64,000 bases of DNA, from contig NZ_FORG01000015.1 of assembly GCF_900113945.1 (NCBI RefSeq), forward strand, positions 1 to 64,000, in the 5' to 3' direction. Source of the stretch: Xenorhabdus mauleonii (GTDB taxonomy: Bacteria; Pseudomonadota; Gammaproteobacteria; Enterobacterales; Enterobacteriaceae). Both the position numbers and the translations under genes were made by a program. Below the pieces are notes generated by a model that did no database searches, was not told where the DNA came from, and worked only from the letters and a program-made list of their open reading frames with translations. Of the stretch, positions 1-64,000 are shown piece after piece (within the stretch, counting starts at the first letter, position 1; each line of letters begins with the position of its first letter).

Positions 1-1
1 C

Positions 2-331
2 TTTCTCCGTTTGTTTAACCATTATGCCGAATTTAACCGTCCCCTGAGTCGCCATATTCAGCGGCATATCGACGGCATTATGCAGGTGGAGGAAAGCCTG
101 ATTGACCGAATGAAACTAGGCAACCCGATCCGGGGGCATTTGTTGTCACTGACCCTGAACCCCGATGGTTATGCCAATCCGGGAGAAATGTACCGCTTTT
201 GCCGCTTAATCCATGAGGCAATGGCCTGTTTTGTTAGCCAGTCCACTTTCGTCAAGCTGGATGTCTCTACCCTCAATCAAAAAATTCTCTGGGAATTCAA
301 AGAAGTCTATGGATCACGCATGGAGATGTAA
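2..331 (+). CDS. tssF: T6SS baseplate protein TssF, C-terminal part (5' end outside window)
   Basis: The reading frame is open from the first bases, so this is the end of a longer gene. About 110 residues remain. They show the pattern of the TssF (ImpG/VasA) C-terminus: a short Leu-rich run, a DGI-x-V stretch, an R-x-G-N-P-I-R-G turn, a Leu-rich strand, then PGEMYRF and a final helix with F-V-K-L. TssF sits in the wedge of the T6SS baseplate. The gene lies 33 bp before vgrG and in the same direction, which fits a T6SS operon. Recognition rests on the end of the protein alone, so another baseplate protein cannot be fully excluded. Confidence 0.6.
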   Translation, partial: FLRLFNHYAEFNRPLSRHIQRHIDGIMQVEESLIDRMKLGNPIRGHLLSLTLNPDGYANPGEMYRFCRLIHEAMACFVSQSTFVKLDVSTLNQKILWEFKEVYGSRMEM

Positions 332-364
332 CTGTTCAACCATCATGACAAGGAGCAAAATAGG

Positions 365-2401
365 ATGAATATCATGAACGGGCTGGCGGCGGCCAAAAGC
401 GGATTACGCTTTACTTTTCAGATAGCAGGTCTGCCTGAATCCACCTTTGCTGTGGGCGAATTTTCCCTTCAGGAAGGGTTATCTGAACTGTTTACCCTCA
501 ATCTGACATTGGTTCAGTCGCTGCCTGATAACCCCTTTCGACCGAAGCCGGAAATCGATTTAACCACGCTGTTGATGCAGGAAGCGATGTTGCAGGTGTT
601 TAACGGCGCAACGCTGCAACGCAAAATTACCGGCATCGTCTCCCATGCTGACTGGGCAGGCACCGATGGCAATAAAACCCTTTATACCGTGACGGTGCGA
701 CCTGCACTCTGGCGCCTGACGCTTAATCAGGACAGCCGGATTTTCCATCAGCAAAATGTGCCTGCTATCCTGAATGGCTTGCTGAAAAAGCATAAAGTGC
801 GTGCTGATTTGAAGCTCTACGATCCCCATCAGGACAGGGAATATGTCACTCAGAAGCGAGAATCTGACTATGGTTTTTTCAGCCGTCTTGCAGCGGAAGA
901 AGGGATCAGCTTCTGGTTTGAAGATGAAACGTTGTTTTTCAGTGACAGCCATCTGGGAATGACCGCCGGATTGCCACTGACCTACAGCCCGCAGCCGGAA
1001 ACCGCCCACGGCATCGATACAGTTTGTCAGGTGCGGCTGGGTGTCGGGATGAGTCCGCAACGCAGTTTCCATAAAGATTTCAACCCAGAAAACCCGCGTT
1101 ATCACCTTTCCCATATGCACAGCAGCGAAGGCTTCCGCGATTTCGGCAGCAAAACGCCCTATACCGTGTTTGAAAGTTATGGGCGTTTTCAGAAAGATGC
1201 GGCGGCTAAACCGTTTCTCAAATACCGCCATGAGGCGCTGGATAACCAGAAAAAAACCGGCAGCGGAAGCAGTAACTGCATCAAACTGATGCCGGGCAAA
1301 ATTTTTGAGATCAAAAGTCACCCCCACGCCCCGCTGAATGCCCGCTGGCAGGTAATCGGTATCAACCATCACGGGCGCTGCCCGCAAGCATTGGGGCACG
1401 ACGGTGGTGAAGGCACCACGCTCAGTAATCATTTCAGTTTTATCGACGGCCTTGTCGACTGGCGTCCACCTTTCCACTACAAACCACTGGCCGATGGCGA
1501 TGAAACCGCAATGGTGGTCGGGCCGGAAGGGGAAGAGATTTTCGTTAATAAAGACGGCGCGATTAAAGTCCATTTTCACTGGAATCGCTATGACCAACCC
1601 GATGATGGCGCTTCTTGTTGGGTGCGTGTGGCGCAGGGCTGGAACGGCAACGGCTATGGCTTTATGGCCATTCCGCGTATCGGGCAGGAAGTGATTATCT
1701 CTTACCTCAATGGTGATATTGACCGTCCGATAGTGACCGGTTGTGTTTACAACGGCCTGAACCGCCCGCCACTGGATTTACCGGCGCAGAAAACCCGTAC
1801 CACTTTTAAAACTAAGACCCATAAAGGCAAGGGTTTTAACGAGCTGCGCTTTGACGATGCCAAAGGCAGTGAAGAAGTGTTTATTCATGCGCAAAAAGAT
1901 ATCAAAGCGCAGGTGCTCAATGATGAAATCCACAATGTAGGCCATAACCGGACACACCACATTAAAAACGACGCCCATTTATGTATCGATAATGAGTACC
2001 GGATACAGGCAGGTAATGACATTTCGCTGTCAACCGGGCAAAAGCTCCATATCAAAGCCGACGATGCGCTGTTAACCCAAAGCGGCAATGAAATTCATTT
2101 GAGTTCTGGCACTAAAGTGGTGATTGATGCGGGTTCTGAATTGACCATTCAAGCCGCCGGCCATTTTCTGAAAATCGACGCGGGCGGGATCAGCAGCAGC
2201 GCGGCGATTAATTTTGGCAGTGGTGCGCCGGGTAATGGCTCGGGTTGGGGCGGTAAGTTGCCCGATATGCTGGATAAACTGGCCCCCATTAATGTAGCCC
2301 AGGCTGAAAAAATGGTCACCGCCCCACCGGAAAAAATTTGTTTGTCCTGTCTGATGGAAGCGGCATCAACGGGGTCTGTGATGGTCATGAGGGGAGAATG
2401 A
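365..2401 (+). CDS. vgrG: T6SS spike protein VgrG (TssI)
   Basis: 678 residues. The N-terminal half is gp27-like (the FTFQIAGLPE start, then DYGFFSRLAAEEGISFWFED around residues 170-190). The gp5-like OB fold follows near residues 400-470 (VHFHWNRYD, SCWVRVAQGWNGNGYGF, PRIGQEVIISYLNGD). After KTRTTFKTKTHKGKGFNELRFDD comes the repeat-rich needle part. The protein caps the Hcp tube and carries cargo. The C-terminal tail after about residue 620 (with an ICLSCLMEA stretch) is not part of the needle repeat and may dock the adaptor or cargo. An AAGGAG site lies 10 bp before the ATG. The stop overlaps the start of the DUF4123 adaptor gene. Confidence 0.95.
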   Translation: MNIMNGLAAAKSGLRFTFQIAGLPESTFAVGEFSLQEGLSELFTLNLTLVQSLPDNPFRPKPEIDLTTLLMQEAMLQVFNGATLQRKITGIVSHADWAGTDGNKTLYTVTVRPALWRLTLNQDSRIFHQQNVPAILNGLLKKHKVRADLKLYDPHQDREYVTQKRESDYGFFSRLAAEEGISFWFEDETLFFSDSHLGMTAGLPLTYSPQPETAHGIDTVCQVRLGVGMSPQRSFHKDFNPENPRYHLSHMHSSEGFRDFGSKTPYTVFESYGRFQKDAAAKPFLKYRHEALDNQKKTGSGSSNCIKLMPGKIFEIKSHPHAPLNARWQVIGINHHGRCPQALGHDGGEGTTLSNHFSFIDGLVDWRPPFHYKPLADGDETAMVVGPEGEEIFVNKDGAIKVHFHWNRYDQPDDGASCWVRVAQGWNGNGYGFMAIPRIGQEVIISYLNGDIDRPIVTGCVYNGLNRPPLDLPAQKTRTTFKTKTHKGKGFNELRFDDAKGSEEVFIHAQKDIKAQVLNDEIHNVGHNRTHHIKNDAHLCIDNEYRIQAGNDISLSTGQKLHIKADDALLTQSGNEIHLSSGTKVVIDAGSELTIQAAGHFLKIDAGGISSSAAINFGSGAPGNGSGWGGKLPDMLDKLAPINVAQAEKMVTAPPEKICLSCLMEAASTGSVMVMRGE

Positions 2402-2898
2402 TGACAACCACGTTAAAGGAAAAATGGGAAAAATACCGCGAAACCTGTCCGGAAATGAAATTATATGCCTTGGTGGATGGTTTACAGTACGAGCGCCATT
2501 TTGATGAAGAACTGGCTTATATGGCAGGACTGAATAATCCGTTGTTCCGTCAATTTCCGGATTCGGAAATCGCCTTTGCCGGGCCGTGGCTGTTTGATAT
2601 GTGTCAGGCTCAGGTATGGGAAGAAAAATTTCTGCGGCTAGAAAGCGCTGCACCGACTGTTTCCTGGCTGTATACCACACAGTCACTGGATAAACTGACC
2701 CGCCATCTTGAAGCGCATTTAAATATTCGGTTAAAGAACGGGGAAACGGCATTATTGCGCTTTTATGACCCCCGTGTTCTGCATCAAATTCCACACCTTT
2801 TTACGCCGGAACAGTTGACTCATTTCACTCAGAATATTGAGGAGTGGCGGTATCAGCTTAATAACAATGCCTATATTGTAAAAGGAATTGCATTATGA
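2401..2898 (+). CDS. DUF4123 family T6SS adaptor/chaperone
   Basis: 165 residues with the DUF4123 pattern: LYALVDG near the N-terminus, FAGPWLF in the middle, and a LLRFYDPRVL strand near residue 120. DUF4123 proteins (Tap/TEC/VasW type) load one specific effector on its VgrG and are not themselves secreted toxins. Two adjacent ATGs at 2398 and 2401 are both possible starts and both overlap the vgrG stop. A purine-rich GAGGGGAG lies just before. The 3' end overlaps the next gene by ATGA. This vgrG-adaptor-cargo order is the usual sign that the next gene is the effector. Confidence 0.88.
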   Translation: MTTTLKEKWEKYRETCPEMKLYALVDGLQYERHFDEELAYMAGLNNPLFRQFPDSEIAFAGPWLFDMCQAQVWEEKFLRLESAAPTVSWLYTTQSLDKLTRHLEAHLNIRLKNGETALLRFYDPRVLHQIPHLFTPEQLTHFTQNIEEWRYQLNNNAYIVKGIAL

Positions 2899-4295
2899 AG
2901 GAAAAAAACAGCCTGGCTTCAACCTTATCTGGTTGGAAAAATGACATTGCCAAAAAGATTGAAAAAGAAAAAAGTAAAATCCCTCACCCGACCAGTGTTC
3001 CTAACTGTGCGGGAAAAGTGGGGGATGTGGGTGTGAAATGCAACCAGAAATTCAGTCATCAGCTAAAATTAGTGCCGATTGATAATCAGGTTAATATCAG
3101 TAATGTGCCTTATGCCTATATTTCCATCTCCGCCAGGGGATTTGGTAAAACGAATGACAAAGGCGAAACTGACCGTATTATGACCCGACAACCGGAAGAG
3201 GTAGCCGTGCTGGTTGGCAAGCTGGCGAAAAGTTATGAAAGAAGACGTGGTAGTTTTGGTTCACTGAAGGAACTGGAAGAAAGAAAGATCAGCTTGCTCA
3301 CAAATACGAATGAACCCTCCACAGAGAAACCGTATATTAGCGGGTATGATTATATTACTGTGGTGGGAGCCAGAACCGCACCTTGGGAACTTAGCCTAGG
3401 ATCAGTTAAGAGAACATTTACAGAGGGGGAATTCCTTAGTGAATCACTGGGAAATCAGTACCGTTTTATTAATTGTGGATTACACCAGTTGCAGCTTTTT
3501 CCTGAAGCCAGTCAGGGCGATCATGCACTTCAGCGTATTATGGTAGTGTTTCAACAGGGGTATGCCCAAAAGGATATTGAGAGAATTAATGATTATACCC
3601 AGAAACTGGGTGGGCGGATTGTCTATGTGAAGGGCAAGCAAGAACTGATCGAATATCTGAATCAGAGGAAAAAAAAGAAAAGACTGATCAAGGAGATGGT
3701 GTTTTTCTGTCATGGCATTATTGATTATGCCACGTTTCATTATCAGGGAGATAATGTGGAGGAAGGGTTGTTTGGGCCAGCGGAAATTGAAAAGGTATAT
3801 GAATCAATCTTTGATTTTGACGCGGAAATAACAACCTATGCTTGCCGGGCGGGTATCTCAAAGTCTGGAGGCGATTTTACAGGCGAGGATGCGGGACAGG
3901 ATAAGAGCCCCGCACAGCGGATGGCAAATACCTGGGACGTTGAAGTCAAAGCATTTGAGAAGCGCTCTATTTATACCATAGTTTATGGGACGACACAGGA
4001 AATTCGAGATGCTAAGGAATATAGTAAAGTCATTAAAGAATATGAGGAATCTCGCAGAAATTATGAGCGTGAATTAGCTAAAGGGAATAAAAATGCCAAA
4101 TTACCAGAAAAACCAGAAGATTATGACATAATGAAAAAACGTAATGAGGACGTGAAAACAAGAGAACATAATGAAAACAATGATGGTGGCCCTATATCGC
4201 CAAATGGTTCTTTTCGGTTACCGGGAACAGCTAAGACACCAACAGGATTAAAGGAAGGTCTACAGAATTATAAGCCAGCAGAGTGGATTTTATGA
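2895..4295 (+). CDS. Putative T6SS effector with caspase-like (clan CD) His/Cys pair
   Basis: 466 residues, no signal peptide. It is directly downstream of the DUF4123 adaptor and coupled to it by ATGA, the usual place for VgrG cargo. The middle shows a hydrophobic strand ending in FFCHG (His273), then, 44 residues on, a strand ending in TYACRAG (Cys317). A strand-His-Gly followed by strand-Ala-Cys-x-x-Gly is the active-site layout of clan CD peptidases (caspase, CHAT, C80/DUF4347). The N-terminal 230 residues match nothing I recognise. The C-terminus is a charged, likely coiled region (360-420) and a short Pro/Gly tail. The peptidase idea is inference from the motif, and a structural fold without proteolysis is possible. 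The small membrane protein that follows is the likely immunity partner. Confidence 0.6.
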   Translation: MKEKNSLASTLSGWKNDIAKKIEKEKSKIPHPTSVPNCAGKVGDVGVKCNQKFSHQLKLVPIDNQVNISNVPYAYISISARGFGKTNDKGETDRIMTRQPEEVAVLVGKLAKSYERRRGSFGSLKELEERKISLLTNTNEPSTEKPYISGYDYITVVGARTAPWELSLGSVKRTFTEGEFLSESLGNQYRFINCGLHQLQLFPEASQGDHALQRIMVVFQQGYAQKDIERINDYTQKLGGRIVYVKGKQELIEYLNQRKKKKRLIKEMVFFCHGIIDYATFHYQGDNVEEGLFGPAEIEKVYESIFDFDAEITTYACRAGISKSGGDFTGEDAGQDKSPAQRMANTWDVEVKAFEKRSIYTIVYGTTQEIRDAKEYSKVIKEYEESRRNYERELAKGNKNAKLPEKPEDYDIMKKRNEDVKTREHNENNDGGPISPNGSFRLPGTAKTPTGLKEGLQNYKPAEWIL

Positions 4296-4921
4296 ATTTA
4301 CTGAAAAAAAATCTTATTGCTAAAATTTTTATTCCAATAGTTTTTATTTTATTTTTTTTAGGTGCTTATTATATGAATATGCAAAAATATCAAATGTATG
4401 TTAGGGTGACTTCATATGATGAGAATTCGCCTGAATTCCCGTCTAAAAAGGTTTGGTTTGATGCTAGTGAATGGTTAAGCTCTCCACAGTACATCAAGGT
4501 TCATGATACTTATCTGATAAATAAAAAATTTATCCCTATCGAAAATTTGAATATTTTAAATATAACAATGACACTGCAAGATGAAATTGATAAATCAAGG
4601 ATATTCCCTGAACTCCAAGCGTTAACTAATATGAAACCTATGGAGTTTTTACATTTAATGAAAGATAAAATGAACTATGAATATATATATACAAAGTTTA
4701 ATGAAGAATCATTAAAACCAGAACTAGACTTTTTTTTGATTAAATTTCCTTATAAAGAAAAAATGTATGAATTATTATTAATGAGAAGCGTATATAAAAA
4801 TGAGTATGTATATGAACATTACGATTCCATTTACAATGAAGGAGGATGGCATAAAAATAATAAACACGCCATGACCTACCGAGATTACCTTGAAGGTAAA
4901 ATTGATTCATATAAACAATAA
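4292..4921 (+). CDS. Single-pass membrane protein, candidate immunity protein
   Basis: 209 residues from the ATG at 4292, which overlaps the stop of the putative effector as ATGA. A GTG at 4283 would add three residues but breaks the coupling pattern seen in the two genes before. Residues 8-30 form one membrane segment after KK, and the rest (charged, Tyr-rich) probably faces the periplasm. I recognise no family. Base composition drops sharply in G+C against vgrG, as is common for immunity genes. Position straight after a T6SS cargo gene is the whole basis for the immunity call. If right, the effector would act in the periplasm or at the membrane of the target cell. Confidence 0.5.
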   Translation: MNLLKKNLIAKIFIPIVFILFFLGAYYMNMQKYQMYVRVTSYDENSPEFPSKKVWFDASEWLSSPQYIKVHDTYLINKKFIPIENLNILNITMTLQDEIDKSRIFPELQALTNMKPMEFLHLMKDKMNYEYIYTKFNEESLKPELDFFLIKFPYKEKMYELLLMRSVYKNEYVYEHYDSIYNEGGWHKNNKHAMTYRDYLEGKIDSYKQ

Positions 4922-5016
4922 ATCGGAAACTATAGTTGCTGGGTTTAAAATAACATAACGAATAAATTACACCAGCAACTATAACTTTAACCATTATGAT
5001 CGGAGATATCATAAAT

Positions 5017-5778
5017 ATGACTATAGAATTTAATGAAGAACAATGCAATAAACTAAAAAACCATGCATTTAATGCGTATCTTGATGAATTGGTCGTGCAT
5101 TGTAATGAATACTTTCCCTATCTTGAAATAAAATTAGGCAAAGAAGGATTAAAAGCCGCACTGACAGACGCTGTAGAAAAAGCAAAAAACGATGGTTTCG
5201 ATCAACGCGGTGCCGTTCAATTTTATATTGATATGCTTATTTTATTCGGATCAGAATTTCAGACTGACCCACAATATTTTTGGATAAGGAAAATCCTTGA
5301 TAATCACCCCCATCTTGGTCAATTAGAAAAAACAACCCTCCTTTATCATGAAGTCACTCGATATTTAAATGAAGTGCATGGTGAGCAAGATGAACATTTA
5401 AAAACCAGCATATTTAAGTTCCAAAATATCAATATTGAAGACTTAAATACACAATGGCATACTTATGAAAGTAACGTAGGTACACTCTTAAACTCTATTT
5501 ACCCGCAAAAATATCGATATATCAAACAAGAAAACATCAGAAAACTCATCCAACTTGGTATCGAAAAATCGAACCAGCATGGTATAGAAAATGCCGTTCA
5601 TTCAGCTTTATTAACCCTGATAATGTTTTTATTAGGCCATGAATTCGATCAGGATATCTTCTTACCTCACTTAAATAAACGGATATTCAAGCAATATTAT
5701 TCTGATATTGAATCTCCCATAATAAAAATAGAAAAACAAACAAAAGATTATTTTGAAATATTGCTTCAATCAAATTAG
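5017..5778 (+). CDS. Conserved T6SS-associated helical protein next to PAAR, function unknown
   Basis: 253 residues from ATG 5017, chosen because GGAGA lies 10 bp upstream. An ATG at 4996 would add seven residues. The N-terminus (FNEEQ, then HCNEYFPYLEIKLGKEGL and QFYIDMLILFGSEFQTDPQYFW near residue 80) resembles a family I know from T6SS effector islands, where it stands beside PAAR genes. That family has no assigned role that I can name. The protein is mostly helical with no signal peptide. It precedes the PAAR gene by 35 bp and is probably co-transcribed with it, so it may help fold or load the PAAR protein. Confidence 0.6.
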   Translation: MTIEFNEEQCNKLKNHAFNAYLDELVVHCNEYFPYLEIKLGKEGLKAALTDAVEKAKNDGFDQRGAVQFYIDMLILFGSEFQTDPQYFWIRKILDNHPHLGQLEKTTLLYHEVTRYLNEVHGEQDEHLKTSIFKFQNINIEDLNTQWHTYESNVGTLLNSIYPQKYRYIKQENIRKLIQLGIEKSNQHGIENAVHSALLTLIMFLLGHEFDQDIFLPHLNKRIFKQYYSDIESPIIKIEKQTKDYFEILLQSN

Positions 5779-5813
5779 AAATATTTTAACCTATTATCTT
5801 AGAGGAAGAAAGC

Positions 5814-6077
5814 ATGCCAAAAAAATCCGTTATTCGATTAAACGATACAACCGATCATGGTGGTCAAGTCATTACCGCTATTGAAAAATATATCTATCAG
5901 GATGCTCCTATTGCCGGAAAAGGTGATTTAGTCGTTTGCCCAAAATGTGAGGGCACATTCCCGATAATAGAAGGAAGTGAGTCATTAAAATATCAGGGTA
6001 AGCAGATTGCACTGGAAGGTATGAGCACCGAATGTGGTGCAAAACTGATTGCCAGCCAGAGCGAGTTTCTCGCTTAA
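5814..6077 (+). CDS. PAAR-domain T6SS spike tip protein
   Basis: 87 residues with the PAAR pattern: a D-TTDHGG turn near residue 11, repeated short strands, a CPKCEG pair, and a second Cys/His-type site near ECGAKL. PAAR proteins form the sharp metal-binding cone on top of VgrG. There is no extension before or after the domain, so this is a bare tip and not a toxin fusion. An AGAGGAAG site lies just before the ATG. Confidence 0.85.
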   Translation: MPKKSVIRLNDTTDHGGQVITAIEKYIYQDAPIAGKGDLVVCPKCEGTFPIIEGSESLKYQGKQIALEGMSTECGAKLIASQSEFLA

Positions 6078-6270
6078 TAACGTGTCGCGTGCAACAAGAG
6101 TCAGCGTTGATCTTATTAGAGCATCGCTAATGCTGGATTAATGCAATAAGTATATAAAATGAATTATATAAGTAACATATATTTACTTTTCGCAAAAATC
6201 TTAAGTGACGAAATTAGTTTTTTTGTAAATTAAATATTTAAAATACATAAATTGTCAAGAGTATAGACAT

Positions 6271-7011
6271 ATGCCATTTATTCTCATTATTTTTATCCAG
6301 ATTCTATGTGGGGTTCACGTTGTCAGAACTGATCAGGAGCGCTTTTGGTTATATTTGATTATCGGTTTACCCGGTATTGGCTGTACTATTTATATACTAT
6401 CAATCATGCTCCCAGAATTCTTCGGCGGTCGTTATGGTCAACAAGGGCTTAGCCACATTCTTGATAAAATTGCGCCTGAACGCCATATAAACAGACAGCG
6501 TGATGCGTTAATGATCAGTGAGAACAGTGAAAATTACACACAACTGGCGGATGAATTAGCCTGGCTGGGGCGGTTACAGGAAGCAATACAAAATTATCAA
6601 AAGGCATTAACTGGTCTTTTTGAACATGACCCCACAATTATGGCTAAATTAGCAAGGGTTCAATTTGACAATAACGACCCGATTGGCTGCGAAAAAACGC
6701 TAACTGAACTGATCCAGGAGAATCCTGATTTCCGCTCCCAGGACTGCCACTTACTTTATGCCAGAGCACTACAACAAATGGGAAACTTAGACAAAGCGGA
6801 AGAAGAATATCGTGTACTTGTCGAATATTTTACCGGTCCTGAAGCCCGTTTTCGTTATTACGAGATGTTGTGTGAGAAAAGTGATTTAATTTCAGCAAAA
6901 CAGCAATTAGAAACAATTGCTATTATCGCTCGTCGTTCCAAACCACACTACCGTAAATTGCATAAGGTGTGGCTACAGCAAGCCCGTCAGGAATTACACA
7001 AATTGAATTAG
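6271..7011 (+). CDS. Membrane-anchored TPR protein with PLDc_N-like N-terminus
   Basis: 246 residues. Two hydrophobic segments (about 1-18 and 25-48) resemble the PLDc_N two-helix module found at the N-terminus of cardiolipin synthases, but no phospholipase motif follows. Residues ~85-240 are TPR-like helical pairs (ELAWLGRLQEAIQNYQKAL, then ARALQQMGNLDKAEEEYRVL). It is likely an inner-membrane scaffold with a cytoplasmic TPR part. It follows the PAAR gene after a 190-bp AT-rich gap and may have its own promoter. A T6SS role is inferred only from position. Confidence 0.65.
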   Translation: MPFILIIFIQILCGVHVVRTDQERFWLYLIIGLPGIGCTIYILSIMLPEFFGGRYGQQGLSHILDKIAPERHINRQRDALMISENSENYTQLADELAWLGRLQEAIQNYQKALTGLFEHDPTIMAKLARVQFDNNDPIGCEKTLTELIQENPDFRSQDCHLLYARALQQMGNLDKAEEEYRVLVEYFTGPEARFRYYEMLCEKSDLISAKQQLETIAIIARRSKPHYRKLHKVWLQQARQELHKLN

Positions 7012-7094
7012 AGTAGGTTTGAGGAAGGTTTCTTGTCATGGATAGATAAGTATTTTCCCCAGCTTAGCGTTCCTCTGACGCGCTGCGCTTGTCT

Positions 7095-7138
7095 TCTCTG
7101 ATTTATCTGGCTAATACATTAACCAGATAAATCAGAGA
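7095..7138. repeat. Perfect 16-bp inverted repeat at the left edge of the satellite
   Basis: TCTCTGATTTATCTGG at 7095-7110 pairs exactly with 7123-7138, with a 12-nt loop. Neither side is followed by a clear T run, so a classic terminator is not evident. It lies between the last T6SS-side gene and the satellite origin, close to where the left end of the element should be. Confidence 0.6.
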
Positions 7139-7216
7139 TCCTTAAAACACCATACCCGCCAGAAAAACCATTTTTATTTAACCCCCCCCTCCCTATTAAA
7201 GAATTAGGGATAAAAC

Positions 7217-7383
7217 TGTTCACCCTGTTCACCTCTAAATATTTTTATTTATATTCATAGTGTTAAAGGGTGATGACTTGAAATCCAACTCATCACCACT
7301 CTTCACCTAACCCTTCACCCTTAAATCTGAAAAAGGTGAACAGGGGTGAAAACTTGTGAACAGTTTAAAAATAACTGTTCACC
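7217..7383. other. P4-like replication region with TGTTCACC iterons
   Basis: Exact TGTTCACC copies stand at 7217-7224, 7226-7233 and 7376-7383, and the inverse GGTGAACA at 7335-7342. One-mismatch copies are at 7345-7352 and 7355-7362, with related TTCACC words near 7300-7320. In phage P4, this octamer is, to my memory, the type I iteron bound by the alpha primase-helicase in ori and crr. An alpha-like gene ends just 96 bp away. The stretch 7012-7478 has no convincing gene. Confidence 0.7.
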
Positions 7384-7478
7384 CTTCAATGTATTGATAT
7401 ATATGGTTTAAATTACAGAGTAAATAGTGATGAACACTTTTCTATATTTTTCAGAAAATCTTATTAGGGTGAAAAAAA

Positions 7479-9881
7479 TTATTCTTCTGGCAGGCTATCC
7501 CTTACCAATTGAGGTAACCATTCGATGGCGGTGTCGATATTCAGATCCAGATTACTGCGAATGCCCTGTTTGCTTTTTTTGCGCAGGTAGTGCTGGCTGT
7601 ACTCAGACAGTGCACCGGGCATATCCATACCGAATCGGGTCACAGAAACCGGTTTATTCAGGTTGTTGCCTTTCATATAGGCAAGGTAGGCGTGATAAAG
7701 GTATTTACGGGGATTGAACGGCACAATCTCTGCATTGCCGATTAGCAGACCGTCGGCTTCATTAGAAGCAACAAGATAGCCGCAAAAATCAACCAAAGGA
7801 TCTGTACCCCGTTTGATATCTAGCGCCTCTCCAGATTTTTGTTGCTCTGCCAATAAACGCCTTGCAGTTTGTGGATCAGCAAACCGGTGAAGCAATTGTC
7901 GGATAATAACCGGCAGTTCTGCCGCGATTTTGTCCCGCAAAAGCGGATCACGTTCATTTTCCGGCACGACTTCGGAAAAATTGAAAATCACCCGACGCCG
8001 CGACACCCCGCCACTGCGATCACTGAAACTCATGGCGTTATTGTTCACCGCCAGCACCACAGCAGGAATTCGGGTTGAATAAGGCTGTTTGTGCTTCGGG
8101 TCAATAGCGACTTCATCCCCGCCTGTGATGGCCTTGATGCCGGAACCATCGCCCACATAGCGGGTCTGGTCAGGCAGAATAATCAGCGAATACCCAACAA
8201 TCAGCGCACGATCCCGTGGGTTTTCCAGTGCGGACATATTTGCCGATACCGTATTCCCTTTGCCTGCCAGCATTGAACAAATTTCAGCAAAGATACTTTT
8301 ACCGCTGCCTCCCGCTCCAGTAACTTCCAGAAATAACTGCCAGTCGTAACGGTTTGCCAGCACCATAAACAGCGCAGCCAGCACTCTTTCTGCTTTGCTT
8401 TCACAATTAGCAGTTGCCCGGTTGAGCCAGCGCCAGAACTGAGGGGCATGGCTTTGCAGGGTTTCCCCCGAAACAGGAGAGTTGAATTCAACGTCATTCG
8501 CGAGCAATAACCAGTCATGTTTGTGGTGAGGCCGAAACTGACCGATTTTCAGATCAAATACCCCATTACGAAACCCGATTAAATGGCGTTCTGGCAGTTG
8601 CATCATGGGAAGCTGTAGTTTCAGAGCATCCACGGCAGCACTAATACCATGCGGTGAATATGGCATTTTTTCTTCCATAAAAGCCGCCACCATTTCCCGC
8701 TGTAAATCGCGGTTACTGACCGGACACCAAACAATACCATCATAGTGATGAACGGTTTCCGAAGCGCCATCCAGTGCCAAATCACCATCATAACGTGCCA
8801 GTAACACTTCTCCGCGCTGGCTGGCACCCATCTGACATAAGGTCAGTTTTGGCGATTCGGCATCATTGGGTTGAATAACTGCTTTTTTCTTCTCTGCCTC
8901 CGGTCGATAAAGCCCCTGAGCAAACGCCAGCTTTGCCGTTTCTACACCGTGTTGTTGGCGGTAGTCGTCCCAATCGGCTTTATATTCTGTCGGTGGCAAT
9001 GTGATCCAGCCATTCACCGCAATAGCCGCTTTTTCTGCCGAGATTTTGCCGGTATTCACTTTCGGTTTACTGTTTTTATCCAGTTCGCCGGGGTGATGCC
9101 AGTCGTTATCAGCGGCAAGAATGATTTTCGTGTCCGGCCAGCGTTCTCTGACTGATTGAGCAACGAAGAACAGATTGCCTGCGTCCAGTGCTGCCAGAAC
9201 AGCGCCGTTACAGAGTTGGTTAACCGTGAGTGCTGTGGCGTAACCTTCGGTAATGATAACCGTATCGGGATGTTCTCCCAGCGCTGACAGAGCAATAAAC
9301 GCACCTTTCTTCTGACTACCGGTGAGTAATTTTTTCTCGCCATCCGGTTTGATGATCTGCGCACCTGTTACTTTTTTATCCAGTGCTGCGAATCGCAACA
9401 CTACCGAATTATCAGGCAGTAGCCTTTGATTAGGGCAGTGCAACCCCTTTGCGGTCAGATAGGGAGATTGTCCGACAACAGTTTGCACCATCAGAGCCGC
9501 CACTCTGTCGGCAATCGGTTGTGTTGTTTGAATGGTTTTTCTGGTTGGTCTGGGTTCGGGCAAAGGTAATGCCAGTGCATCAGCGACGATTTTGGCTGCC
9601 TCAGCAATCGATATCCCTTGGGTTCTTGCCACTAAATCCAGCCCATCGCCATAATTTGGGGTGTCACACTGGCGGCAATGCCAGTTACCATGATGGTGAT
9701 CATCAATAAAGTGAAAACGGTCAGTACCGCCGCAAATCGGGCAGACGCCATGTTTATCTTTTGCCGGGATATCAATACTACAGGCAGGCAGAAGATTTTC
9801 CCAATGGTACATAGCGGATTGCTTCACGGTTTGGATAATGCCAATTTGACGATTTTTCTGATTATTATTCCCATGACTCAT
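7479..9881 (-). CDS. P4 alpha-like primase-helicase (zinc ribbon, Toprim, SF3 helicase)
   Basis: 800 residues, close to the size of P4 alpha. A zinc ribbon (Cys47, Cys50, Cys69, Cys72) is followed by a Toprim-type primase part with VIITEGYATAL and IILAADND. The C-terminal half is a D5-like superfamily 3 helicase with Walker A GAGGSGKS near residue 520 and the VNNNAMSFSDRSGGVSRR region further on. In P4 this protein primes and unwinds at its own origin. Here the iterons lie just past its 3' end. The ATG overlaps nothing but stands 2 bp after the stop of the Icd-like gene, with GAGGACGAG upstream, so the two are probably co-transcribed. Confidence 0.92.
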   Translation of the reverse strand: MSHGNNNQKNRQIGIIQTVKQSAMYHWENLLPACSIDIPAKDKHGVCPICGGTDRFHFIDDHHHGNWHCRQCDTPNYGDGLDLVARTQGISIAEAAKIVADALALPLPEPRPTRKTIQTTQPIADRVAALMVQTVVGQSPYLTAKGLHCPNQRLLPDNSVVLRFAALDKKVTGAQIIKPDGEKKLLTGSQKKGAFIALSALGEHPDTVIITEGYATALTVNQLCNGAVLAALDAGNLFFVAQSVRERWPDTKIILAADNDWHHPGELDKNSKPKVNTGKISAEKAAIAVNGWITLPPTEYKADWDDYRQQHGVETAKLAFAQGLYRPEAEKKKAVIQPNDAESPKLTLCQMGASQRGEVLLARYDGDLALDGASETVHHYDGIVWCPVSNRDLQREMVAAFMEEKMPYSPHGISAAVDALKLQLPMMQLPERHLIGFRNGVFDLKIGQFRPHHKHDWLLLANDVEFNSPVSGETLQSHAPQFWRWLNRATANCESKAERVLAALFMVLANRYDWQLFLEVTGAGGSGKSIFAEICSMLAGKGNTVSANMSALENPRDRALIVGYSLIILPDQTRYVGDGSGIKAITGGDEVAIDPKHKQPYSTRIPAVVLAVNNNAMSFSDRSGGVSRRRVIFNFSEVVPENERDPLLRDKIAAELPVIIRQLLHRFADPQTARRLLAEQQKSGEALDIKRGTDPLVDFCGYLVASNEADGLLIGNAEIVPFNPRKYLYHAYLAYMKGNNLNKPVSVTRFGMDMPGALSEYSQHYLRKKSKQGIRSNLDLNIDTAIEWLPQLVRDSLPEE

Positions 9882-9883
9882 GA

Positions 9884-10672
9884 TTACTCGTCCTCGCCAT
9901 TAACTGCCGCATGAAGTGAATAATGGACTTCATGATTGGTATCGCATACCAAAGAAAAAAAATCGTGTAATTCTTCTGAATAGTGTTGGCTGGACTTAGC
10001 AAGAATGACTTTACATAAAGAGGGGTATAAACTCGCACGAAACGTAGCCTCTGAACGCTTAGTGTTCAAAAACACGAATTTGAAGTGAGTTGGGGTAAGG
10101 GTTGTCGCCATAGTTGCGATCTCCGTGTGTATGTTTACGGAGTCACCGCGAGAGGTGCAAATCTCTATAGAGGCGGTGACGCTAGCAGGGTTTGCACTAC
10201 TGGCACACACGGAAACCAGCCAGCCCGAAGGCTGCCCCGCTAGCATCACCATTGAATATGTATAGGTGAGTACAGACCTAAATGGTAGGTGCTGCGATGC
10301 TGTGACACAAAAAAAGACGCTTAGCGTCTCATATGTCGCCGTGTTGTTGTTATTCAGGGTGCAAATCCTGACACCAGATTTTGCTGGTGCGAAGCCAATA
10401 TAGCCAATGTACGATGACAAAGTAAAGAGGTAATGAGTTCGATTTATTCCGTGGTGGTTCTTGTTTATGAACTCTGAAAACTCAATTCCTCGTGTAGTAG
10501 TGTAAGAAAAGCCTTTGAACGATATAATTTCTCTATTATTTAAATGGGCTTTCAAAGCCCACATAGATGATAAATCAGCGCAATATTCCACTAATAAGTG
10601 TTTGGAAATAATCGTACATCTAGAGGCTAAAGTTTCAGCCAATGGTTGAGCAAAAAGATTTGCAGAGATCAT
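9884..10672 (-). CDS. Ash/Icd-like satellite protein (host cell division inhibitor type)
   Basis: The full open frame is 262 residues. Its last 75 residues, from an internal ATG at 10111, look like the Icd-like proteins of P4-type elements (PTHFKFVFLNTKRSE). The segment just before (MLAGQPSGWLVSVCASSANPA) has the signature of the Ash family. P4 packs kil/ash/icd-type genes in overlapping frames before alpha, so the true products may be an Ash-like protein and a shorter Icd-like protein from 10111. The first ~130 residues match nothing I know. Some overlap of coding with regulatory RNA is likely here (see the hairpin at 10142). Confidence 0.55.
   Translation of the reverse strand: MISANLFAQPLAETLASRCTIISKHLLVEYCADLSSMWALKAHLNNREIISFKGFSYTTTRGIEFSEFINKNHHGINRTHYLFTLSSYIGYIGFAPAKSGVRICTLNNNNTATYETLSVFFCVTASQHLPFRSVLTYTYSMVMLAGQPSGWLVSVCASSANPASVTASIEICTSRGDSVNIHTEIATMATTLTPTHFKFVFLNTKRSEATFRASLYPSLCKVILAKSSQHYSEELHDFFSLVCDTNHEVHYSLHAAVNGEDE
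10142..10180 (-). ncRNA. Hairpin before the Icd-like start, possible P4 CI-type regulatory RNA
   Basis: GTCACCGC at 10142-10149 pairs with GCGGTGAC at 10173-10180, and an inner GAGAG/CTCT pair extends the stem. It lies ~30 bp upstream of the ATG at 10111 on the minus strand. P4 immunity depends on a small structured RNA in this part of its early operon. The match is one of place and structure only. Confidence 0.3.
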
Positions 10673-10724
10673 TGATTCAATGACCCTTGAGTCAGCAGAA
10701 AATCATTCACGTTGCAGGCAGTCA

Positions 10725-11549
10725 TTAATTCGCCTCCATGCGCTGTGCTAGCCACTTTTGAGATAGTCCAGCCAGCTTGTTTTTACGGGCATGATAATCC
10801 ATACCTAACTCAATCAGTGTTGTGTTGGTCTGTTCTAAATAAGAAAGGTGCTCAAGTTGGAACTCTCTCATAGCATCACGGGGATCGCCAATAATGCAGT
10901 ATTGTTGCGCCCACTGTTTAGCTGTCAGGCCAGCCAGAACAATACGGTTCAGCATATTTGATTCATTGGTGTAATGGCGTGGCAGTGTGGTTTTTCCCTG
11001 CTCCATGCGTGCCATTTCCAATGCTGAACACATAGGTTTAAAGTAATTCGCAACTTTTAAGCGTGATTTCAGTTCATTACGTAACTGCTTACTGATTACA
11101 GGGACTACTTTGTGTAATGCTTCCTCACATTTGATAAAATACTGGCGGATTAAGCGGCCTTGTTCGGTACGTTCAACCATCCCTAGTTCTTTACCCATAT
11201 TGAGAGACAGAAGATAATCTTTACTACGCCTGTCATCTCCACGCTTAGATTTCCATTGTTTTTTTTCTGTACTTTGGTTCCCCAAAATGGGGGAATCAAA
11301 GACTAAAAAATCGATATTTTTAATAAAACCATATTCCGTAACACGCCCATCGATCCACGTTGAAAAGTCGCGTCCTACACCTAATGCCCTATGTAATGCT
11401 TTTGCACTCACTCCATTGATTAATTGCCCATTAATATTGCTTTGAATAACAGGTAACATCTCAGCAAAAGATAATTCGTTAATATCGTTCTGGCTGTTTT
11501 CAGGATGAGAAAGCTCCTGACCAATTAAGGCCACATTTTTCTGTGTCAT
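10725..11549 (-). CDS. AntA/AntB-type phage antirepressor
   Basis: 274 residues. Residues ~37-110 carry the AntA/AntB domain: LINGVSAKALHRALGVGRDFSTWI, then YGFIKNIDF and LSLNMGKELGMVERTEQGRLIRQYFIKCE. The C-terminal part is a helical domain with no family I can name. Such proteins relieve repression of phage genes. In P4-like satellites they sit among early genes and could respond to a helper phage. It lies between the AlpA-like regulator and the Ash/Icd gene, all on the minus strand. Confidence 0.8.
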   Translation of the reverse strand: MTQKNVALIGQELSHPENSQNDINELSFAEMLPVIQSNINGQLINGVSAKALHRALGVGRDFSTWIDGRVTEYGFIKNIDFLVFDSPILGNQSTEKKQWKSKRGDDRRSKDYLLSLNMGKELGMVERTEQGRLIRQYFIKCEEALHKVVPVISKQLRNELKSRLKVANYFKPMCSALEMARMEQGKTTLPRHYTNESNMLNRIVLAGLTAKQWAQQYCIIGDPRDAMREFQLEHLSYLEQTNTTLIELGMDYHARKNKLAGLSQKWLAQRMEAN

Positions 11550-11701
11550 GTTTATTACTCCGTTATTCGGTAGGGTACAGAGATAAAATTAATTCAATTT
11601 GTGATTCAGGTATGCTTTATATATCTACCATCTTTAACGCATTTATTGATTCCTCGGTGCATCCTGCTGATTACGAATACACAAGGGCGCTTTCTTTTAC
11701 A

Positions 11702-11938
11702 TTATCCCACTTCGCGTTGTGCTTTTTTAGACTCGACCCATGCACGTATCTCCGCCGCGTCAAAGACAGAAAATCCCTCTTCAAGCTCAAATGGTGATGG
11801 TAGCTTTCCTGCTTTAACCCATCGATTAAGAGTTGCATCAGATATGCCTAAAAAATCGGCAGTGTGGCGTTTTCGAGCATTGCCACTGATAGGATATGGG
11901 GCGTTATTTTTAATGCGAGTCTTGCGCTGTTGATTCAT
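11702..11938 (-). CDS. AlpA-like small DNA-binding regulator
   Basis: 78 residues with a MerR/AlpA-type helix-turn-helix (RHTADFLGISDATLNRWVKAG) followed by FSVFDAAEIRAWVESK. AlpA proteins act as excisionase or transcription regulators in P4-like elements. It is the first of the minus-strand block and begins 374 bp from the tandem repeat. The stretch 11939-12312 upstream of it is AT-rich with no gene, so it probably holds this gene's promoter. Confidence 0.75.
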   Translation of the reverse strand: MNQQRKTRIKNNAPYPISGNARKRHTADFLGISDATLNRWVKAGKLPSPFELEEGFSVFDAAEIRAWVESKKAQREVG

Positions 11939-12312
11939 GCTATCACTGGCTCCTTTGTGACTTGATGTGCCTATCCTAGCGTATGAAAATAGGGCTATCT
12001 ATAGATAATGGAATCTATTGAAAAAACATATAAATCTCTTGAAATATAAAAATCTATCAAGAAAAAATAAAGTAGGTCACTGATATGAATGATAGGCATT
12101 TAATAGTTATAACATATTGTTTTTTAAAATGAGTCCTCTCAATCTTGATGGCTGTTATCTGTTTGATTTTGTTTGTTTTTGTTCCTATGTTTTATCCGAT
12201 TGTTTTAGGTTGTTTTCCACAATATTAATTTCATATTGGCCGCCCAATAAGAATATTAATCGGTTACATTGATGAATATTGATGATCACTACTGGACGTA
12301 GTGAGACTAAAC

Positions 12313-12406
12313 TTGCCTTTGGTTGCCTTTGGTTGCCTTTGGTTGCCTTTGGTTGCCTTTGGTTGCCTTTGGTTGCCTTTGGTTGCCTTTGGTTGCCTTT
12401 GGTTGC
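12313..12406. repeat. Tandem repeat, 9.4 copies of TTGCCTTTGG
   Basis: Nine exact 10-bp units TTGCCTTTGG run from 12313 to 12402, then TTGC. The copies show no base change. A minus-strand frame (12185-12487) reads through them and would give a ten-residue repeat with ATKGNQRQPK, but a terminator and weak start make a real protein unlikely. The repeat lies between two minus-strand satellite genes in an otherwise gene-free stretch (11939-12479). Confidence 0.95.
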
Positions 12407-12454
12407 GGCGTATTGAGATAACTTTGAAAGGAATTGAATATGTTTGAAAGAGCT

Positions 12455-12478
12455 AGAAAAATGGGGCATTACGCCCCC
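12455..12478 (-). terminator. Rho-independent terminator after the 219-aa gene
   Basis: On the minus strand GGGGC (12477-12473) pairs with GCCCC (12467-12463) over a 5-nt loop, followed by ATTTTTC. It starts 3 bp past the stop of the upstream gene, so it should end the integrase/219-aa transcript before the tandem repeat. Confidence 0.65.
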
Positions 12479-12479
12479 G

Positions 12480-13139
12480 TTAGTCATGGATAGATGCTAC
12501 TGCTTTCTGTATTTTATTATAGAAAGTTGCCCTCGCAAGCCCTTTCATAGTCACCCCTTCCGTTTCCACCATTCTTAAAACGTCTTTATAAATTTCTGAT
12601 ATTTTAGGATTTTCTGACGTTCCATATTTATCAGCTTTTGATGCCAGCAACTTAACTATAAGCCCTAACAGCTTATTTGTGCCCGCCTGTTCGTCGTCCT
12701 TACGGTGTGTTCCTCTCCCTGTCTTCCTGATCTGACGAACAGTGAAAAGCAAATCATTCCCGCCAAATGCCAGCATGTGATCTTCCCAAGTATTCCTATG
12801 GATAAATGACTCGACCGCATTACTTATATTTTCAGCTATTATTGGTGGTGTTTTCTCATTAGCATATCTAAAGGCGACGGCAAGAACTAAATCAAGAAAG
12901 CATTCAGTTGATGGTGTAAAAGATCTATTCCCATAATATTTTGATATTGAGTCTAGGTTGCGCCTCATATACGTCCTAACCTCTTTTATCAATGGTTTTA
13001 TATCATCAGGTATATCTTTTGCTGTGGTAAAAGGAGATAAACCAAAGATAACAAGTGATACCTCGTTTATTGTTGAAGAACTTTGCATTAAGAAACGTTC
13101 GAACACATCTGCACTTAACACACTTTTAGTGCTATTCAT
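12480..13139 (-). CDS. Satellite cargo protein of unknown function
   Basis: 219 residues, soluble, no family recognised. The N-terminal two thirds are helical with conserved-looking Trp/Phe positions (FIHRNTWEDHMLAFGGNDLL). The end has a possible helix-turn-helix (GVTMKGLARATFYNKIQKA). The start overlaps the stop of the integrase gene by ATGA, so it is translationally coupled to it. In P4-like satellites genes beside int are often cargo such as regulators or anti-phage genes, but nothing in this sequence points to one of these. Confidence 0.65.
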   Translation of the reverse strand: MNSTKSVLSADVFERFLMQSSSTINEVSLVIFGLSPFTTAKDIPDDIKPLIKEVRTYMRRNLDSISKYYGNRSFTPSTECFLDLVLAVAFRYANEKTPPIIAENISNAVESFIHRNTWEDHMLAFGGNDLLFTVRQIRKTGRGTHRKDDEQAGTNKLLGLIVKLLASKADKYGTSENPKISEIYKDVLRMVETEGVTMKGLARATFYNKIQKAVASIHD

Positions 13140-14404
13140 TTTTTGACTCTCTGCTTACCCATTGGGATCACGTTGTAATCTTCACCTTTTTCCAGTGCCG
13201 TCAGCAAATTACACCATTGAGCTAATGCGGATTTACGTTCATCAAAATAATCATGCCTGTTATAGATACCCTCAACACCTTTTATACGGTGATTAAGGCA
13301 ACGTTCAGCCACAAACGGATCAACACCTAACGCGGCTAAGTGAGTTCTGGCAGTTCGTCTAAAGTCGTGGATAGTGAAGTTAGGCATATCAACAGGTAAT
13401 TCCCGTCTTACTTTGGCAAGCGCAACGGGTAAGGTAGATTCCTGAATATGTGGGATCATGCGATGCTGCATTTTTCTGGCGGGTAGAACGTACTGACTAC
13501 CGCAGGCCATAGCCTTTAATTCCATAAACCACTCTATAACCTGCGGACACAGTGGAATGTCTACCGCATCACCGTTCTTGCTGCGTTCTGCCGGAAAATA
13601 CCAGACTGCCTTTTTAAGGTTGAATTCTTCCCAGCGTGCGGCGCATAGCTCCATTTTCCGTAAGCATAGGGCAAGTAGTATCTTAAAACTGATTTCATTC
13701 TGGCGGCTGATTGAAGACGTTCTGAACGTTCTCAGTACAATGATTAATTCTTCTCTGGTTAGCCATCTATCGCGTGATACTTCTTTCCCGCCAGCGTCCG
13801 CAACCTCAAATGCCGAACACGGGTTAATCTCTATCATCTGCCGCTTAATGGCATAATCAAACATGCGCCTTAGCCACCGTAGAACATCGGTCGCCATAGT
13901 GGGTGCACCTCTGTCTACAATGCTCTTTAGCATTTCATCAATATGACGGGGTTTAACATCCTCCAGCTTCATATGGCCAATGCGAGGGTTAATGTCTTTG
14001 TCTATTCGTCTGCGGAGTATGTCGGGATGTTTCCAGCGTGGGAGTATCTGGCGCTCAAAATATTCAGCCGCTAAGTCTGATACCTTTATAGCGTTCTTTT
14101 CAGCCTCAATCTTTGCCAGCGCTTCGGCTTTGCGTTCCTGTTTCTCTCCGGCAACGTCATAGCCCAAAGCAACACGAGCTGATAGCTCTCTGGTGAGTTC
14201 TCGTGCTTTTGATAGTGATAGGTCAATGTATGAGCCTAGTATCATCACTCTGGGTTTTCCTGAGAATTTATACCTAAAACGCCATATGGGGTGCTTATAG
14301 GTTTGTCGATAGCATAGATACAGCCCGTTGCCGTCCGCTTTTCCTTCGAACCTTTCGCCAGATTTTATCCACGCCCTGATCTCTTTATCGGTGAGTTTAG
14401 GCAT
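13136..14404 (-). CDS. int: P4-type tyrosine recombinase (integrase)
   Basis: 422 residues. The N-terminal DUF4102-like arm-binding domain (MPKLTDKEIRAW, GNGLYLCYR, LGSYIDLSLSKAREL) is followed by a SAM-like core-binding part and the catalytic domain. The catalytic set is visible: Arg in CLRKMEL, HDFRRT, LNHRIKG and the Tyr nucleophile in IYNRHDY. P4-type integrases usually use a tRNA gene as target, but no tRNA is visible here. The gene reads away from yicC, so the attachment site should lie in the 188 bp between them. Intact. Confidence 0.95.
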   Translation of the reverse strand: MPKLTDKEIRAWIKSGERFEGKADGNGLYLCYRQTYKHPIWRFRYKFSGKPRVMILGSYIDLSLSKARELTRELSARVALGYDVAGEKQERKAEALAKIEAEKNAIKVSDLAAEYFERQILPRWKHPDILRRRIDKDINPRIGHMKLEDVKPRHIDEMLKSIVDRGAPTMATDVLRWLRRMFDYAIKRQMIEINPCSAFEVADAGGKEVSRDRWLTREELIIVLRTFRTSSISRQNEISFKILLALCLRKMELCAARWEEFNLKKAVWYFPAERSKNGDAVDIPLCPQVIEWFMELKAMACGSQYVLPARKMQHRMIPHIQESTLPVALAKVRRELPVDMPNFTIHDFRRTARTHLAALGVDPFVAERCLNHRIKGVEGIYNRHDYFDERKSALAQWCNLLTALEKGEDYNVIPMGKQRVKK

Positions 14405-14431
14405 TGTGCAATCTCCAATAAAAAATAGCCT

Positions 14432-14484
14432 GTGTACCCCTAAATAGGTTGTGAGATCTTAAGGGGTACACCCTAGGGGTACAC
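14432..14484. repeat. Three copies of AGGGGTACAC upstream of the integrase
   Basis: AGGGGTACAC occurs at 14462-14471 and 14475-14484, and inverted at 14432-14441. They lie 28-80 bp upstream of the integrase start. Repeats like this before P4-type int genes fit arm-type binding sites or an autorepression operator of the integrase. Confidence 0.55.
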
Positions 14485-14529
14485 GATAATCATGCGCTAC
14501 TGTGATTCGCTCTGCAATGCTCTGATAGT

Positions 14530-14562
14530 AAAAAAGCCAGATATAACAATGTATATCTGGCC
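14530..14562 (-). terminator. Rho-independent terminator of yicC
   Basis: GCCAGATATA at 14536-14545 pairs exactly with 14552-14561 over a 6-nt loop. On the minus strand it is followed by six T. It lies 31 bp past the yicC stop. Confidence 0.8.
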
Positions 14563-14592
14563 TTATGGTCTTCTCTGAAATGCTAAGAAATA

Positions 14593-15456
14593 TTACTCAA
14601 TATTTTGGATCTGCTCTCTCATCTGCTCAATCAGCACTTTCAATTCAATTGCAGAGTTAGTTACATCAGAATTAATTGATTTGGAGGCCAATGTATTCGA
14701 TTCGCGGTTAAATTCCTGCATCATAAAATCCAGTCGGCGGCCGACGGCTTCTTTTTTCTTCAGGATATTACGGGTTTCTTTGACGTGGGCATCAAGACGA
14801 TCCAACTCTTCCGCGACGTCAACACGCTGTGCCAACAAAATCAGCTCTTGCTCCAGACGGTTATTCTCCAGCTGAATTTGTGCTTCTTCCAGCTTGGTCT
14901 GCAAGCGCTCACGCTGCCATTGCAGGATTGCCGGCATTTGCTCGCGGACTTTAGTCGCTTCCACAGTGACAGCATCCAAACGTTGTTCGATAAGTGCCTT
15001 AAGTGCCTGCCCTTCGGTCTCACGGCTTTGGATAAAGGCATCCAGTGCCAAGTCCAATTCTGCCAGTAATTGTGTGCTGATAGCATCCAAGTCTTGCTCT
15101 TCAGCGGACATTACGCCCGGCCAACGCAGGATATCCACCGGATTGATTTCACCTTCACCACCATGCGATTTAACCCATTTTGCAGATTCAACCAGCTGTT
15201 TTGCCAGTTTCTCATTCAGCATTAAAGCACCTTGAGCACGGGAATCCAGTTCAAAACGTAGGTTACATTCTACTTTTCCGCGAGTCAGGCGGGAACGAAT
15301 GCGCTCACGGATGACAGGTTCAAGGCTTCTGAATTGCTCTGGCAGGCGAATATAAGTTTCTAGATAACGTTGATTGACGGAACGCAGTTCCCATGCTGCG
15401 TTTCCCCAATCTGCCTTGATATCTCGCCGTGCAAAAGCGGTCATACTACGGATCAT
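14593..15456 (-). CDS. yicC: YicC family endoribonuclease
   Basis: 287 residues, the same length as the E. coli protein, starting MIRSMTAFARR with the conserved VNQRYLE and EPVIRERIRSRLTRGKVE stretches and the YicC C-terminus (KEAVGRRLDFMMQEFNRESNTL). YicC proteins cut RNA and affect sRNA turnover. The gene is divergent from rph across 125 bp, as in E. coli. The satellite lies directly downstream, past the terminator. Confidence 0.93.
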   Translation of the reverse strand: MIRSMTAFARRDIKADWGNAAWELRSVNQRYLETYIRLPEQFRSLEPVIRERIRSRLTRGKVECNLRFELDSRAQGALMLNEKLAKQLVESAKWVKSHGGEGEINPVDILRWPGVMSAEEQDLDAISTQLLAELDLALDAFIQSRETEGQALKALIEQRLDAVTVEATKVREQMPAILQWQRERLQTKLEEAQIQLENNRLEQELILLAQRVDVAEELDRLDAHVKETRNILKKKEAVGRRLDFMMQEFNRESNTLASKSINSDVTNSAIELKVLIEQMREQIQNIE

Positions 15457-15515
15457 AACTCGTTCCCAATTTATAAAATGATGGGCAGATTATAGCGCCC
15501 CATGTAGATGCAGGA

Positions 15516-15544
15516 TAGGCATTCGCCGAGTTAGGCCGTATAAT
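15516..15544 (+). promoter_or_regulatory. Predicted sigma-70 promoter of rph-pyrE
   Basis: TAGGCA (15516-15521) and a perfect TATAAT (15539-15544) are 17 bp apart, ~37 bp upstream of the rph ATG. A GGAGA site precedes that ATG. Confidence 0.6.
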
Positions 15545-15581
15545 GCGCCCCCAATAATGTTTTAACAACGGAGACCACACT

Positions 15582-16325
15582 ATGAGCTTAGTAGGAAAGC
15601 GTCCGGCAGGAAGAACAGCAGGACAGGTGCGTCCTATTAAAATGACCCGTCATTACACCAAACATGCTGAAGGCTCAGTTCTGGTGGAATTTGGGGATAC
15701 CAAAGTGTTGTGCAATGCCTCCGTTGAAGAAGGTGTTCCACGCTTCCTGAAAGGCCAGGGACAAGGCTGGATCACGGCGGAATATGGTATGTTGCCACGG
15801 GCGACCAATAGCCGTAACGCACGTGAAGCAGCCAAGGGCAAGCAAACCGGTCGGACAATGGAAATCCAACGCCTAATTGCACGCTCATTGCGTGCCGCTG
15901 TGGATTTGAAGAAGCTGGGTGAATTTACCATTACGCTGGACTGTGATGTGATCCAAGCGGATGGCGGTACGCGTACCGCAGCTATTTCCGGTGCATGCGT
16001 GGCATTGGTTGATGCATTGAATAAGCTGGTTGCTGCTGGCAAATTGAAGGTAAGCCCGCTGAAATCGATGGTTGCGGCAGTTTCTGTCGGTATCGTTGAG
16101 GGCGAAGGCCTCTGTGATTTGGAGTACGTTGAAGACTCTGCGGCAGAAACAGACATGAATATCGTTATGATGGATGACGGTAGAATGATTGAAGTGCAAG
16201 GCACCGCAGAAGGCGAACCGTTCAGTCATGATGAATTGCTCTCATTGCTTTCGCTGGCAAAAGAGGGATTGGAAACTATTTTTGAAGCGCAGAGAGATGC
16301 GCTAGCACAAAATCTATCGAAATAA
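15582..16325 (+). CDS. rph: Ribonuclease PH
   Basis: 247 residues. A phosphorolytic 3'-5' exoribonuclease that trims tRNA ends. Nearly all of it matches the RNase PH core: [55 protein letters not shown] region and [18 protein letters not shown] motif, with [10 protein letters not shown] near residue 185. It has nine more N-terminal residues than the classic E. coli form. The frame is intact to the end, unlike the frameshifted gene of E. coli K-12. It is co-transcribed with pyrE through an attenuator. Confidence 0.96.
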
Positions 16326-16335
16326 AAAATTTATC

Positions 16336-16360
16336 AGGCGGCTGAAGAGTCGCCTTTTTT
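16336..16360 (+). terminator. rph-pyrE intercistronic attenuator
   Basis: AGGCG (16336-16340) pairs with CGCCT (16351-16355) and is followed by a T run to 16360. It stands 11 bp past the rph stop and 62 bp before pyrE. In E. coli the same place holds the UTP-controlled attenuator, where ribosomes following rph decide whether pyrE is read. The same control is inferred here. Confidence 0.7.
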
Positions 16361-16421
16361 ATGCCTGCAATACCTGAAATACAGTAAAGAAAAACAGTAA
16401 AGACCAAAGAGGAGAACCCCA

Positions 16422-17063
16422 ATGAAAGCCTATCAGCGCGAATTTATTGAGCTGGCACTGAAGAAACAGGTGCTGAAATTTGGCGAGTTTACGCTGAAAT
16501 CTGGCCGTAAAAGTCCGTATTTTTTCAATGCGGGGTTGTTTAATACCGGGCGTGATTTGGCGTTGATTGGTCGTTTCTATGCAGCAGCATTGCTGGATAG
16601 TGGTATTCAGTGTGATCTGTTGTTTGGGCCTGCATATAAGGGAATCCCCATCGCAACGACCGCCGCGGTGGCACTGGCAGAACATCATGATATTGACATG
16701 CCTTATTGCTTTAACCGCAAGGAAGCCAAAGACCACGGTGAAGGTGGAACACTGGTTGGCAGCTCGCTGCAAGGCAATGTTGTGGTTGTGGATGATGTGA
16801 TTACGGCAGGAACCGCTATTCGTGAATCAATGGAAATTATTAAGCAGCACGGCGCCACTCTGTCAGGGGTCATTTTGTGTCTGGATCGTCAGGAACGTGG
16901 ACGGGAAACGCTTTCTGCTATTCAAGAAGTAGAACGTGATTACCATTGCCAGGTTTTCTCCATCATTACCTTGAATGATTTGGTGAGCTATTTGCGTGAA
17001 AATCCGGAGATGAAATCTCATCTGGATGCAGTTGAAGCGTATCGCAAAGAATACGGTATTTGA
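16422..17063 (+). CDS. pyrE: Orotate phosphoribosyltransferase
   Basis: 213 residues, matching the E. coli size. It joins orotate to PRPP to give orotidine monophosphate in pyrimidine synthesis. The orotate loop ([16 protein letters not shown]), FGPAYKGIP, the flexible loop [15 protein letters not shown] and the PRPP motif [13 protein letters not shown] are all present. AAAGAGGAG precedes the ATG. Confidence 0.97.
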
Positions 17064-17114
17064 CGGGTTAACTGGCTGAATGCCGATGACAGCACGGCTG
17101 TAGAAAAAGCGGTG

Positions 17115-17145
17115 AAAAAAATCCCTCGCCCAAAAGTGGGCGGGG
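17115..17145 (-). terminator. Likely terminator of the dut-slmA transcript
   Basis: CGCCCA (17127-17132) pairs with TGGGCG (17137-17142), extended by CC/GG. On the minus strand the stem is followed by seven T (complement of 17115-17121). No minus-strand gene other than slmA (178 bp upstream) would use it. Confidence 0.55.
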
Positions 17146-17231
17146 TGAGTAGTAGAAATGGTACCGCGCATGATATGTAGGGATACATATGGTTGGGATA
17201 CCATTATTGAGCTACTTTATAGTGAACTCAA

Positions 17232-17258
17232 TGAGTTGTGGTATGTTAACACAACTCA
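17232..17258. repeat. Inverted repeat TGAGTTGTG/CACAACTCA
   Basis: The 9-bp arms at 17232-17240 and 17250-17258 are exact, with loop 17241-17249. The plus strand continues with an A run, not T, so it is not a plain terminator for pyrE. It could be an operator or an RNA stem. The stretch 17064-17322 has no gene. Confidence 0.5.
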
Positions 17259-17322
17259 ATAAAAAAACCGCACGTTATCATCATTCACTGCATAAAAAGG
17301 AAAATTACAGCAGGGAGATAAC

Positions 17323-17922
17323 TTATTGCAATTGGGTCAAGATCAATGGCCATCGGACTTCAAACTCTGTTGTCGGGCGATAGCGAAATTCGGAGCGGAC
17401 AAAGCGGGAAAGCATTCCCTCACAAAATGCCAGCAATTGTGAGGCCAACACGGTCTCTTCATGGCTGAATCCCTGCCCATCACGGATCTTTTTCTCTTTT
17501 AAAATTTGACGAAGCTGCACTTCAATTCGTTCAAATAACTGGTTGATTCTATTTTGCAGCCTGTCTTGTTCGAACATTAGGGCATGACCCGTCATGATCC
17601 GGGTTAGACCTGGATTTTTCTCTGCAAAGCCTAAAATCAGAGTGAGGATTAACCGTATGCGCGTGATGGTATCTTTTTCATCTTGCAGGATTAGGTTGAT
17701 GCGTGAAATTAAAGAATCTTCAATAAACTCAATCAGGCTATCAAACATCCGGGTTTTGCTCGGAAAATGACGGTAAAGTGCTGCCTCAGAAACGCCAACG
17801 TTTGCGGCGAGTTTTGCAGTGGTAATGCGCTGGCTGCCATCACTGGACTCAAGCATATGCGCCAGTGCCTGCAAGATTTCCTCGCGTCTATTTTTCTTTT
17901 TTGTACGTTCTTTTTCTGCCAT
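17323..17922 (-). CDS. slmA: Nucleoid occlusion factor SlmA (TetR family)
   Basis: 199 residues from the ATG at 17922 (MAEKERTKK). A longer frame from 17955 adds 11 residues that the family lacks. The TetR-type helix-turn-helix is at [28 protein letters not shown]. SlmA binds palindromes on the chromosome and blocks FtsZ rings over the nucleoid. The protein is almost identical in layout to E. coli SlmA, including the ending [20 protein letters not shown]. It follows dut in the same direction after 140 bp. Confidence 0.96.
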
Positions 17923-18062
17923 GTCTGATAAAACCCCTGTAAAACAGCAAAACAAACCCTGCTATTTTTGCCCACAACATGATTGCTGAAAACGGTCTTC
18001 ATCAATCACCCTGTAGGCAAAAAATATAAAAATCGGTTGACGGTATCAGGCTTTATGGAAAG

Positions 18063-18521
18063 TTATTGACGACCGGAATGACCAAAACCACCACTACCGC
18101 GTTTGCTGGTTTCAAAATCTTCAACCACATTAAATTCAGCTTGTACAACGGGAACGAAAACCATTTGAGCGATACGTTCACCCGGTTCAATGATGAATGT
18201 TGTGTTTCCGCGATTCCAGACAGAAACCATCAATTGCCCCTGATAGTCGGAATCGATGAGGCCGACCAAATTTCCCAGAACGACACCATGCTTATGGCCC
18301 AACCCTGAGCGAGGAAGAATAACCGCAGCCAATTGCTCATCCGCGATATGGATAGCAATTCCGGTTGGCAGAAGTTCAGTCTGACCGGGAGCCAGCTCCA
18401 CTGCATTATCCAGACAAGCACGTAAATCTAAACCCGCAGAGCCAGGTGTAGCATAAGTCGGTAAAGGAAATTCTTGCCCGATGCGGGGATCAAGGATTTT
18501 AACGTCGATTTTTTTCATCAT
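18063..18521 (-). CDS. dut: Deoxyuridine 5'-triphosphate nucleotidohydrolase (dUTPase)
   Basis: 152 residues. It hydrolyses dUTP to dUMP and diphosphate, keeping uracil out of DNA and feeding thymidylate synthesis. All five dUTPase motifs are visible: [32 protein letters not shown] and the C-terminal [10 protein letters not shown] arm. The start overlaps the end of coaBC by 23 bp. Confidence 0.97.
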
Positions 18522-19743
18522 AGCGTTTGAATATCTCGTCTAATAAGCGGTGGCTGAGTTGTAATTTACCACTGTGGGGCAAATGAACACTACCATCATG
18601 CCAGAATAGATGTAATGCATTGGTATCACTGTTGAAACCGTGTCCGGCCAGGGATACATCGTTCGCGCAAATCAAGTCTAAGTGTTTTTGCTTGAGTTTT
18701 CCGCGGGCGTATTCTTCCACATTCTGGGTTTCGGCTGCAAATCCAACGACGAATGGACGATTTTTTTCCAGCGCTGCAACGCTTGCTACAATGTCAGGAT
18801 TTTTTATCAGGGTGAATGTCATTTCGTCACCCTGTTTTTTGATTTTTTCAGGCGCGATTTGTTTGGAGCGGTAATCAGAGACGGCCGCACATCCGATAAA
18901 TATATCTTGTGAGGTGGCTGTTGCCTGAACTTGCTCGTGCATTTCCAGCGCACTTGTTACGTCAATGCGTTTGACTCCGGCGGGAGTTGGTAGATTAACC
19001 GGGCCGGAGATTAAAGTAACCTTCGCTCCGCGCTCTGCCGCCGCCTGTGCAATAGAAAACCCCATTTTGCCGGAGCTGTGATTGCTGATGAAACGGACGG
19101 GATCTAAGGCTTCGCGGGTTGGGCCTGCGGTAATCGTGATGCTCAGGCCGGCAAAATCTTGTCGGGCGTTGAAATGTTGCGTTGCCTGTTCGACAATCGC
19201 CATAGGTTCTAACATTCTTCCGGGGCCCACATCGCCGCATGCTTGATTGCCTTCATCTGGACCCCAGAACATGACATTGCGCTCTTTAAGAACCTTCAGG
19301 TTATGTTGGGTGGCGTGCGCACGATACATTTGCTGGTTCATCGCTGGAGCAACTGCAATCGGTGCCGCAGAAGCCAAGCAAATTGTGGTCAATAAATCAT
19401 TTGCCATACCCGCAGCTAAACGCGCCAGCAGATCGGCAGTCGCAGGGGCAAGAATGATTAAGTCAGCCCATTTTGCCAGTTCAATATGCCCCATCGCGGC
19501 TTCGGCTGCCGGATCCAAAAGATCGTCAGAAACAGGGTAGCCTGATACCGCCTGCAAGGTAAGCGGAGTAATGAAAGCTTTAGCCGCGGGCGTCATAACG
19601 ACACGTACCTGAGCACCGCGATCACGTAAACGACGTACCAATTCGGCGGTTTTGTAAGCTGCGATCCCGCCGCTGATGCCGAGTACGATTTGTTTACCAG
19701 AAAGTTGTTTACCAGATATTTGTTGGCCGGAAGATCCTGTCAT
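18499..19743 (-). CDS. coaBC: Coenzyme A biosynthesis bifunctional protein CoaBC (Dfp)
   Basis: 414 residues. The N-terminal flavoprotein domain (phosphopantothenoylcysteine decarboxylase) has [10 protein letters not shown], the substrate-binding PAMNQQMY and the [10 protein letters not shown] clamp. The C-terminal domain (phosphopantothenoylcysteine synthetase) has [25 protein letters not shown] and AAVSDYR. Together they make 4'-phosphopantetheine. The N-terminus carries a short extra stretch with repeated GKQ units ([14 protein letters not shown]) before the usual start, so an internal start is possible but no better site was found. Confidence 0.96.
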
Positions 19744-20019
19744 TTTGATTGCCCAGATGTAAGTGACGGTTCCTTAGTATTCTATCATAAGAAAATATTG
19801 AGTTGAGAATCCCTCTAGCTGCGGTACCTAAAAATAACGAATTTGCGAAGCGCTGCGCAGGCCATGAATATGGGGCTGGCGGTGAATTTTTCATCATGGG
19901 ATATTGAGCGGGAAAATATTGCGGTGAGGGAGTCAGCCACCGGGGATTAAGGATGGTGGTTCATTAATGGGCATTATGGGATGGCCTGGATGGGACAAAG
20001 GATATGGAGAGTGAATATC

Positions 20020-20697
20020 ATGGAAACAGACGATGAATTGCATTCAAATCTTGCTCCTCGGGAGAAATTACTGGCTTATGGTGCCATTTCCCTAACAGAC
20101 GCTGAATTGTTAGCTATTTTTTTGCGCACAGGAACCCGGGGTATCCCTGTCGTGCAAATGGCAGAGAATTTACTGAAATCATTTGGCTCTCTTTATCATC
20201 TATTAACTGCCGATTATGCTGATTTTTGCTCCCATAAAGGCATGGGGCAATGCAAATATGTGCAATTGCAGGCAGTATCAGAATTGGCAAAACGTTTTTT
20301 CTCCGGTCAGTTTATTCATGAAGATATCATGAGTAGCCCGTCAATGACCCAGAGTTACTTACAGAATTTATTGTCTTGGCAAGATAGGGAAGTCTTTGTG
20401 GTGTTATTTTTGACGAACCAAAATAAAGTTATCTGCCATGACGAAATGTTTAAAGGAACGATAAACAAAGTTGAAATTCATCCGCGTGAAATTGTGAAAC
20501 AAGCGGTTAAGGTTAATGCCGCTGCAATAATTCTTGCCCACAATCACCCTTCGGGCAATCCGGAGCCGAGCTTGGCAGACAAATTAGTAACAGAAAAAAT
20601 TATTGCTGCTTGTGATTTGGTTGGTGTTAAGGTTTTGGATCATATAGTCATTGGTAAACAATATTGTGTTTCATTTCTGGAAAGAGGTTGGATTTAA
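20020..20697 (+). CDS. radC: RadC/YicR family JAMM-domain protein
   Basis: 225 residues from the ATG at 20020, which has GGAGAG 8 bp upstream and gives the usual family length. The frame is open from 19981. The UPF0758 N-terminal helix-hairpin part (PREKLLAYGAISLTDAELLAI) is followed by the metalloprotease-like JAMM site H-x-H-PSGNPEPS-x-x-D near residue 175. Despite the name, a DNA-repair role is not established for this family. The 276 bp before it (19744-20019) hold nothing I can name. Confidence 0.93.
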   Translation: METDDELHSNLAPREKLLAYGAISLTDAELLAIFLRTGTRGIPVVQMAENLLKSFGSLYHLLTADYADFCSHKGMGQCKYVQLQAVSELAKRFFSGQFIHEDIMSSPSMTQSYLQNLLSWQDREVFVVLFLTNQNKVICHDEMFKGTINKVEIHPREIVKQAVKVNAAAIILAHNHPSGNPEPSLADKLVTEKIIAACDLVGVKVLDHIVIGKQYCVSFLERGWI

Positions 20698-20740
20698 AAC
20701 GTTTTTTTAACGATCCGGTCAGATCTTAGTTGTTCGGGAC

Positions 20741-20769
20741 TTGAGCATCGGCGAATGAGGGCGTATACT
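20741..20769 (+). promoter_or_regulatory. Predicted strong sigma-70 promoter of rpmBG
   Basis: TTGAGC (20741-20746) and TATACT (20764-20769) are 17 bp apart, ~205 bp upstream of rpmB. The long leader between them and the gene is G+C-balanced and could fold, as is usual for ribosomal protein operons. Confidence 0.7.
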
Positions 20770-20953
20770 ACGCCACCTTTGAGGATCTTGGGTTTGGCGA
20801 GAAGAGCCTATCTCAGTAGCTTTTTTACTGATAAATTGTGAGTCTTTTCAGTGACAGTCTTTTCGGTAAAGACGTTTTTTCGGTACAAAAATGTACTGAG
20901 ATGGGCTCCTAAGCCTGACGAGGCGGCCACTCCCAATACGAAGCTCGAGCTGA

Positions 20954-21211
<258 letters not shown>

Positions 21212-21219
21212 GGAGCTGA

Positions 21220-21390
<171 letters not shown>

Positions 21391-21403
21391 TTTTAGTGGA
21401 TTG

Positions 21404-21431
21404 AAAAAACCCAGCGATGCTGGGTTTTTTT
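21404..21431 (+). terminator. Rho-independent terminator of rpmBG
   Basis: AACCCAGC and GCTGGGTT flank a 3-nt loop, followed by a run of seven T. It begins 14 bp past the rpmG stop, so the glycosyltransferase block downstream needs its own promoter. Confidence 0.9.
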
Positions 21432-21549
21432 ATGCCTATTGATAAGGTTTCGAATGCCTGAGACAAATCAGGTTATTCGTAGACGTAACCCATTGTTCAG
21501 TTATACTACGCCTTTTTCATTATTAACCATCGGGCGTGACTGAAGGAAA

Positions 21550-22668
21550 ATGGCTAAAAAGACCTTGAATATCTTACACACAGAATCGTCGTGTGGCTGG
21601 GGAGGACAGGAGATCCGTATCCTGACCGAATCTCAGGGCATGATACAGCGTGGTCACCATGTGGTTATCGTTTGTTGTCCTACTTCCACCCTTTATCGTG
21701 AAGCCCATCGTTATGGCGTACCTGTTATTGCGCTCCCGATAGAAAAAAAGCGTCTTGCTTGCTTGCAGGCAATGCGTCGCTGGCTAAAGACGGAAGGTGG
21801 TCAATTTGATGTTATTAATACACACAGTTCTACTGATTCCTGGCTGGTTGCTGCGGCATGTGCCACATTGAAAGACTCCCCTCCGGTTGTCCGTACACGT
21901 CATGTTTCCACCCATGTGTCTAAATCTATAGCAACGCGTTGGTTGTATCTGAATGCCAGTCAGCATATTGTGACTACGGGTGAAAAGCTGCGGCAATACT
22001 TGCACACACATAATGCTTATCCACTCTCCCATATGACTTCTGTGCCTACAGGGATCGATTTGACTCGCTTTCGCCCTGAAAATAAGCAGCAGAGCCGTCA
22101 ACGTATCGGCATCAAGGATAAACCCACGCTTGGCATTGTTGCCACCATGCGAACTTGGAAAGGGCATCGTTATCTGCTTGAAAGCTGGAAAACCCTTCAT
22201 CAGCGTTATCCAGACTGGCAGTTGTTATTTGTGGGGGATGGTCCACAGAGAAAAAATCTCGAGCCACAAGTTCAGCAGGAAGGATTGAACGAGAGCGTTA
22301 TTTTTCTTGGCAACCGGCAGGATGTTCCTGATTGTCTGAATGCAATGGATATCTTTGCCTTACCTTCGTTTGGCAATGAAGGTGTGCCACAAGGTATCAT
22401 GCAGGCAATGGCGTGTGGATTGCCTGTTGTCTCGACCTCTGTAGGGGCTATTGCAGAGGCTGTAATTGATGGGGATACGGGATACGTTATTGAACCCAAG
22501 CACGTCGAGCAGTTAACGGAAAAATTAGAATTTCTGATGAATGATGATGAACTGCGTTTGCGAATGGGAAGTACTGCATTGGGGCGGGCTACGGACTTAT
22601 TTGGCATGGATAATATGTTAGAAAAAATGGAATCTATTTTCTATCAGAGTATAGAAAATAAGCGTTGA
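21550..22668 (+). CDS. GT4-family glycosyltransferase, LPS core
   Basis: 372 residues, GT-B fold. The N-terminal acceptor domain has a Gly-rich GWGGQEIRIL loop. The C-terminal nucleotide-sugar domain has PTGIDLTRF, MRTWKGHRYL, FVGDGPQRKNLE and the PSFGNEGVPQGIMQAMACGLPVV acidic motif. It probably adds an outer-core sugar to lipid A-core on the cytoplasmic side. The sugar and linkage cannot be read from the sequence. It is the first of four plus-strand transferase genes between rpmG and mutM. Confidence 0.85.
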   Translation: MAKKTLNILHTESSCGWGGQEIRILTESQGMIQRGHHVVIVCCPTSTLYREAHRYGVPVIALPIEKKRLACLQAMRRWLKTEGGQFDVINTHSSTDSWLVAAACATLKDSPPVVRTRHVSTHVSKSIATRWLYLNASQHIVTTGEKLRQYLHTHNAYPLSHMTSVPTGIDLTRFRPENKQQSRQRIGIKDKPTLGIVATMRTWKGHRYLLESWKTLHQRYPDWQLLFVGDGPQRKNLEPQVQQEGLNESVIFLGNRQDVPDCLNAMDIFALPSFGNEGVPQGIMQAMACGLPVVSTSVGAIAEAVIDGDTGYVIEPKHVEQLTEKLEFLMNDDELRLRMGSTALGRATDLFGMDNMLEKMESIFYQSIENKR

Positions 22669-22871
22669 TGAGCAGCCACTTAAAATTTATCGGGAAATGA
22701 TGCTAGCGAGCACTGATTAGCTGAGTTAATTAAAATATGATGATTTTGTTTTTTTGTTGCCGATGAAAGCTATCTGTCAGTAAATAGAACATTTAATTAC
22801 TTTGCGATATAGTGTGTGCAATATAGAGTATTTAAGCCAGTGATTGAATTGATTATTTGATATTCATTATT

Positions 22872-23876
22872 ATGCAGCCTAAAAATATTCTGATCATAGA
22901 TATAGCCCGTATTGGCGATACCTTGCTGGTAACGCCGGTTATTCGTGCATTGAAAGCAAAATGGCCGTCAGCAAATATTGATGTATTGGCGCATAAAAAA
23001 ACAAAAGAAATACTAGAACACATTGACACGATTAATGAATTGAAGGCTTTTTCAAAAGGTAAGGCCAAGTGGTGTGGGTGGTTTTCTCGCCAACAATACG
23101 AATTGGCGCTAGTTTATGGTCACGATAAATCACTGGTGCAATATGCCAAGCGTAAAGCAAATTTGACCATTTATTTCTCGGATATTTCTGAGAAAAAATC
23201 ACATGAATATACGGTGGCAAAACCTTTGCAACTTATGCTGGCACAGCAGGAAAGGGCACTGCTGTTAAATGTTCTGGGGGTTGAAGTAAATGATTGGCGT
23301 TTGCAGTATTGTGTCAATCCAGATGAAGAGGAATACGCCAGAGATTTTCTTCAGCGGCAAGGATTGGTTAATCAATTGCGGATAGGCTTTCAGTTACAGA
23401 GTTTTCCGGCTAAAGCTTACCGTGACTGGCCAGTTGAATACTTTCACGAGCTTGCCCAGCGTATTTATTGTGATTACCCGCATGCGCATATTTTGTTGTT
23501 GGGCAGCAAAGAGGGTGAAGAGAGTGCCCAAAAACTGGCTGACAAACTGGGAGCAAACAGATGTACGTCGTTGGCGGGTCAAACAACAATGCGGCAGAAT
23601 GCGGCAATCATGAGCCAACTCGATCTATACATTGGTGTGGATACGGGAACGACTCATCTGGCAGGGGCATTGGGGATACCTATGGTTGCTTTGTATCATA
23701 GCTTTCATCCGGGCCGTTTTCTTGCCCCCCAGCAACATCCCAAGTTAATGGTAATTGAACATCCGGTAGATTATCAGCAGGCAACTCGTCAAGACACAAT
23801 GTCAGCAATAGCGGTGGAGCAAGTTTGGCATTCTGCAAAGAGACTGCTGGAAAGTAAACGAAAGGATAATGAATAA
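22872..23876 (+). CDS. GT9-family (heptosyltransferase-like) LPS core glycosyltransferase
   Basis: 334 residues from the ATG at 22872. The frame opens at a TTG 15 bp earlier. The GT9 layout is clear: IDIARIGDTLLVTPVIRALK at the N-terminus, a middle RIGFQLQSFPAK site and the D-TGTTHLAGALGIP motif near residue 265. GT9 enzymes transfer heptose or hexose from ADP-linked or other donors. It is not WaaC, WaaF or WaaQ, all of which are found elsewhere in the window, so it is a fourth member. The 203 bp before it are AT-rich and may hold a promoter. The end overlaps the next gene by 8 bp. Confidence 0.85.
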   Translation: MQPKNILIIDIARIGDTLLVTPVIRALKAKWPSANIDVLAHKKTKEILEHIDTINELKAFSKGKAKWCGWFSRQQYELALVYGHDKSLVQYAKRKANLTIYFSDISEKKSHEYTVAKPLQLMLAQQERALLLNVLGVEVNDWRLQYCVNPDEEEYARDFLQRQGLVNQLRIGFQLQSFPAKAYRDWPVEYFHELAQRIYCDYPHAHILLLGSKEGEESAQKLADKLGANRCTSLAGQTTMRQNAAIMSQLDLYIGVDTGTTHLAGALGIPMVALYHSFHPGRFLAPQQHPKLMVIEHPVDYQQATRQDTMSAIAVEQVWHSAKRLLESKRKDNE

Positions 23877-24981
23877 AATGAAAATAGGGTTTATCGATGT
23901 TACCGTTACGATGTCTTATGGCGGAATTCAAACGGCTGTTTGGGAGTTGGCTAAAGCGTTGACAGATGCGGGGCATGAAATCCATATTTTCGGCGGCACG
24001 GGGGATGTTCGACCTGCATTGGGTGATCGGAATATCCATGTGCATACATTCCCCTTTACCCCCAGGGAGCGGGTAATTAACATTGGGCGCCGTTTTCAAC
24101 GCATTGTTGAACGTTACTCTTTTGCCCGGCATGCCCGCGAAACGGTGATTGCTGAAGAATTTGATTGGGTGGTTTTAACAAAGCCCTTTGATTTTTTCTG
24201 GCCCAGAATGATACCTGAAACCTCTCATACAAAGTTTTGCTATATGAGTGGTGGCACCAGTTTTTTTAAAGGGGATCGCATCTTAGGCAAAAAAATATCC
24301 GCATGGGTTGCATGCAGCCATTTTAATGCCTGGCAGATACAGCATCATTTTAAGCAATTCCCAAGAGTCATCTATAATGGTGTAGATATTGATAAATTCA
24401 AGCCTGCTGACTCTGATGTCAGAACCCGACTGGGTATTAGTGAAGAAACATTTTTGTTAACTTTTGCTGGTAGATTGGTGGGTTGGAAAGGCATGAAGGT
24501 GGCTATTGATGCAATGGCTTTGCTGCGGGAGCAGGATGTGAAGCTATTGATTATTGGTCATGGTGAGAATTTGCAGTCACTGAAAAAGCGGGTTTCCGAT
24601 CTGCGGTTGGAAAAATCTGTTATTTTCCATCCGTCAGTCAATCATGATCAATTACCTGAGTTTTATGCTGCGGGAAATGCGGGTATTTTTCCCAGTATTG
24701 GTGATGAAGCATTCGGCATTACAATTGCTGAAGCGATGGCATGTGGACGCCCCGTGATCGCCAGTTATATTGGTGGGATACCTGAAGTCGTTGGCAATGA
24801 GAATAATGCAGGTATTCTGGTCGCCCCGGGAGATGCCAAAGCCATTACTGACGCAGTCAATCATCTTTTATCCTTGCCTGATAGAGGAAAACGTATGGGC
24901 GCATGTGCTCGCCAGAGGATTGAGTCCCTGTATACTTGGGAACATTCTGCTATTCGTTTATTGAGTGCCATAAAAAAATAA
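23869..24981 (+). CDS. GT4-family glycosyltransferase, LPS core
   Basis: 370 residues, GT-B fold. SYGGIQTAVWELAKALTDAGHE marks the N-terminal domain, and FAGRLVGWKGMKVAI, IIGHGENLQSLKK and PSIGDEAFGITIAEAMACGRPVI the donor domain. It overlaps the GT9 gene before it by 8 bp and the next gene by one base (TAATG), so the three are read together. A role in outer core synthesis is inferred from the neighbours. Donor and acceptor are unknown. Confidence 0.85.
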   Translation: MNKMKIGFIDVTVTMSYGGIQTAVWELAKALTDAGHEIHIFGGTGDVRPALGDRNIHVHTFPFTPRERVINIGRRFQRIVERYSFARHARETVIAEEFDWVVLTKPFDFFWPRMIPETSHTKFCYMSGGTSFFKGDRILGKKISAWVACSHFNAWQIQHHFKQFPRVIYNGVDIDKFKPADSDVRTRLGISEETFLLTFAGRLVGWKGMKVAIDAMALLREQDVKLLIIGHGENLQSLKKRVSDLRLEKSVIFHPSVNHDQLPEFYAAGNAGIFPSIGDEAFGITIAEAMACGRPVIASYIGGIPEVVGNENNAGILVAPGDAKAITDAVNHLLSLPDRGKRMGACARQRIESLYTWEHSAIRLLSAIKK

Positions 24982-26153
24982 TGAAAATAGCCTATATTGA
25001 TCCTTATCCAGTGCCTGATTACCGAGTGGCCTCATTGCAGATTTTGCAAAATGTAGATGCTTTTGCGCGTCAGGGGCATCATGTGTGTCTAATCACGCCG
25101 AAAGGACAAAATTGTGTTGAGGAGATCATTGATAGGCCATTGCCACCTTCTGTGGAATTAATCTCTTTGCATAATATTCGTAGGAAATGGTATTTCCCGC
25201 TGAATACACAGAAATTGTTTTATTTTCAGGTAACGAAATGGCTTAAAGAACATAAGATTGATGCCATTTTCACCCGCAATATTAAAATGGCAAACTATTT
25301 GTTGTGCAAACATCCGGAAATCCCTCATTTCTTTGAAAGCCATGAAATATTCGCTCAATCATTTAAAGAATCCCATGATTTGCTAAGACGCCAAAACCAA
25401 CGCAAATATCAAAAATTGAAGAAAATTGAACGGCAGGTTTATGGTAAGTCTCAGGTTATTTTTACCCTGACTTCGTTGTTGAGGGAGGATATCTATCAGG
25501 AATATGGTGTGAAAACACCGATTGTCGTGGCTCCTGATGGTGTTGATATACTGGCGGTTGAGTCGGTGCAACAAACACTATCTGGCGGAGAAAATAAACG
25601 TCCAACCCAAGTCTTGTATCTGGGAAGTTTACATCGTTGGAAAGGGGTTCCTACGGTGTTGAAAGCGATGTCTTACCTCGATGATGCTGTATTGAATATT
25701 GCAGGTGGTACTACCGAACAGATCTCAAAATTGAAGCATACCGCTAAGCAGATTGGTGTAAGTGATAAAGTTAATTTCCTCGGTTTTATTCAACCTAAAA
25801 ATCGTTTTCAGGTTATTGCCGATAGTGATATTTGTGTTCTGCCATTGACAAAAACCAGCATTGGCAGCCGTTATACATCCCCTCTCAAACTTTTTGAATA
25901 TATGGCAATGGGCAAACCTGTTGTTATTTCTGATTTCCCTTCCATTCGAGACGCCGTCGATGAAAGGGCCGTCAATTTTGCTGACAGTGAAAATGCAGAA
26001 AGTTTTGCTGAGCAGATCCGATGGTTGATTCATCATCCTGTTGAATTGGCAGCAAAAGTTGATCATTCTCAACAATTAATTACGGCACGCTTTAACTGGG
26101 ATCAGCGTGCAAAACTGATTACGGGCGTGATGGCAGAAAAATTATCCCTGTGA
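24981..26153 (+). CDS. GT4-family glycosyltransferase, LPS core
   Basis: 390 residues from the ATG at 24981, which shares a base with the stop of the previous gene (TAATG). The frame is open 45 bp further up, but the coupled ATG gives the natural N-terminus MKIAYIDPYPVPDYRVAS. The donor domain has APDGVDI, LGSLHRWKGVPTVL, FLGFIQPKNRF and SRYTSPLKLFEYMAMGKPVV. The last is a variant of the acidic EX7E motif. It is the last of the plus-strand core transferases before the convergent waaL. Confidence 0.85.
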   Translation: MKIAYIDPYPVPDYRVASLQILQNVDAFARQGHHVCLITPKGQNCVEEIIDRPLPPSVELISLHNIRRKWYFPLNTQKLFYFQVTKWLKEHKIDAIFTRNIKMANYLLCKHPEIPHFFESHEIFAQSFKESHDLLRRQNQRKYQKLKKIERQVYGKSQVIFTLTSLLREDIYQEYGVKTPIVVAPDGVDILAVESVQQTLSGGENKRPTQVLYLGSLHRWKGVPTVLKAMSYLDDAVLNIAGGTTEQISKLKHTAKQIGVSDKVNFLGFIQPKNRFQVIADSDICVLPLTKTSIGSRYTSPLKLFEYMAMGKPVVISDFPSIRDAVDERAVNFADSENAESFAEQIRWLIHHPVELAAKVDHSQQLITARFNWDQRAKLITGVMAEKLSL

Positions 26154-26181
26154 TTATTAATTTGAAGCAAATGATGTGCAT

Positions 26182-26221
26182 AAATCCAGCCCAAAACATT
26201 GGTGATGTATGGGCTGGATTT
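26182..26221. terminator. Convergent hairpin between the GT4 gene and waaL
   Basis: AAATCCAGCCCA at 26182-26193 pairs exactly with 26210-26221 over a 16-nt loop. It lies between two convergent gene ends, so it probably serves both. T runs are short on each side. Confidence 0.6.
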
Positions 26222-26226
26222 ATTGA

Positions 26227-27474
26227 TTAGCCAGCCTTTTTATCGGTGGCTTTTTTGGATAGCGCAATCATTAAGCCAAATAAGATACCTATTTCATTAA
26301 TATAGGCATTTTCAAAAGCACCTCTAACGATGAATAACCCAATAAATGCTGTCAGAAGAATAAGTCCAGCTTGTTGAATAATAGCGCTATGTTGCCGGAT
26401 GATTGCTCTTCCGGTAAATAATGCTGAAAATGTCATCAATAGTGTTGTTATCAGGCCGAAAATACCAGCTGAAAACCAAAGTGACAAAAAGACATTATGT
26501 GGGCCAATTGAAGTTCTGAACGTCCAGTCAGGGTAATCGGCTACGCGGCTATTGTATATTTGATGATAAATTTTATTGCCAAAACCATATCCTTTAATTG
26601 GATTTTCCGTAATCAAAGACCAAGCTGAGCCCTGGGTTCCATTATGATAGCGATAACTGCTGTCTGTTTGGGTAAGTTTATGGAGTAGTAGCTGAGTGTT
26701 GGGATTGGAAGTGGCTGACCAATGTGTTATTCCAGCTAATAAGCTCAGACATATCGTTGCAGCAATGGCAAGTTTCCATTCTCTATTAATGGCAATGATT
26801 AATACGGTGGCCACTGCAACGGCAACCCAGGCACCGCGAGCCAGGGTTCCGAGCAATAAGAATAGGCTAATTGCGGAAGAAGCCATCAGTAGGAACCAGC
26901 TTAACAAAGAATGCTTTTTCCATAACGCCCAGCTGCATAGCAATACAGGGAAATAAAAAATAAATCCGTAGGAAAATTCACGATGATTAAAATTCGTGAA
27001 TGGCATTTCACCAGTGGTATGGTAATTGATAATGTATTTCGCAATATCTGCCAGAGAAATAGCAACCATGCCGGCGATAAAAGCAATGAGGATCATTTTC
27101 GCGATATCTTTTTTGCTCTCTCGATAAAGCACAATGGGAAAGGTAACGCTGAATATTAGCAATCCATTCAAGATAGGCTTGTTCATTTCTTTGAAACTCA
27201 GCGCAGGATCGATGGATATCCCGACAGAATAGAACATAGCCAAAACAAACAGCACAATGGATAAGAATAGATGACTGCGCAGAGTGCTGATTACTTGGCG
27301 ATAATCTTTTACCAAATAATATAGCGCGGTTATGCCGATCAGGATCATGACAAGATTTTTATACCTTGTGATATCAGGGAGATATACAAGAATAATGTAC
27401 AACCCTACAATGGATAAGTTCCACAAGGATTTCTTGTTGTTATTAAGGTCAAAAGCATTTTTTATATTAAGCAT
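26227..27474 (-). CDS. waaL: O-antigen ligase WaaL (Wzy_C domain)
   Basis: 415 residues with about twelve membrane segments and one large periplasmic loop around residues 255-330 (the HKLTQTDSSYRYHNGTQGSAWSL part and the PIKGYGFGNKIYHQIY part with GPHNVFLSLW). This is the Wzy_C layout of WaaL, which moves O-antigen from undecaprenyl diphosphate to the lipid A-core. O-antigen polymerases share the fold, but the place in the core cluster and a separate Wzy at 58.4 kb support ligase. It is on the opposite strand to the transferases before it. Confidence 0.8.
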   Translation of the reverse strand: MLNIKNAFDLNNNKKSLWNLSIVGLYIILVYLPDITRYKNLVMILIGITALYYLVKDYRQVISTLRSHLFLSIVLFVLAMFYSVGISIDPALSFKEMNKPILNGLLIFSVTFPIVLYRESKKDIAKMILIAFIAGMVAISLADIAKYIINYHTTGEMPFTNFNHREFSYGFIFYFPVLLCSWALWKKHSLLSWFLLMASSAISLFLLLGTLARGAWVAVAVATVLIIAINREWKLAIAATICLSLLAGITHWSATSNPNTQLLLHKLTQTDSSYRYHNGTQGSAWSLITENPIKGYGFGNKIYHQIYNSRVADYPDWTFRTSIGPHNVFLSLWFSAGIFGLITTLLMTFSALFTGRAIIRQHSAIIQQAGLILLTAFIGLFIVRGAFENAYINEIGILFGLMIALSKKATDKKAG

Positions 27475-27590
27475 AGTGATTAACCTGTTTTCTCAACTAT
27501 CCCATCAAATCTGGCTGCAAATAATACATGAAAACGGTATTGTTATCTGCTTAGATGTAACGCTGTAGATAAATTATTCAAGGAGTCGGT

Positions 27591-28400
27591 ATGCCGGAGT
27601 TGCCAGAAGTGGAAACCAGCAGGAGAGGGATTGAACCTCATTTGGTTGGTAATGTTATCCAATATGTCGAGGTCAGGAATTCGCGTTTGCGCTGGCCTGT
27701 TTCCGAGCAGATCATGAAACTCTCTGAGAGGCCGGTTCTCAGTGTCCAGCGGCGGGCAAAGTATTTGCTTCTTGAGCTGCCTGAAGGATGGATAATTATT
27801 CACTTGGGAATGTCTGGTAGTTTACGCATTTTGTTGCATGAACATCTGCCGGAAAAACATGATCACGTCGATTTGGTTATGGCTGATGGTAAAATTCTCC
27901 GTTATACTGATCCCAGACGCTTTGGCGCATGGCTATGGAGCGATAATCTTGATGAGTGCTCCGTACTGACTCACTTAGGCCCAGAGCCTCTTTCTGAACA
28001 ATTTGATGGTGAATATCTATATTCTCTTTCCCGCAATAAAAAAACTGCCATCAAACCTTGGTTGATGGATAACAAAGTTGTTGTTGGTGTTGGAAATATT
28101 TATGCCAATGAAGCTTTGTTCGTTGCGCGCATCCTACCTGAGCGTCCGGCGAGTTCACTGACACAGCAAGAAGCCTATTTACTGGCTGATATTATCAAAC
28201 AAATTTTACGCCGTTCTATTGAACAAGGCGGAACGACGCTGAAAGATTTTCTGCAATCAGACGGTAAACCAGGATACTTTGCTCAGGAATTGTTTGTTTA
28301 CGGCAAAAAGGGTGAACTTTGTCCGCTATGTGGTGAAAAAATTGAGAGTATAAAGTTGGGGCAGCGTAGCACGTTTTTTTGCCGCCAGTGTCAGCATTAG
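27591..28400 (+). CDS. mutM: Formamidopyrimidine-DNA glycosylase (Fpg)
   Basis: 269 residues. It removes oxidised purines such as 8-oxoguanine from [11 protein letters not shown] at the N-terminus gives the catalytic Pro and Glu, the middle has HLGMSGSLR and [13 protein letters not shown], and the C-terminal zinc finger has two CPLC and CRQC pairs. AAGGAG stands before the ATG. Convergent with coaD, with a GGGGGC/GCCCCC hairpin at 28408-28433 in between. Confidence 0.97.
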
Positions 28401-28455
28401 CAATATAGGGGGCGGAGAATGATAGTTGCCCCCGATAACCCGTTCACTGGTCGTA

Positions 28456-29724
<1,269 letters not shown>

Positions 29725-29728
<4 letters not shown>

Positions 29729-31002
29729 TGGCTCCTTGGCGGGAGATAAGGTTCCAGTAATTTTAGTAAGCGCTGAAGAGCCCCTTGATTCTCGTGCAAA
29801 ACCTCTGCGGCATGGTGCCCATAATAGCGGCGATAGTCTTCGTCTGTCAGCAGGCTATAAATGGCTGAATTTAACGATTGGCTATCAGTGACAGTAATGA
29901 GCCCATCAGCTTTGTCCAACTTGGCACAGATATCTTTAAAATTGAATGTATGCGGCCCCATAATCACCGGGATAGCATGCGCTGCTGCTTCCAATGGGTT
30001 ATGCCCTCCACGCTCTACCAAGCTGCCACCGACAAAAGCCAAGTCAGCAATGCCATACAGGAGCATTAGCTCACCCATGGTATCCCCAATAACGACTTGC
30101 GCATCGGCATCCGGAACCGTTCCGGTACTTCTCAATATCGCGTTCAATCCGGCTTTTTGCGTTAACTCTGCAGCTTTGCTGAAGCGTTCAGGATGGCGAG
30201 GAACCAAAATCAGTAAAAGATCAGGAAATTGCTTAAGCAGTTTACAATGGGCTTCCAGGATAATGCTTTCTTCACCATCATGGGTACTGGTTGCTATCCA
30301 GACGGGGCGATGGGGAGCCCATTGGCGGCGTAATGTGAGAGCTTTTGCTGCCAGCTCAGGTGTAACGGAAATATCGAATTTAAGGCTACCCGTCACTGAA
30401 AGTTGAGAGCGTCTTAATCCTAGTTCGATAAAACGTTCGCCATCTTCCTGATTTTGCGCAGCGATTAGGGTTATTTTATTTAAGATGGTTTTGATAAAAC
30501 CGTTAATTTTCTGGTATCCCGCTGCCGAACGGGCTGATAAGCGTGCATTGGCGATAACCAGAGGAATTTCACGCTGGTGCAATTGTGTGATCAGATTGGG
30601 CCACAGTTCAGTTTCCATAATGATCACCAACTTGGGGTTGATGTTATCTAGAAACCGGCTCATTGAGCCCGGTAAATCGTAGGGAAGATATACATGGTTA
30701 ACATCAGCCCCAAGTGCAGATAGAACCCTCTCAGAGCCTGTTGGCGTCATGGTGGTGATAGTAATGGGCAAAAAAGGGTAATGATGCCGCAAGATCCGCA
30801 CTAATGGAATGGCGGCCAGTGTCTCTCCAACAGAAACGGAGTGAAGTAAAATTCCCCCTGGAGTCACCTTCTTGGCACAAAAACCATAACGTTCTCCCCA
30901 GCGTTTACGATACGCAGGGGATTTGCGGCTGCGCAGCAGCAGACGTAACCAGATAATGGGCTGGATAAGGTAGAGAAGTACCTGATATAAACGAAGCAAC
31001 AT
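29725..31002 (-). CDS. waaA: 3-deoxy-D-manno-octulosonic acid transferase
   Basis: 425 residues. It moves Kdo from CMP-Kdo to lipid IVA. One membrane anchor at the N-terminus (residues 3-24) is followed by the acceptor domain with [16 protein letters not shown] (catalytic Glu) and the donor domain with [19 protein letters not shown] and [24 protein letters not shown]. Intact. Preceded by a 102-bp gap with a CCAAGC/GCTTGG stem at 31090-31104. Confidence 0.96.
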
Positions 31003-31104
31003 TCTATCAAATTCACTGACATAGACTGCGGGTATAATATCACATTGACTCGAAGAAAGTGTGTAAAATACAACCCTGTTTAGCCATAACCAAGCATCGC
31101 TTGG

Positions 31105-32208
31105 CTATTCCTCTATTAATTCAAGATATTGTTTCTGTATATAGCGTGCATCAAACTTGTCATACATATCATCTGTGATTAGTGGTGGCGAATCGTAAAC
31201 GAGCTGTATTTTTTTTGCCAAAGCATCGGGATCGAGAGCGGACAGATATTGTCCCAACTCACCTGTCATTATTTCCCTGACCCCTCCGGGGCAATCTGTA
31301 CTGACAACAGGGGTATGGCATATTAACGCTTCAATTAAGACCGTTGGTAACCCTTCGCTATCTGAGCTGATAACAACCGCTTTTGCATCATTGATAATAG
31401 GGTGCGGATTAGCATGGAAACCAGCCAAAATGACTTTATCATCTAACCTATGCTCATGAATTTTCATTTTGAGCTGTTCTTCCATTGTTTTTGTGCCCTG
31501 CCCCACGATGAGCAGCTTGCATGGAATATTAGCCTTTGCAAATGCATCAATTAGCCTATCCTGGCGTTTTACTTGATGAAAACGTCCAACATGCAATATG
31601 TAATCCAAACCATGATAAGGATTTGTTTCTGATGCTTTTTCTCTTATTTCGGTAAAGTCAAAAGGGTTATAGATGGTTTTTAACTTCTGGGGCTGTATCG
31701 AAATATTTTTTAGCAGATCGTCACCAACTGCATTGGAGACACAGACGAGCTTTCTATTTTCATAAACTTTTTTTATTTTTTCTTTTTTTATCCAATAAGA
31801 AAGCCCGCTTTTATTGCTCAAATAGGATTGAGAAAAAATGCCGTGAATACAATGCCATACATTGCATTCTTTTAATGTTTTTGATTTGACGACAATACGG
31901 TCAGTTTTATGAAGATTAGAAACCACAAGAGCTGGCTTGCCTTTTTGTTGGAAAAGCTCAAGTAACACTTTATCCATTTTTTTTGCTCTACGGCTTATCT
32001 CCTTAAGTTTTCTCAATGGTCCTTGGTAATTATCTGCACTGACAATGTAATGAATCCCTTCAGGTATGATGTAATCCAACTGAGTATTGAGTGAAAGTAA
32101 TGAAATTTGATAGCCCGATTTATTCAAACCAGACGCAAGGCGAAGAGTTACGTTTTCAGCTCCCCCGCCAGGTAATCCGTCAATAATAAAAAGAATGTGT
32201 TCTTTCAC
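31105..32208 (-). CDS. GT4-family glycosyltransferase, LPS core
   Basis: 367 residues, GT-B fold. IIDGLPGGGAENVTLRLASGL at the N-terminus, then VSNAVGDDLL, HVGRFHQVKRQDRLIDAF, IVGQGTKTMEEQL and ISSDSEGLPTVLIEALICHTPVV. It overlaps the wabG stop by one base, so it is read with waaQ and wabG. It resembles WabH-type galacturonic or glucosamine transferases of Klebsiella and Proteus by position, but I cannot assign the sugar. Confidence 0.82.
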   Translation of the reverse strand: MKEHILFIIDGLPGGGAENVTLRLASGLNKSGYQISLLSLNTQLDYIIPEGIHYIVSADNYQGPLRKLKEISRRAKKMDKVLLELFQQKGKPALVVSNLHKTDRIVVKSKTLKECNVWHCIHGIFSQSYLSNKSGLSYWIKKEKIKKVYENRKLVCVSNAVGDDLLKNISIQPQKLKTIYNPFDFTEIREKASETNPYHGLDYILHVGRFHQVKRQDRLIDAFAKANIPCKLLIVGQGTKTMEEQLKMKIHEHRLDDKVILAGFHANPHPIINDAKAVVISSDSEGLPTVLIEALICHTPVVSTDCPGGVREIMTGELGQYLSALDPDALAKKIQLVYDSPPLITDDMYDKFDARYIQKQYLELIEE

Positions 32209-33335
32209 TATGCTAAAACTCGTTGATAAAGTTCAGTTAACTGTCGAGATAAATTTTCAGGCGTGACTGTCATTATTTGATTTCTGGCTGCAATAGACAT
32301 ATCTGTTCCAAATATATTATCAGGGATACCATGGACTGCATCCCTTAATTTTGCAATATCAAGGGCATCGCAGATAAAACCGTTCTTCCCTTCGGTGATA
32401 AATTCCGCTCCTCCGCAGGTTGTGCTTGTAATGACAGGCAACCCACAAGCCATAGCTTCCAGAATCACATTGGGGAATGGATCGTAGAGTGTGGGTAACA
32501 ATAAAGCATCAGCCAATTGATAAAAGGGTAAAGTATTTTTTTGTAATCCCATAAAGCGGATACGGTGATCACATCCCAGCGTTTTTGCCATTTCCTGATA
32601 TTTTTTCTGTTCTTTGTCTTTGCCTATGACTAATAAATAACTCTCTGTTTTTGCCACGGTTTGAATGGCTACTGATAATCCTTTTCGTTCAAATCCAGAA
32701 CCGACATAGATCAAACACTTGGCAGCGAGTGGGATTTGATATTGTTGTCTGAGTTGCAAACGCAATTGTTCGTCGGCAGGAAAGAATTTTGTGTTATCAA
32801 TAGAATTATAGATGACGGCGATTTTATCTTCGGCTACGCCAAATTCGTCGATAATTTCTTTTTTCACCATTTCGGCGTTACAAATCACCTTTTTTAATGA
32901 CGGATCTGCATACATTTCAGCTTCTGCATTCATCACATAGCGGTGATATCGATCGTTTAACAGCCATTTCGCTTTCCATGCTGGCAGGATACGTGCGCGC
33001 TGAAGCAACCAACGTTTATGTACGCCATCTCCGGCCCGATAAATGTCGCAGCCAGCAATGCGTTCATGGCTTTGAACTAAATCAAACTGTTCTTGTTGCC
33101 ATAATTTTCGCGCTGATTTGGCAAAACCTTTTTCGCGACTGATTCTTCCATATTTAATCGGGTCACAGAGATGAATCCGCCAGTTGGGATTATTTTCTCC
33201 CAACCAAGAACGTGTAATGACATTAAGTTCAAGTTGTCCGTGTTCCAGCGCTTCCAGAGCCCTTGAAATAAAACGTTCAGCCCCGCCATCTGGGCGGTAT
33301 TTTTGGCGAACAATGGCTAAACGCAATGGTTTCAT
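32208..33335 (-). CDS. wabG: WabG-like GT4 core transferase
   Basis: 375 residues. The N-terminus VRQKYRPDGGAERFISRALEA and ERIAGCDIYRAGDGVHKRWL closely follow the Klebsiella/Serratia WabG form, which adds galacturonic acid to heptose II. The donor domain has VGSGFERKGLSVAI and PTLYDPFPNVILEAMACGLPVI. WaaG of E. coli shares this C-terminal part. The start overlaps the stop of waaQ by ATGA. The galacturonate donor is known for WabG but inferred here. Confidence 0.72.
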   Translation of the reverse strand: MKPLRLAIVRQKYRPDGGAERFISRALEALEHGQLELNVITRSWLGENNPNWRIHLCDPIKYGRISREKGFAKSARKLWQQEQFDLVQSHERIAGCDIYRAGDGVHKRWLLQRARILPAWKAKWLLNDRYHRYVMNAEAEMYADPSLKKVICNAEMVKKEIIDEFGVAEDKIAVIYNSIDNTKFFPADEQLRLQLRQQYQIPLAAKCLIYVGSGFERKGLSVAIQTVAKTESYLLVIGKDKEQKKYQEMAKTLGCDHRIRFMGLQKNTLPFYQLADALLLPTLYDPFPNVILEAMACGLPVITSTTCGGAEFITEGKNGFICDALDIAKLRDAVHGIPDNIFGTDMSIAARNQIMTVTPENLSRQLTELYQRVLA

Positions 33336-34402
33336 GAAATATATTTCCTTGCTGCTGAAATGACGGCGTCTACGGGGATAAGATCTAAATAACGTTTATT
33401 TGTGTGAGTTTTTATGTCGTCTGGATGAGGAATATCACCATAGTCACCAGCCCAAATGACTTCGCCAATAGATTCCCAAGGTTTCCAGAATGTTAGCTTA
33501 GATGGACCAAATAACGCTATGCAAGGTGTTTTTAACGCAGCAGCCATATGCATGGGTACTGAATCTACGCCAATAAATAGTTTAGCTTGATTAATTAGAG
33601 CGGCAAGTTTAGGTAAAGTTAACCTTCCTGCGAGAGAGAGGATCTTTCCTTTATTATCATGGCAATATGCAATAATGGTTTTTACCATCTCCAATTCTCG
33701 CTCATCAGGCCCAGAAGTAATAATAATGTTATGTCCATCATTCAATAATGAAGTTATCACTTCTGCCATTTTCTTCTCATCCCAACATTTAAAGAACCAT
33801 CGAGATGTCGGTTGGATAACAATATATTGTTCTGAAAAATTATGTTCAGTGAGCGTGTTATTTACCCAATGTAAATCCTCACTGTCATAGCTCATTGTTA
33901 CTTTAGTAATGAGGGAGGGGAGTTGCAATGGCTTCAGGATAGAAAGGTTTTGCTCTACCGTATGTAGAGAATCATGGTCATCGGTAGAAATAATGTCAGT
34001 GTGGAAAAAACGCCATTTCCAATTTTGTCTTTTCGGGAAATCAAGGGCCAGACGAGTGGGCGCACCTGTGAAACGAGCGATAAAGGCACTCCGCCATTGA
34101 TCAGCAAGATTAACAACTAAATCATAGTGTTGCTGCCGCAATGCTTTTAGCAGCTTCCATTCATGGGATAACTTTTTTCTTGTGCCCAATTGCTTCCATT
34201 TTCTATCTATCGAAAAAATACGGGAAATCTCTGTTGAGTTTTCCAGCATAGGTAACGTTTCTTGATAAAGCAGTACATCAATTTTGGCATCTGGATAGTG
34301 AAAGGCGAGCGTGCTGATAACGGGAGTTGTCAGTAACATATCACCATGATGTTGTAGTTTTATCACCAGAATTTGTTTAACTTTTTTGTTTTTTGAAGCC
34401 AT
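33332..34402 (-). CDS. waaQ: Heptosyltransferase III (WaaQ, GT9)
   Basis: 356 residues. LVIKLQHHGDMLLTTPVISTL and DVLLYQETLPMLE match WaaQ of E. coli more than WaaC or WaaF, and the middle has VVNLADQWRSAFIARF. The C-terminal site is DSVPMHMAAALKTPCIALFGPS. WaaQ adds a branch heptose to heptose II. It is the first gene of the waaQ-wabG-GT4 minus-strand unit. The N-terminus has extra Lys (MASKNKKVK). Confidence 0.85.
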   Translation of the reverse strand: MASKNKKVKQILVIKLQHHGDMLLTTPVISTLAFHYPDAKIDVLLYQETLPMLENSTEISRIFSIDRKWKQLGTRKKLSHEWKLLKALRQQHYDLVVNLADQWRSAFIARFTGAPTRLALDFPKRQNWKWRFFHTDIISTDDHDSLHTVEQNLSILKPLQLPSLITKVTMSYDSEDLHWVNNTLTEHNFSEQYIVIQPTSRWFFKCWDEKKMAEVITSLLNDGHNIIITSGPDERELEMVKTIIAYCHDNKGKILSLAGRLTLPKLAALINQAKLFIGVDSVPMHMAAALKTPCIALFGPSKLTFWKPWESIGEVIWAGDYGDIPHPDDIKTHTNKRYLDLIPVDAVISAARKYIS

Positions 34403-34624
34403 GTGCTCAGTTCTTTAGAATATCTGTGTAAATGGTGATCTGAATGTGAAAGTCATAGCGTGTTAATCTTTGTGAACATCAATCAATAGATGCTAACTTT
34501 GGCAAAGCCATTGTGCCGGATAGAGCTTACATTTTATCAGATAGTTATCTTTCTCTAATTGCGCTATTTATCTGCTATGCGTACCATTAAGGCAACTATT
34601 ATTATCACACTTTGGTGCATATCC

Positions 34625-35584
34625 ATGTCATTACCTGCTTTTATTATCACGATCGACACCGAAGGTGATGATCTGTGGCAGAACCGCGAAAAAATCTCGA
34701 CAAAAAATACGCGTTATCTACCAAGATTTCAAAATCTCTGCGAACGTTTTGGGTTCAAACCTGTTTGGCTAACCAACTATGAAATGGCAATGGATGATCA
34801 TTACATCGAATTTGCTAAAGATGTGATTGCCAGAAATACGGGAGAAATTGGTATGCATTTGCACGCATGGAATAGTCCTCCCATTGTTCCTCTCACGGAT
34901 GACGACATGCATTATAAGCCTTATTTGATTGAGTATCCGCAAGATCAAATTAAAGCAAAAATTGATTTTATGACCAATCTGTTGGAAGAAAAACTTCAGA
35001 CTAAAATGCTGAGCCATCGTGCTGGCCGTTGGGCATTCAATGAATATTATGCACAATTATTGCTCGAATATGGCTATCAGGTGGATTGTTCCGTTACTCC
35101 AAAGATTAATTGGAGCTTAACTAAAGGCGATCCTAGCGGAAAGGGTGGAACCGATTACAGTCGTTTTCCAACCCATGCTTATTTTATGGATCTTCAGGAT
35201 ATATCCAAAGAAGGAGATTCTTCTTTGTTGCAAGTGCCAATGAGCATTCAATATAAGCACGCTCCATTAATGAATTTTATTAAGCAACAATATGATTATT
35301 TGCGAGGCAAGCTGCGTTCACCATCGGTCAATTGGTTACGTCCAAAAGGTGGAAATTTGGAACAAATGAAAGAAGTGGTTCAGAAAACATTAGTGTCTGG
35401 CAGTGATTATGTTGAATTTATGCTGCATTCATCTGAATTTATGCCGGGCGGGAGCCCGACTTTTCAGAATGAAGAACGGATAGAGCAGTTGTATCAGGAT
35501 TTGGAAGGGTTATTTGAGTTTTTGAAACCATTGGTGCAGGGAATGACATTGGCGGAGTATTATCAATTAATATATGAGCAATGA
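34625..35584 (+). CDS. Polysaccharide deacetylase-like protein of the core cluster
   Basis: 319 residues from the ATG at 34625 (MSLPAFIITIDTEGDD). The frame is open from 34559 with another ATG at 34577, which would add a hydrophobic stretch like a signal anchor. No start has a good ribosome site. The NodB-like features are ITIDTEGDD near the N-terminus, GMHLHAW (His pair) and HRAGRW. The protein may remove an acetyl group from a core sugar, as in the Wal/Wab clusters of related species. Role inferred from family and position. Divergent from waaQ. Confidence 0.65.
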   Translation: MSLPAFIITIDTEGDDLWQNREKISTKNTRYLPRFQNLCERFGFKPVWLTNYEMAMDDHYIEFAKDVIARNTGEIGMHLHAWNSPPIVPLTDDDMHYKPYLIEYPQDQIKAKIDFMTNLLEEKLQTKMLSHRAGRWAFNEYYAQLLLEYGYQVDCSVTPKINWSLTKGDPSGKGGTDYSRFPTHAYFMDLQDISKEGDSSLLQVPMSIQYKHAPLMNFIKQQYDYLRGKLRSPSVNWLRPKGGNLEQMKEVVQKTLVSGSDYVEFMLHSSEFMPGGSPTFQNEERIEQLYQDLEGLFEFLKPLVQGMTLAEYYQLIYEQ

Positions 35585-35802
35585 TTTTCTCTTCCATTAG
35601 CTATTTTGTAACATAAAGAAAGAGAAGTTAATATTCATGGATGAATTGCATCATAATTAATTGATTGATTTTATTAGATAAATAAAATCATCTTAAATTA
35701 TTAATTAACATTATTTAGCTAAGAGCATCTTTTTTGTTTAAAATATAAAGGCGGATTGCTTAATATACGCTCACTGTTAATAATTTAATTTAGGATAATT
35801 TT

Positions 35803-36927
35803 ATGAAAAGAAAAAGATTTTCAACATTAAGAGCTTGGAATCGCAAGCGAAATTATCTGATGAAAGATTTTAGATATTATATGCGGTTACTTGTTGCGAA
35901 ACTTATTTGGGATAAGAATAGGAAAAATTCTTTCGATATTAATATCATCGAGTCTGTACTGTTATTGCGTAATGAGGGAAAAATTGGTGATATGATAGTT
36001 GATACTATCTTACTGAGAGAGCTGAATAAGTCAGGGTATCAGGTCGATGTATTGGCAACGATAACCAATAGTATTATATTAAAGCATAATCCCTATATTA
36101 GAGATATCTATCTTGCTGATAATATTGATACACCATCTTTTATAAAAAGCTATTTTCATAATATACCTGAAGAAACTATAAATATTCTAAAAAGCAACAA
36201 TTATGATCTTGTCATTGATACATCTTTGTTTGATACTCCTATTCACAGATTGAAGTTATTTAAGAAAATAAATGCAAAAAATGTAATTGGATTTAATAAG
36301 GAGAAATGGTTAAATTGTTATACTAAGAACATATGTTTTGATTTTAATGAAAATCATGTGAAGTTGACATCCAGAGAAATAATGCATGCCTTGAATAAAA
36401 GTGTTAGTAATTTTAATTATGATTTATATTATCCAGGAGAAATAGATATTAAGACCCAAGAGATTATTAATGAATTAAAATCAAAATCAAAAAGAGTTAT
36501 TATTATAAATTCTTTCGCAGGGGATGCTGAACGTTGTTTGTCTAGAGTTCAGATTAAGAAAATAACAGAAAAATTAAGATTTATCTATAAAGATATCAGT
36601 ATGGTTTTTTTGGATCATGAGAATAAAATTGATATGACTGAATTCCCTAGTGTATATAAGTACCCATCTGAATCATTATATCATACCATGTCTATTATAT
36701 CACAAGCGGATCTTATCATATCGCCTGACACATCTATTGTTCACATCTCTGCGGCATATAAGAAGCCATTAATTGCAATTTATCAGGATTTTAAATCAAA
36801 TAAAAAATTATGGGAGCCTGGATATGATGAAGCAATTCAAATATTAGCAATTAATGGAAAGTTGCACGAAAATGAAGATATTGATGACATTATTGTTGAA
36901 TCAGTAAAGACAATATTTCCAGTGTAA
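35803..36927 (+). CDS. AT-rich GT9-family (heptosyltransferase-like) protein
   Basis: 374 residues. The GT9 layout is degenerate but visible: VLLLRNEGKIGDMIVDTILLRELN replaces the usual R-x-x-x-GD-x-LLT, and DTSIVHISAAYKKPLIAIYQD is the C-terminal site. An unusual Lys/Arg-rich N-terminus of ~50 residues precedes it. The G+C content is far below that of waaQ or waaC, which points to recent transfer. It stands alone between AT-rich gaps (35585-35802 and 36928-37279), so it has its own promoter. Acceptor and donor unknown. Confidence 0.75.
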   Translation: MKRKRFSTLRAWNRKRNYLMKDFRYYMRLLVAKLIWDKNRKNSFDINIIESVLLLRNEGKIGDMIVDTILLRELNKSGYQVDVLATITNSIILKHNPYIRDIYLADNIDTPSFIKSYFHNIPEETINILKSNNYDLVIDTSLFDTPIHRLKLFKKINAKNVIGFNKEKWLNCYTKNICFDFNENHVKLTSREIMHALNKSVSNFNYDLYYPGEIDIKTQEIINELKSKSKRVIIINSFAGDAERCLSRVQIKKITEKLRFIYKDISMVFLDHENKIDMTEFPSVYKYPSESLYHTMSIISQADLIISPDTSIVHISAAYKKPLIAIYQDFKSNKKLWEPGYDEAIQILAINGKLHENEDIDDIIVESVKTIFPV

Positions 36928-37279
36928 TAAATTACCATCAGTATGATTCTATTTTATTTTTTATTTCCAAGTTACAAATATTATGAACATCATACCTATA
37001 GGCATATTATTGTTTGAAATTAATAATCTTCTGTTTGATGAGCACCCATTAAATGGTAAATTATCGACATGGTTGTCAAGAGATAACCTGTTGTGAGTGA
37101 ATTGGCGTAGCGTGAGATTTTACCATCAATGATGGTTCACAATCGAAAGAATAATTAATAAAGTTTACTTATTGACAAGTGAGTATTTATTTTTAATATA
37201 ATATGAACTTGAAAGTTAACGATCACTGAATAAGTGATCGTCATTCACATTTCAAAACCAATAGTAATAATTCACCTTG
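36928..37279. other. Gene-free AT-rich stretch with a convergent hairpin
   Basis: No convincing reading frame. CGATCACT at 37220-37227 pairs with AGTGATCG at 37233-37240 over a 5-nt loop, near the convergent gene ends, and may act as a terminator for the minus-strand gene. The rest shows no repeat I can link to a known family. Confidence 0.45.
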
Positions 37280-38446
37280 CTATTTCGGTTGTGAATTAGC
37301 TATTTCATCTTTTATAATCTGATGAACCTTAGATATAAAATCATCATTATTATGATTGTTCTTAATATAATCAACTGCTTGTTTAGCAAGTTCTTCTCTC
37401 TTAGTATCATCTTCCATTAATTCGCGAATGGCTGAAACGAATAAATCTATTTTATCAAAGCCATCCCCTAAAACATCACCTACATGAATACCAAATTTTG
37501 ATGTTAAATCATCAGGATTACGGTTACTAACTAGTAAGGTACCAAATGATAAAGCCTCAAGAAAAGAAACGGGTAAAGCTTCATGAATTGAAGTGTTAAC
37601 TAAAATCTTTGCATCACGTAAAAACGCATTTTTTCTCTCACCTTCAAGATGTCCAGTGAAATGTAAGTTATTTATTTTTTTATAATCTGCCATTATTTCA
37701 TGGTTTTTATCATCATCTCTATATATTTTTCCTAACACATAAAAATCATATTCAGGCATTTTTTTTGCAATTTCACAGAATAACCAACCACGTTTTACTG
37801 ATGCAATTCTGCCTAAGAATATAATCATATCCTTTTTTTTATGAGTAGTTACATCAAAACTCTCATCAATGTCGATAGGATTTGGAATATACTCAATATC
37901 AACGTTTGAATCTAGTTTATATAAATCTTTAGCTTTATCATTCAAACAATAAGCTTGTGATATAAATTTAACTCTACCTTGCTTGTACCAATCATGAACT
38001 AAATCATAGATTTTTTGATTATAATAAGATGTTTCAGGAAAAAGTTTTACAGTGAATATTTCATCCCATTCATACATTGGACGAGGATCTTGAATCCATA
38101 ATATTAATCTTTTATCCTTATTGGGTTCATTTTCTATAACATGATCATATGTTAGTTCAACACTAAAGTAGATGTCATAATTTTTCTTTTTTAGCCATTG
38201 GCGAGCAAACCACTTCCTGCGAGGAAGTTTATAAAGAGAAATATTATCTACAGTATGTTTTTCTGCTGAAAAATGATTTTTTCCTTTCCCTAGTAGAACA
38301 TCGATTTCCAATTCCTTATTTGGCAAGTACTTAGCTATATAATTACGTGCTAAATAACCATAACCACCGAATCTAGTATTAGCGGCACCGAAAAATTCAT
38401 CAACAATTAACCCTACTTTGATTTTGTCTTTGTTATTAATTTTCAT
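37280..38446 (-). CDS. AT-rich GT4-family glycosyltransferase
   Basis: 388 residues, GT-B fold. N-terminal VGLIVDEFFGAANTRFGGYGYLAR, donor domain with YIPNPIDI, FLGRIASVKRGWLF and NTSIHEALPVSFLEALSFGTLLV. The G+C content is low, like the GT9 gene beside it, and unlike waaC next door. These two genes look like a later insert between the deacetylase-like gene and waaC. It may add a strain-specific core sugar. Confidence 0.78.
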   Translation of the reverse strand: MKINNKDKIKVGLIVDEFFGAANTRFGGYGYLARNYIAKYLPNKELEIDVLLGKGKNHFSAEKHTVDNISLYKLPRRKWFARQWLKKKNYDIYFSVELTYDHVIENEPNKDKRLILWIQDPRPMYEWDEIFTVKLFPETSYYNQKIYDLVHDWYKQGRVKFISQAYCLNDKAKDLYKLDSNVDIEYIPNPIDIDESFDVTTHKKKDMIIFLGRIASVKRGWLFCEIAKKMPEYDFYVLGKIYRDDDKNHEIMADYKKINNLHFTGHLEGERKNAFLRDAKILVNTSIHEALPVSFLEALSFGTLLVSNRNPDDLTSKFGIHVGDVLGDGFDKIDLFVSAIRELMEDDTKREELAKQAVDYIKNNHNNDDFISKVHQIIKDEIANSQPK

Positions 38447-38534
38447 AAAACCTTCATATTCTTTTAGTCACTGGGAGTCATATCCACAACTTGAATTTAT
38501 AAATTTATCCTATGTGGATTATCTAAAACCGCAC

Positions 38535-39509
38535 TTATTTTGTTGGTGTAGAAATTTCTTTCAATAATTGCATAACCTCCAATGGCCCAACACCCTGCAT
38601 CGTACAATCCACGGACTTCAGGGGATATTGCTCTTTCCCGTATCCCCCAATCAGTCCCGGATCTGTCGGCCCAAATAATGTAATGTTGGGCCGATCAAGT
38701 GCCGCGGTCAGGTGGCTCAACCCGGTATCAACGGATACCACGGCTTTTGCACCAGCAAGGACTCGAGCAACTTCAGCAAGTGTTAATTTCGGCAGGATAT
38801 CAACATGGGAAAATCCTTCGGCTAGCCTGATTGCCCGTTGGTGTTCATGCTCTGCGCCCCATGGCAGTTTGATTCGCATACCTGTTGATTCGATTTCCGC
38901 GATAAGTTGTCGCCAATGATTTTCAGGCCAATGTTTTTCATCGCGAGTTGTTGCATGGAGAAAAACCAGATAGTTGCTTTGGTTTCCTGTTTTTTGGTTC
39001 AGGAAATGGCGGGCAATGGCGTAATCACCTTGCTCCAATGGTTTTTTATAACCCAGACTTTCAGCAAATAAAATTCGAATGCGTTCAACGGCATGCTGTT
39101 GTTTGCTGACCGCATGACAATGGTCGTAAAAGAAGCTTGCAAGGGGTTCTCGGATGTTTTTTTTGTCATAACCGTGTTTAGGGCCGTTCGCCAGTCGAGT
39201 CACCAGAAAAGCACTTTTTAACAGCCCCTGAGCATCAATGATTGCATCATATTGGTGTTGTAGCAGTTTTTGCCGGAATAGAGCACGCTCTTGGCGAATG
39301 TCTTCTCTGAACCAATTTTTCCGCCAACGACGGATGGCGACAGGAATGACGTTTTCTACAGCATCGTGCCAAGTTGGAATTTGCGCAAATCCTTCTTCGA
39401 CCACCCAATCAAATTTAATATCAGGAAACTGATTTCTTGCATCAGTTAATGCCGGTAGAGTATGTAGCACATCCCCCATTGAAGATGTTTTTACCACTAA
39501 AACACGCAT
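38535..39509 (-). CDS. waaC: ADP-heptose:LPS heptosyltransferase I
   Basis: 324 residues, GT9. It adds the first heptose to Kdo. MRVLVVKTSSMGDVLHTLPALTDA at the N-terminus, TRDEKHWPENHWRQL in the middle and SVDTGLSHLTAALDRPNITLFGPTDPGLIGGYG at the C-terminal ADP-heptose site are the WaaC signature. Its ATG shares a base with the waaF stop (TAATG). Confidence 0.95.
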   Translation of the reverse strand: MRVLVVKTSSMGDVLHTLPALTDARNQFPDIKFDWVVEEGFAQIPTWHDAVENVIPVAIRRWRKNWFREDIRQERALFRQKLLQHQYDAIIDAQGLLKSAFLVTRLANGPKHGYDKKNIREPLASFFYDHCHAVSKQQHAVERIRILFAESLGYKKPLEQGDYAIARHFLNQKTGNQSNYLVFLHATTRDEKHWPENHWRQLIAEIESTGMRIKLPWGAEHEHQRAIRLAEGFSHVDILPKLTLAEVARVLAGAKAVVSVDTGLSHLTAALDRPNITLFGPTDPGLIGGYGKEQYPLKSVDCTMQGVGPLEVMQLLKEISTPTK

Positions 39510-40561
39510 TAATTCTGGTTCTCCGGTCGTAATAATTTCTCTAACGAAGCTAAAACCATTTCAGGTTGGATATCTATCAAACTTTGGTGATAACCACCGT
39601 CACTGTCACCTTTCCTGATTTTGTGGTACCCCGTGATCAAACGGATCACTTCGGCTTTATCGGAGAGCGGAGGAGTGAAATCTGGACTACTTGGGCCATA
39701 TAACGCGACTAAAGGACGGTTTAAGGCTGCTGCAACATGCATCAAGCCAGAATCATTCGTTACGACGGCGTCACAGGCTGCGATGATATTAACGGCTTGC
39801 TCAAGTGAGGTTTTCCCTGCCAGATTGAGGCATTCTGCACGGGCATCATCGCTTAAGAGTGCACGAATATCTTCCCCGGCTTGGTGATCTTTAGCTGAGC
39901 CAAACAGCAATACCTGATAGCCTTTTTGAGTGATTAACTCTTCGGCGAGAGCGGCATAGTGATAATGAGGCCAGCGTTTGGCTGGACCGAATTCAGCTCC
40001 CGGACAAAAACCAATAATCGGGCGATGATCAGCAATATTGAATGCCGTGGTTGATTCTGCAATCTCTTCGTCATTGACACTCAACTGTGGCCATAACAGC
40101 GGTTGTGGAAGATCTTCAGCACCACGAATTTTCTTTCCTTCGTACGCGAGAGCCACATAGCGTTGAACCATCAGAGGGAAGGCACTTTTATTCAATATCC
40201 GGATATCATTCAGCAACCCATAGCGCATTTCACCGCGCCAGCCTGTACGTAGTGGGATATTGGAGAAGAAAGGCACCAGTGCAGATTTGAATGAATTGGG
40301 CAGTACGTAGGCTCGGTCGTATTTATTTTCCCGTAATGCGACGCCAAGCCGACGGCGTTCCCCCAAAGCAAGGGCACCATGACCAAGTGGCATGGCTAAT
40401 GCTTGATTCACTTCCGGCATTTTTGCCAGTAATGGACGGCACCATGCCGGCGCCATCACATCAATTTCTGCATTGGGGTACAAAGCTTTCAAAGTGCGGT
40501 AGAGGCTTTGTGACATCATCATGTCACCTACCCATGATGGGCCGATCACCAATATCTTCAT
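39509..40561 (-). CDS. waaF: ADP-heptose:LPS heptosyltransferase II
   Basis: 350 residues, GT9. It adds heptose II to heptose I. KILVIGPSWVGDMMMSQSLYRTLK, PGAEFGPAKRWPHYHYA and VTNDSGLMHVAAALNRPLVALYGPSSPDFTPPL are WaaF hallmarks. It lies 9 bp after hldD, so hldD-waaF-waaC is one unit, the same order as in E. coli. Confidence 0.96.
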   Translation of the reverse strand: MKILVIGPSWVGDMMMSQSLYRTLKALYPNAEIDVMAPAWCRPLLAKMPEVNQALAMPLGHGALALGERRRLGVALRENKYDRAYVLPNSFKSALVPFFSNIPLRTGWRGEMRYGLLNDIRILNKSAFPLMVQRYVALAYEGKKIRGAEDLPQPLLWPQLSVNDEEIAESTTAFNIADHRPIIGFCPGAEFGPAKRWPHYHYAALAEELITQKGYQVLLFGSAKDHQAGEDIRALLSDDARAECLNLAGKTSLEQAVNIIAACDAVVTNDSGLMHVAAALNRPLVALYGPSSPDFTPPLSDKAEVIRLITGYHKIRKGDSDGGYHQSLIDIQPEMVLASLEKLLRPENQN

Positions 40562-40570
40562 AGAAGTCGA

Positions 40571-41518
40571 TTAATTATCCTGATTGAGCCATTGCATATA
40601 TTCAGCGACACCTTCGGCAACAGTCTTGAATGGTTTTTCATAACCGGCAGCCCGAAGTTTTGTCAAATCCGCCTGAGTAAAACCCTGGTAGCGACCTTTT
40701 AATTTTTCTGGGAAATCGATGTATTCCAGTGTTGGAGATTTCTCTTTATGGAATTCCGTGACGGCATCTGCAACAGCTTGGAAGGATTCTGCCCGGCCAG
40801 TACCACAGTTAAAAATACCGGAAACGCTGTTTTTCCAGAACCACAAGTTAACGGCAGCAACATCACCTACGTAAATAAAATCGCGGCGGAAATTTTCGCT
40901 ACCAGCAAAGAGCTTTGGATTTTGCCCTTGGTGAATTTGGTTGTTTAAATGATAAGCAACGCTCGCCATGCTGCCTTTATGCCCTTCGCGAGGCCCATAC
41001 ACGTTGAAATAACGGAAACCGCAGATTTGGGAATTCGCGTGAGGCAAAATATCGCGGACATACTGGTCAAACAGGAATTTTGAGTAGCCATAAACATTGA
41101 GGGGTTTTTCGTATTGACGTTCTTCAATGAAATTATCACTGCGGCCACCGTAAGTTGCAGCAGAAGAGGCGTACAGGAACGGGATTTCACGCTCAAGGCA
41201 ATAATGCAGTATGTCTTTGGAATATTGGTAGTTATTGTCCATCATATACTTACCATCCCACTCTGTTGTGGATGAGCAAGCACCTTCATGGAAAATGGCG
41301 TCAATGTCACCTAAATCGTCACCTGCAACGATACTGGCGATGAAATCTTCCTTATCCATGTAATCGGTGATGTCCAAATCAACCAAATTGACAAATTTTG
41401 TACCGTCTTTCAGGTTATCAACAACCAGAATGTCCTTATAGCCTTCATCATTCAGTGCCTTGACAATATTGCTGCCAATAAACCCTGCGCCACCAGTGAC
41501 AATAATCATTTGGCTCAC
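40571..41518 (-). CDS. hldD: ADP-L-glycero-D-manno-heptose 6-epimerase
   Basis: 315 residues, extended SDR. It makes the heptose donor used by WaaC and Waa[17 protein letters not shown] is the NADP-binding loop, [10 protein letters not shown] and the Y-x-x-x-K site (YGYSKFLFD) are catalytic, and the [20 protein letters not shown] stretch is typical of HldD. GAGGTGAG precedes the ATG. Confidence 0.97.
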
Positions 41519-41540
41519 CTCTAAATAGTTTGTTCACTTT

Positions 41541-41724
41541 ATACCCTACACCTGTCGTCTTTCAAGTTGCAGCTTTATTGGCGGTACTTATTCACCTCGG
41601 CCACTCAGTTATCTGTGCTTCCGGGGGTGACTGAGAAGTTTCTGCCTCTCATCGGAGGCCAGCCTTTGGCTGGGCAAACTCGTTCCCTTGCCGTTGCGTT
41701 GCACTTTGAAATTCAATGGGTATA
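41541..41724. repeat. ERIC-like intergenic repeat
   Basis: The ends carry ATACCC and GGGTAT inverted termini, and the body has TTTCAAGTTGCAGCT, GTTATCTGTGCTTC and CAGCCTTTGGCTGGGCAAA. The same pieces recur at 48970-49172 in inverse form, and the CTTCCGGGGGTGA-type core matches the ERIC core region from memory. It is ~60 bp longer than the standard 127-bp ERIC. It lies between hldD and kbl. Confidence 0.75.
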
Positions 41725-41979
41725 TCTATCAAGTAATCGCGCTTCCGGCCGCAATTAGAATCTTATCGGGCATATCTTTGGGGGCGTATAATACCACTTA
41801 ACCCTACTGACGACAGCTGCTTAAACAGGGGAATATCCTGAAACATTGTCGCATAGCAGTTTCTGAGCCGTGATCAACCTTACAAAGTTGATATTATCTT
41901 TCTCGTTGTGTCGTCACTGGCAGGATCTATCAGTAAAATACATCCGCCTTTCACTTTATTAGGTACTCAGGAGAGAAAA

Positions 41980-43176
41980 ATGTCAGCGTCGTTTTACCAG
42001 AAAATTAATGAACAGTTAGAGCAAACCCGTTCCGAAGGGTTATTCAAAAGTGAACGTATTATCACTTCTGCCCAGAATGCCAATATTTCTGTTGCTGAGG
42101 GTAGCCAAGTCATTAATTTTTGCGCCAACAACTATTTAGGTTTGGCCAATCATCCTGACCTGATCACGGCCGCAAAAGCAGGAATGGATAGCCACGGTTT
42201 TGGTATGGCTTCTGTCCGTTTTATCTGTGGTACACAAGACTCCCATAAAGAATTAGAAAATAAGATAGCTGAATTTTTGGGTATGGAAGATGCCATTCTG
42301 TATTCTTCATGCTTTGATGCAAACGGCGGTTTGTTTGAAACACTGTTTGGGTCGGAAGATGCCATTATCTCTGATGCCTTGAACCACGCTTCCATCATTG
42401 ATGGCGTCCGTCTGTGCAAAGCAAAGCGTTATCGTTATGCCAATAACGATATGCAGGAATTAAGAGCGCAGTTGGAGAAGGCAAAAGCTGAGGGTGCGCA
42501 AAATATAATGATCGCAACTGATGGCGTATTCTCTATGGACGGCGTAATTGCTGACCTGAAATCCATCTGTGATCTGGCTGATGAATTCGGGGCATTGGTT
42601 ATGGTTGATGATTCACATGCGGTTGGGTTTGTAGGCAAGAATGGCCGTGGCACACATGAATATTGTGATGTCATGGGACGCGTTGATATTATCACCGGTA
42701 CACTCGGCAAGGCTTTGGGTGGCGCATCTGGTGGCTACACAGCAGCACGAAAAGAAGTTGTAGAGTGGCTGCGCCAGCGTTCACGTCCTTATTTGTTCTC
42801 CAATTCATTGGCTCCTGCCATTGTTTCAGCATCTATTAAGGTACTGGATATGCTGAAAAATGGTGATGATCTGCGTGACCGCCTTTGGAAAAATGCAAAT
42901 TTATTCCGTGAAAAAATGACTGCGGCAGGCTTTACGTTGGCAGGTGCAGATCATGCCATTATCCCTGTTATGCTGGGGGATGCGAAATTGGCGCAGGAAT
43001 TCGCGGCTGAATTGCTGAAAGAAGGCATCTATGTGATTGGTTTCTTCTATCCGGTTGTTCCTAAAGGTCAGGCTCGTATCCGAACCCAAATCTCGGCAGC
43101 TCACACAGAAGAACAAATTGAACATGTAGTTGCTGCATTTACACGCATTGGCAAGCAACTGAATGTCATTGCCTAA
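41980..43176 (+). CDS. kbl: Glycine C-acetyltransferase (2-amino-3-ketobutyrate CoA ligase)
   Basis: 398 residues from the ATG at 41980, which has CAGGAGAG upstream and gives the exact E. coli length. A longer frame from 41908 lacks such a site. It splits 2-amino-3-oxobutanoate with CoA to glycine and acetyl-CoA, using pyridoxal phosphate. The PLP lysine is in [27 protein letters not shown] and [16 protein letters not shown] are typical of the alpha-oxoamine synthase family. tdh follows after 9 bp. Confidence 0.97.
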
Positions 43177-43185
43177 GGTATCCCT

Positions 43186-44214
43186 ATGAAAGCACTGTCA
43201 AAATTGAAGTCAGAAGAAGGGATTTGGATGACAGATGTGCCCACACCAGAGCTTGGGCACAATGATGTAATGATTAAAATCCGCAAAACTGCCATTTGCG
43301 GGACGGATGTGCATATCTATAACTGGGATGATTGGTCTCAGAAAACGATCCCGGTTCCGATGGTTGTCGGGCATGAATATGTGGGTGAAGTGGTAGCGAT
43401 TGGCCAGGAAGTGAAAGGATTTAAGATTGGCGATCGTGTATCGGGTGAGGGCCATATTACCTGTGGTCACTGCCGTAACTGCCGAGGTGGGCGTACTCAC
43501 TTATGCCGCAATACTACTGGTGTTGGTGTGAACCGAGCGGGAGCTTTCGCTGAATATCTGGTGATCCCGGCCTTTAATGCTTTCAAAATTCCTGACAATA
43601 TTCCAGATGAGTTGGCGGCTATTTTTGATCCGTTCGGTAATGCTGTACATACGGCCTTGTCTTTTGACTTGGTTGGAGAAGATGTTCTGGTCTCCGGCGC
43701 TGGCCCTATCGGCATTATGGCAGCAGCAGTATGTAAGCATGTAGGTGCCCGCCATGTTGTGATTACGGATGTCAATGAATATCGCCTCGAATTGGCTCGC
43801 AAAATGGGCGTGACCCGTGCTGTGAATGTCAGCAAAGAAAACTTGACTGATGTGATGCATGAATTGGGCATGACGGAAGGCTTTGATGTTGGTCTGGAAA
43901 TGTCGGGTGCTCCTCCTGCGTTTCGTACATTGCTCAATGCCATGAATCATGGCGGACGCATTGCTTTGTTAGGTATTCCACCTTCAGATATGGCAATAGA
44001 TTGGAATCAGGTCATTTTCAAGGGGCTATTTATCAAAGGCATCTATGGGCGCGAAATGTTCGAAACATGGTACAAAATGGCTGCCTTGATCCAATCTGGT
44101 TTAGATCTGACACCAATTATTACTCACCAATTCTCAATTGATGATTTCCAAGAAGGTTTTGACATCATGCGGTCAGGGCAATCTGGCAAAGTTATTCTGA
44201 ATTGGGATAAATGA
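43186..44214 (+). CDS. tdh: L-threonine 3-dehydrogenase
   Basis: 342 residues, zinc alcohol dehydrogenase family. It oxidises threonine to 2-amino-3-oxobutanoate for Kbl. The catalytic zinc site is [11 protein letters not shown] and GHEYVGEV, the structural zinc Cys set is [15 protein letters not shown] and the NAD loop is [11 protein letters not shown]. It ends at the terminator that lies inside the neighbouring yibQ. Confidence 0.97.
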
Positions 44215-44239
44215 GTCAATTTAATCTGAGATTAGATTG

Positions 44240-45292
44240 CTAAAAGCCTGAGCAGGCGCCTGTCTTTTTAGTGGCGCCTGTTTTAGCATTTTCGGGTCGG
44301 CTATCTGGCTCTGCTTGTCCTGATAGTTTGCCCAAAATGTTTTGAATTTGCTGATTTAAGGTATTTACGATGGCATTATTAGTCAGAGCTTTTGCTGCCA
44401 TCTTAAGATAATCCAATTGAGTTATCGGCGCTGGCTTTGCTCCCTGAAGCTTTATACATTCAAGAGCGGTCTGTTTATCATTTTTATTTGCCGATTGTTT
44501 GTCGTTTTTACTTGTCGGTACTGGGGCGAGTAACATGCCTGGCGTGACTAACTCAACGTCATTGGGTAATGTCGCCAGTGTTTGCTGTAAAGCCCGGATG
44601 GTTGTTGGGTGTGGGTGCCCGATGGCAATGGCAAAACCTTGCTTGCGGGCAAGGACTATCGCACGGTTGAGTTGATGCCGTGTTTCAGCTTCAGTTTGGA
44701 TATTATCTAAAAAAACATTCCGGCGGATCACTGGAACTGATGTGCCTATCGCTGCTTTGGTCGCCTGCGTATTGCCGATAGTCACACTATCCAAAAAATA
44801 GAGATGATGATGGGATAACACTTGCATCACTTTCTCCATACCTGCGAGATTAGATGTCATTGCGCTGCCCATGTGGTTATTCATGCCTACAGCATGGGGG
44901 ACTCTCTGTATGGCATGCTGGATAATACGTTCAATTTCTTCTCGGCTCATGGTGGGAAGCAGAGTGTTTTTTTCTAAAGGCTGCTCACTCAGTGGCGCCA
45001 TCGGCAGATGGATCAAAATTTCCCGTCCCTGCTGATGCGCTTTTTCTGCCATTTTTCTGCCGTGCGGCGAATCCGGAAGGATGGCGATAGAAACCGCAGC
45101 GGGCATTTGCAATATTTTAGTTTCTTCATTCACACGATAGCCAATATCATCAATTACAATGGCTAAACGAGCTGCGTGGGCATTTAGGTTGATAGACAAT
45201 AAGGTGAAGAATAAAAGTATCCAAAACAACAGCATGAACGGGTTGGCACGCTTTATGGAGCGGTTCTTCATCTTCACCATTAGAATATTCAT
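44240..45292 (-). CDS. yibQ: YibQ, divergent polysaccharide deacetylase
   Basis: 350 residues by the first ATG. ATGs at 45280 and 45271 are alternatives. A signal peptide or anchor covers ~20-42 (FMLLFWILLFFTLLSINLNAHAA). The divergent NodB-like domain follows with LAIVIDDIGYR, ILPDSPH, EILIHLPMAP and MNNHMGS, then FLDSVTIGNTQA and GHPHPTTIRAL. The C-terminal ~90 residues are low complexity with Lys, Asn and Asp and are not conserved. It stands 20 bp after envC as in E. coli. Substrate unknown. Confidence 0.88.
   Translation of the reverse strand: MNILMVKMKNRSIKRANPFMLLFWILLFFTLLSINLNAHAARLAIVIDDIGYRVNEETKILQMPAAVSIAILPDSPHGRKMAEKAHQQGREILIHLPMAPLSEQPLEKNTLLPTMSREEIERIIQHAIQRVPHAVGMNNHMGSAMTSNLAGMEKVMQVLSHHHLYFLDSVTIGNTQATKAAIGTSVPVIRRNVFLDNIQTEAETRHQLNRAIVLARKQGFAIAIGHPHPTTIRALQQTLATLPNDVELVTPGMLLAPVPTSKNDKQSANKNDKQTALECIKLQGAKPAPITQLDYLKMAAKALTNNAIVNTLNQQIQNILGKLSGQAEPDSRPENAKTGATKKTGACSGF
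44253..44284 (+). terminator. tdh terminator inside the yibQ coding end
   Basis: CAGGCGCC at 44253-44260 pairs with GGCGCCTG at 44273-44280, followed by TTTTA on the plus strand. It lies 39 bp past the tdh stop and falls inside the last codons of the convergent yibQ. Confidence 0.75.
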
Positions 45293-45311
45293 CCTATCTT
45301 TTTCTTGTCCC

Positions 45312-46625
45312 TTATTTTCCTAGCCATGGCAATGGGTTAACAGCCCGCCCTTGACGGCGAATTTCAAAGTACAGGGAAGGTTGCTGTTGTCCACCACTGT
45401 TGCCGACCAATGCAATTGGCTGGCCTGCCCGAACTTGTTGCCCCACTTTGACCAGTGTGCTTTGATTGTAACCGTAAATGCTCATATCGCCTTTACCGTG
45501 CTCAATGACGACAACTAAGCCATAGCCTTGTAGCCAGTCTGCCAACAGTACACGTCCATCAGAGATAGCTCTCACTTCTGTGCCTTCAGCAGCAGAAATA
45601 ACAACTCCTTTCCAGCGCAGTTCGCCTTGTATTGTGTCGCCAAAATTATGAATGACACGGCCGCGTACTGGCCAAACAGCTTGCCCAGCCGGACGCCCAA
45701 GTCCCCCTGTTCTGGCCATCAAGGCACGCTCATCTTCTGTTGGTTTGTAACTGGAACCTTTTTGTTTAGCTTGTTTCTGCTTCGCGGCAACTTGAGCGCG
45801 AACACGGGCGGCTTCACGAGCTTCCCGCTCAGCACGAGCTTTAGCTTCTCGTTCAGCTTTGGCGATTTTATTCCTCAGGCTGATTTCGTTTTGCCGCAGT
45901 TCTGTCAGGCTCTGCTGATCTTTTTTCAGTGAAGATTCCAAAACAGTTAACGTTTTTTGCCTGGCTGTACGCGCAACTTCCATTTGTTGTTTTTGTTGTT
46001 TTTGGCTTACAAGTATTTCTTTTTGTTCACTTTGCTTTTGTAGCTGCAATTTTTTTTGCTGATTAAGTTTTATGGTAGTTTGTTGCAGTTTAGCGATAGT
46101 TTCTTGCCGGGCCTCATTTAAGTAGCTGTAGTAAGCAAGAATGCGTTCTTTGCGTTGAGTATCTTGCCTATTGAGCAACAATTCTAATCCTTGGTGATTC
46201 CCTTGCCGAAATGCTGCATTCAATTGTTTGGCAAGTAATTGCCGCTGTTCTTTTTGTTGCGTTTGCAGCCGTTGGATATTTGAATCCAGTGATGAAACTT
46301 CACTTCCCAGCTTGTTCAAACGAGTCTGTGTAGTGTGCAGTGAACGCCCTACTTCTGAGATAATGCCTTCTTGCTCTTTCAATTGACTTAGTAAATTAGT
46401 GCGTTGTTTTTGCTGTAGTTTTACGCTTTTTTCTTTCTCGGCAATATCCTGCTGAATATCCTTCAGTTGGTTCTTATTATCTGAAATCTGATTTGCGAAG
46501 GTATTTGCACTTAAACTGAAAAAAGCAAACAACAAGGCACAAAGCAGCGATATTCTGCTTTTACTGTGCCACTGATATTGTTTATGCCGACTATTACGGC
46601 TCATCAATTCCTTATTTCCAGCCAT
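45312..46625 (-). CDS. envC: Murein hydrolase activator EnvC
   Basis: 437 residues. A signal peptide near residues 25-44, long coiled coils up to ~270 and a C-terminal LytM domain (VRGRVIHNFGDTIQGELRWKGVVISAAEGTEV to NPLPWLGK). The LytM zinc ligands are absent, as in E. coli EnvC, which activates the amidases AmiA and AmiB at the septum instead of cutting itself. There is an Ala/Arg/Glu-rich linker (~250-290). The gene usually follows gpmI, which is missing here. Confidence 0.95.
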   Translation of the reverse strand: MAGNKELMSRNSRHKQYQWHSKSRISLLCALLFAFFSLSANTFANQISDNKNQLKDIQQDIAEKEKSVKLQQKQRTNLLSQLKEQEGIISEVGRSLHTTQTRLNKLGSEVSSLDSNIQRLQTQQKEQRQLLAKQLNAAFRQGNHQGLELLLNRQDTQRKERILAYYSYLNEARQETIAKLQQTTIKLNQQKKLQLQKQSEQKEILVSQKQQKQQMEVARTARQKTLTVLESSLKKDQQSLTELRQNEISLRNKIAKAEREAKARAEREAREAARVRAQVAAKQKQAKQKGSSYKPTEDERALMARTGGLGRPAGQAVWPVRGRVIHNFGDTIQGELRWKGVVISAAEGTEVRAISDGRVLLADWLQGYGLVVVIEHGKGDMSIYGYNQSTLVKVGQQVRAGQPIALVGNSGGQQQPSLYFEIRRQGRAVNPLPWLGK

Positions 46626-46973
46626 CTTATTGAATACCTTGCTGCTATATAGCCATATAGTGTTCGATTATTTCATGAGGAATCTCACCTGACCAGAGAA
46701 CAACCTGTTTTTTATCATTAATATAAGTTTTAGTTAATTTAGTTCATTTATTGTCGAAGATCCTGCTTTGGCCTTAGTGTTGCATGAAATATTTCGATAT
46801 TGCATTACAACCCTGTGATTGTTGGCAGATTTTTTGTTTTTTCTCGAAACTCTCCGCAAAATCTGCACAAATGTGCATAGTGTTGGTGCTAATTGGCTGT
46901 AATTGACGCAACACACAGGTATACTCTGCTACCTTAGATATTTGTTATTAACTAACGGGAGTTGTTGCCCTCC
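46626..46973. other. Gene-free stretch at the place of gpmI in E. coli
   Basis: No gene is readable. A possible yibN promoter is CTGTAA (46897-46902) and TATACT (46920-46925), 17 bp apart, 49 bp before the yibN ATG. No trace of the phosphoglycerate mutase gene usually found here was seen. Confidence 0.5.
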
Positions 46974-47411
46974 ATGCTGCAAGAAATCATGCAATTTATT
47001 AGCCGGAACACGATCCTGAGCCTTGCCTGGATTGCATTGCTGGTGGCTGTCATTGTCATGACGGTAAAAAGTGTGTTCTCCAAGAGTAAAGAGATCACCC
47101 GTGCACAAGCTATCCATTTTATCAACAAGGAAGATGCTGTCGTCGTGGATTTACGCTCCCGTGACGATTTCCGCAGAGGGCATATCATTGGTTCCGTTAA
47201 TCTGACGCCATCTGAGATTAAAGACAATAATCTGGGTGAGTTGGAAAAACATAAAAAACAGCCTGTCATTGTTGTGTCAGCGAATGGGATGGAATCGAGA
47301 ACACCAGCAGAACATCTGGTGCGTTTCGGTTTTGAGCAAGTTTACTCCCTGAAAGAAGGGGTTGCCGGGTGGTCAGGTGAGAACCTGCCGTTGGCCCGAG
47401 GCAAAAAATAA
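46974..47411 (+). CDS. yibN: YibN, membrane-anchored rhodanese-like protein
   Basis: 145 residues from the ATG at 46974 (MLQEIMQF), with GGGAG 12 bp upstream. A TTG at 46962 would add four residues. One membrane segment (13-32) precedes the rhodanese domain ([19 protein letters not shown]). The active-site loop reads VVSANGMES where rhodaneses have a Cys, so sulphur transfer is unlikely, and the E. coli protein also lacks the usual Cys position. In E. coli grxC follows. Here secB comes 73 bp later instead. Confidence 0.9.
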
Positions 47412-47484
47412 CGAACTCAGGTGTGAGCAGTATGCTCGCACCATTAAGGTTTAATAAGGACATCTGAAAAAGGTAAATATTATT

Positions 47485-47955
47485 ATGTCAGAGCAAAACA
47501 CCCCAGAAATGGCTTTCCAGATCCAACGTATTTACACGAAAGACGTTTCTTTTGAAGCACCAAAAGCCCCGCAAATTTTCCAGCAAGAATGGCAGCCGGA
47601 AGTGAAATTGGATCTGGATACGGCGTCCAATGAGCTGGTTCAGGGCGTTTATGAAGTTGTTTTGCGTGTTACCGTAACCGCAGCATTAGGGGAAGAAACC
47701 GCATTTTTGTGTGAAGTTCAGCAGGCGGGTATTTTCTCCATTGATGGCATTGATGGAACCCAGCTGGCACATTGCTTAGGCGCATACTGCCCGAACATCC
47801 TGTTCCCATATGCCCGTGAATGCATCACCAGCCTGGTAGGCCGTGGTACTTTCCCACAACTGAACCTGGCACCTGTTAACTTTGATGCTTTGTTCATGAA
47901 CTACCTGCAACAGCAGGCTGAATCTCAGCCTAGTGAGGCTGCACAGGAAGCCTAA
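47485..47955 (+). CDS. secB: Protein-export chaperone SecB
   Basis: 156 residues. It keeps preproteins unfolded and hands them to Sec[23 protein letters not shown] at the N-terminus and [23 protein letters not shown] near the C-terminus are SecB hallmarks. The stop overlaps the start of gpsA by one base (TAATG). Confidence 0.97.
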
Positions 47956-48974
47956 TGAATACTGCTTCTATGACTGTGATCGGTGCCGGCTCATATGGCA
48001 CCGCTTTAGCGATTACTTTGGCCCGCAATGGATATGACGTTGTTCTTTGGGGACATAATCCAGAACACATAGATTCCTTGCAGCAGGCGCGTTGTAATCA
48101 GGCATTTTTGCCGGATGTTTCTTTTCCTGATAGTTTACGGCTTGAGGCTGATTTGGAGAATGCCGTTTCAGCAAGCCGCAATATCCTGATTGTTGTTCCA
48201 AGCCATGTTTTCGGTGACGTTTTACAGCAAATAAAGCCGCATTTACAGCATGATAGCCGCATTGTTTGGGCTACTAAAGGGCTAGAGGCAGAGACTGGTC
48301 GCCTATTACAAGATGTGGCTCGTGAGATATTAGGTAATGAAATCCCCTTGGCGGTAGTTTCTGGCCCGACATTTGCTAAAGAGCTGGCAGCGGGCTTACC
48401 GACAGCAATCGCTGTTTCTGCTACAACTCCTGAGTTTGGTGAGGAGCTTCAGCAACTTTTCCATTGTGGTAAAAGTTTTCGGGTGTACAAAAATCCCGAT
48501 TTCATTGGAGTACAGCTTGGCGGAGCAATAAAAAATGTTATTGCAATTGGTGCTGGGATCTCTGATGGTATGGGATTCGGGGCGAATGCCCGTACGGCAT
48601 TGATTACCCGCGGGTTGGCTGAGATGAGCCGCCTCGGTGTGGCGTTGGGTGCTGATCCTTCCACATTTATGGGAATGGCTGGGTTGGGTGACTTAGTTCT
48701 GACATGCACAGATAATCAATCTCGTAACCGTCGTTTTGGTATGATGCTGGGGCAGGGCATCAATGTTGATGACGCTCAGCGTGAAATCGGGCAAGTTGTT
48801 GAAGGTTATCGCAATACCAAAGAAGTCAGGGCGCTGGCAGAACGTGTAGGTGTTGAAATGCCTATCACAGAGCAGATCTACCAGATACTGTACTGCAATA
48901 AAAATGTGATTGAGGCGGCCCAGGCATTACTGGGAAGAGCTACAAGAGATGAAGGTGACGGCTCTGCCCTATGA
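47955..48974 (+). CDS. gpsA: Glycerol-3-phosphate dehydrogenase (NAD(P)+)
   Basis: 339 residues. It reduces dihydroxyacetone phosphate to glycerol 3-phosphate for phospholipids. [13 protein letters not shown] is the NAD site, and the substrate motifs [10 protein letters not shown] and [15 protein letters not shown] with the catalytic Lys are present. It runs straight into the ERIC-like repeat, whose first bases overlap the stop codon. Confidence 0.97.
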
Positions 48975-49172
48975 ATTTCAAATTGCATTGAGGCGACATG
49001 GGAATGACAAATTCGTCGGGAACGAATTTGCCCAGCCAAAGGCTGGCTTCCGGTGAGAGGCAGGAGCCTCTCATAATCCCCAGAAGCATAGATAACCGTA
49101 TGTTTATAAAAATGGTGATTGGGGTGAGTGAATACAGCCAATAGAGCTGCAACTTGAAAGGCGACGGGTATC
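48970..49172. repeat. ERIC-like repeat between gpsA and cysE
   Basis: The core TCCCCAGAAGCATAGAT and ATGGTGATTGGGGTGAGTG match the two ends of the ERIC central region, and the right end reads TGCAACTTGAAAGGCGACGGGTAT. It is the inverse of the copy at 41541-41724. It begins at the gpsA stop and ends ~27 bp before the cysE ATG, so it lies inside a transcript and can fold. Confidence 0.8.
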
Positions 49173-49198
49173 AATCTAAAAAAATGAGAACACAGATT

Positions 49199-50020
49199 AT
49201 GTCGCGAGAAGAGCTGAACGAAGTCTGGAACAATATAAAAAACGAGGCAAAGGCTCTGGCAGATTGCGAGCCATTATTAGCCAGTTTTTTTCACGCGACA
49301 CTACTCAAACATCAAAATCTGGGTAGTGCTTTGAGTTATATGTTGGCAAATAAGTTGGCAACACCGATTATGCCTCCCATCGAGGTCAGGGAAGTTGTTG
49401 AAAGCGCGTATTGCAGTGATCCTCAGATGATTGAATCGGCAGCACGTGATATCAAAGCTGTTCGCCTGCGAGACCCTGCAGTAGACAAATACTCAACACC
49501 TCTGCTTTATCTTAAAGGTTTCCACGCGCTACAGGCTTATCGCATCGCTCACTGGCTGTGGAAACAAGATCGCCAAGCACTAGCGATTTACCTGCAAAAT
49601 CAGATTTCAGTTTCATTTGGAGTAGATATTCATCCCGCCGCAAAAATTGGCTGTGGCATCATGCTTGACCATGCAACGGGTATTGTTATTGGTGAAACAG
49701 CGGTTGTGGAAAATGATGTTTCTATTCTGCAGTCCGTAACACTTGGCGGTACCGGTAAAGCGGGGGGCGATCGTCACCCGAAAGTGCGTGAAGGGGTAAT
49801 GATTGGTGCGGGTTCCAAAATCCTCGGAAATATTGAAATTGGTCGGGGAGCCAAAATTGGAGCGGGGTCGGTTGTATTAAGACCCGTTCCACCGCACACC
49901 ACAGTGGCAGGTGTACCGGCTAGGATTGTCGGAAAACCGGAGAGTGATAAACCATCACTGGACATGGATCAGCATTTTAATGGTGCCAACAATGGATTTG
50001 AGAATGGGGATGGGATTTGA
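49199..50020 (+). CDS. cysE: Serine acetyltransferase
   Basis: 273 residues from the ATG at 49199 (MSREELNEVWNNI), the family's usual start. ATG 49184 adds five residues, and the frame is open to 49154. It makes O-acetylserine for cysteine synthesis. The N-terminal helical part and the left-handed beta-helix (GVDIHPAAKIGCGIMLDHATGIVIGETA and following hexapeptides) are intact, as is the C-terminal tail that binds CysK. The ERIC repeat lies directly upstream. Confidence 0.96.
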   Translation: MSREELNEVWNNIKNEAKALADCEPLLASFFHATLLKHQNLGSALSYMLANKLATPIMPPIEVREVVESAYCSDPQMIESAARDIKAVRLRDPAVDKYSTPLLYLKGFHALQAYRIAHWLWKQDRQALAIYLQNQISVSFGVDIHPAAKIGCGIMLDHATGIVIGETAVVENDVSILQSVTLGGTGKAGGDRHPKVREGVMIGAGSKILGNIEIGRGAKIGAGSVVLRPVPPHTTVAGVPARIVGKPESDKPSLDMDQHFNGANNGFENGDGI

Positions 50021-50054
50021 AATTCTGTTTTCATCTTGTAATCACCAGATAGAA

Positions 50055-50081
50055 CATTCAGCGCGGGTTAGGCGCTGAATG
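50055..50081. terminator. Convergent hairpin between cysE and trmL
   Basis: CATTCAGCGC at 50055-50064 pairs exactly with GCGCTGAATG at 50072-50081 over a 7-nt loop. It lies between two convergent gene ends and may serve both, although T runs are weak. Confidence 0.6.
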
Positions 50082-50096
50082 TGACTAATGTTCAAT

Positions 50097-50600
50097 TTAA
50101 TCCCGCAATAACGCCCCTGGATAACCCAGTTGCCGCCACGCTTCAAATACAATCACAGAAACAGAATTGGATAAATTCATGCTTCGGCTATCTGGCAGCA
50201 TAGGAATTCTGATCTTCTGTTCAGGTGGCATATTATCCAGCACATAAGATGGCAAGCCACGAGTTTCTGGGCCAAACATCAGATAATCACCATCACGATA
50301 GCTTACATTACTGTGTGCAGGCGTGCCTTTTGTCGTTAAAGCAAACAGCCGTGCGCCAGAAGGGGATTGTGAATTGACGGAACTGAGCCCTTCACTTTCC
50401 AAGAATGCGTTGTAGTCATGGTGCTGCTTGATATTGGCAAATTCATGGTAGTCCAACCCTGCGCGGCGGAGGCGCTTGTCATCCCATGTAAAACCTAAAG
50501 GTTGGATAAGATGAAGCTGACAGCCTGTGTTGGCGCAGAGGCGAATAATGTTGCCGGTGTTAGGCGGGATTTCTGGTTCGAATAGGACGATGTTTAGCAT
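50097..50600 (-). CDS. trmL: tRNA (cytidine(34)-2'-O)-methyltransferase TrmL
   Basis: 167 residues, SPOUT family. It methylates the wobble base of tRNA-Leu. [26 protein letters not shown] and the end [18 protein letters not shown] match TrmL. A ten-residue insert (near SVNSQSPSG) makes it longer than the 157-residue E. coli protein. The start overlaps the end of licC by 7 bp, although the two genes are unrelated in function, which shows that the O-antigen block was inserted right at this gene. Confidence 0.94.
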
Positions 50601-51289
50601 ATTTTCAGTAAGTTATTACAGATATAATTGTAGTTTTCAACAGTATCCATTTCTGCTGCATGTGTTTTGTCTACTAAGTGAGTAGTAACTTCTATTTCGC
50701 CAAATAGAGAGATAGGGATATTATCCCAATAAAGCTTACTGTTTTTTAATGTTTCGTCATTGAGATATTTAGGAAGTTCTTTTCTGATGAGTTCACATGC
50801 AGAAGCATTCCAGTAGGATATACCGAGGAGGGATGGAGCATTGGCATTACTCACTTGCATGCTTTCAATTATGCCATAGTTATTCAAGATAGGTATCCAC
50901 TCTTTATCGAGGTTCTCTGGCCTTTCAATAACATAATAAGCACTTTTTTCTAGTGTAACGAAAATATTTTTAAGTAATACTACATCTGCATCTATTACTA
51001 TAGAATTATTAAAAAATTCAGAAGCGAGATTAAAAGAATATATGCTATTATAATCGGCGTAGTGTTGATTATAAATTAGATTACACTGGTATTTATCTTT
51101 CAGATAATTAAACAAATGAGACATGTGCCCAGTGACTACATTTATCTCATTTATTCCAAATTTCTTAATATGTCTTATGGTGTGTTCAATATTAGGTATT
51201 CCATTAATTGGAAGTAATGCTTTATGGTTATTGGTTGTTAGCTCGTTGAATCTAGAACCTAAGCCTGCAGCTAAAATTATTGCATTCAT
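50594..51289 (-). CDS. licC: CTP:phosphocholine cytidylyltransferase LicC
   Basis: 231 residues. It joins phosphocholine to CTP to give CDP-choline. The nucleotidyltransferase loop is AAGLGSRF (to residue 14) with Lys23 in [28 protein letters not shown] and the metal site VIDADVV (Asp100, Asp102) follow. [16 protein letters not shown] and KLYWDNIP match Haemophilus LicC at the same places. It overlaps licB by ATGA and trmL by 7 bp. A sugar nucleotidyltransferase is the alternative, but the YNSIYSF-DADVV-ISYW set and the licA, licB and licD neighbours make LicC likely. Confidence 0.85.
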
Positions 51290-52242
51290 TTGATAGCCAA
51301 TTTAAATTTTTTGATATTGATGGGGTTTACTGCTGTTAAAAATGAGCCTAAAGAAACACCAATGCATATAAGTAATAAATTTATAGATATGGGTTCATCT
51401 ATAATTATATATGAGAAGACTATTGCCCATGCAGAATAGGTTATATTTAAAGCCATTGCTCTAATAGGAAGTAATCTTTCTATTGCCCGGTAATAAAAAA
51501 GATAGGAAATTGTTGAAATTAAAGAAGTTACCAGTAATAGGGTGGTTAATTTTAAGTCTGAGAAAATATAAGTTCCCCCAGGAAAAGAATGAATGAAGAC
51601 CGCAATAAGGATAAAATAGCCTAGTGAAGATGATGATTGTCTTATAAAATAAGCAATGTCTGAAGGAATATCTTTATTCATGCCGTACGAGCTGATTACT
51701 ACTTCAGAGCCCCATCCTAATGCACATAAGAAAGCAAAAAGAAAACCAACCCATCCAGATATAGCTTGGGTCGTAGCTGAATAACCTAAAAGAATTGTAC
51801 AAGTTATAGCTAATACTAAGCCGAGTAATCCTATTTTATGAATTCTATCTTTAAGTAGAAAAAATGATATCAAAGCGCCAATGGCCGGATATAATGCAGA
51901 AATAGCTGCGGTGTATCCAACACCAATATATTTTATTGATAAAATGTAAAAAGACATTCCCATTGGGCCACCGAATATGGCAGCTATAGTAATAATAAAA
52001 TAGTTTTTATTTTTTAAAATAGATAATATATTTTGATGTTTTTTATGATATAGGAGATAGAGCAACATGTATATAAATGAAATTAAATCATTCAGAAATG
52101 CAATAATTATAGGAACAAGAAAGTAGGAGGAAAGTGTATTATCTTTTAATAATAAAGCTAAAAGAACACCACTTAATCCCCAGAATAATCCGGAAAAAAA
52201 TCCGTATAAATTTGACGTTAATTTGGAGTGGCTATTAAGCAT
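51286..52242 (-). CDS. licB: LicB-type choline transporter (DMT superfamily)
   Basis: 318 residues with ten predicted membrane segments in two EamA-like halves (FFSGLFWGLSGVLLALLL and FLFAFLCALGWGSEVVISSYG). In Haemophilus LicB takes up choline for the lic pathway. The family resemblance is clear, but DMT proteins are broad, and the choline role rests on the tight coupling to licC (ATGA). The protein is well preserved. The 283 bp before it hold a short perfect palindrome and no gene. Confidence 0.78.
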   Translation of the reverse strand: MLNSHSKLTSNLYGFFSGLFWGLSGVLLALLLKDNTLSSYFLVPIIIAFLNDLISFIYMLLYLLYHKKHQNILSILKNKNYFIITIAAIFGGPMGMSFYILSIKYIGVGYTAAISALYPAIGALISFFLLKDRIHKIGLLGLVLAITCTILLGYSATTQAISGWVGFLFAFLCALGWGSEVVISSYGMNKDIPSDIAYFIRQSSSSLGYFILIAVFIHSFPGGTYIFSDLKLTTLLLVTSLISTISYLFYYRAIERLLPIRAMALNITYSAWAIVFSYIIIDEPISINLLLICIGVSLGSFLTAVNPINIKKFKLAIK

Positions 52243-52384
52243 GATTTAGTTTGATTTTTTATATTACTTGCATTCACATAATGGCGGGATTGCTGGGCAG
52301 CATATCCCACTGACAGTTGATCTTTAGAAGATATGATAATGCACAAAATCCTCATAAAAATCGATTTTTCTGGGGCGTTGCGCT

Positions 52385-52405
52385 CCCTGATGCTGAGCAT
52401 CAGGG
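52385..52405. repeat. Perfect 10-bp palindrome upstream of licB
   Basis: CCCTGATGCT (52385-52394) pairs with AGCATCAGGG (52396-52405) with a one-base centre. No T run follows. The GCATCAGGG word recurs at the left end of the ISAs1 element (54192-54200), so it may be an IS remnant or a protein-binding site. The stretch 52243-52525 holds no gene. Confidence 0.5.
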
Positions 52406-52525
52406 GCTCATTCTCGACTAATGTCACTGGCATAAATTTTCTCATCCCAGTAGTTTATATGAAAAACTATTCAGGTTTAAAAAGACTCTGAATAGTTTCT
52501 AAAACGTCAACACAGCCCCGAGGTA

Positions 52526-54067
52526 TTATTCTGTAATATCCATATCATAGTCATGTATCCCACCATTAAGAACAAATCTTTTTGTTTCAATTAGATTAGG
52601 ATCAACTAGACTACATCCTTTTCTTATTTTTGTTTGTATTAACGATAAATCCAAACTAGTATCAACAAAACATTCTGTTGTTATTTTTTTATTTTTATTA
52701 CTTGCTAAATTACCAATCATTTGTGGATATCTTGAGTAATACTCATTATTAAACCAATAAAATTGCCCTATATTGAAATTACCTTTAGTGTTTCCACCAT
52801 AAAGTGATTTTCCATCATCATAAATGGCTGTGCCATGATCGGAAACAAAAGATAAGTATACTAGGCCATCCTCGTTCTTAAGTACATTGATAAAATCACT
52901 TACGTTTTTATCAACTGAGTATAAAATTGAGTTGGCATAGCTGTTCTCCAATTTTTCTTTATCTTTTATTGTAGGATTTGAGTATGTTTCTTTAGTAAAT
53001 GATGGCTTAAAAATAGAATATTCATCAGGGTAGCGGGTGTGATATAAATAATGGCTACCAACAGTCTTATATACAATTAATTTTTTATTGCTTTTTTCTT
53101 TTAAAATTTCTTTTAACGTACTGGTGTTTACATTTGACCGAATATAATGATTTGCTTCATTTGCAATCAGGTTTATTTCATTGTCACCTATATGACTTCT
53201 TGATAAATAAGAAACATACCATGTTTCAAAACCAGCCTCTTTATATGCACTTATAAGGGATTTTTCTGGGTATAAACCTGAATCACCCACTGTTTTTCTG
53301 GTTAAAATCATCGGTGTTGATATTAATGTATACGCGCCTTGTGATATTGAATTATTGAAAGATATAATTTTTTCTTTGTCTAAGTTAGGAGTGGTATTTT
53401 TATGATATCCATTGAAGTGAAGATAGTCACCTCGATGTGTCTCACCTAAAAATATGATGACTGTTTGTTTGTTATTGATGGTTGTTTTAGCATCCCAATA
53501 GAATGATTTTTTTTTGGATATAATCTCAGCATTGAATTTTGTTTTGTCAAAATTTTTTATCACTTTATTAACTGCAATATTTATTGGGCTGGAAATAAAA
53601 AACATTGTCAATAATAAGGCCGGAGTTACAGTTATAAATAATGGAAGATCATATTTTTGTTTTTTTCCTGGCATAAATATGAATATTGAATTTATTATTA
53701 TGATAATAACACATAGAATTTCCTCTTTAGAAAAAAACAGGTTGCTATATATTTCATCGGGGTTTGTGTCAATTATTATATTTATTATTTCATTTGGTAT
53801 CTCGTGAAAATAAAATGAACTCATCCTAAATGTCATGAATTCAACAAATAAGAATGCCAATAAAATAGAACTAATTAGTAATGCGGTTATTTTTTTGGTC
53901 TTAGAGAAAAAGCCATACAGTAAAACAAGAATTAAAAACAATTCTTGTAGGTAAAAATATAGTTTATCCTCAAATATCTTTGGTGAAAAAATGGAAAAAT
54001 AGATCAGGTTAGTTACTGAAATAATTATGTATGTGAGCTTGTATTTATCTAAGGTTCTGTTTTTCAT
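52526..54067 (-). CDS. EptA/CptA-like phosphoethanolamine transferase (sulfatase fold)
   Basis: 513 residues. Five membrane segments fill the first ~170 residues, followed by a periplasmic alkaline-phosphatase-like domain with FLGETHRGDYLHFNGYHKNTTPNL, SQGAYTLISTPMILTRK (likely nucleophile Thr) and the metal site FVSDHGTAIYDDG. These enzymes move phosphoethanolamine from phosphatidylethanolamine to lipid A, heptose or O-antigen sugars. Being inside the O-antigen block, it may act on core or O-unit and not on lipid A. AT-rich like the rest of the block. Target not readable. Confidence 0.75.
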   Translation of the reverse strand: MKNRTLDKYKLTYIIISVTNLIYFSIFSPKIFEDKLYFYLQELFLILVLLYGFFSKTKKITALLISSILLAFLFVEFMTFRMSSFYFHEIPNEIINIIIDTNPDEIYSNLFFSKEEILCVIIIIINSIFIFMPGKKQKYDLPLFITVTPALLLTMFFISSPINIAVNKVIKNFDKTKFNAEIISKKKSFYWDAKTTINNKQTVIIFLGETHRGDYLHFNGYHKNTTPNLDKEKIISFNNSISQGAYTLISTPMILTRKTVGDSGLYPEKSLISAYKEAGFETWYVSYLSRSHIGDNEINLIANEANHYIRSNVNTSTLKEILKEKSNKKLIVYKTVGSHYLYHTRYPDEYSIFKPSFTKETYSNPTIKDKEKLENSYANSILYSVDKNVSDFINVLKNEDGLVYLSFVSDHGTAIYDDGKSLYGGNTKGNFNIGQFYWFNNEYYSRYPQMIGNLASNKNKKITTECFVDTSLDLSLIQTKIRKGCSLVDPNLIETKRFVLNGGIHDYDMDITE

Positions 54068-54195
54068 GTCGTTTGGTTTTATTAAAAGGTATAGTGTGGA
54101 ATAAAATTAATCGTAGTTTACTATACTAATGGTACTTTAAGTTGCATTTATGCTGGGTTAACATAATAAATGCAATGTGCGCCCCGTATAGGCAT

Positions 54196-55433
54196 CAGGG
54201 CAACCGCATGAGTGTTTAGTTTTTCATCACTGGACTAAAGCCAGCACTTAGTACTGTCTCTAGCATCGATGTATTCATCATGCATCGCTTTTGTTTTCCG
54301 ATGATGCTCAACTTAGTGCACTCTGCTCGAAGCATATTCAAGCTCATATGGCGTAAGCAAGACAGGTTCTCTGCACCATGTGCTTTGTATATCTGGCAGG
54401 CATCTTCGTTCATGCTCACATCCAGTACCCAATGCATTGATTCTATACCCCAGTACTCTCTCACGGCCTGCGCCGCTTGCTCTGCGCTCAGCTCTTTGGA
54501 ATTGATATAATATCGATATTCTAAGTTGACCGATTTTCCTTTTTCAAGGCGGTAGTTTTCAACCATCACCATTCGCTTCAAGCCTTTCCAACGAGAGAAG
54601 TCACCTTCCAGCTTTGTACTATCAAAAACATAGCATTGGCGAGACTCTATTCGTCCATGTCCCTCTTCAATCGAGAGGCCATCTGCCACCTTGGCTCGAC
54701 AAGATGAGAAAGCTTTTTCTATCGCTTGACGGAGTTTGCCTTGGTTACTTTTAACCACAAGCAGGTAATCGCCACCCTGGTCAATAATCGCTTTGGCTAT
54801 CTTGGCTTGGCAGGCCATCGCGTCAATGGTCACCAAGGCTCCCTTGATATCGAGCACCTTTATCAATTCAGGGATCGCTGTTATTTCATTGCTTTTTTGC
54901 GCGGTTTTAAGTTGTCCCAACACGAGTCTGTTTGATGAGGCATAAGCACTGATCATATGAATGGTGCTCGTTCTATCCTCTCGGTTGTATGAGCCTCGAA
55001 GCGTTTTACCATCTATCGCAATCACTTGACCTTCGGTAAGCGTATGTACCGATGACATCCAATTGACGAAATATTCATGAAATTGTTCAGGGTCAATCGC
55101 CGATATGATGCGAGCAATGTTGTCGTCAACGGGAATTCCGTTCAAAAACAGGTCATTGCGCTTAAACCAGTCATGGTGCCCGAGGATATATTCGCGAATA
55201 TCAAACCACCCCTTTGCGCCCGAGATAACGGCACACAGTGAGCCAAACAAGACTTCAAAGAGGCAATACGTAACCTTAGCCCCTTGGCGTTGGTCACTAA
55301 TGGTTTGAAAATGCTCTTTGAAGTGGTCAATGTGCATGGTGCTCTCCCGAAAAAGGGAGTATATGATCACAGCTAAATGTGATCGTCAAATCGATCGTTA
55401 TTTTTGCTAAAAAATGTTCGCGATCTTACCCTG
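54196..55433 (-). mobile_element. ISAs1-family insertion sequence, about 1.24 kb
   Basis: The ends are CAGGGCAACCGCATGAG at 54196 and, inverted, CAGGGTAAGATCGCGAA ending at 55433. Between them is an intact transposase gene. Flanking bases (54186-54195 and 55434-55443) are not identical, so no target duplication is seen. It lies between the EptA-like gene and the epimerase gene. Confidence 0.8.
54216..55337 (-). CDS. ISAs1-family transposase (DDE)
   Basis: 373 residues from the ATG at 55337 (MHIDHFKEHFQTISDQRQ), the family's usual start. The frame is open from 55370. The domain order is the DUF4338-like N-terminus (VLFGSLCAVISGAKGWFDIREY), VIAIDGKTLRGSYNR, VTIDAMACQAKIAKAI (DDE Asp) and WGIESMHWVLDVSMNEDACQI. 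All is intact, so the copy may still move. Confidence 0.93.
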   Translation of the reverse strand: MHIDHFKEHFQTISDQRQGAKVTYCLFEVLFGSLCAVISGAKGWFDIREYILGHHDWFKRNDLFLNGIPVDDNIARIISAIDPEQFHEYFVNWMSSVHTLTEGQVIAIDGKTLRGSYNREDRTSTIHMISAYASSNRLVLGQLKTAQKSNEITAIPELIKVLDIKGALVTIDAMACQAKIAKAIIDQGGDYLLVVKSNQGKLRQAIEKAFSSCRAKVADGLSIEEGHGRIESRQCYVFDSTKLEGDFSRWKGLKRMVMVENYRLEKGKSVNLEYRYYINSKELSAEQAAQAVREYWGIESMHWVLDVSMNEDACQIYKAHGAENLSCLRHMSLNMLRAECTKLSIIGKQKRCMMNTSMLETVLSAGFSPVMKN

Positions 55434-55523
55434 CGTCCTAGGGTACTGTGAGAGATATAATTCATTCATGTTTTTTATTTTTAAATCAATAGAGCGATCA
55501 AAGTCTTTGAAAGTGAACTGTAT

Positions 55524-56477
55524 TTATAAATTTTTAAATTCCTTTTTTACTGTATTTGATATACCTTGCTCAAGTGTTACCGGGGGAATAAATCCTATTT
55601 TATCTATATTATCAGATCTAAATTGAGTGCGAGCACAGAATTTTTTTATGCGAATACAGCTAATTGGGAATTCTTTTCTAGTGATCTTGGATAAGATATC
55701 GAAAAAATATCCACATAAAGCTCCAATAGAATATGGTATATGAATATTAGATTTATTTTTACCTAGAGTCTGACAAATAACATCTGTTAATTCATTCATG
55801 GTGAAATCAGGTTTGTCAATATAATTGAAAATATAGCGTCCTGATTTGAAATTGGTTGCAAATTTTAAGAATGCAGCCACATTTTCAACATATGCCATGG
55901 ATTTTTTATTATTACCTGAACCTATCATTACAAAACGCCCTGAGGCTATTTGTTTGAATAGATTGTAAACGTTACCTCTATTGTTCTCACCAAAGACAAC
56001 AGTTGGGCGAATTGTTACTAATGTCCTATCAATATTTTCTGATTGCCAAGTATCATATACAATTTCAGCTTCTAATTTAGATTTTCCATAATCATTAAAA
56101 GCATGTAAATTGCCATTTTCACTAGTTTCTTGCTCAACAAAGCCATAAACTGCAACAGATGAAGTAAAAATAATATGTTTTATATTTAACTTTTTTGCTG
56201 CTTCACATAAATTTTTCGCCCCATCAACATTTACTTTATAATATAAACTTATAGGTCGTACATTATCTTTATGTTCAGCCGCCAAGTTAATAATAATTGA
56301 AGCTCCTGCTAGAGGTATCAATAAAGTATTTAGTTTTGTAATATCACCATATTCCCAATACTCAGAAAATATTTCACTTTTTTTTATATCAACAATCTTA
56401 AAAGGAATGTTTTCTTTTTTTAACTGAGAAGATAGGCGAGTTCCTATGAATCCAGAACCACCGATGATTACTATCAT
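55524..56477 (-). CDS. NAD-dependent epimerase/dehydratase (extended SDR)
   Basis: 317 residues. The dinucleotide loop is IIGGSGFIGTRL, TSSVAVYG is the Ser site and YGKSKLEAE gives the catalytic Tyr-x-x-x-Lys. VRPTVVFGENNRGNV is typical of UDP-sugar epimerases. It probably makes a nucleotide sugar for the O-unit, such as a 4-epimer of a UDP-N-acetylhexosamine, but the reaction cannot be fixed by eye. It is the last gene of the wzx-to-epimerase block, just before the IS. Confidence 0.75.
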   Translation of the reverse strand: MIVIIGGSGFIGTRLSSQLKKENIPFKIVDIKKSEIFSEYWEYGDITKLNTLLIPLAGASIIINLAAEHKDNVRPISLYYKVNVDGAKNLCEAAKKLNIKHIIFTSSVAVYGFVEQETSENGNLHAFNDYGKSKLEAEIVYDTWQSENIDRTLVTIRPTVVFGENNRGNVYNLFKQIASGRFVMIGSGNNKKSMAYVENVAAFLKFATNFKSGRYIFNYIDKPDFTMNELTDVICQTLGKNKSNIHIPYSIGALCGYFFDILSKITRKEFPISCIRIKKFCARTQFRSDNIDKIGFIPPVTLEQGISNTVKKEFKNL

Positions 56478-56489
56478 ACTGACTCCTTA

Positions 56490-57305
56490 TTATTTTCTTA
56501 TCAATCTATAAACTTTAGACAATAGTGAAGTTGGAAGTATCCTGATAATACTTCTTAAAATAAAAGTAAGTAACGCTGGGAAAAAGCTATCTATATTTTT
56601 TTCTACTTTTAGTTTTGCTAATTTTAGTTCGCTTTTAATATATGATATACCTCTCCTTTTTTTTATCATTGCATTTCCAGTTCTAACTTTTAACAATCTA
56701 TCAGACAAGTTTTCAACCTTGTAGCCTAGAGATATTACGCGTATCCATAAGTTGTAGTCTTCCATAAAAATATGATGTTGGTAATTACCTGATTTCATTA
56801 TTATATCTTTCCGTAAAATAACGCTCATATGATTAAATGGGTTTCTTTTTTTTATAAATTTAATAATATCATTATGTGATAAAGCCAAAGTCTTTTTAGT
56901 TATGATATTTGACATCGTTTCATCATATTCAATGACATTTGAACCAAGGATAGATATTTCTGGCATTTTGCACATATATGCTATTTGTTTTTCAAATCTA
57001 TCGGGAAAACAAATGTCATCTGTATCCATTCTGGCAATAAGGTTGTGTTTACATTGCAATAGGCCAAAGTTTAAAGAGTAACCCAATCCCATATTTTTTT
57101 CTGTTTTGAAAATTTTTAAAGGGAGTATAGACTTCCATTTTGATATTACTGCTTCAAGTTCTACGTTTATTGAACCATCAAAAATGATTACAATTTCATC
57201 AGGTTGAAGGGTTTGTTGATACAAACTTTCCAAGCATTGATGTAAATAAATAGGTTTTTCTTTGTCATACAAAGACATCAAAACAGAAAAATTATTATGC
57301 AACAT
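56490..57305 (-). CDS. GT2-family glycosyltransferase, O-unit assembly
   Basis: 271 residues, GT-A fold. SVLMSLYDKEKPIYLHQCLESLYQQTLQPDEIVIIFDGS, then ARMDTDDICFPDRFEKQIAYM with the DxD-type metal site. LKLAKLKVEKN and a membrane-proximal C-terminus follow. It would add a sugar to the undecaprenyl-linked O-unit. Donor and linkage unknown. It is one of very few transferases in the block, so the O-unit is short or uses a Stealth-type linkage. Confidence 0.8.
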   Translation of the reverse strand: MLHNNFSVLMSLYDKEKPIYLHQCLESLYQQTLQPDEIVIIFDGSINVELEAVISKWKSILPLKIFKTEKNMGLGYSLNFGLLQCKHNLIARMDTDDICFPDRFEKQIAYMCKMPEISILGSNVIEYDETMSNIITKKTLALSHNDIIKFIKKRNPFNHMSVILRKDIIMKSGNYQHHIFMEDYNLWIRVISLGYKVENLSDRLLKVRTGNAMIKKRRGISYIKSELKLAKLKVEKNIDSFFPALLTFILRSIIRILPTSLLSKVYRLIRK

Positions 57306-57356
57306 TTTAATTTTTTCTTAGTTAATAATATATGGAAATAAATTCATTTTTTAAGC

Positions 57357-58403
57357 TTAATATTGATCTCTGCTTTTTTCAAATGATGCCGGAACTGGAA
57401 AGTTTTCATCTAAAAATAAAATCAATTTATTTTTTACAGAAAAAAACTCTTTATCTGATAGAGCGGTTGAATCATTAAAGCAAATAAAGTTAAAGTTTTT
57501 CAGTTTAATTTCTTTAATCATTCGTTCTAATGAAAATGTGGATTCAATATTTTTAACTAAACCATCGTTATATTTTTGAGGATAAAATTGGCCTGCTGTT
57601 AAATTCCAATATCTATAAAGATATTGAGTAAGGTCATTATTAGAGCGGAATTTATTTTTTGAACAAATTGACATTTCTTTTTCATATTGAGCATGAACTT
57701 TAAGAATTTCTTCTTTTATATAAGGTTGTGGATGATGCCAATGTTCGAACCAAAAGTATTTTTTTATAAAATACTTTAATAAAAAATTTAATATGTTTCC
57801 AGTTAATCCATAGCTTTTATTAAAAAGATAGTGATTATTTAGCTGATTGGGTGATCTGATTTTATTTATTAATGATATATTATTGTTGATAGAATTAATC
57901 CAAGTATCGATTTCTTTTAATAATGAAAATAATCTTCCTCTAGGAAGGAATCCATGACATAAAAAATCAACTGGAAGATTTTTAATAAAAAACCTTTCTA
58001 TTGGTAGTTGTTTGAATATTATCATGTCATCATTTAAGTATATAAATTTATTTGACAAATCAGGTAGGTTTGCTAAGTTCATTTCAATTGATGATGAACT
58101 AAATGTTGGTAAATCCTCCTTATTAAAATAAAGTTCCTCATGTGTTACCAGCCTTATTTTCGGATTCGTCAAATTTAACCAATTTGGATAGTGCCCTTCA
58201 GTGATTAAAAATATCTTATTGTACCATGGGCAATTTTTTTCTATTGAGCGGAGAACATATTTTAATGTATCAAAATCTCTAAATCTAGCATTAGAATTTT
58301 CATCTATAGACGCTTTATTTGTGGAGTAGAGTCTTCGTCTCTTTTGCCAAAGAATATCATTGCCATCCACCCAAGGAAGTACAAAATCTATTTTAGTATT
58401 CAT
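57357..58403 (-). CDS. Stealth-family hexose-1-phosphate transferase
   Basis: 348 residues. The Stealth regions are clear: CR1 DFVLPWVDGND (6-16), CR2 from ARFRDFDTLKYVLRSIEKNCPW (39-60) with FLITEGHYPNW and YLNDDM (~122-127), CR3 HWHHPQPYIKE (220-230) and a weaker CR4. Known members (for example CpsY-type and meningococcal capsule polymerases) move sugar-1-phosphate from a nucleotide sugar, leaving a phosphodiester bond. Here it would place a sugar phosphate in the O-unit. Donor not readable. Confidence 0.82.
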   Translation of the reverse strand: MNTKIDFVLPWVDGNDILWQKRRRLYSTNKASIDENSNARFRDFDTLKYVLRSIEKNCPWYNKIFLITEGHYPNWLNLTNPKIRLVTHEELYFNKEDLPTFSSSSIEMNLANLPDLSNKFIYLNDDMIIFKQLPIERFFIKNLPVDFLCHGFLPRGRLFSLLKEIDTWINSINNNISLINKIRSPNQLNNHYLFNKSYGLTGNILNFLLKYFIKKYFWFEHWHHPQPYIKEEILKVHAQYEKEMSICSKNKFRSNNDLTQYLYRYWNLTAGQFYPQKYNDGLVKNIESTFSLERMIKEIKLKNFNFICFNDSTALSDKEFFSVKNKLILFLDENFPVPASFEKSRDQY

Positions 58404-58422
58404 TATCGCCTTGTTAAAAAAA

Positions 58423-59640
58423 TCAATTATTTTTTGCTACTGGATCTTTAATCCAAAATCCATCTTTATCGACCTGAGATAGTAATGTTCGATAGTGTTT
58501 ATCACTGTAGTCAATAGTCATAATTGGAGATAAATATAATGGCCGCCACATTTCACCAAGTAATACCTGTCTTCTGTAACCGTACAAAGAATCCACCATA
58601 AAATTAATACTAAATATGACTATCAGGCCATAGATGTAACTTATTTTAAAACTATTTAATTTTAATAAATAAAAAATAATAAGAAATGTAGGTAAGATAG
58701 AAAAACGAGTAAATATTGTAAATGAAAAGTGAGTTAATAATAAAAATATAGATAACCAGAAAATAATATTTCTTTCCATATTGAGGGAGGGTGTAAGTTT
58801 TCTTTTTGAAAAAAAGGAGAAAAAAAACAGCATTAAAAAAAATGGGACTTGATTAATTATAATCCTTATTTTTCCATATATATTTTTGTCTTCACCTGAA
58901 GACCACTTCCCATTTATATAAGAATGCCCATATTGGATATGGTTGGAAATTATTTCAAATATAATATAACTATATGAAGATAAAATAAAACTTATTATGC
59001 ATATAAAAAAAAATGAAATCCGCTTTATTTTTATTATTCTAGATGAAAAAAATGGAAGTATAAAAAACAACATGCTAAAATGCAATAAGATACTAATTAA
59101 AAAGAGTATTATAAACGTTGTTTTTTTCTTATTTGTTATATAGTGGCTAAATGCATAAATTACTATAGATATGGCTAGCCCATACCTGAGTCCTGAAGCG
59201 ATAGTAAAATAATTTATATTAAGTAAAATTATTACATGGGAAAGAATATATTTTTCATATGATATACTTATACGTTGGTTTTTAATCAATAAAGAAAAAG
59301 ATAACAAAATCAATAAGGTTGAGAGAAATACAACACTTCCGGGTATAAAATAAAACGGTAAATTCAACGCATGAAAAAGGGCAAAATAAACATGCAATAG
59401 GAAGTCTTTTTCAGTAAATGATAAGTGAGAAATGTTAAGAAATGAATTATAGTGCCTATATAGATCTCCTAATGGTGGTATATATATAAATATATACGCA
59501 AAAAAAAAGGATATTATTATATAGGATAATAAGTTATTTTTTTTTGAATTTAAAGAAATGATTGATAAGACAAATCCTATAATTGGGATAAGAAAAAAAC
59601 ACAATAAAGAAACAATGGATTTTTTGCTTATTGAAAACAT
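58423..59640 (-). CDS. wzy: O-antigen polymerase-like membrane protein (Wzy candidate)
   Basis: 405 residues from the ATG at 59640, which has AGGTG 7 bp upstream. A GTG at 59649 adds three residues. It has about eleven membrane segments and a large hydrophilic loop near residues 215-260 (the HSYINGKWSSGEDKNIYGKIRIII part). This EpsG/Wzy layout joins O-units on the periplasmic side. Wzy proteins share little sequence, so the call rests on topology and on its place between licD and the Stealth gene in a Wzx-containing block. Confidence 0.72.
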   Translation of the reverse strand: MFSISKKSIVSLLCFFLIPIIGFVLSIISLNSKKNNLLSYIIISFFFAYIFIYIPPLGDLYRHYNSFLNISHLSFTEKDFLLHVYFALFHALNLPFYFIPGSVVFLSTLLILLSFSLLIKNQRISISYEKYILSHVIILLNINYFTIASGLRYGLAISIVIYAFSHYITNKKKTTFIILFLISILLHFSMLFFILPFFSSRIIKIKRISFFFICIISFILSSYSYIIFEIISNHIQYGHSYINGKWSSGEDKNIYGKIRIIINQVPFFLMLFFFSFFSKRKLTPSLNMERNIIFWLSIFLLLTHFSFTIFTRFSILPTFLIIFYLLKLNSFKISYIYGLIVIFSINFMVDSLYGYRRQVLLGEMWRPLYLSPIMTIDYSDKHYRTLLSQVDKDGFWIKDPVAKNN

Positions 59641-59645
59641 ATTTA

Positions 59646-60374
59646 TCACCTAATATTTTTATATATTTTCTTTTTTGCAACCATTTCTTCTTGAGGGAAT
59701 ACATAATAATTATTAGCTTCAAGTAGGTAATCAAAAGAAGGGTTAGGTTTCATAAATGAATCCCCATAATTGTTTTTAAGATACTCTTCTGTATTATAAG
59801 GAATAATTAATTCGCTATTTGAAAAATTAATTTTCTTAAATTTAGATATAGGATTAGTAACTTTTATGATAGAATAATTGCCTTTATACAGCCCATTATC
59901 TATATATGGGAAATAATAACACGATGCTATTAATTGTTGATTGGAGTTATTATTGTCAATTGTATAATAGAATATATCAATCGTTACTCCATTAAATATA
60001 TATGTATGTTGAATTATTTCATTATCATCTGAATGCGTTAGAGGAGTATATTCATAAAGTAATCTGAAATTGTTTTTTTCTAGTGCTTTTTTTACTTTAT
60101 CTTTATCTTTAAGATAACACCCAAAGTCCAAATCTAAATCATATTCTATAATTTTATTTTCCCTATATGCACCAAGTAGTGTACCAAAATCTAACCAAAT
60201 AACTATATTATTATTTTTTATAATATTACTTATTTTTTGTAAAATAATATCAGAGTTTTCTTTTAGTGCTTGATTTCTTTTTTTATTTTTATGATTTGAA
60301 TATAATTTATATAATGGTTTTAAAAGGAATTTGTTTTTCAGGTTTTTACCTATTGTCACGATTAATTCAGGCAT
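59646..60374 (-). CDS. licD: LicD-family phosphocholine transferase
   Basis: 242 residues. The LicD core is IWLDFGTLLGAYRENKIIEYDLDLDFG-type (around residues 59-85, with Asp79, Asp81 and Asp83), and ITPHTYIFNGVTIDIFYY-type sequence follows. LicD enzymes move phosphocholine from CDP-choline to a sugar of LPS or teichoic acid. Fukutin-like proteins with other donors share the fold, but licA, licB and licC in the same block support choline. It lies 13 bp after wzx. Confidence 0.82.
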   Translation of the reverse strand: MPELIVTIGKNLKNKFLLKPLYKLYSNHKNKKRNQALKENSDIILQKISNIIKNNNIVIWLDFGTLLGAYRENKIIEYDLDLDFGCYLKDKDKVKKALEKNNFRLLYEYTPLTHSDDNEIIQHTYIFNGVTIDIFYYTIDNNNSNQQLIASCYYFPYIDNGLYKGNYSIIKVTNPISKFKKINFSNSELIIPYNTEEYLKNNYGDSFMKPNPSFDYLLEANNYYVFPQEEMVAKKKIYKNIR

Positions 60375-60387
60375 TATATTCTCTAAC

Positions 60388-61629
60388 CTACTTTAGTTTA
60401 TGGTGTTTTTTACAAAAAAGGAATAATCTAAGAAATAAAGTTATAACATCAGTTATTATTACGCTGTAAATTATGTTCTGTATGCTAATTTTATCCATAA
60501 TATAAAAAACACATATCAATATAAAATATATTATTGAACCAATTATAACAGTAAAATTAGCCAGTTGTGGAGAACCAATGGTTGCGAAAGCTGGATATCC
60601 CCAAAGTATAGAAACAACATTAATTGGAATAAGAAATAAAAATAGGTCAAAATAATCCGAAGCTAATAGATAGTTTTTACCAAAAATTATAACTATGATT
60701 TGTTGAGAATAGAATGAGACGGTATAACAACATAGAATGGATATTGTAAGCAGTGCTAATGTGATATTAATTAATGTTTTTATGTTTTTTGTTCTAGCTA
60801 AATATGGATATAATGAGTTTGTAATCGGTGACATGCTGCTTATTGCTGCGTTATATAGTTTTTCAGCAGAGCCATATAATGCTGCATACTTTAATCCGAT
60901 AAATGTACCTATTATTATAGAATTTAATGATGTAGATAAGGTCACTGATATTCTTGAAATAAAAAAACCAAAACTATTCTTTAGTTCTGACTTTAGAAGT
61001 TTTCTATTTGGATAGGAAATGTGGTAACCTTCTTTTTTATATAAGAACAAATAAATAACAGAACACATGAAGTTGCTTATCATGAATGATAATAAATAAA
61101 TGTTAATGCTTTGTTTTATTTCAAATAAAATAAAAATGAATATAACATTCATTGATTTTGCAACGATAACTGCAATCGTTATATTTCTCATTTTTTCTAT
61201 GCCTTGAAAAAACCAAGGAATTTGAAAGGATTGAAAAAAAATTATTAATGAGATTAAAGTGTATGAAATTTTGTTTAATAATGGATTCTTTTGAACATAT
61301 TCAAAAAAAAGGATGATACCTATGATTGATATCAATGATAGAAAAATTTTAATTATAAAAATTGCGCCTACATATTGGCTAATTCTTTCTTTTTCATCTC
61401 TTAAGTTTACTATATTATACGGGGCAGATAAACCGAACCCAAAATCTGTTATCATAAATGAGATAGAGAAGGCTGATATTAATATTATATATAGGCCAAA
61501 CTCTTCGATAGAAAGATTTCTAGAAAGAAAAGGTAATAAAATTAATGGCAACCCTAATTCTAGCAATTTAATTAAGAACAAAAAAATACTATTTTTGAAG
61601 ACTGGGTGTTCTAACATGTATTTTAGCAT
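60388..61629 (-). CDS. wzx: O-unit flippase Wzx
   Basis: 413 residues with about twelve membrane segments. LPLILLPFLSRNLSIEEFGLYIIL at the N-terminus and FGFGLSAPYNIVNLRDEKERI are typical of the polysaccharide flippase family (PST). It moves lipid-linked O-units across the inner membrane for Wzy and WaaL. It is the first of the wzx-licD-wzy-Stealth-GT2-epimerase series. A run of four ATTTTTT units lies ~115-140 bp upstream, in the gap to licA. Confidence 0.85.
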   Translation of the reverse strand: MLKYMLEHPVFKNSIFLFLIKLLELGLPLILLPFLSRNLSIEEFGLYIILISAFSISFMITDFGFGLSAPYNIVNLRDEKERISQYVGAIFIIKIFLSLISIIGIILFFEYVQKNPLLNKISYTLISLIIFFQSFQIPWFFQGIEKMRNITIAVIVAKSMNVIFIFILFEIKQSINIYLLSFMISNFMCSVIYLFLYKKEGYHISYPNRKLLKSELKNSFGFFISRISVTLSTSLNSIIIGTFIGLKYAALYGSAEKLYNAAISSMSPITNSLYPYLARTKNIKTLINITLALLTISILCCYTVSFYSQQIIVIIFGKNYLLASDYFDLFLFLIPINVVSILWGYPAFATIGSPQLANFTVIIGSIIYFILICVFYIMDKISIQNIIYSVIITDVITLFLRLFLFCKKHHKLK

Positions 61630-61743
61630 ATTTTCTTAAAAAATGGTTTTTTGTGTTTATATTTCATATGGAAATAGCATTAGATATTTTGTTGAATTGT
61701 ACTTGTTTTTCACAGCCAATATAAAAATATATGGGAGTTAATT

Positions 61744-61771
61744 ATTTTTTATTTTTTATTTTTTATTTTTT
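61744..61771. repeat. Short tandem repeat, four ATTTTTT units
   Basis: ATTTTTT starts at 61744, 61751, 61758 and 61765, four exact units. It lies upstream of wzx and downstream of licA (stretch 61630-62074, no gene). A heptamer repeat here could change length by slippage, as the lic tetramers of Haemophilus do inside licA. Confidence 0.9.
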
Positions 61772-61923
61772 ACAGATGAGCTAATGGCTAATGTATACGC
61801 AGTAAACTTGAAGATGCATGAGAGGGTATGATTCATGCTATTGATTTTTAATTATTAATTTTAAAATCAAACCAGCACCTTGAAGTTAAATGAGTATATT
61901 TTAATTCTTTATACAACTTCTCG

Positions 61924-61963
61924 TCTCGTAAAGCACAAAATGTTCTCGTAAAGCACAAAATGT
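61924..61963. repeat. Perfect 20-bp tandem duplication between wzx and licA
   Basis: The unit TCTCGTAAAGCACAAAATGT at 61924-61943 is repeated exactly at 61944-61963. No reading frame uses it. It could be a small duplication left by a mobile element or a binding site pair. Confidence 0.95.
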
Positions 61964-62074
61964 ATCCTACCTATTATGAATTAAAAACCGTTATTGCCTA
62001 TGGAAGTTAATAGTTTGATTTTTATATTCCAATCAAAACTATTTTGATCTTGCTGTTTAATGTAGAGTTACAGT

Positions 62075-62959
62075 TTATTTGCATGCATTATATGTTTTTT
62101 TATGTTCTTTTATTTGCCTCAAACAGTTTTGATATCGTTTAATTCCATAGTTGCCAAATAATTTTTCATCTTTTTCTTTCAATAAAGTCCATATTGACCA
62201 TAAAAAGTTCTGACATATTCTAAAAATAAGAATTTTTTCATCAATTTTACTCTTGTTATATTCTCTTTCTACAAAATATTCAGATAAAAATATTTCTTGT
62301 TTGAGTTTTCCTATGCCAGATTCTTCAAAAATGGCTGCAATATCCCACATTGGATCATTCATTCCTGAATATTCCCAATCGATTAGATAATATTTTTCAT
62401 GGGTTTTTATAAAATTTTCTGGGACAGGGTCGTTATGACAAGGAGATGTGTTTATCCCTATTCTAGCTAATTTTTTCTGTAATGAAAAAAAATAATCTTC
62501 AGTTTCTTTGAAGTTTGGATAACTTATTTCAATGTTATTAAGTTGTTTAATGTATCTATTATATTCTTCAAATACATTGAAAGTGTTTTTAAAAATAATA
62601 TCTGATAAATGTAACTTAGATAGTATCTTTGCAATATTTAATAAATTTTCATCACGGGATAATGTTTGAGGAGATAAAGTTTCGCTGTTTTCTAAATATT
62701 TAGTGATCTTTATACCTGAATCAAGGCTATAATAGTATAGCTTAGGGTTTATATCTATAAGTGTTGCGAGTTGGCAATTATATTTTTCATTGACTCGGTT
62801 GATTATTTTCCCTGTGTTGTTTCCTGGGATTCGTAGAACAACTTTTTTCTGCTTTGTCTCACAGTAATAATTAACATTTGTCATTCCGCCAATTCGTTCT
62901 ATTTTTTTTACTTTTTCTTTTATGAGGGGTTCTATAATTTTTTTTATGTCTTCGAACAT
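62075..62959 (-). CDS. licA: Choline kinase LicA
   Basis: 294 residues, APH/choline kinase fold. It phosphorylates choline with ATP, the first step to CDP-choline. The catalytic loop CHNDPVPENF (His175, Asp177, Asn182) and the metal site LIDWEYSGMNDPMWDIA (Asp194) are typical of LicA. No CAAT-type repeat is present at the 5' end, so the slippage switch of Haemophilus licA is missing here. Upstream lies the edge of a decayed ISAs1 copy, ~220 bp away. The gap 62960-63178 is AT-rich with no gene. Confidence 0.87.
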   Translation of the reverse strand: MFEDIKKIIEPLIKEKVKKIERIGGMTNVNYYCETKQKKVVLRIPGNNTGKIINRVNEKYNCQLATLIDINPKLYYYSLDSGIKITKYLENSETLSPQTLSRDENLLNIAKILSKLHLSDIIFKNTFNVFEEYNRYIKQLNNIEISYPNFKETEDYFFSLQKKLARIGINTSPCHNDPVPENFIKTHEKYYLIDWEYSGMNDPMWDIAAIFEESGIGKLKQEIFLSEYFVEREYNKSKIDEKILIFRICQNFLWSIWTLLKEKDEKLFGNYGIKRYQNCLRQIKEHKKTYNACK

Positions 62960-63178
62960 AATATATAATGTCTTTTTTAATAAAAAATATATGAATTTAA
63001 TTTTTAAGTAGTGCTTTAAAAATTTAATAAAAATAACCTTCCATGAGCTAATCTGCTTCTTTTAATTCAAGCTATATTTGAAAAATATTACAAATATAAA
63101 TAATTTTTAATAAAAGTGAAGCATTTGATTTACTCCTCTTTAATTCCTTCTTATGCATAGAATTGTGAGTAGCATTAC

Positions 63179-64000
63179 CAGGGCAAGAGCGTGAATGTTT
63201 ATTTTTTGCCTAATACATTAAATCCGGAGGCTAATACCTTATCTAAATAGCCAATATCCATACTGGCAATTCTCCGTTTTCGGCGAATACTGGCTTTTTT
63301 GGTCGTTTCTGCCCGAAGCAGATTCAGGCTCAAATGGCGCATACATGCTAACATCTCCGCTGATCTTCCCCGGTGGATCTGGTAATTATCTTCTTTCATT
63401 GAAACATCCAGCACCCTATGTACCCGGTTTTCTATTCCCCAGTGTGTCCCCGCACTGCGCTTGCAAACTCGGCTGTGCTGAGTTCTGTTGAACTGATATG
63501 ATAACGGTAGTCCAGTGGTTCTTTGCTTTTATTATCCTTCGGTAACCCATTACCACGCCAATGCTTTTTAAATTTTCCCACTCTGGAAATTGGGCAATTA
63601 GCTCTCCTGCCGGTAAGACGTGGTATTTACGCGCTTCGGTGCGCCCATGACCTTGTTCTCGCGTGACATTTTCAGTATTGCTGACCAGCTGATACTTGGG
63701 ATGATAAAGCTTGCTTTACAGCCCGATACAAGGTCTCCTGATTACCTTTAACCGCCAGAAGATTGTTTCCTTCCTGTTGAATAACACATTCGGCAATTTT
63801 AGTCTGACACCCCATCGCATCAATGGACACCAGACACCCTTTGATGTCCAGCAAGTTAATCAGTTTAGGGATCGCGGTAATTTCATTGGATTTTTTGTCC
63901 GTTTTCAATTGTCCCATGACAACCCCATTTTGGGTGGTAAACGCACTGACCATATGAATAGTCGACCGTCTGTTATTTCGGTCACAAGAGCCCCGCAGCA
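63179..64000 (-). mobile_element. Decayed ISAs1-family element, runs off the window
   Basis: The end CAGGGCAAGAGCGTGAATGTTTA at 63179 resembles the left end of the intact copy at 54196 (CAGGGCAACCGCATGAGTGTTTA). The transposase inside is broken by frameshifts. Orientation is the same as the intact copy. The other end is outside the window. Confidence 0.7.
63199..64000 (-). pseudogene. Frameshifted ISAs1-family transposase (partial)
   Basis: Pieces of the transposase appear in different frames: IDAMGCQTKIAECVIQ (63672-63953 region), then GHGRTEARKYHVL, GVVMGYRR, PLDYRYHISSTELSTAEFASAVRGH and finally LDVSMKEDNYQIHRG with the C-terminus (63199-63414). At least three frameshifts separate them. 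By eye it matches the intact copy in the window at roughly half to two thirds of positions, so it is a different member of the family, not a recent duplicate. Confidence 0.8.

Follow-up and report, generated by a model that had tools for sequence, protein, structure and literature searches.

How did the genes for phosphocholine decoration come to be divided between the two ends and the middle of an O-antigen cluster in Xenorhabdus mauleonii, and what would their products decorate? The block studied (50594..62959) lies in a 64,000-nt window, the whole stretch of DNA analyzed, from the forward strand of contig NZ_FORG01000015.1. LicA, LicB, LicC and LicD homologs are all present in this one genome, so that the lic1 gene set is complete. 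We consider it probable that the block is a Wzx/Wzy O-antigen cluster whose O-unit carries phosphocholine, and that the pathway is split because the cluster is a chimera.

The locus and its genes

The features of the block are as follows.
50594..51289, minus strand: licC, CTP:phosphocholine cytidylyltransferase, 231 aa; Xenorhabdus-type, 80-85% to two congeners
51286..52242, minus strand: licB, choline permease of the EamA/DMT superfamily, 318 aa; Xenorhabdus-type
52243..52525, no strand: gap and likely seam between two halves, without a clear licA or licD remnant
52526..54067, minus strand: phosphoethanolamine-transferase-type gene of the sulfatase fold, 513 aa
54216..55370, minus strand: ISAs1-family transposase, a full-length frame inside the cluster (406 bits, cut-off 70)
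55524..56477, minus strand: NAD-dependent sugar epimerase/dehydratase
56490..57305, minus strand: family 2 glycosyltransferase
57357..58403, minus strand: Stealth-family protein, probable sugar-1-phosphate transferase
58423..59649, minus strand: wzy, EpsG-type polymerase, the name wzy being taken from family and place
59646..60374, minus strand: licD, divergent LicD-family CDP-alcohol phosphotransferase, 242 aa
60388..61629, minus strand: wzx, O-unit flippase, 41% to M. morganii Wzx
61742..61772, no strand: perfect 7-base tandem repeat, 4.4 copies, 113-143 bases upstream of wzx
62075..62959, minus strand: licA, choline kinase, 294 aa; Morganella-type (57%)

The preliminary description reported a complete LicABCD set, with licBC beside trmL, licA at the other end and licD between wzx and wzy. 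Both statements are confirmed: the four frames are open and full length at the positions first given, their products match Pfam families or solved relatives, and the end occupied by licA is that of cpxA. The licC gene overlaps trmL by 7 bases and licB by 4. TrmL, GpsA and SecB are named inside the window by NCBIfam models over cut-off and CysE by its Pfam domain, and CpxA and CpxR are likewise named by NCBIfam models over cut-off beyond the window. The wzx, wzy and transferase genes sit between cpxA and trmL-cysE-gpsA-secB, as in a Wzx/Wzy O-antigen cluster, and the Proteus and Morganella O-antigen loci are described at the same chromosomal place (PMC8649690; PMC8027243). The G+C content of the non-IS cluster genes is 0.23-0.32, whereas that of trmL, cysE and gpsA is 0.47-0.48. 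No ops element (GGCGGTAGCGT, at most one mismatch) was found in the stretch searched (L002), and promoter-like (81) and terminator-like (7) counts equal those in shuffled sequence (81.4 and 6.9) and were therefore left unused as evidence.

Three further genes in the block go unmentioned in the preliminary description: an intact one for an ISAs1 transposase, one of phosphoethanolamine-transferase type and one for a Stealth sugar-phosphate transferase. The second of these encodes a protein with 70% identity to an M. morganii protein named as phosphoethanolamine transferase-type. The Stealth protein matches CR1 and CR2 over cut-off and CR4 below it, with CR3 unmatched; its best relatives (54-62%) are annotated with CR1 and CR2, and some also with CR3 and CR4. 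It is probably a sugar-1-phosphate transferase that would introduce a phosphodiester into the O-unit, and a precedent for such a Stealth-type phosphodiester is given in PMC3989065. The epimerase/dehydratase has relatives in X. lircayensis (77%) and M. psychrotolerans (73%), adjoining a trmL in both.

The Lic proteins and the predicted decoration

LicA matches the Pfam choline kinase family with 89.4 bits (cut-off 29), its best solved relative is Streptococcus pneumoniae LicA (4r77, E 6.8e-63), and in the alignment to 4r77 all eight of its choline-contact residues, as named in PMC4364537, are identical. LicC is closest among solved proteins to S. pneumoniae LicC (1jyk, E 5.6e-39) and keeps both of the paired Asp residues that make space for choline, D100 and D189, which by our mapping between the two numberings correspond to D105 and D192 of the pneumococcal enzyme. 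LicB has an EamA match, and the sole solved relative found is S. pneumoniae LicB (7b0k, E 5.1e-41); it is a member of a broad transporter superfamily. LicD, with Asp residues at 79, 81 and 83, passes the Pfam LicD cut-off (33.6 bits, cut-off 22.6) and reaches 49 of the 225 bits of the NCBIfam cholinephosphotransferase equivalog, below cut-off. This weakness of the LicD match counts against the proposed pathway.

The predicted chemistry of the pathway would begin with choline import by LicB, followed by phosphorylation by LicA and formation of CDP-choline by LicC. LicD, the sole LicD-family match in the genome, would then transfer phosphocholine in the cytoplasm to the lipid-linked O-unit, and the decorated unit would be flipped by Wzx and polymerized by Wzy. 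These activities, choline as the LicD substrate and the O-unit as acceptor are what we infer from the genes. In pneumococcus the flippase TacF checks phosphocholine (PMC13385700), a possible lead for the function of Wzx.

Could the compound activated and then attached by LicD be something else, such as phosphoethanolamine, aminoethylphosphonate or an alditol phosphate? The nearest fold to LicD, in a list that holds no bacterial LicD structure, is that of its closest solved relative FKRP, which uses CDP-ribitol, and LicC-like enzymes can be phosphonate-specific, one of them having an aromatic choline box (PMC6697681). However, the LicA choline pocket is whole and LicC retains both small Asp residues, and this alternative appears quite improbable. 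The PntC aminoethylphosphonate pathway in particular was rejected, as the genome search for PEP mutase gave two matches, both below the family cut-off (best 121.3 of 319.55 bits).

Phosphocholine might also be made but placed on the core or another glycan rather than on each O-unit. The glycan decorated in Haemophilus is an LPS without a Wzx/Wzy O-chain, and the acceptor of a transferase is not readable from its sequence. Against this, licD shares 4 bases with wzy and follows wzx at a distance of 13 bases, much as the licD of Proteus mirabilis O18 adjoins wzx, and we regard placement off the O-unit as unlikely. The preliminary description had argued from the position of licD that the O-unit itself is decorated, and that argument is supported by O18: its O-units are reported to bear phosphocholine, and at this chromosomal locus it too has licD as a neighbor of wzx (PMC8027243).

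A decaying, inactive pathway is similarly unlikely. IS genes lie within and beside the cluster, M. psychrotolerans has disrupted lic genes, the X. lircayensis draft shows licB in two pieces, and another member of the genus (G016) retains just a licC scar, but in X. mauleonii the four frames are open and the key residues are kept.

Ancestry of the two lic halves

Among 78 LicC loci elsewhere, 47 scored below 266 bits and were excluded from the distance count, and in all 31 that were counted licA lies at most 3.5 kb upstream; the window was among the rows from which the profiles were made. In the window the two genes are 10.8 kb apart. The 31 include two pairs from single genomes (and L063 is the same place as G019), two loci whose LicA match is in pieces (L083 and L092) and one whose LicA match lies in a frame that also matches LicC (L087). 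Several of the excluded loci have no licA in the stretch covered or have it on the opposite strand (e.g., L104 and L110).

Trees were built from 14 loci picked for spread and seven rows of the window's family; the LicB tree lacks two of the 14 loci (one without a LicB match, one with short pieces only) and uses the longer of two open pieces for X. lircayensis, and the LicC tree lacks one locus cut by a contig end. LicA groups with Morganella, and a Xenorhabdus placement is worse by 80 log-likelihood units (p 1.7e-12). LicB groups with Xenorhabdus, with a cost of 64 units for the Morganella placement (p 1.66e-9), and LicC also groups with Xenorhabdus, Morganella being rejected at p 4e-4. The window LicD is distinct from that of Morganella, and a grouping with Xenorhabdus LicD is not demonstrated, although the test falls short of rejecting it firmly (p 0.057). 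Members of its clade adjoin licABC in Xenorhabdus and licC in Neisseria wadsworthii.

The preliminary description spoke of a split lic1-type pathway, but the split does not look like a dispersed lic1 operon. A single operon that arrived whole and was later separated by insertion or inversion within the O-antigen block would fit the genome-wide count of one LicD, one strong LicC and one strong LicA (with a weak second LicA match of 36 bits), the shared strand and the ISAs1 copy. It is contradicted by the LicA and LicB trees and by position, each half sitting where its kin keep theirs: contiguous licDABC lies beside trmL in two other Xenorhabdus genomes and licABC beside cpxA in two Morganella genomes. 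We therefore find it very unlikely.

Since LicA is Morganella-type, LicB and LicC are Xenorhabdus-type and LicD is not Morganella's, the split resembles a chimera pieced together from complementary remnants, with genes that seem to derive from at least two separate ancestral sets. In such a chimera a Morganella-type cluster would have brought in licA on the cpxA side. On the trmL side licBC would be left over from a trmL-linked licDABC cassette of Xenorhabdus, and the counterparts of the two halves, licBC near cpxA and licDA near trmL, would have been lost. A tblastn search with 13 Morganella and Xenorhabdus proteins against six gaps gave a best E of 0.06, with no lic remnants found, which counts against the chimera; the lost genes and the order of gains and losses are ones we infer. 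Part of the 52243..52525 gap recurs at one other place in the genome (77% over 91 bases).

Within the genus, 16 of 30 genomes have some LicC match, all at E 9e-5 or weaker except those of X. mauleonii, G010, G019 and the G016 fragment. Across 392 family genomes LicD is matched in seven, LicA at E 1e-20 or better in six (one with internal stops), and LicC at E 2.2e-78 or better in four (next best 6.5e-11), with some LicC match at E 0.001 in 78. Co-occurrence of LicD and LicC in the family is not constant, which speaks against the proposed pathway: in G040, G337, G201 and G357 LicD is present but a strong LicC is missing, and G233, presumed to be part of that sample, has LicC and is absent from the seven LicD genomes.

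Relation to other lic loci

Haemophilus, to which the locus was at first compared, is not the nearest case. The H. aegyptius lic1 locus (L080) has the same four functions but in a single licA-licB-licC-licD run and with a LicD of another clade; decoration of H. influenzae LPS is mentioned in PMC8027243. P. mirabilis O18 is closer, with a cpxA-to-secB locus of Wzx/Wzy type that has licABCD homologs inside (PMC8027243) and that might preserve an intermediate of the proposed chimera. By that description its licA, licB and licC overlap mutually in a single run with only licD apart, whereas the window, with licBC beside trmL and licA distant, lacks that arrangement. The cpxA-trmL cluster of M. morganii FAM24679 (L060/L066) has the same bounds, licA beside cpxA (57%), wzx (41%) and a Stealth gene (35%), but its licABC is contiguous, its LicD belongs to another clade (27%), and its LicB and LicC are 38% and 55% identical to those of the window. 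In X. lircayensis (L057) and G010 (L056) licBC likewise abuts trmL, with LicC at 85% and 80% and LicB at 72-81% (two pieces) and 76%, respectively; unlike the window, both have licD and licA joined to licBC, with LicA at 43% and 45% and LicD at 34% and 36%. In X. lircayensis trmL is duplicated and flanks the cassette on both sides.

Because O18 and M. morganii carry lic genes in Wzx/Wzy clusters, phosphocholine repeating along the chain is already known; a 2021 account describes it on O-chains of P. mirabilis and M. morganii, these two only (PMC8027243). The new part is how the split arose. A tentative joint reading, which we hold at somewhat below even confidence, is that a decoration pathway was put together again from halves that complement each other, with licA of Morganella type, licBC of the trmL-linked Xenorhabdus type and a LicD perhaps from a third line, and that phosphocholine was thereby kept through O-antigen exchange. 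Given the Stealth and phosphoethanolamine-transferase-type genes, phosphodiesters would in this reading link the backbone of the O-chain, which would also bear two zwitterionic groups.

Phosphorylcholine occurs in the titles of works on nematode products cited in PMC5039438. Full-text searches, mostly among non-subscription papers, gave no paper that by its title and the start of its abstract deals with phosphocholine LPS in Xenorhabdus or Photorhabdus. Xenorhabdus lives with insects and nematodes, as a pathogen of the former and a symbiont of the latter, and phosphocholine is a chemical group found on host lipids. If the proposed decoration is real, this insect- and nematode-associated genus shares a host-mimicking group, which may have a role toward these hosts. 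The chimera would then be evidence that such a decoration is able to outlast swaps of the O-antigen cluster, and the trmL-linked lic cassettes would be a spare part in Xenorhabdus.

Layout of the O-antigen block

The preliminary description had placed licBC at the trmL end of the block, licA at the other end and licD between wzx and wzy, and all four genes were found where it had put them. The features needed here are as follows.

Order from the cpxA end, minus strand throughout: licA, wzx, licD, wzy, Stealth gene, family 2 glycosyltransferase, epimerase, ISAs1 transposase, phosphoethanolamine-transferase-type gene, licB, licC, trmL
54216–55370, minus strand: ISAs1 transposase, a full-length relative inside the cluster
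52526–54067, minus strand: phosphoethanolamine-transferase-type gene, sulfatase fold

Genes cpxA and cpxR lie immediately past the window edge (in L003, a stretch reaching beyond it), and on the other side trmL is followed by cysE, gpsA and secB. The non-IS cluster genes have a G+C content of 0.23–0.32, versus 0.47–0.48 in trmL, cysE and gpsA. This block is the O-antigen locus known from Proteus and Morganella, including its trmL-cysE-gpsA end, as described in PMC8649690 and PMC8027243. Between licA and cpxA there is also a partial ISAs1-family transposase frame (63672–63998 and beyond, in L002, another such stretch; 139 bits, model positions 85–188 of 314).

The gap between licA and wzx contains a perfect 7-base tandem repeat of 4.4 copies (31 bases, 61742–61772). 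Simulation at three Markov orders gave 600 blocks, 200 per order, and none held a period-7 run of more than 21 bases. The repeat is a possible length switch for wzx-licD. The same gap holds two head-to-tail copies of a 20-base sequence (61924–61963).

Separate ancestries of the lic genes

In the window licC and licA are 10,785 bases apart. We scanned one genome per species for LicC loci and obtained 78 distinct loci from the best 80 of 132; the 31 scoring at least 266 bits with the LicC profile were taken in and the other 47 left out, and all 31 have a LicA match on the same strand no more than 3.5 kb upstream of LicC. These genes are rare in the wider family, with LicA in 6, LicD in 7 and strong LicC in 4 of 392 genomes.

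The trees (21 LicA, 19 LicB, 20 LicC and 28 LicD rows) group the window's LicA with Morganella (97/97), constraint to Xenorhabdus being rejected (p 1.7e-12), and its LicB (99/98) and LicC (100/99) with Xenorhabdus, Morganella being rejected (p 1.66e-09 and 4.18e-04, respectively). Because the trees separate the window's genes in this way, LicA, LicB and LicC, judged by sequence, are each of the type kept by kin at that same end of the locus. The window's LicD falls in a clade of Xenorhabdus and Neisseria wadsworthii LicDs, apart from those of Morganella, Pasteurella and Haemophilus (100/100). Pairing it with M. morganii LicD was rejected (p 3.23e-06); a grouping with Xenorhabdus LicD was neither supported nor firmly rejected (p 0.0569).

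Lic loci in related genomes and probable history of the split

Among 30 genomes of the genus, three, including the window's own, have a LicD family match. Two besides the window's (G010 and G019, the latter X. lircayensis) have a full-length LicC match (≥80%), and 12 further ones have short LicC matches only, with E of 9e-5 or weaker. Both G010 and G019 have the order licD-licA-licB-licC-trmL. In X. lircayensis (L057 9727–14832) trmL flanks licDABC on either side, the second copy, on the far side of the set, being 90% identical in DNA; this suggests that the set came in joined to a trmL copy. Its licB is split over two overlapping frames. In another of the 30 genomes (L058 10382–10513) licC is reduced to its last 44 residues, abutting trmL and cut off by other sequence.

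In two Morganella genomes licABC comes after cpxA, and in M. morganii wzx, LicD (a 251-residue open frame) and a Stealth gene come next. The M. psychrotolerans cpxA-trmL locus is arranged similarly, trmL being preceded by genes for a glycosyltransferase and an epimerase, and has broken frames in licA, licB, wzx, the Stealth gene and the glycosyltransferase. The second Morganella genome with licABC beside cpxA (G233) is absent from the seven LicD-bearing family genomes, its inclusion in the sample of 392 being presumed. Candidatus Fukatsuia symbiotica has two licABC sets, one next to a 573-residue protein with a LicC-like start and then enzymes that by eye resemble a phosphonate set.

The simplest history is that a Morganella-type cluster met a resident trmL-linked cassette and that duplicate parts were then lost; we can only infer the loss, because no remnants of lost lic parts were found in the gaps searched.

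Proposed pathway and its novelty

The pathway probably runs in the order LicB, LicA, LicC, LicD: LicB would import choline, LicA phosphorylate it, LicC activate it and LicD attach phosphocholine to the lipid-linked unit. The chain would then be completed by Wzx, Wzy, Wzz, for which there are two candidates, and a ligase-family protein. The authors of the P. mirabilis O18 work propose this order for their own strain as well, in the discussion of PMC8027243. By analogy with H. parainfluenzae, where a Stealth-type gene is argued to give a sugar-phosphate link in the O-antigen (PMC3989065), the Stealth gene suggests such a link in the O-unit; the P. mirabilis O18 unit is likewise an "oligosaccharide phosphate" (from the title of a work cited in PMC10434233). 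The gene at 52526–54067 is 70% identical to an M. morganii protein named phosphoethanolamine transferase; Proteus, Providencia and X. szentirmaii also have relatives of it.

According to PMC8027243 and PMC10434233, phosphocholine on O-chains and lic genes within such clusters were already known from P. mirabilis O18, as were Lic-1 homologues from M. morganii. What is new, as far as the literature searches reach (one of them listing 12 of 390 papers), is a Xenorhabdus example and the two separate sources of its lic pathway genes.
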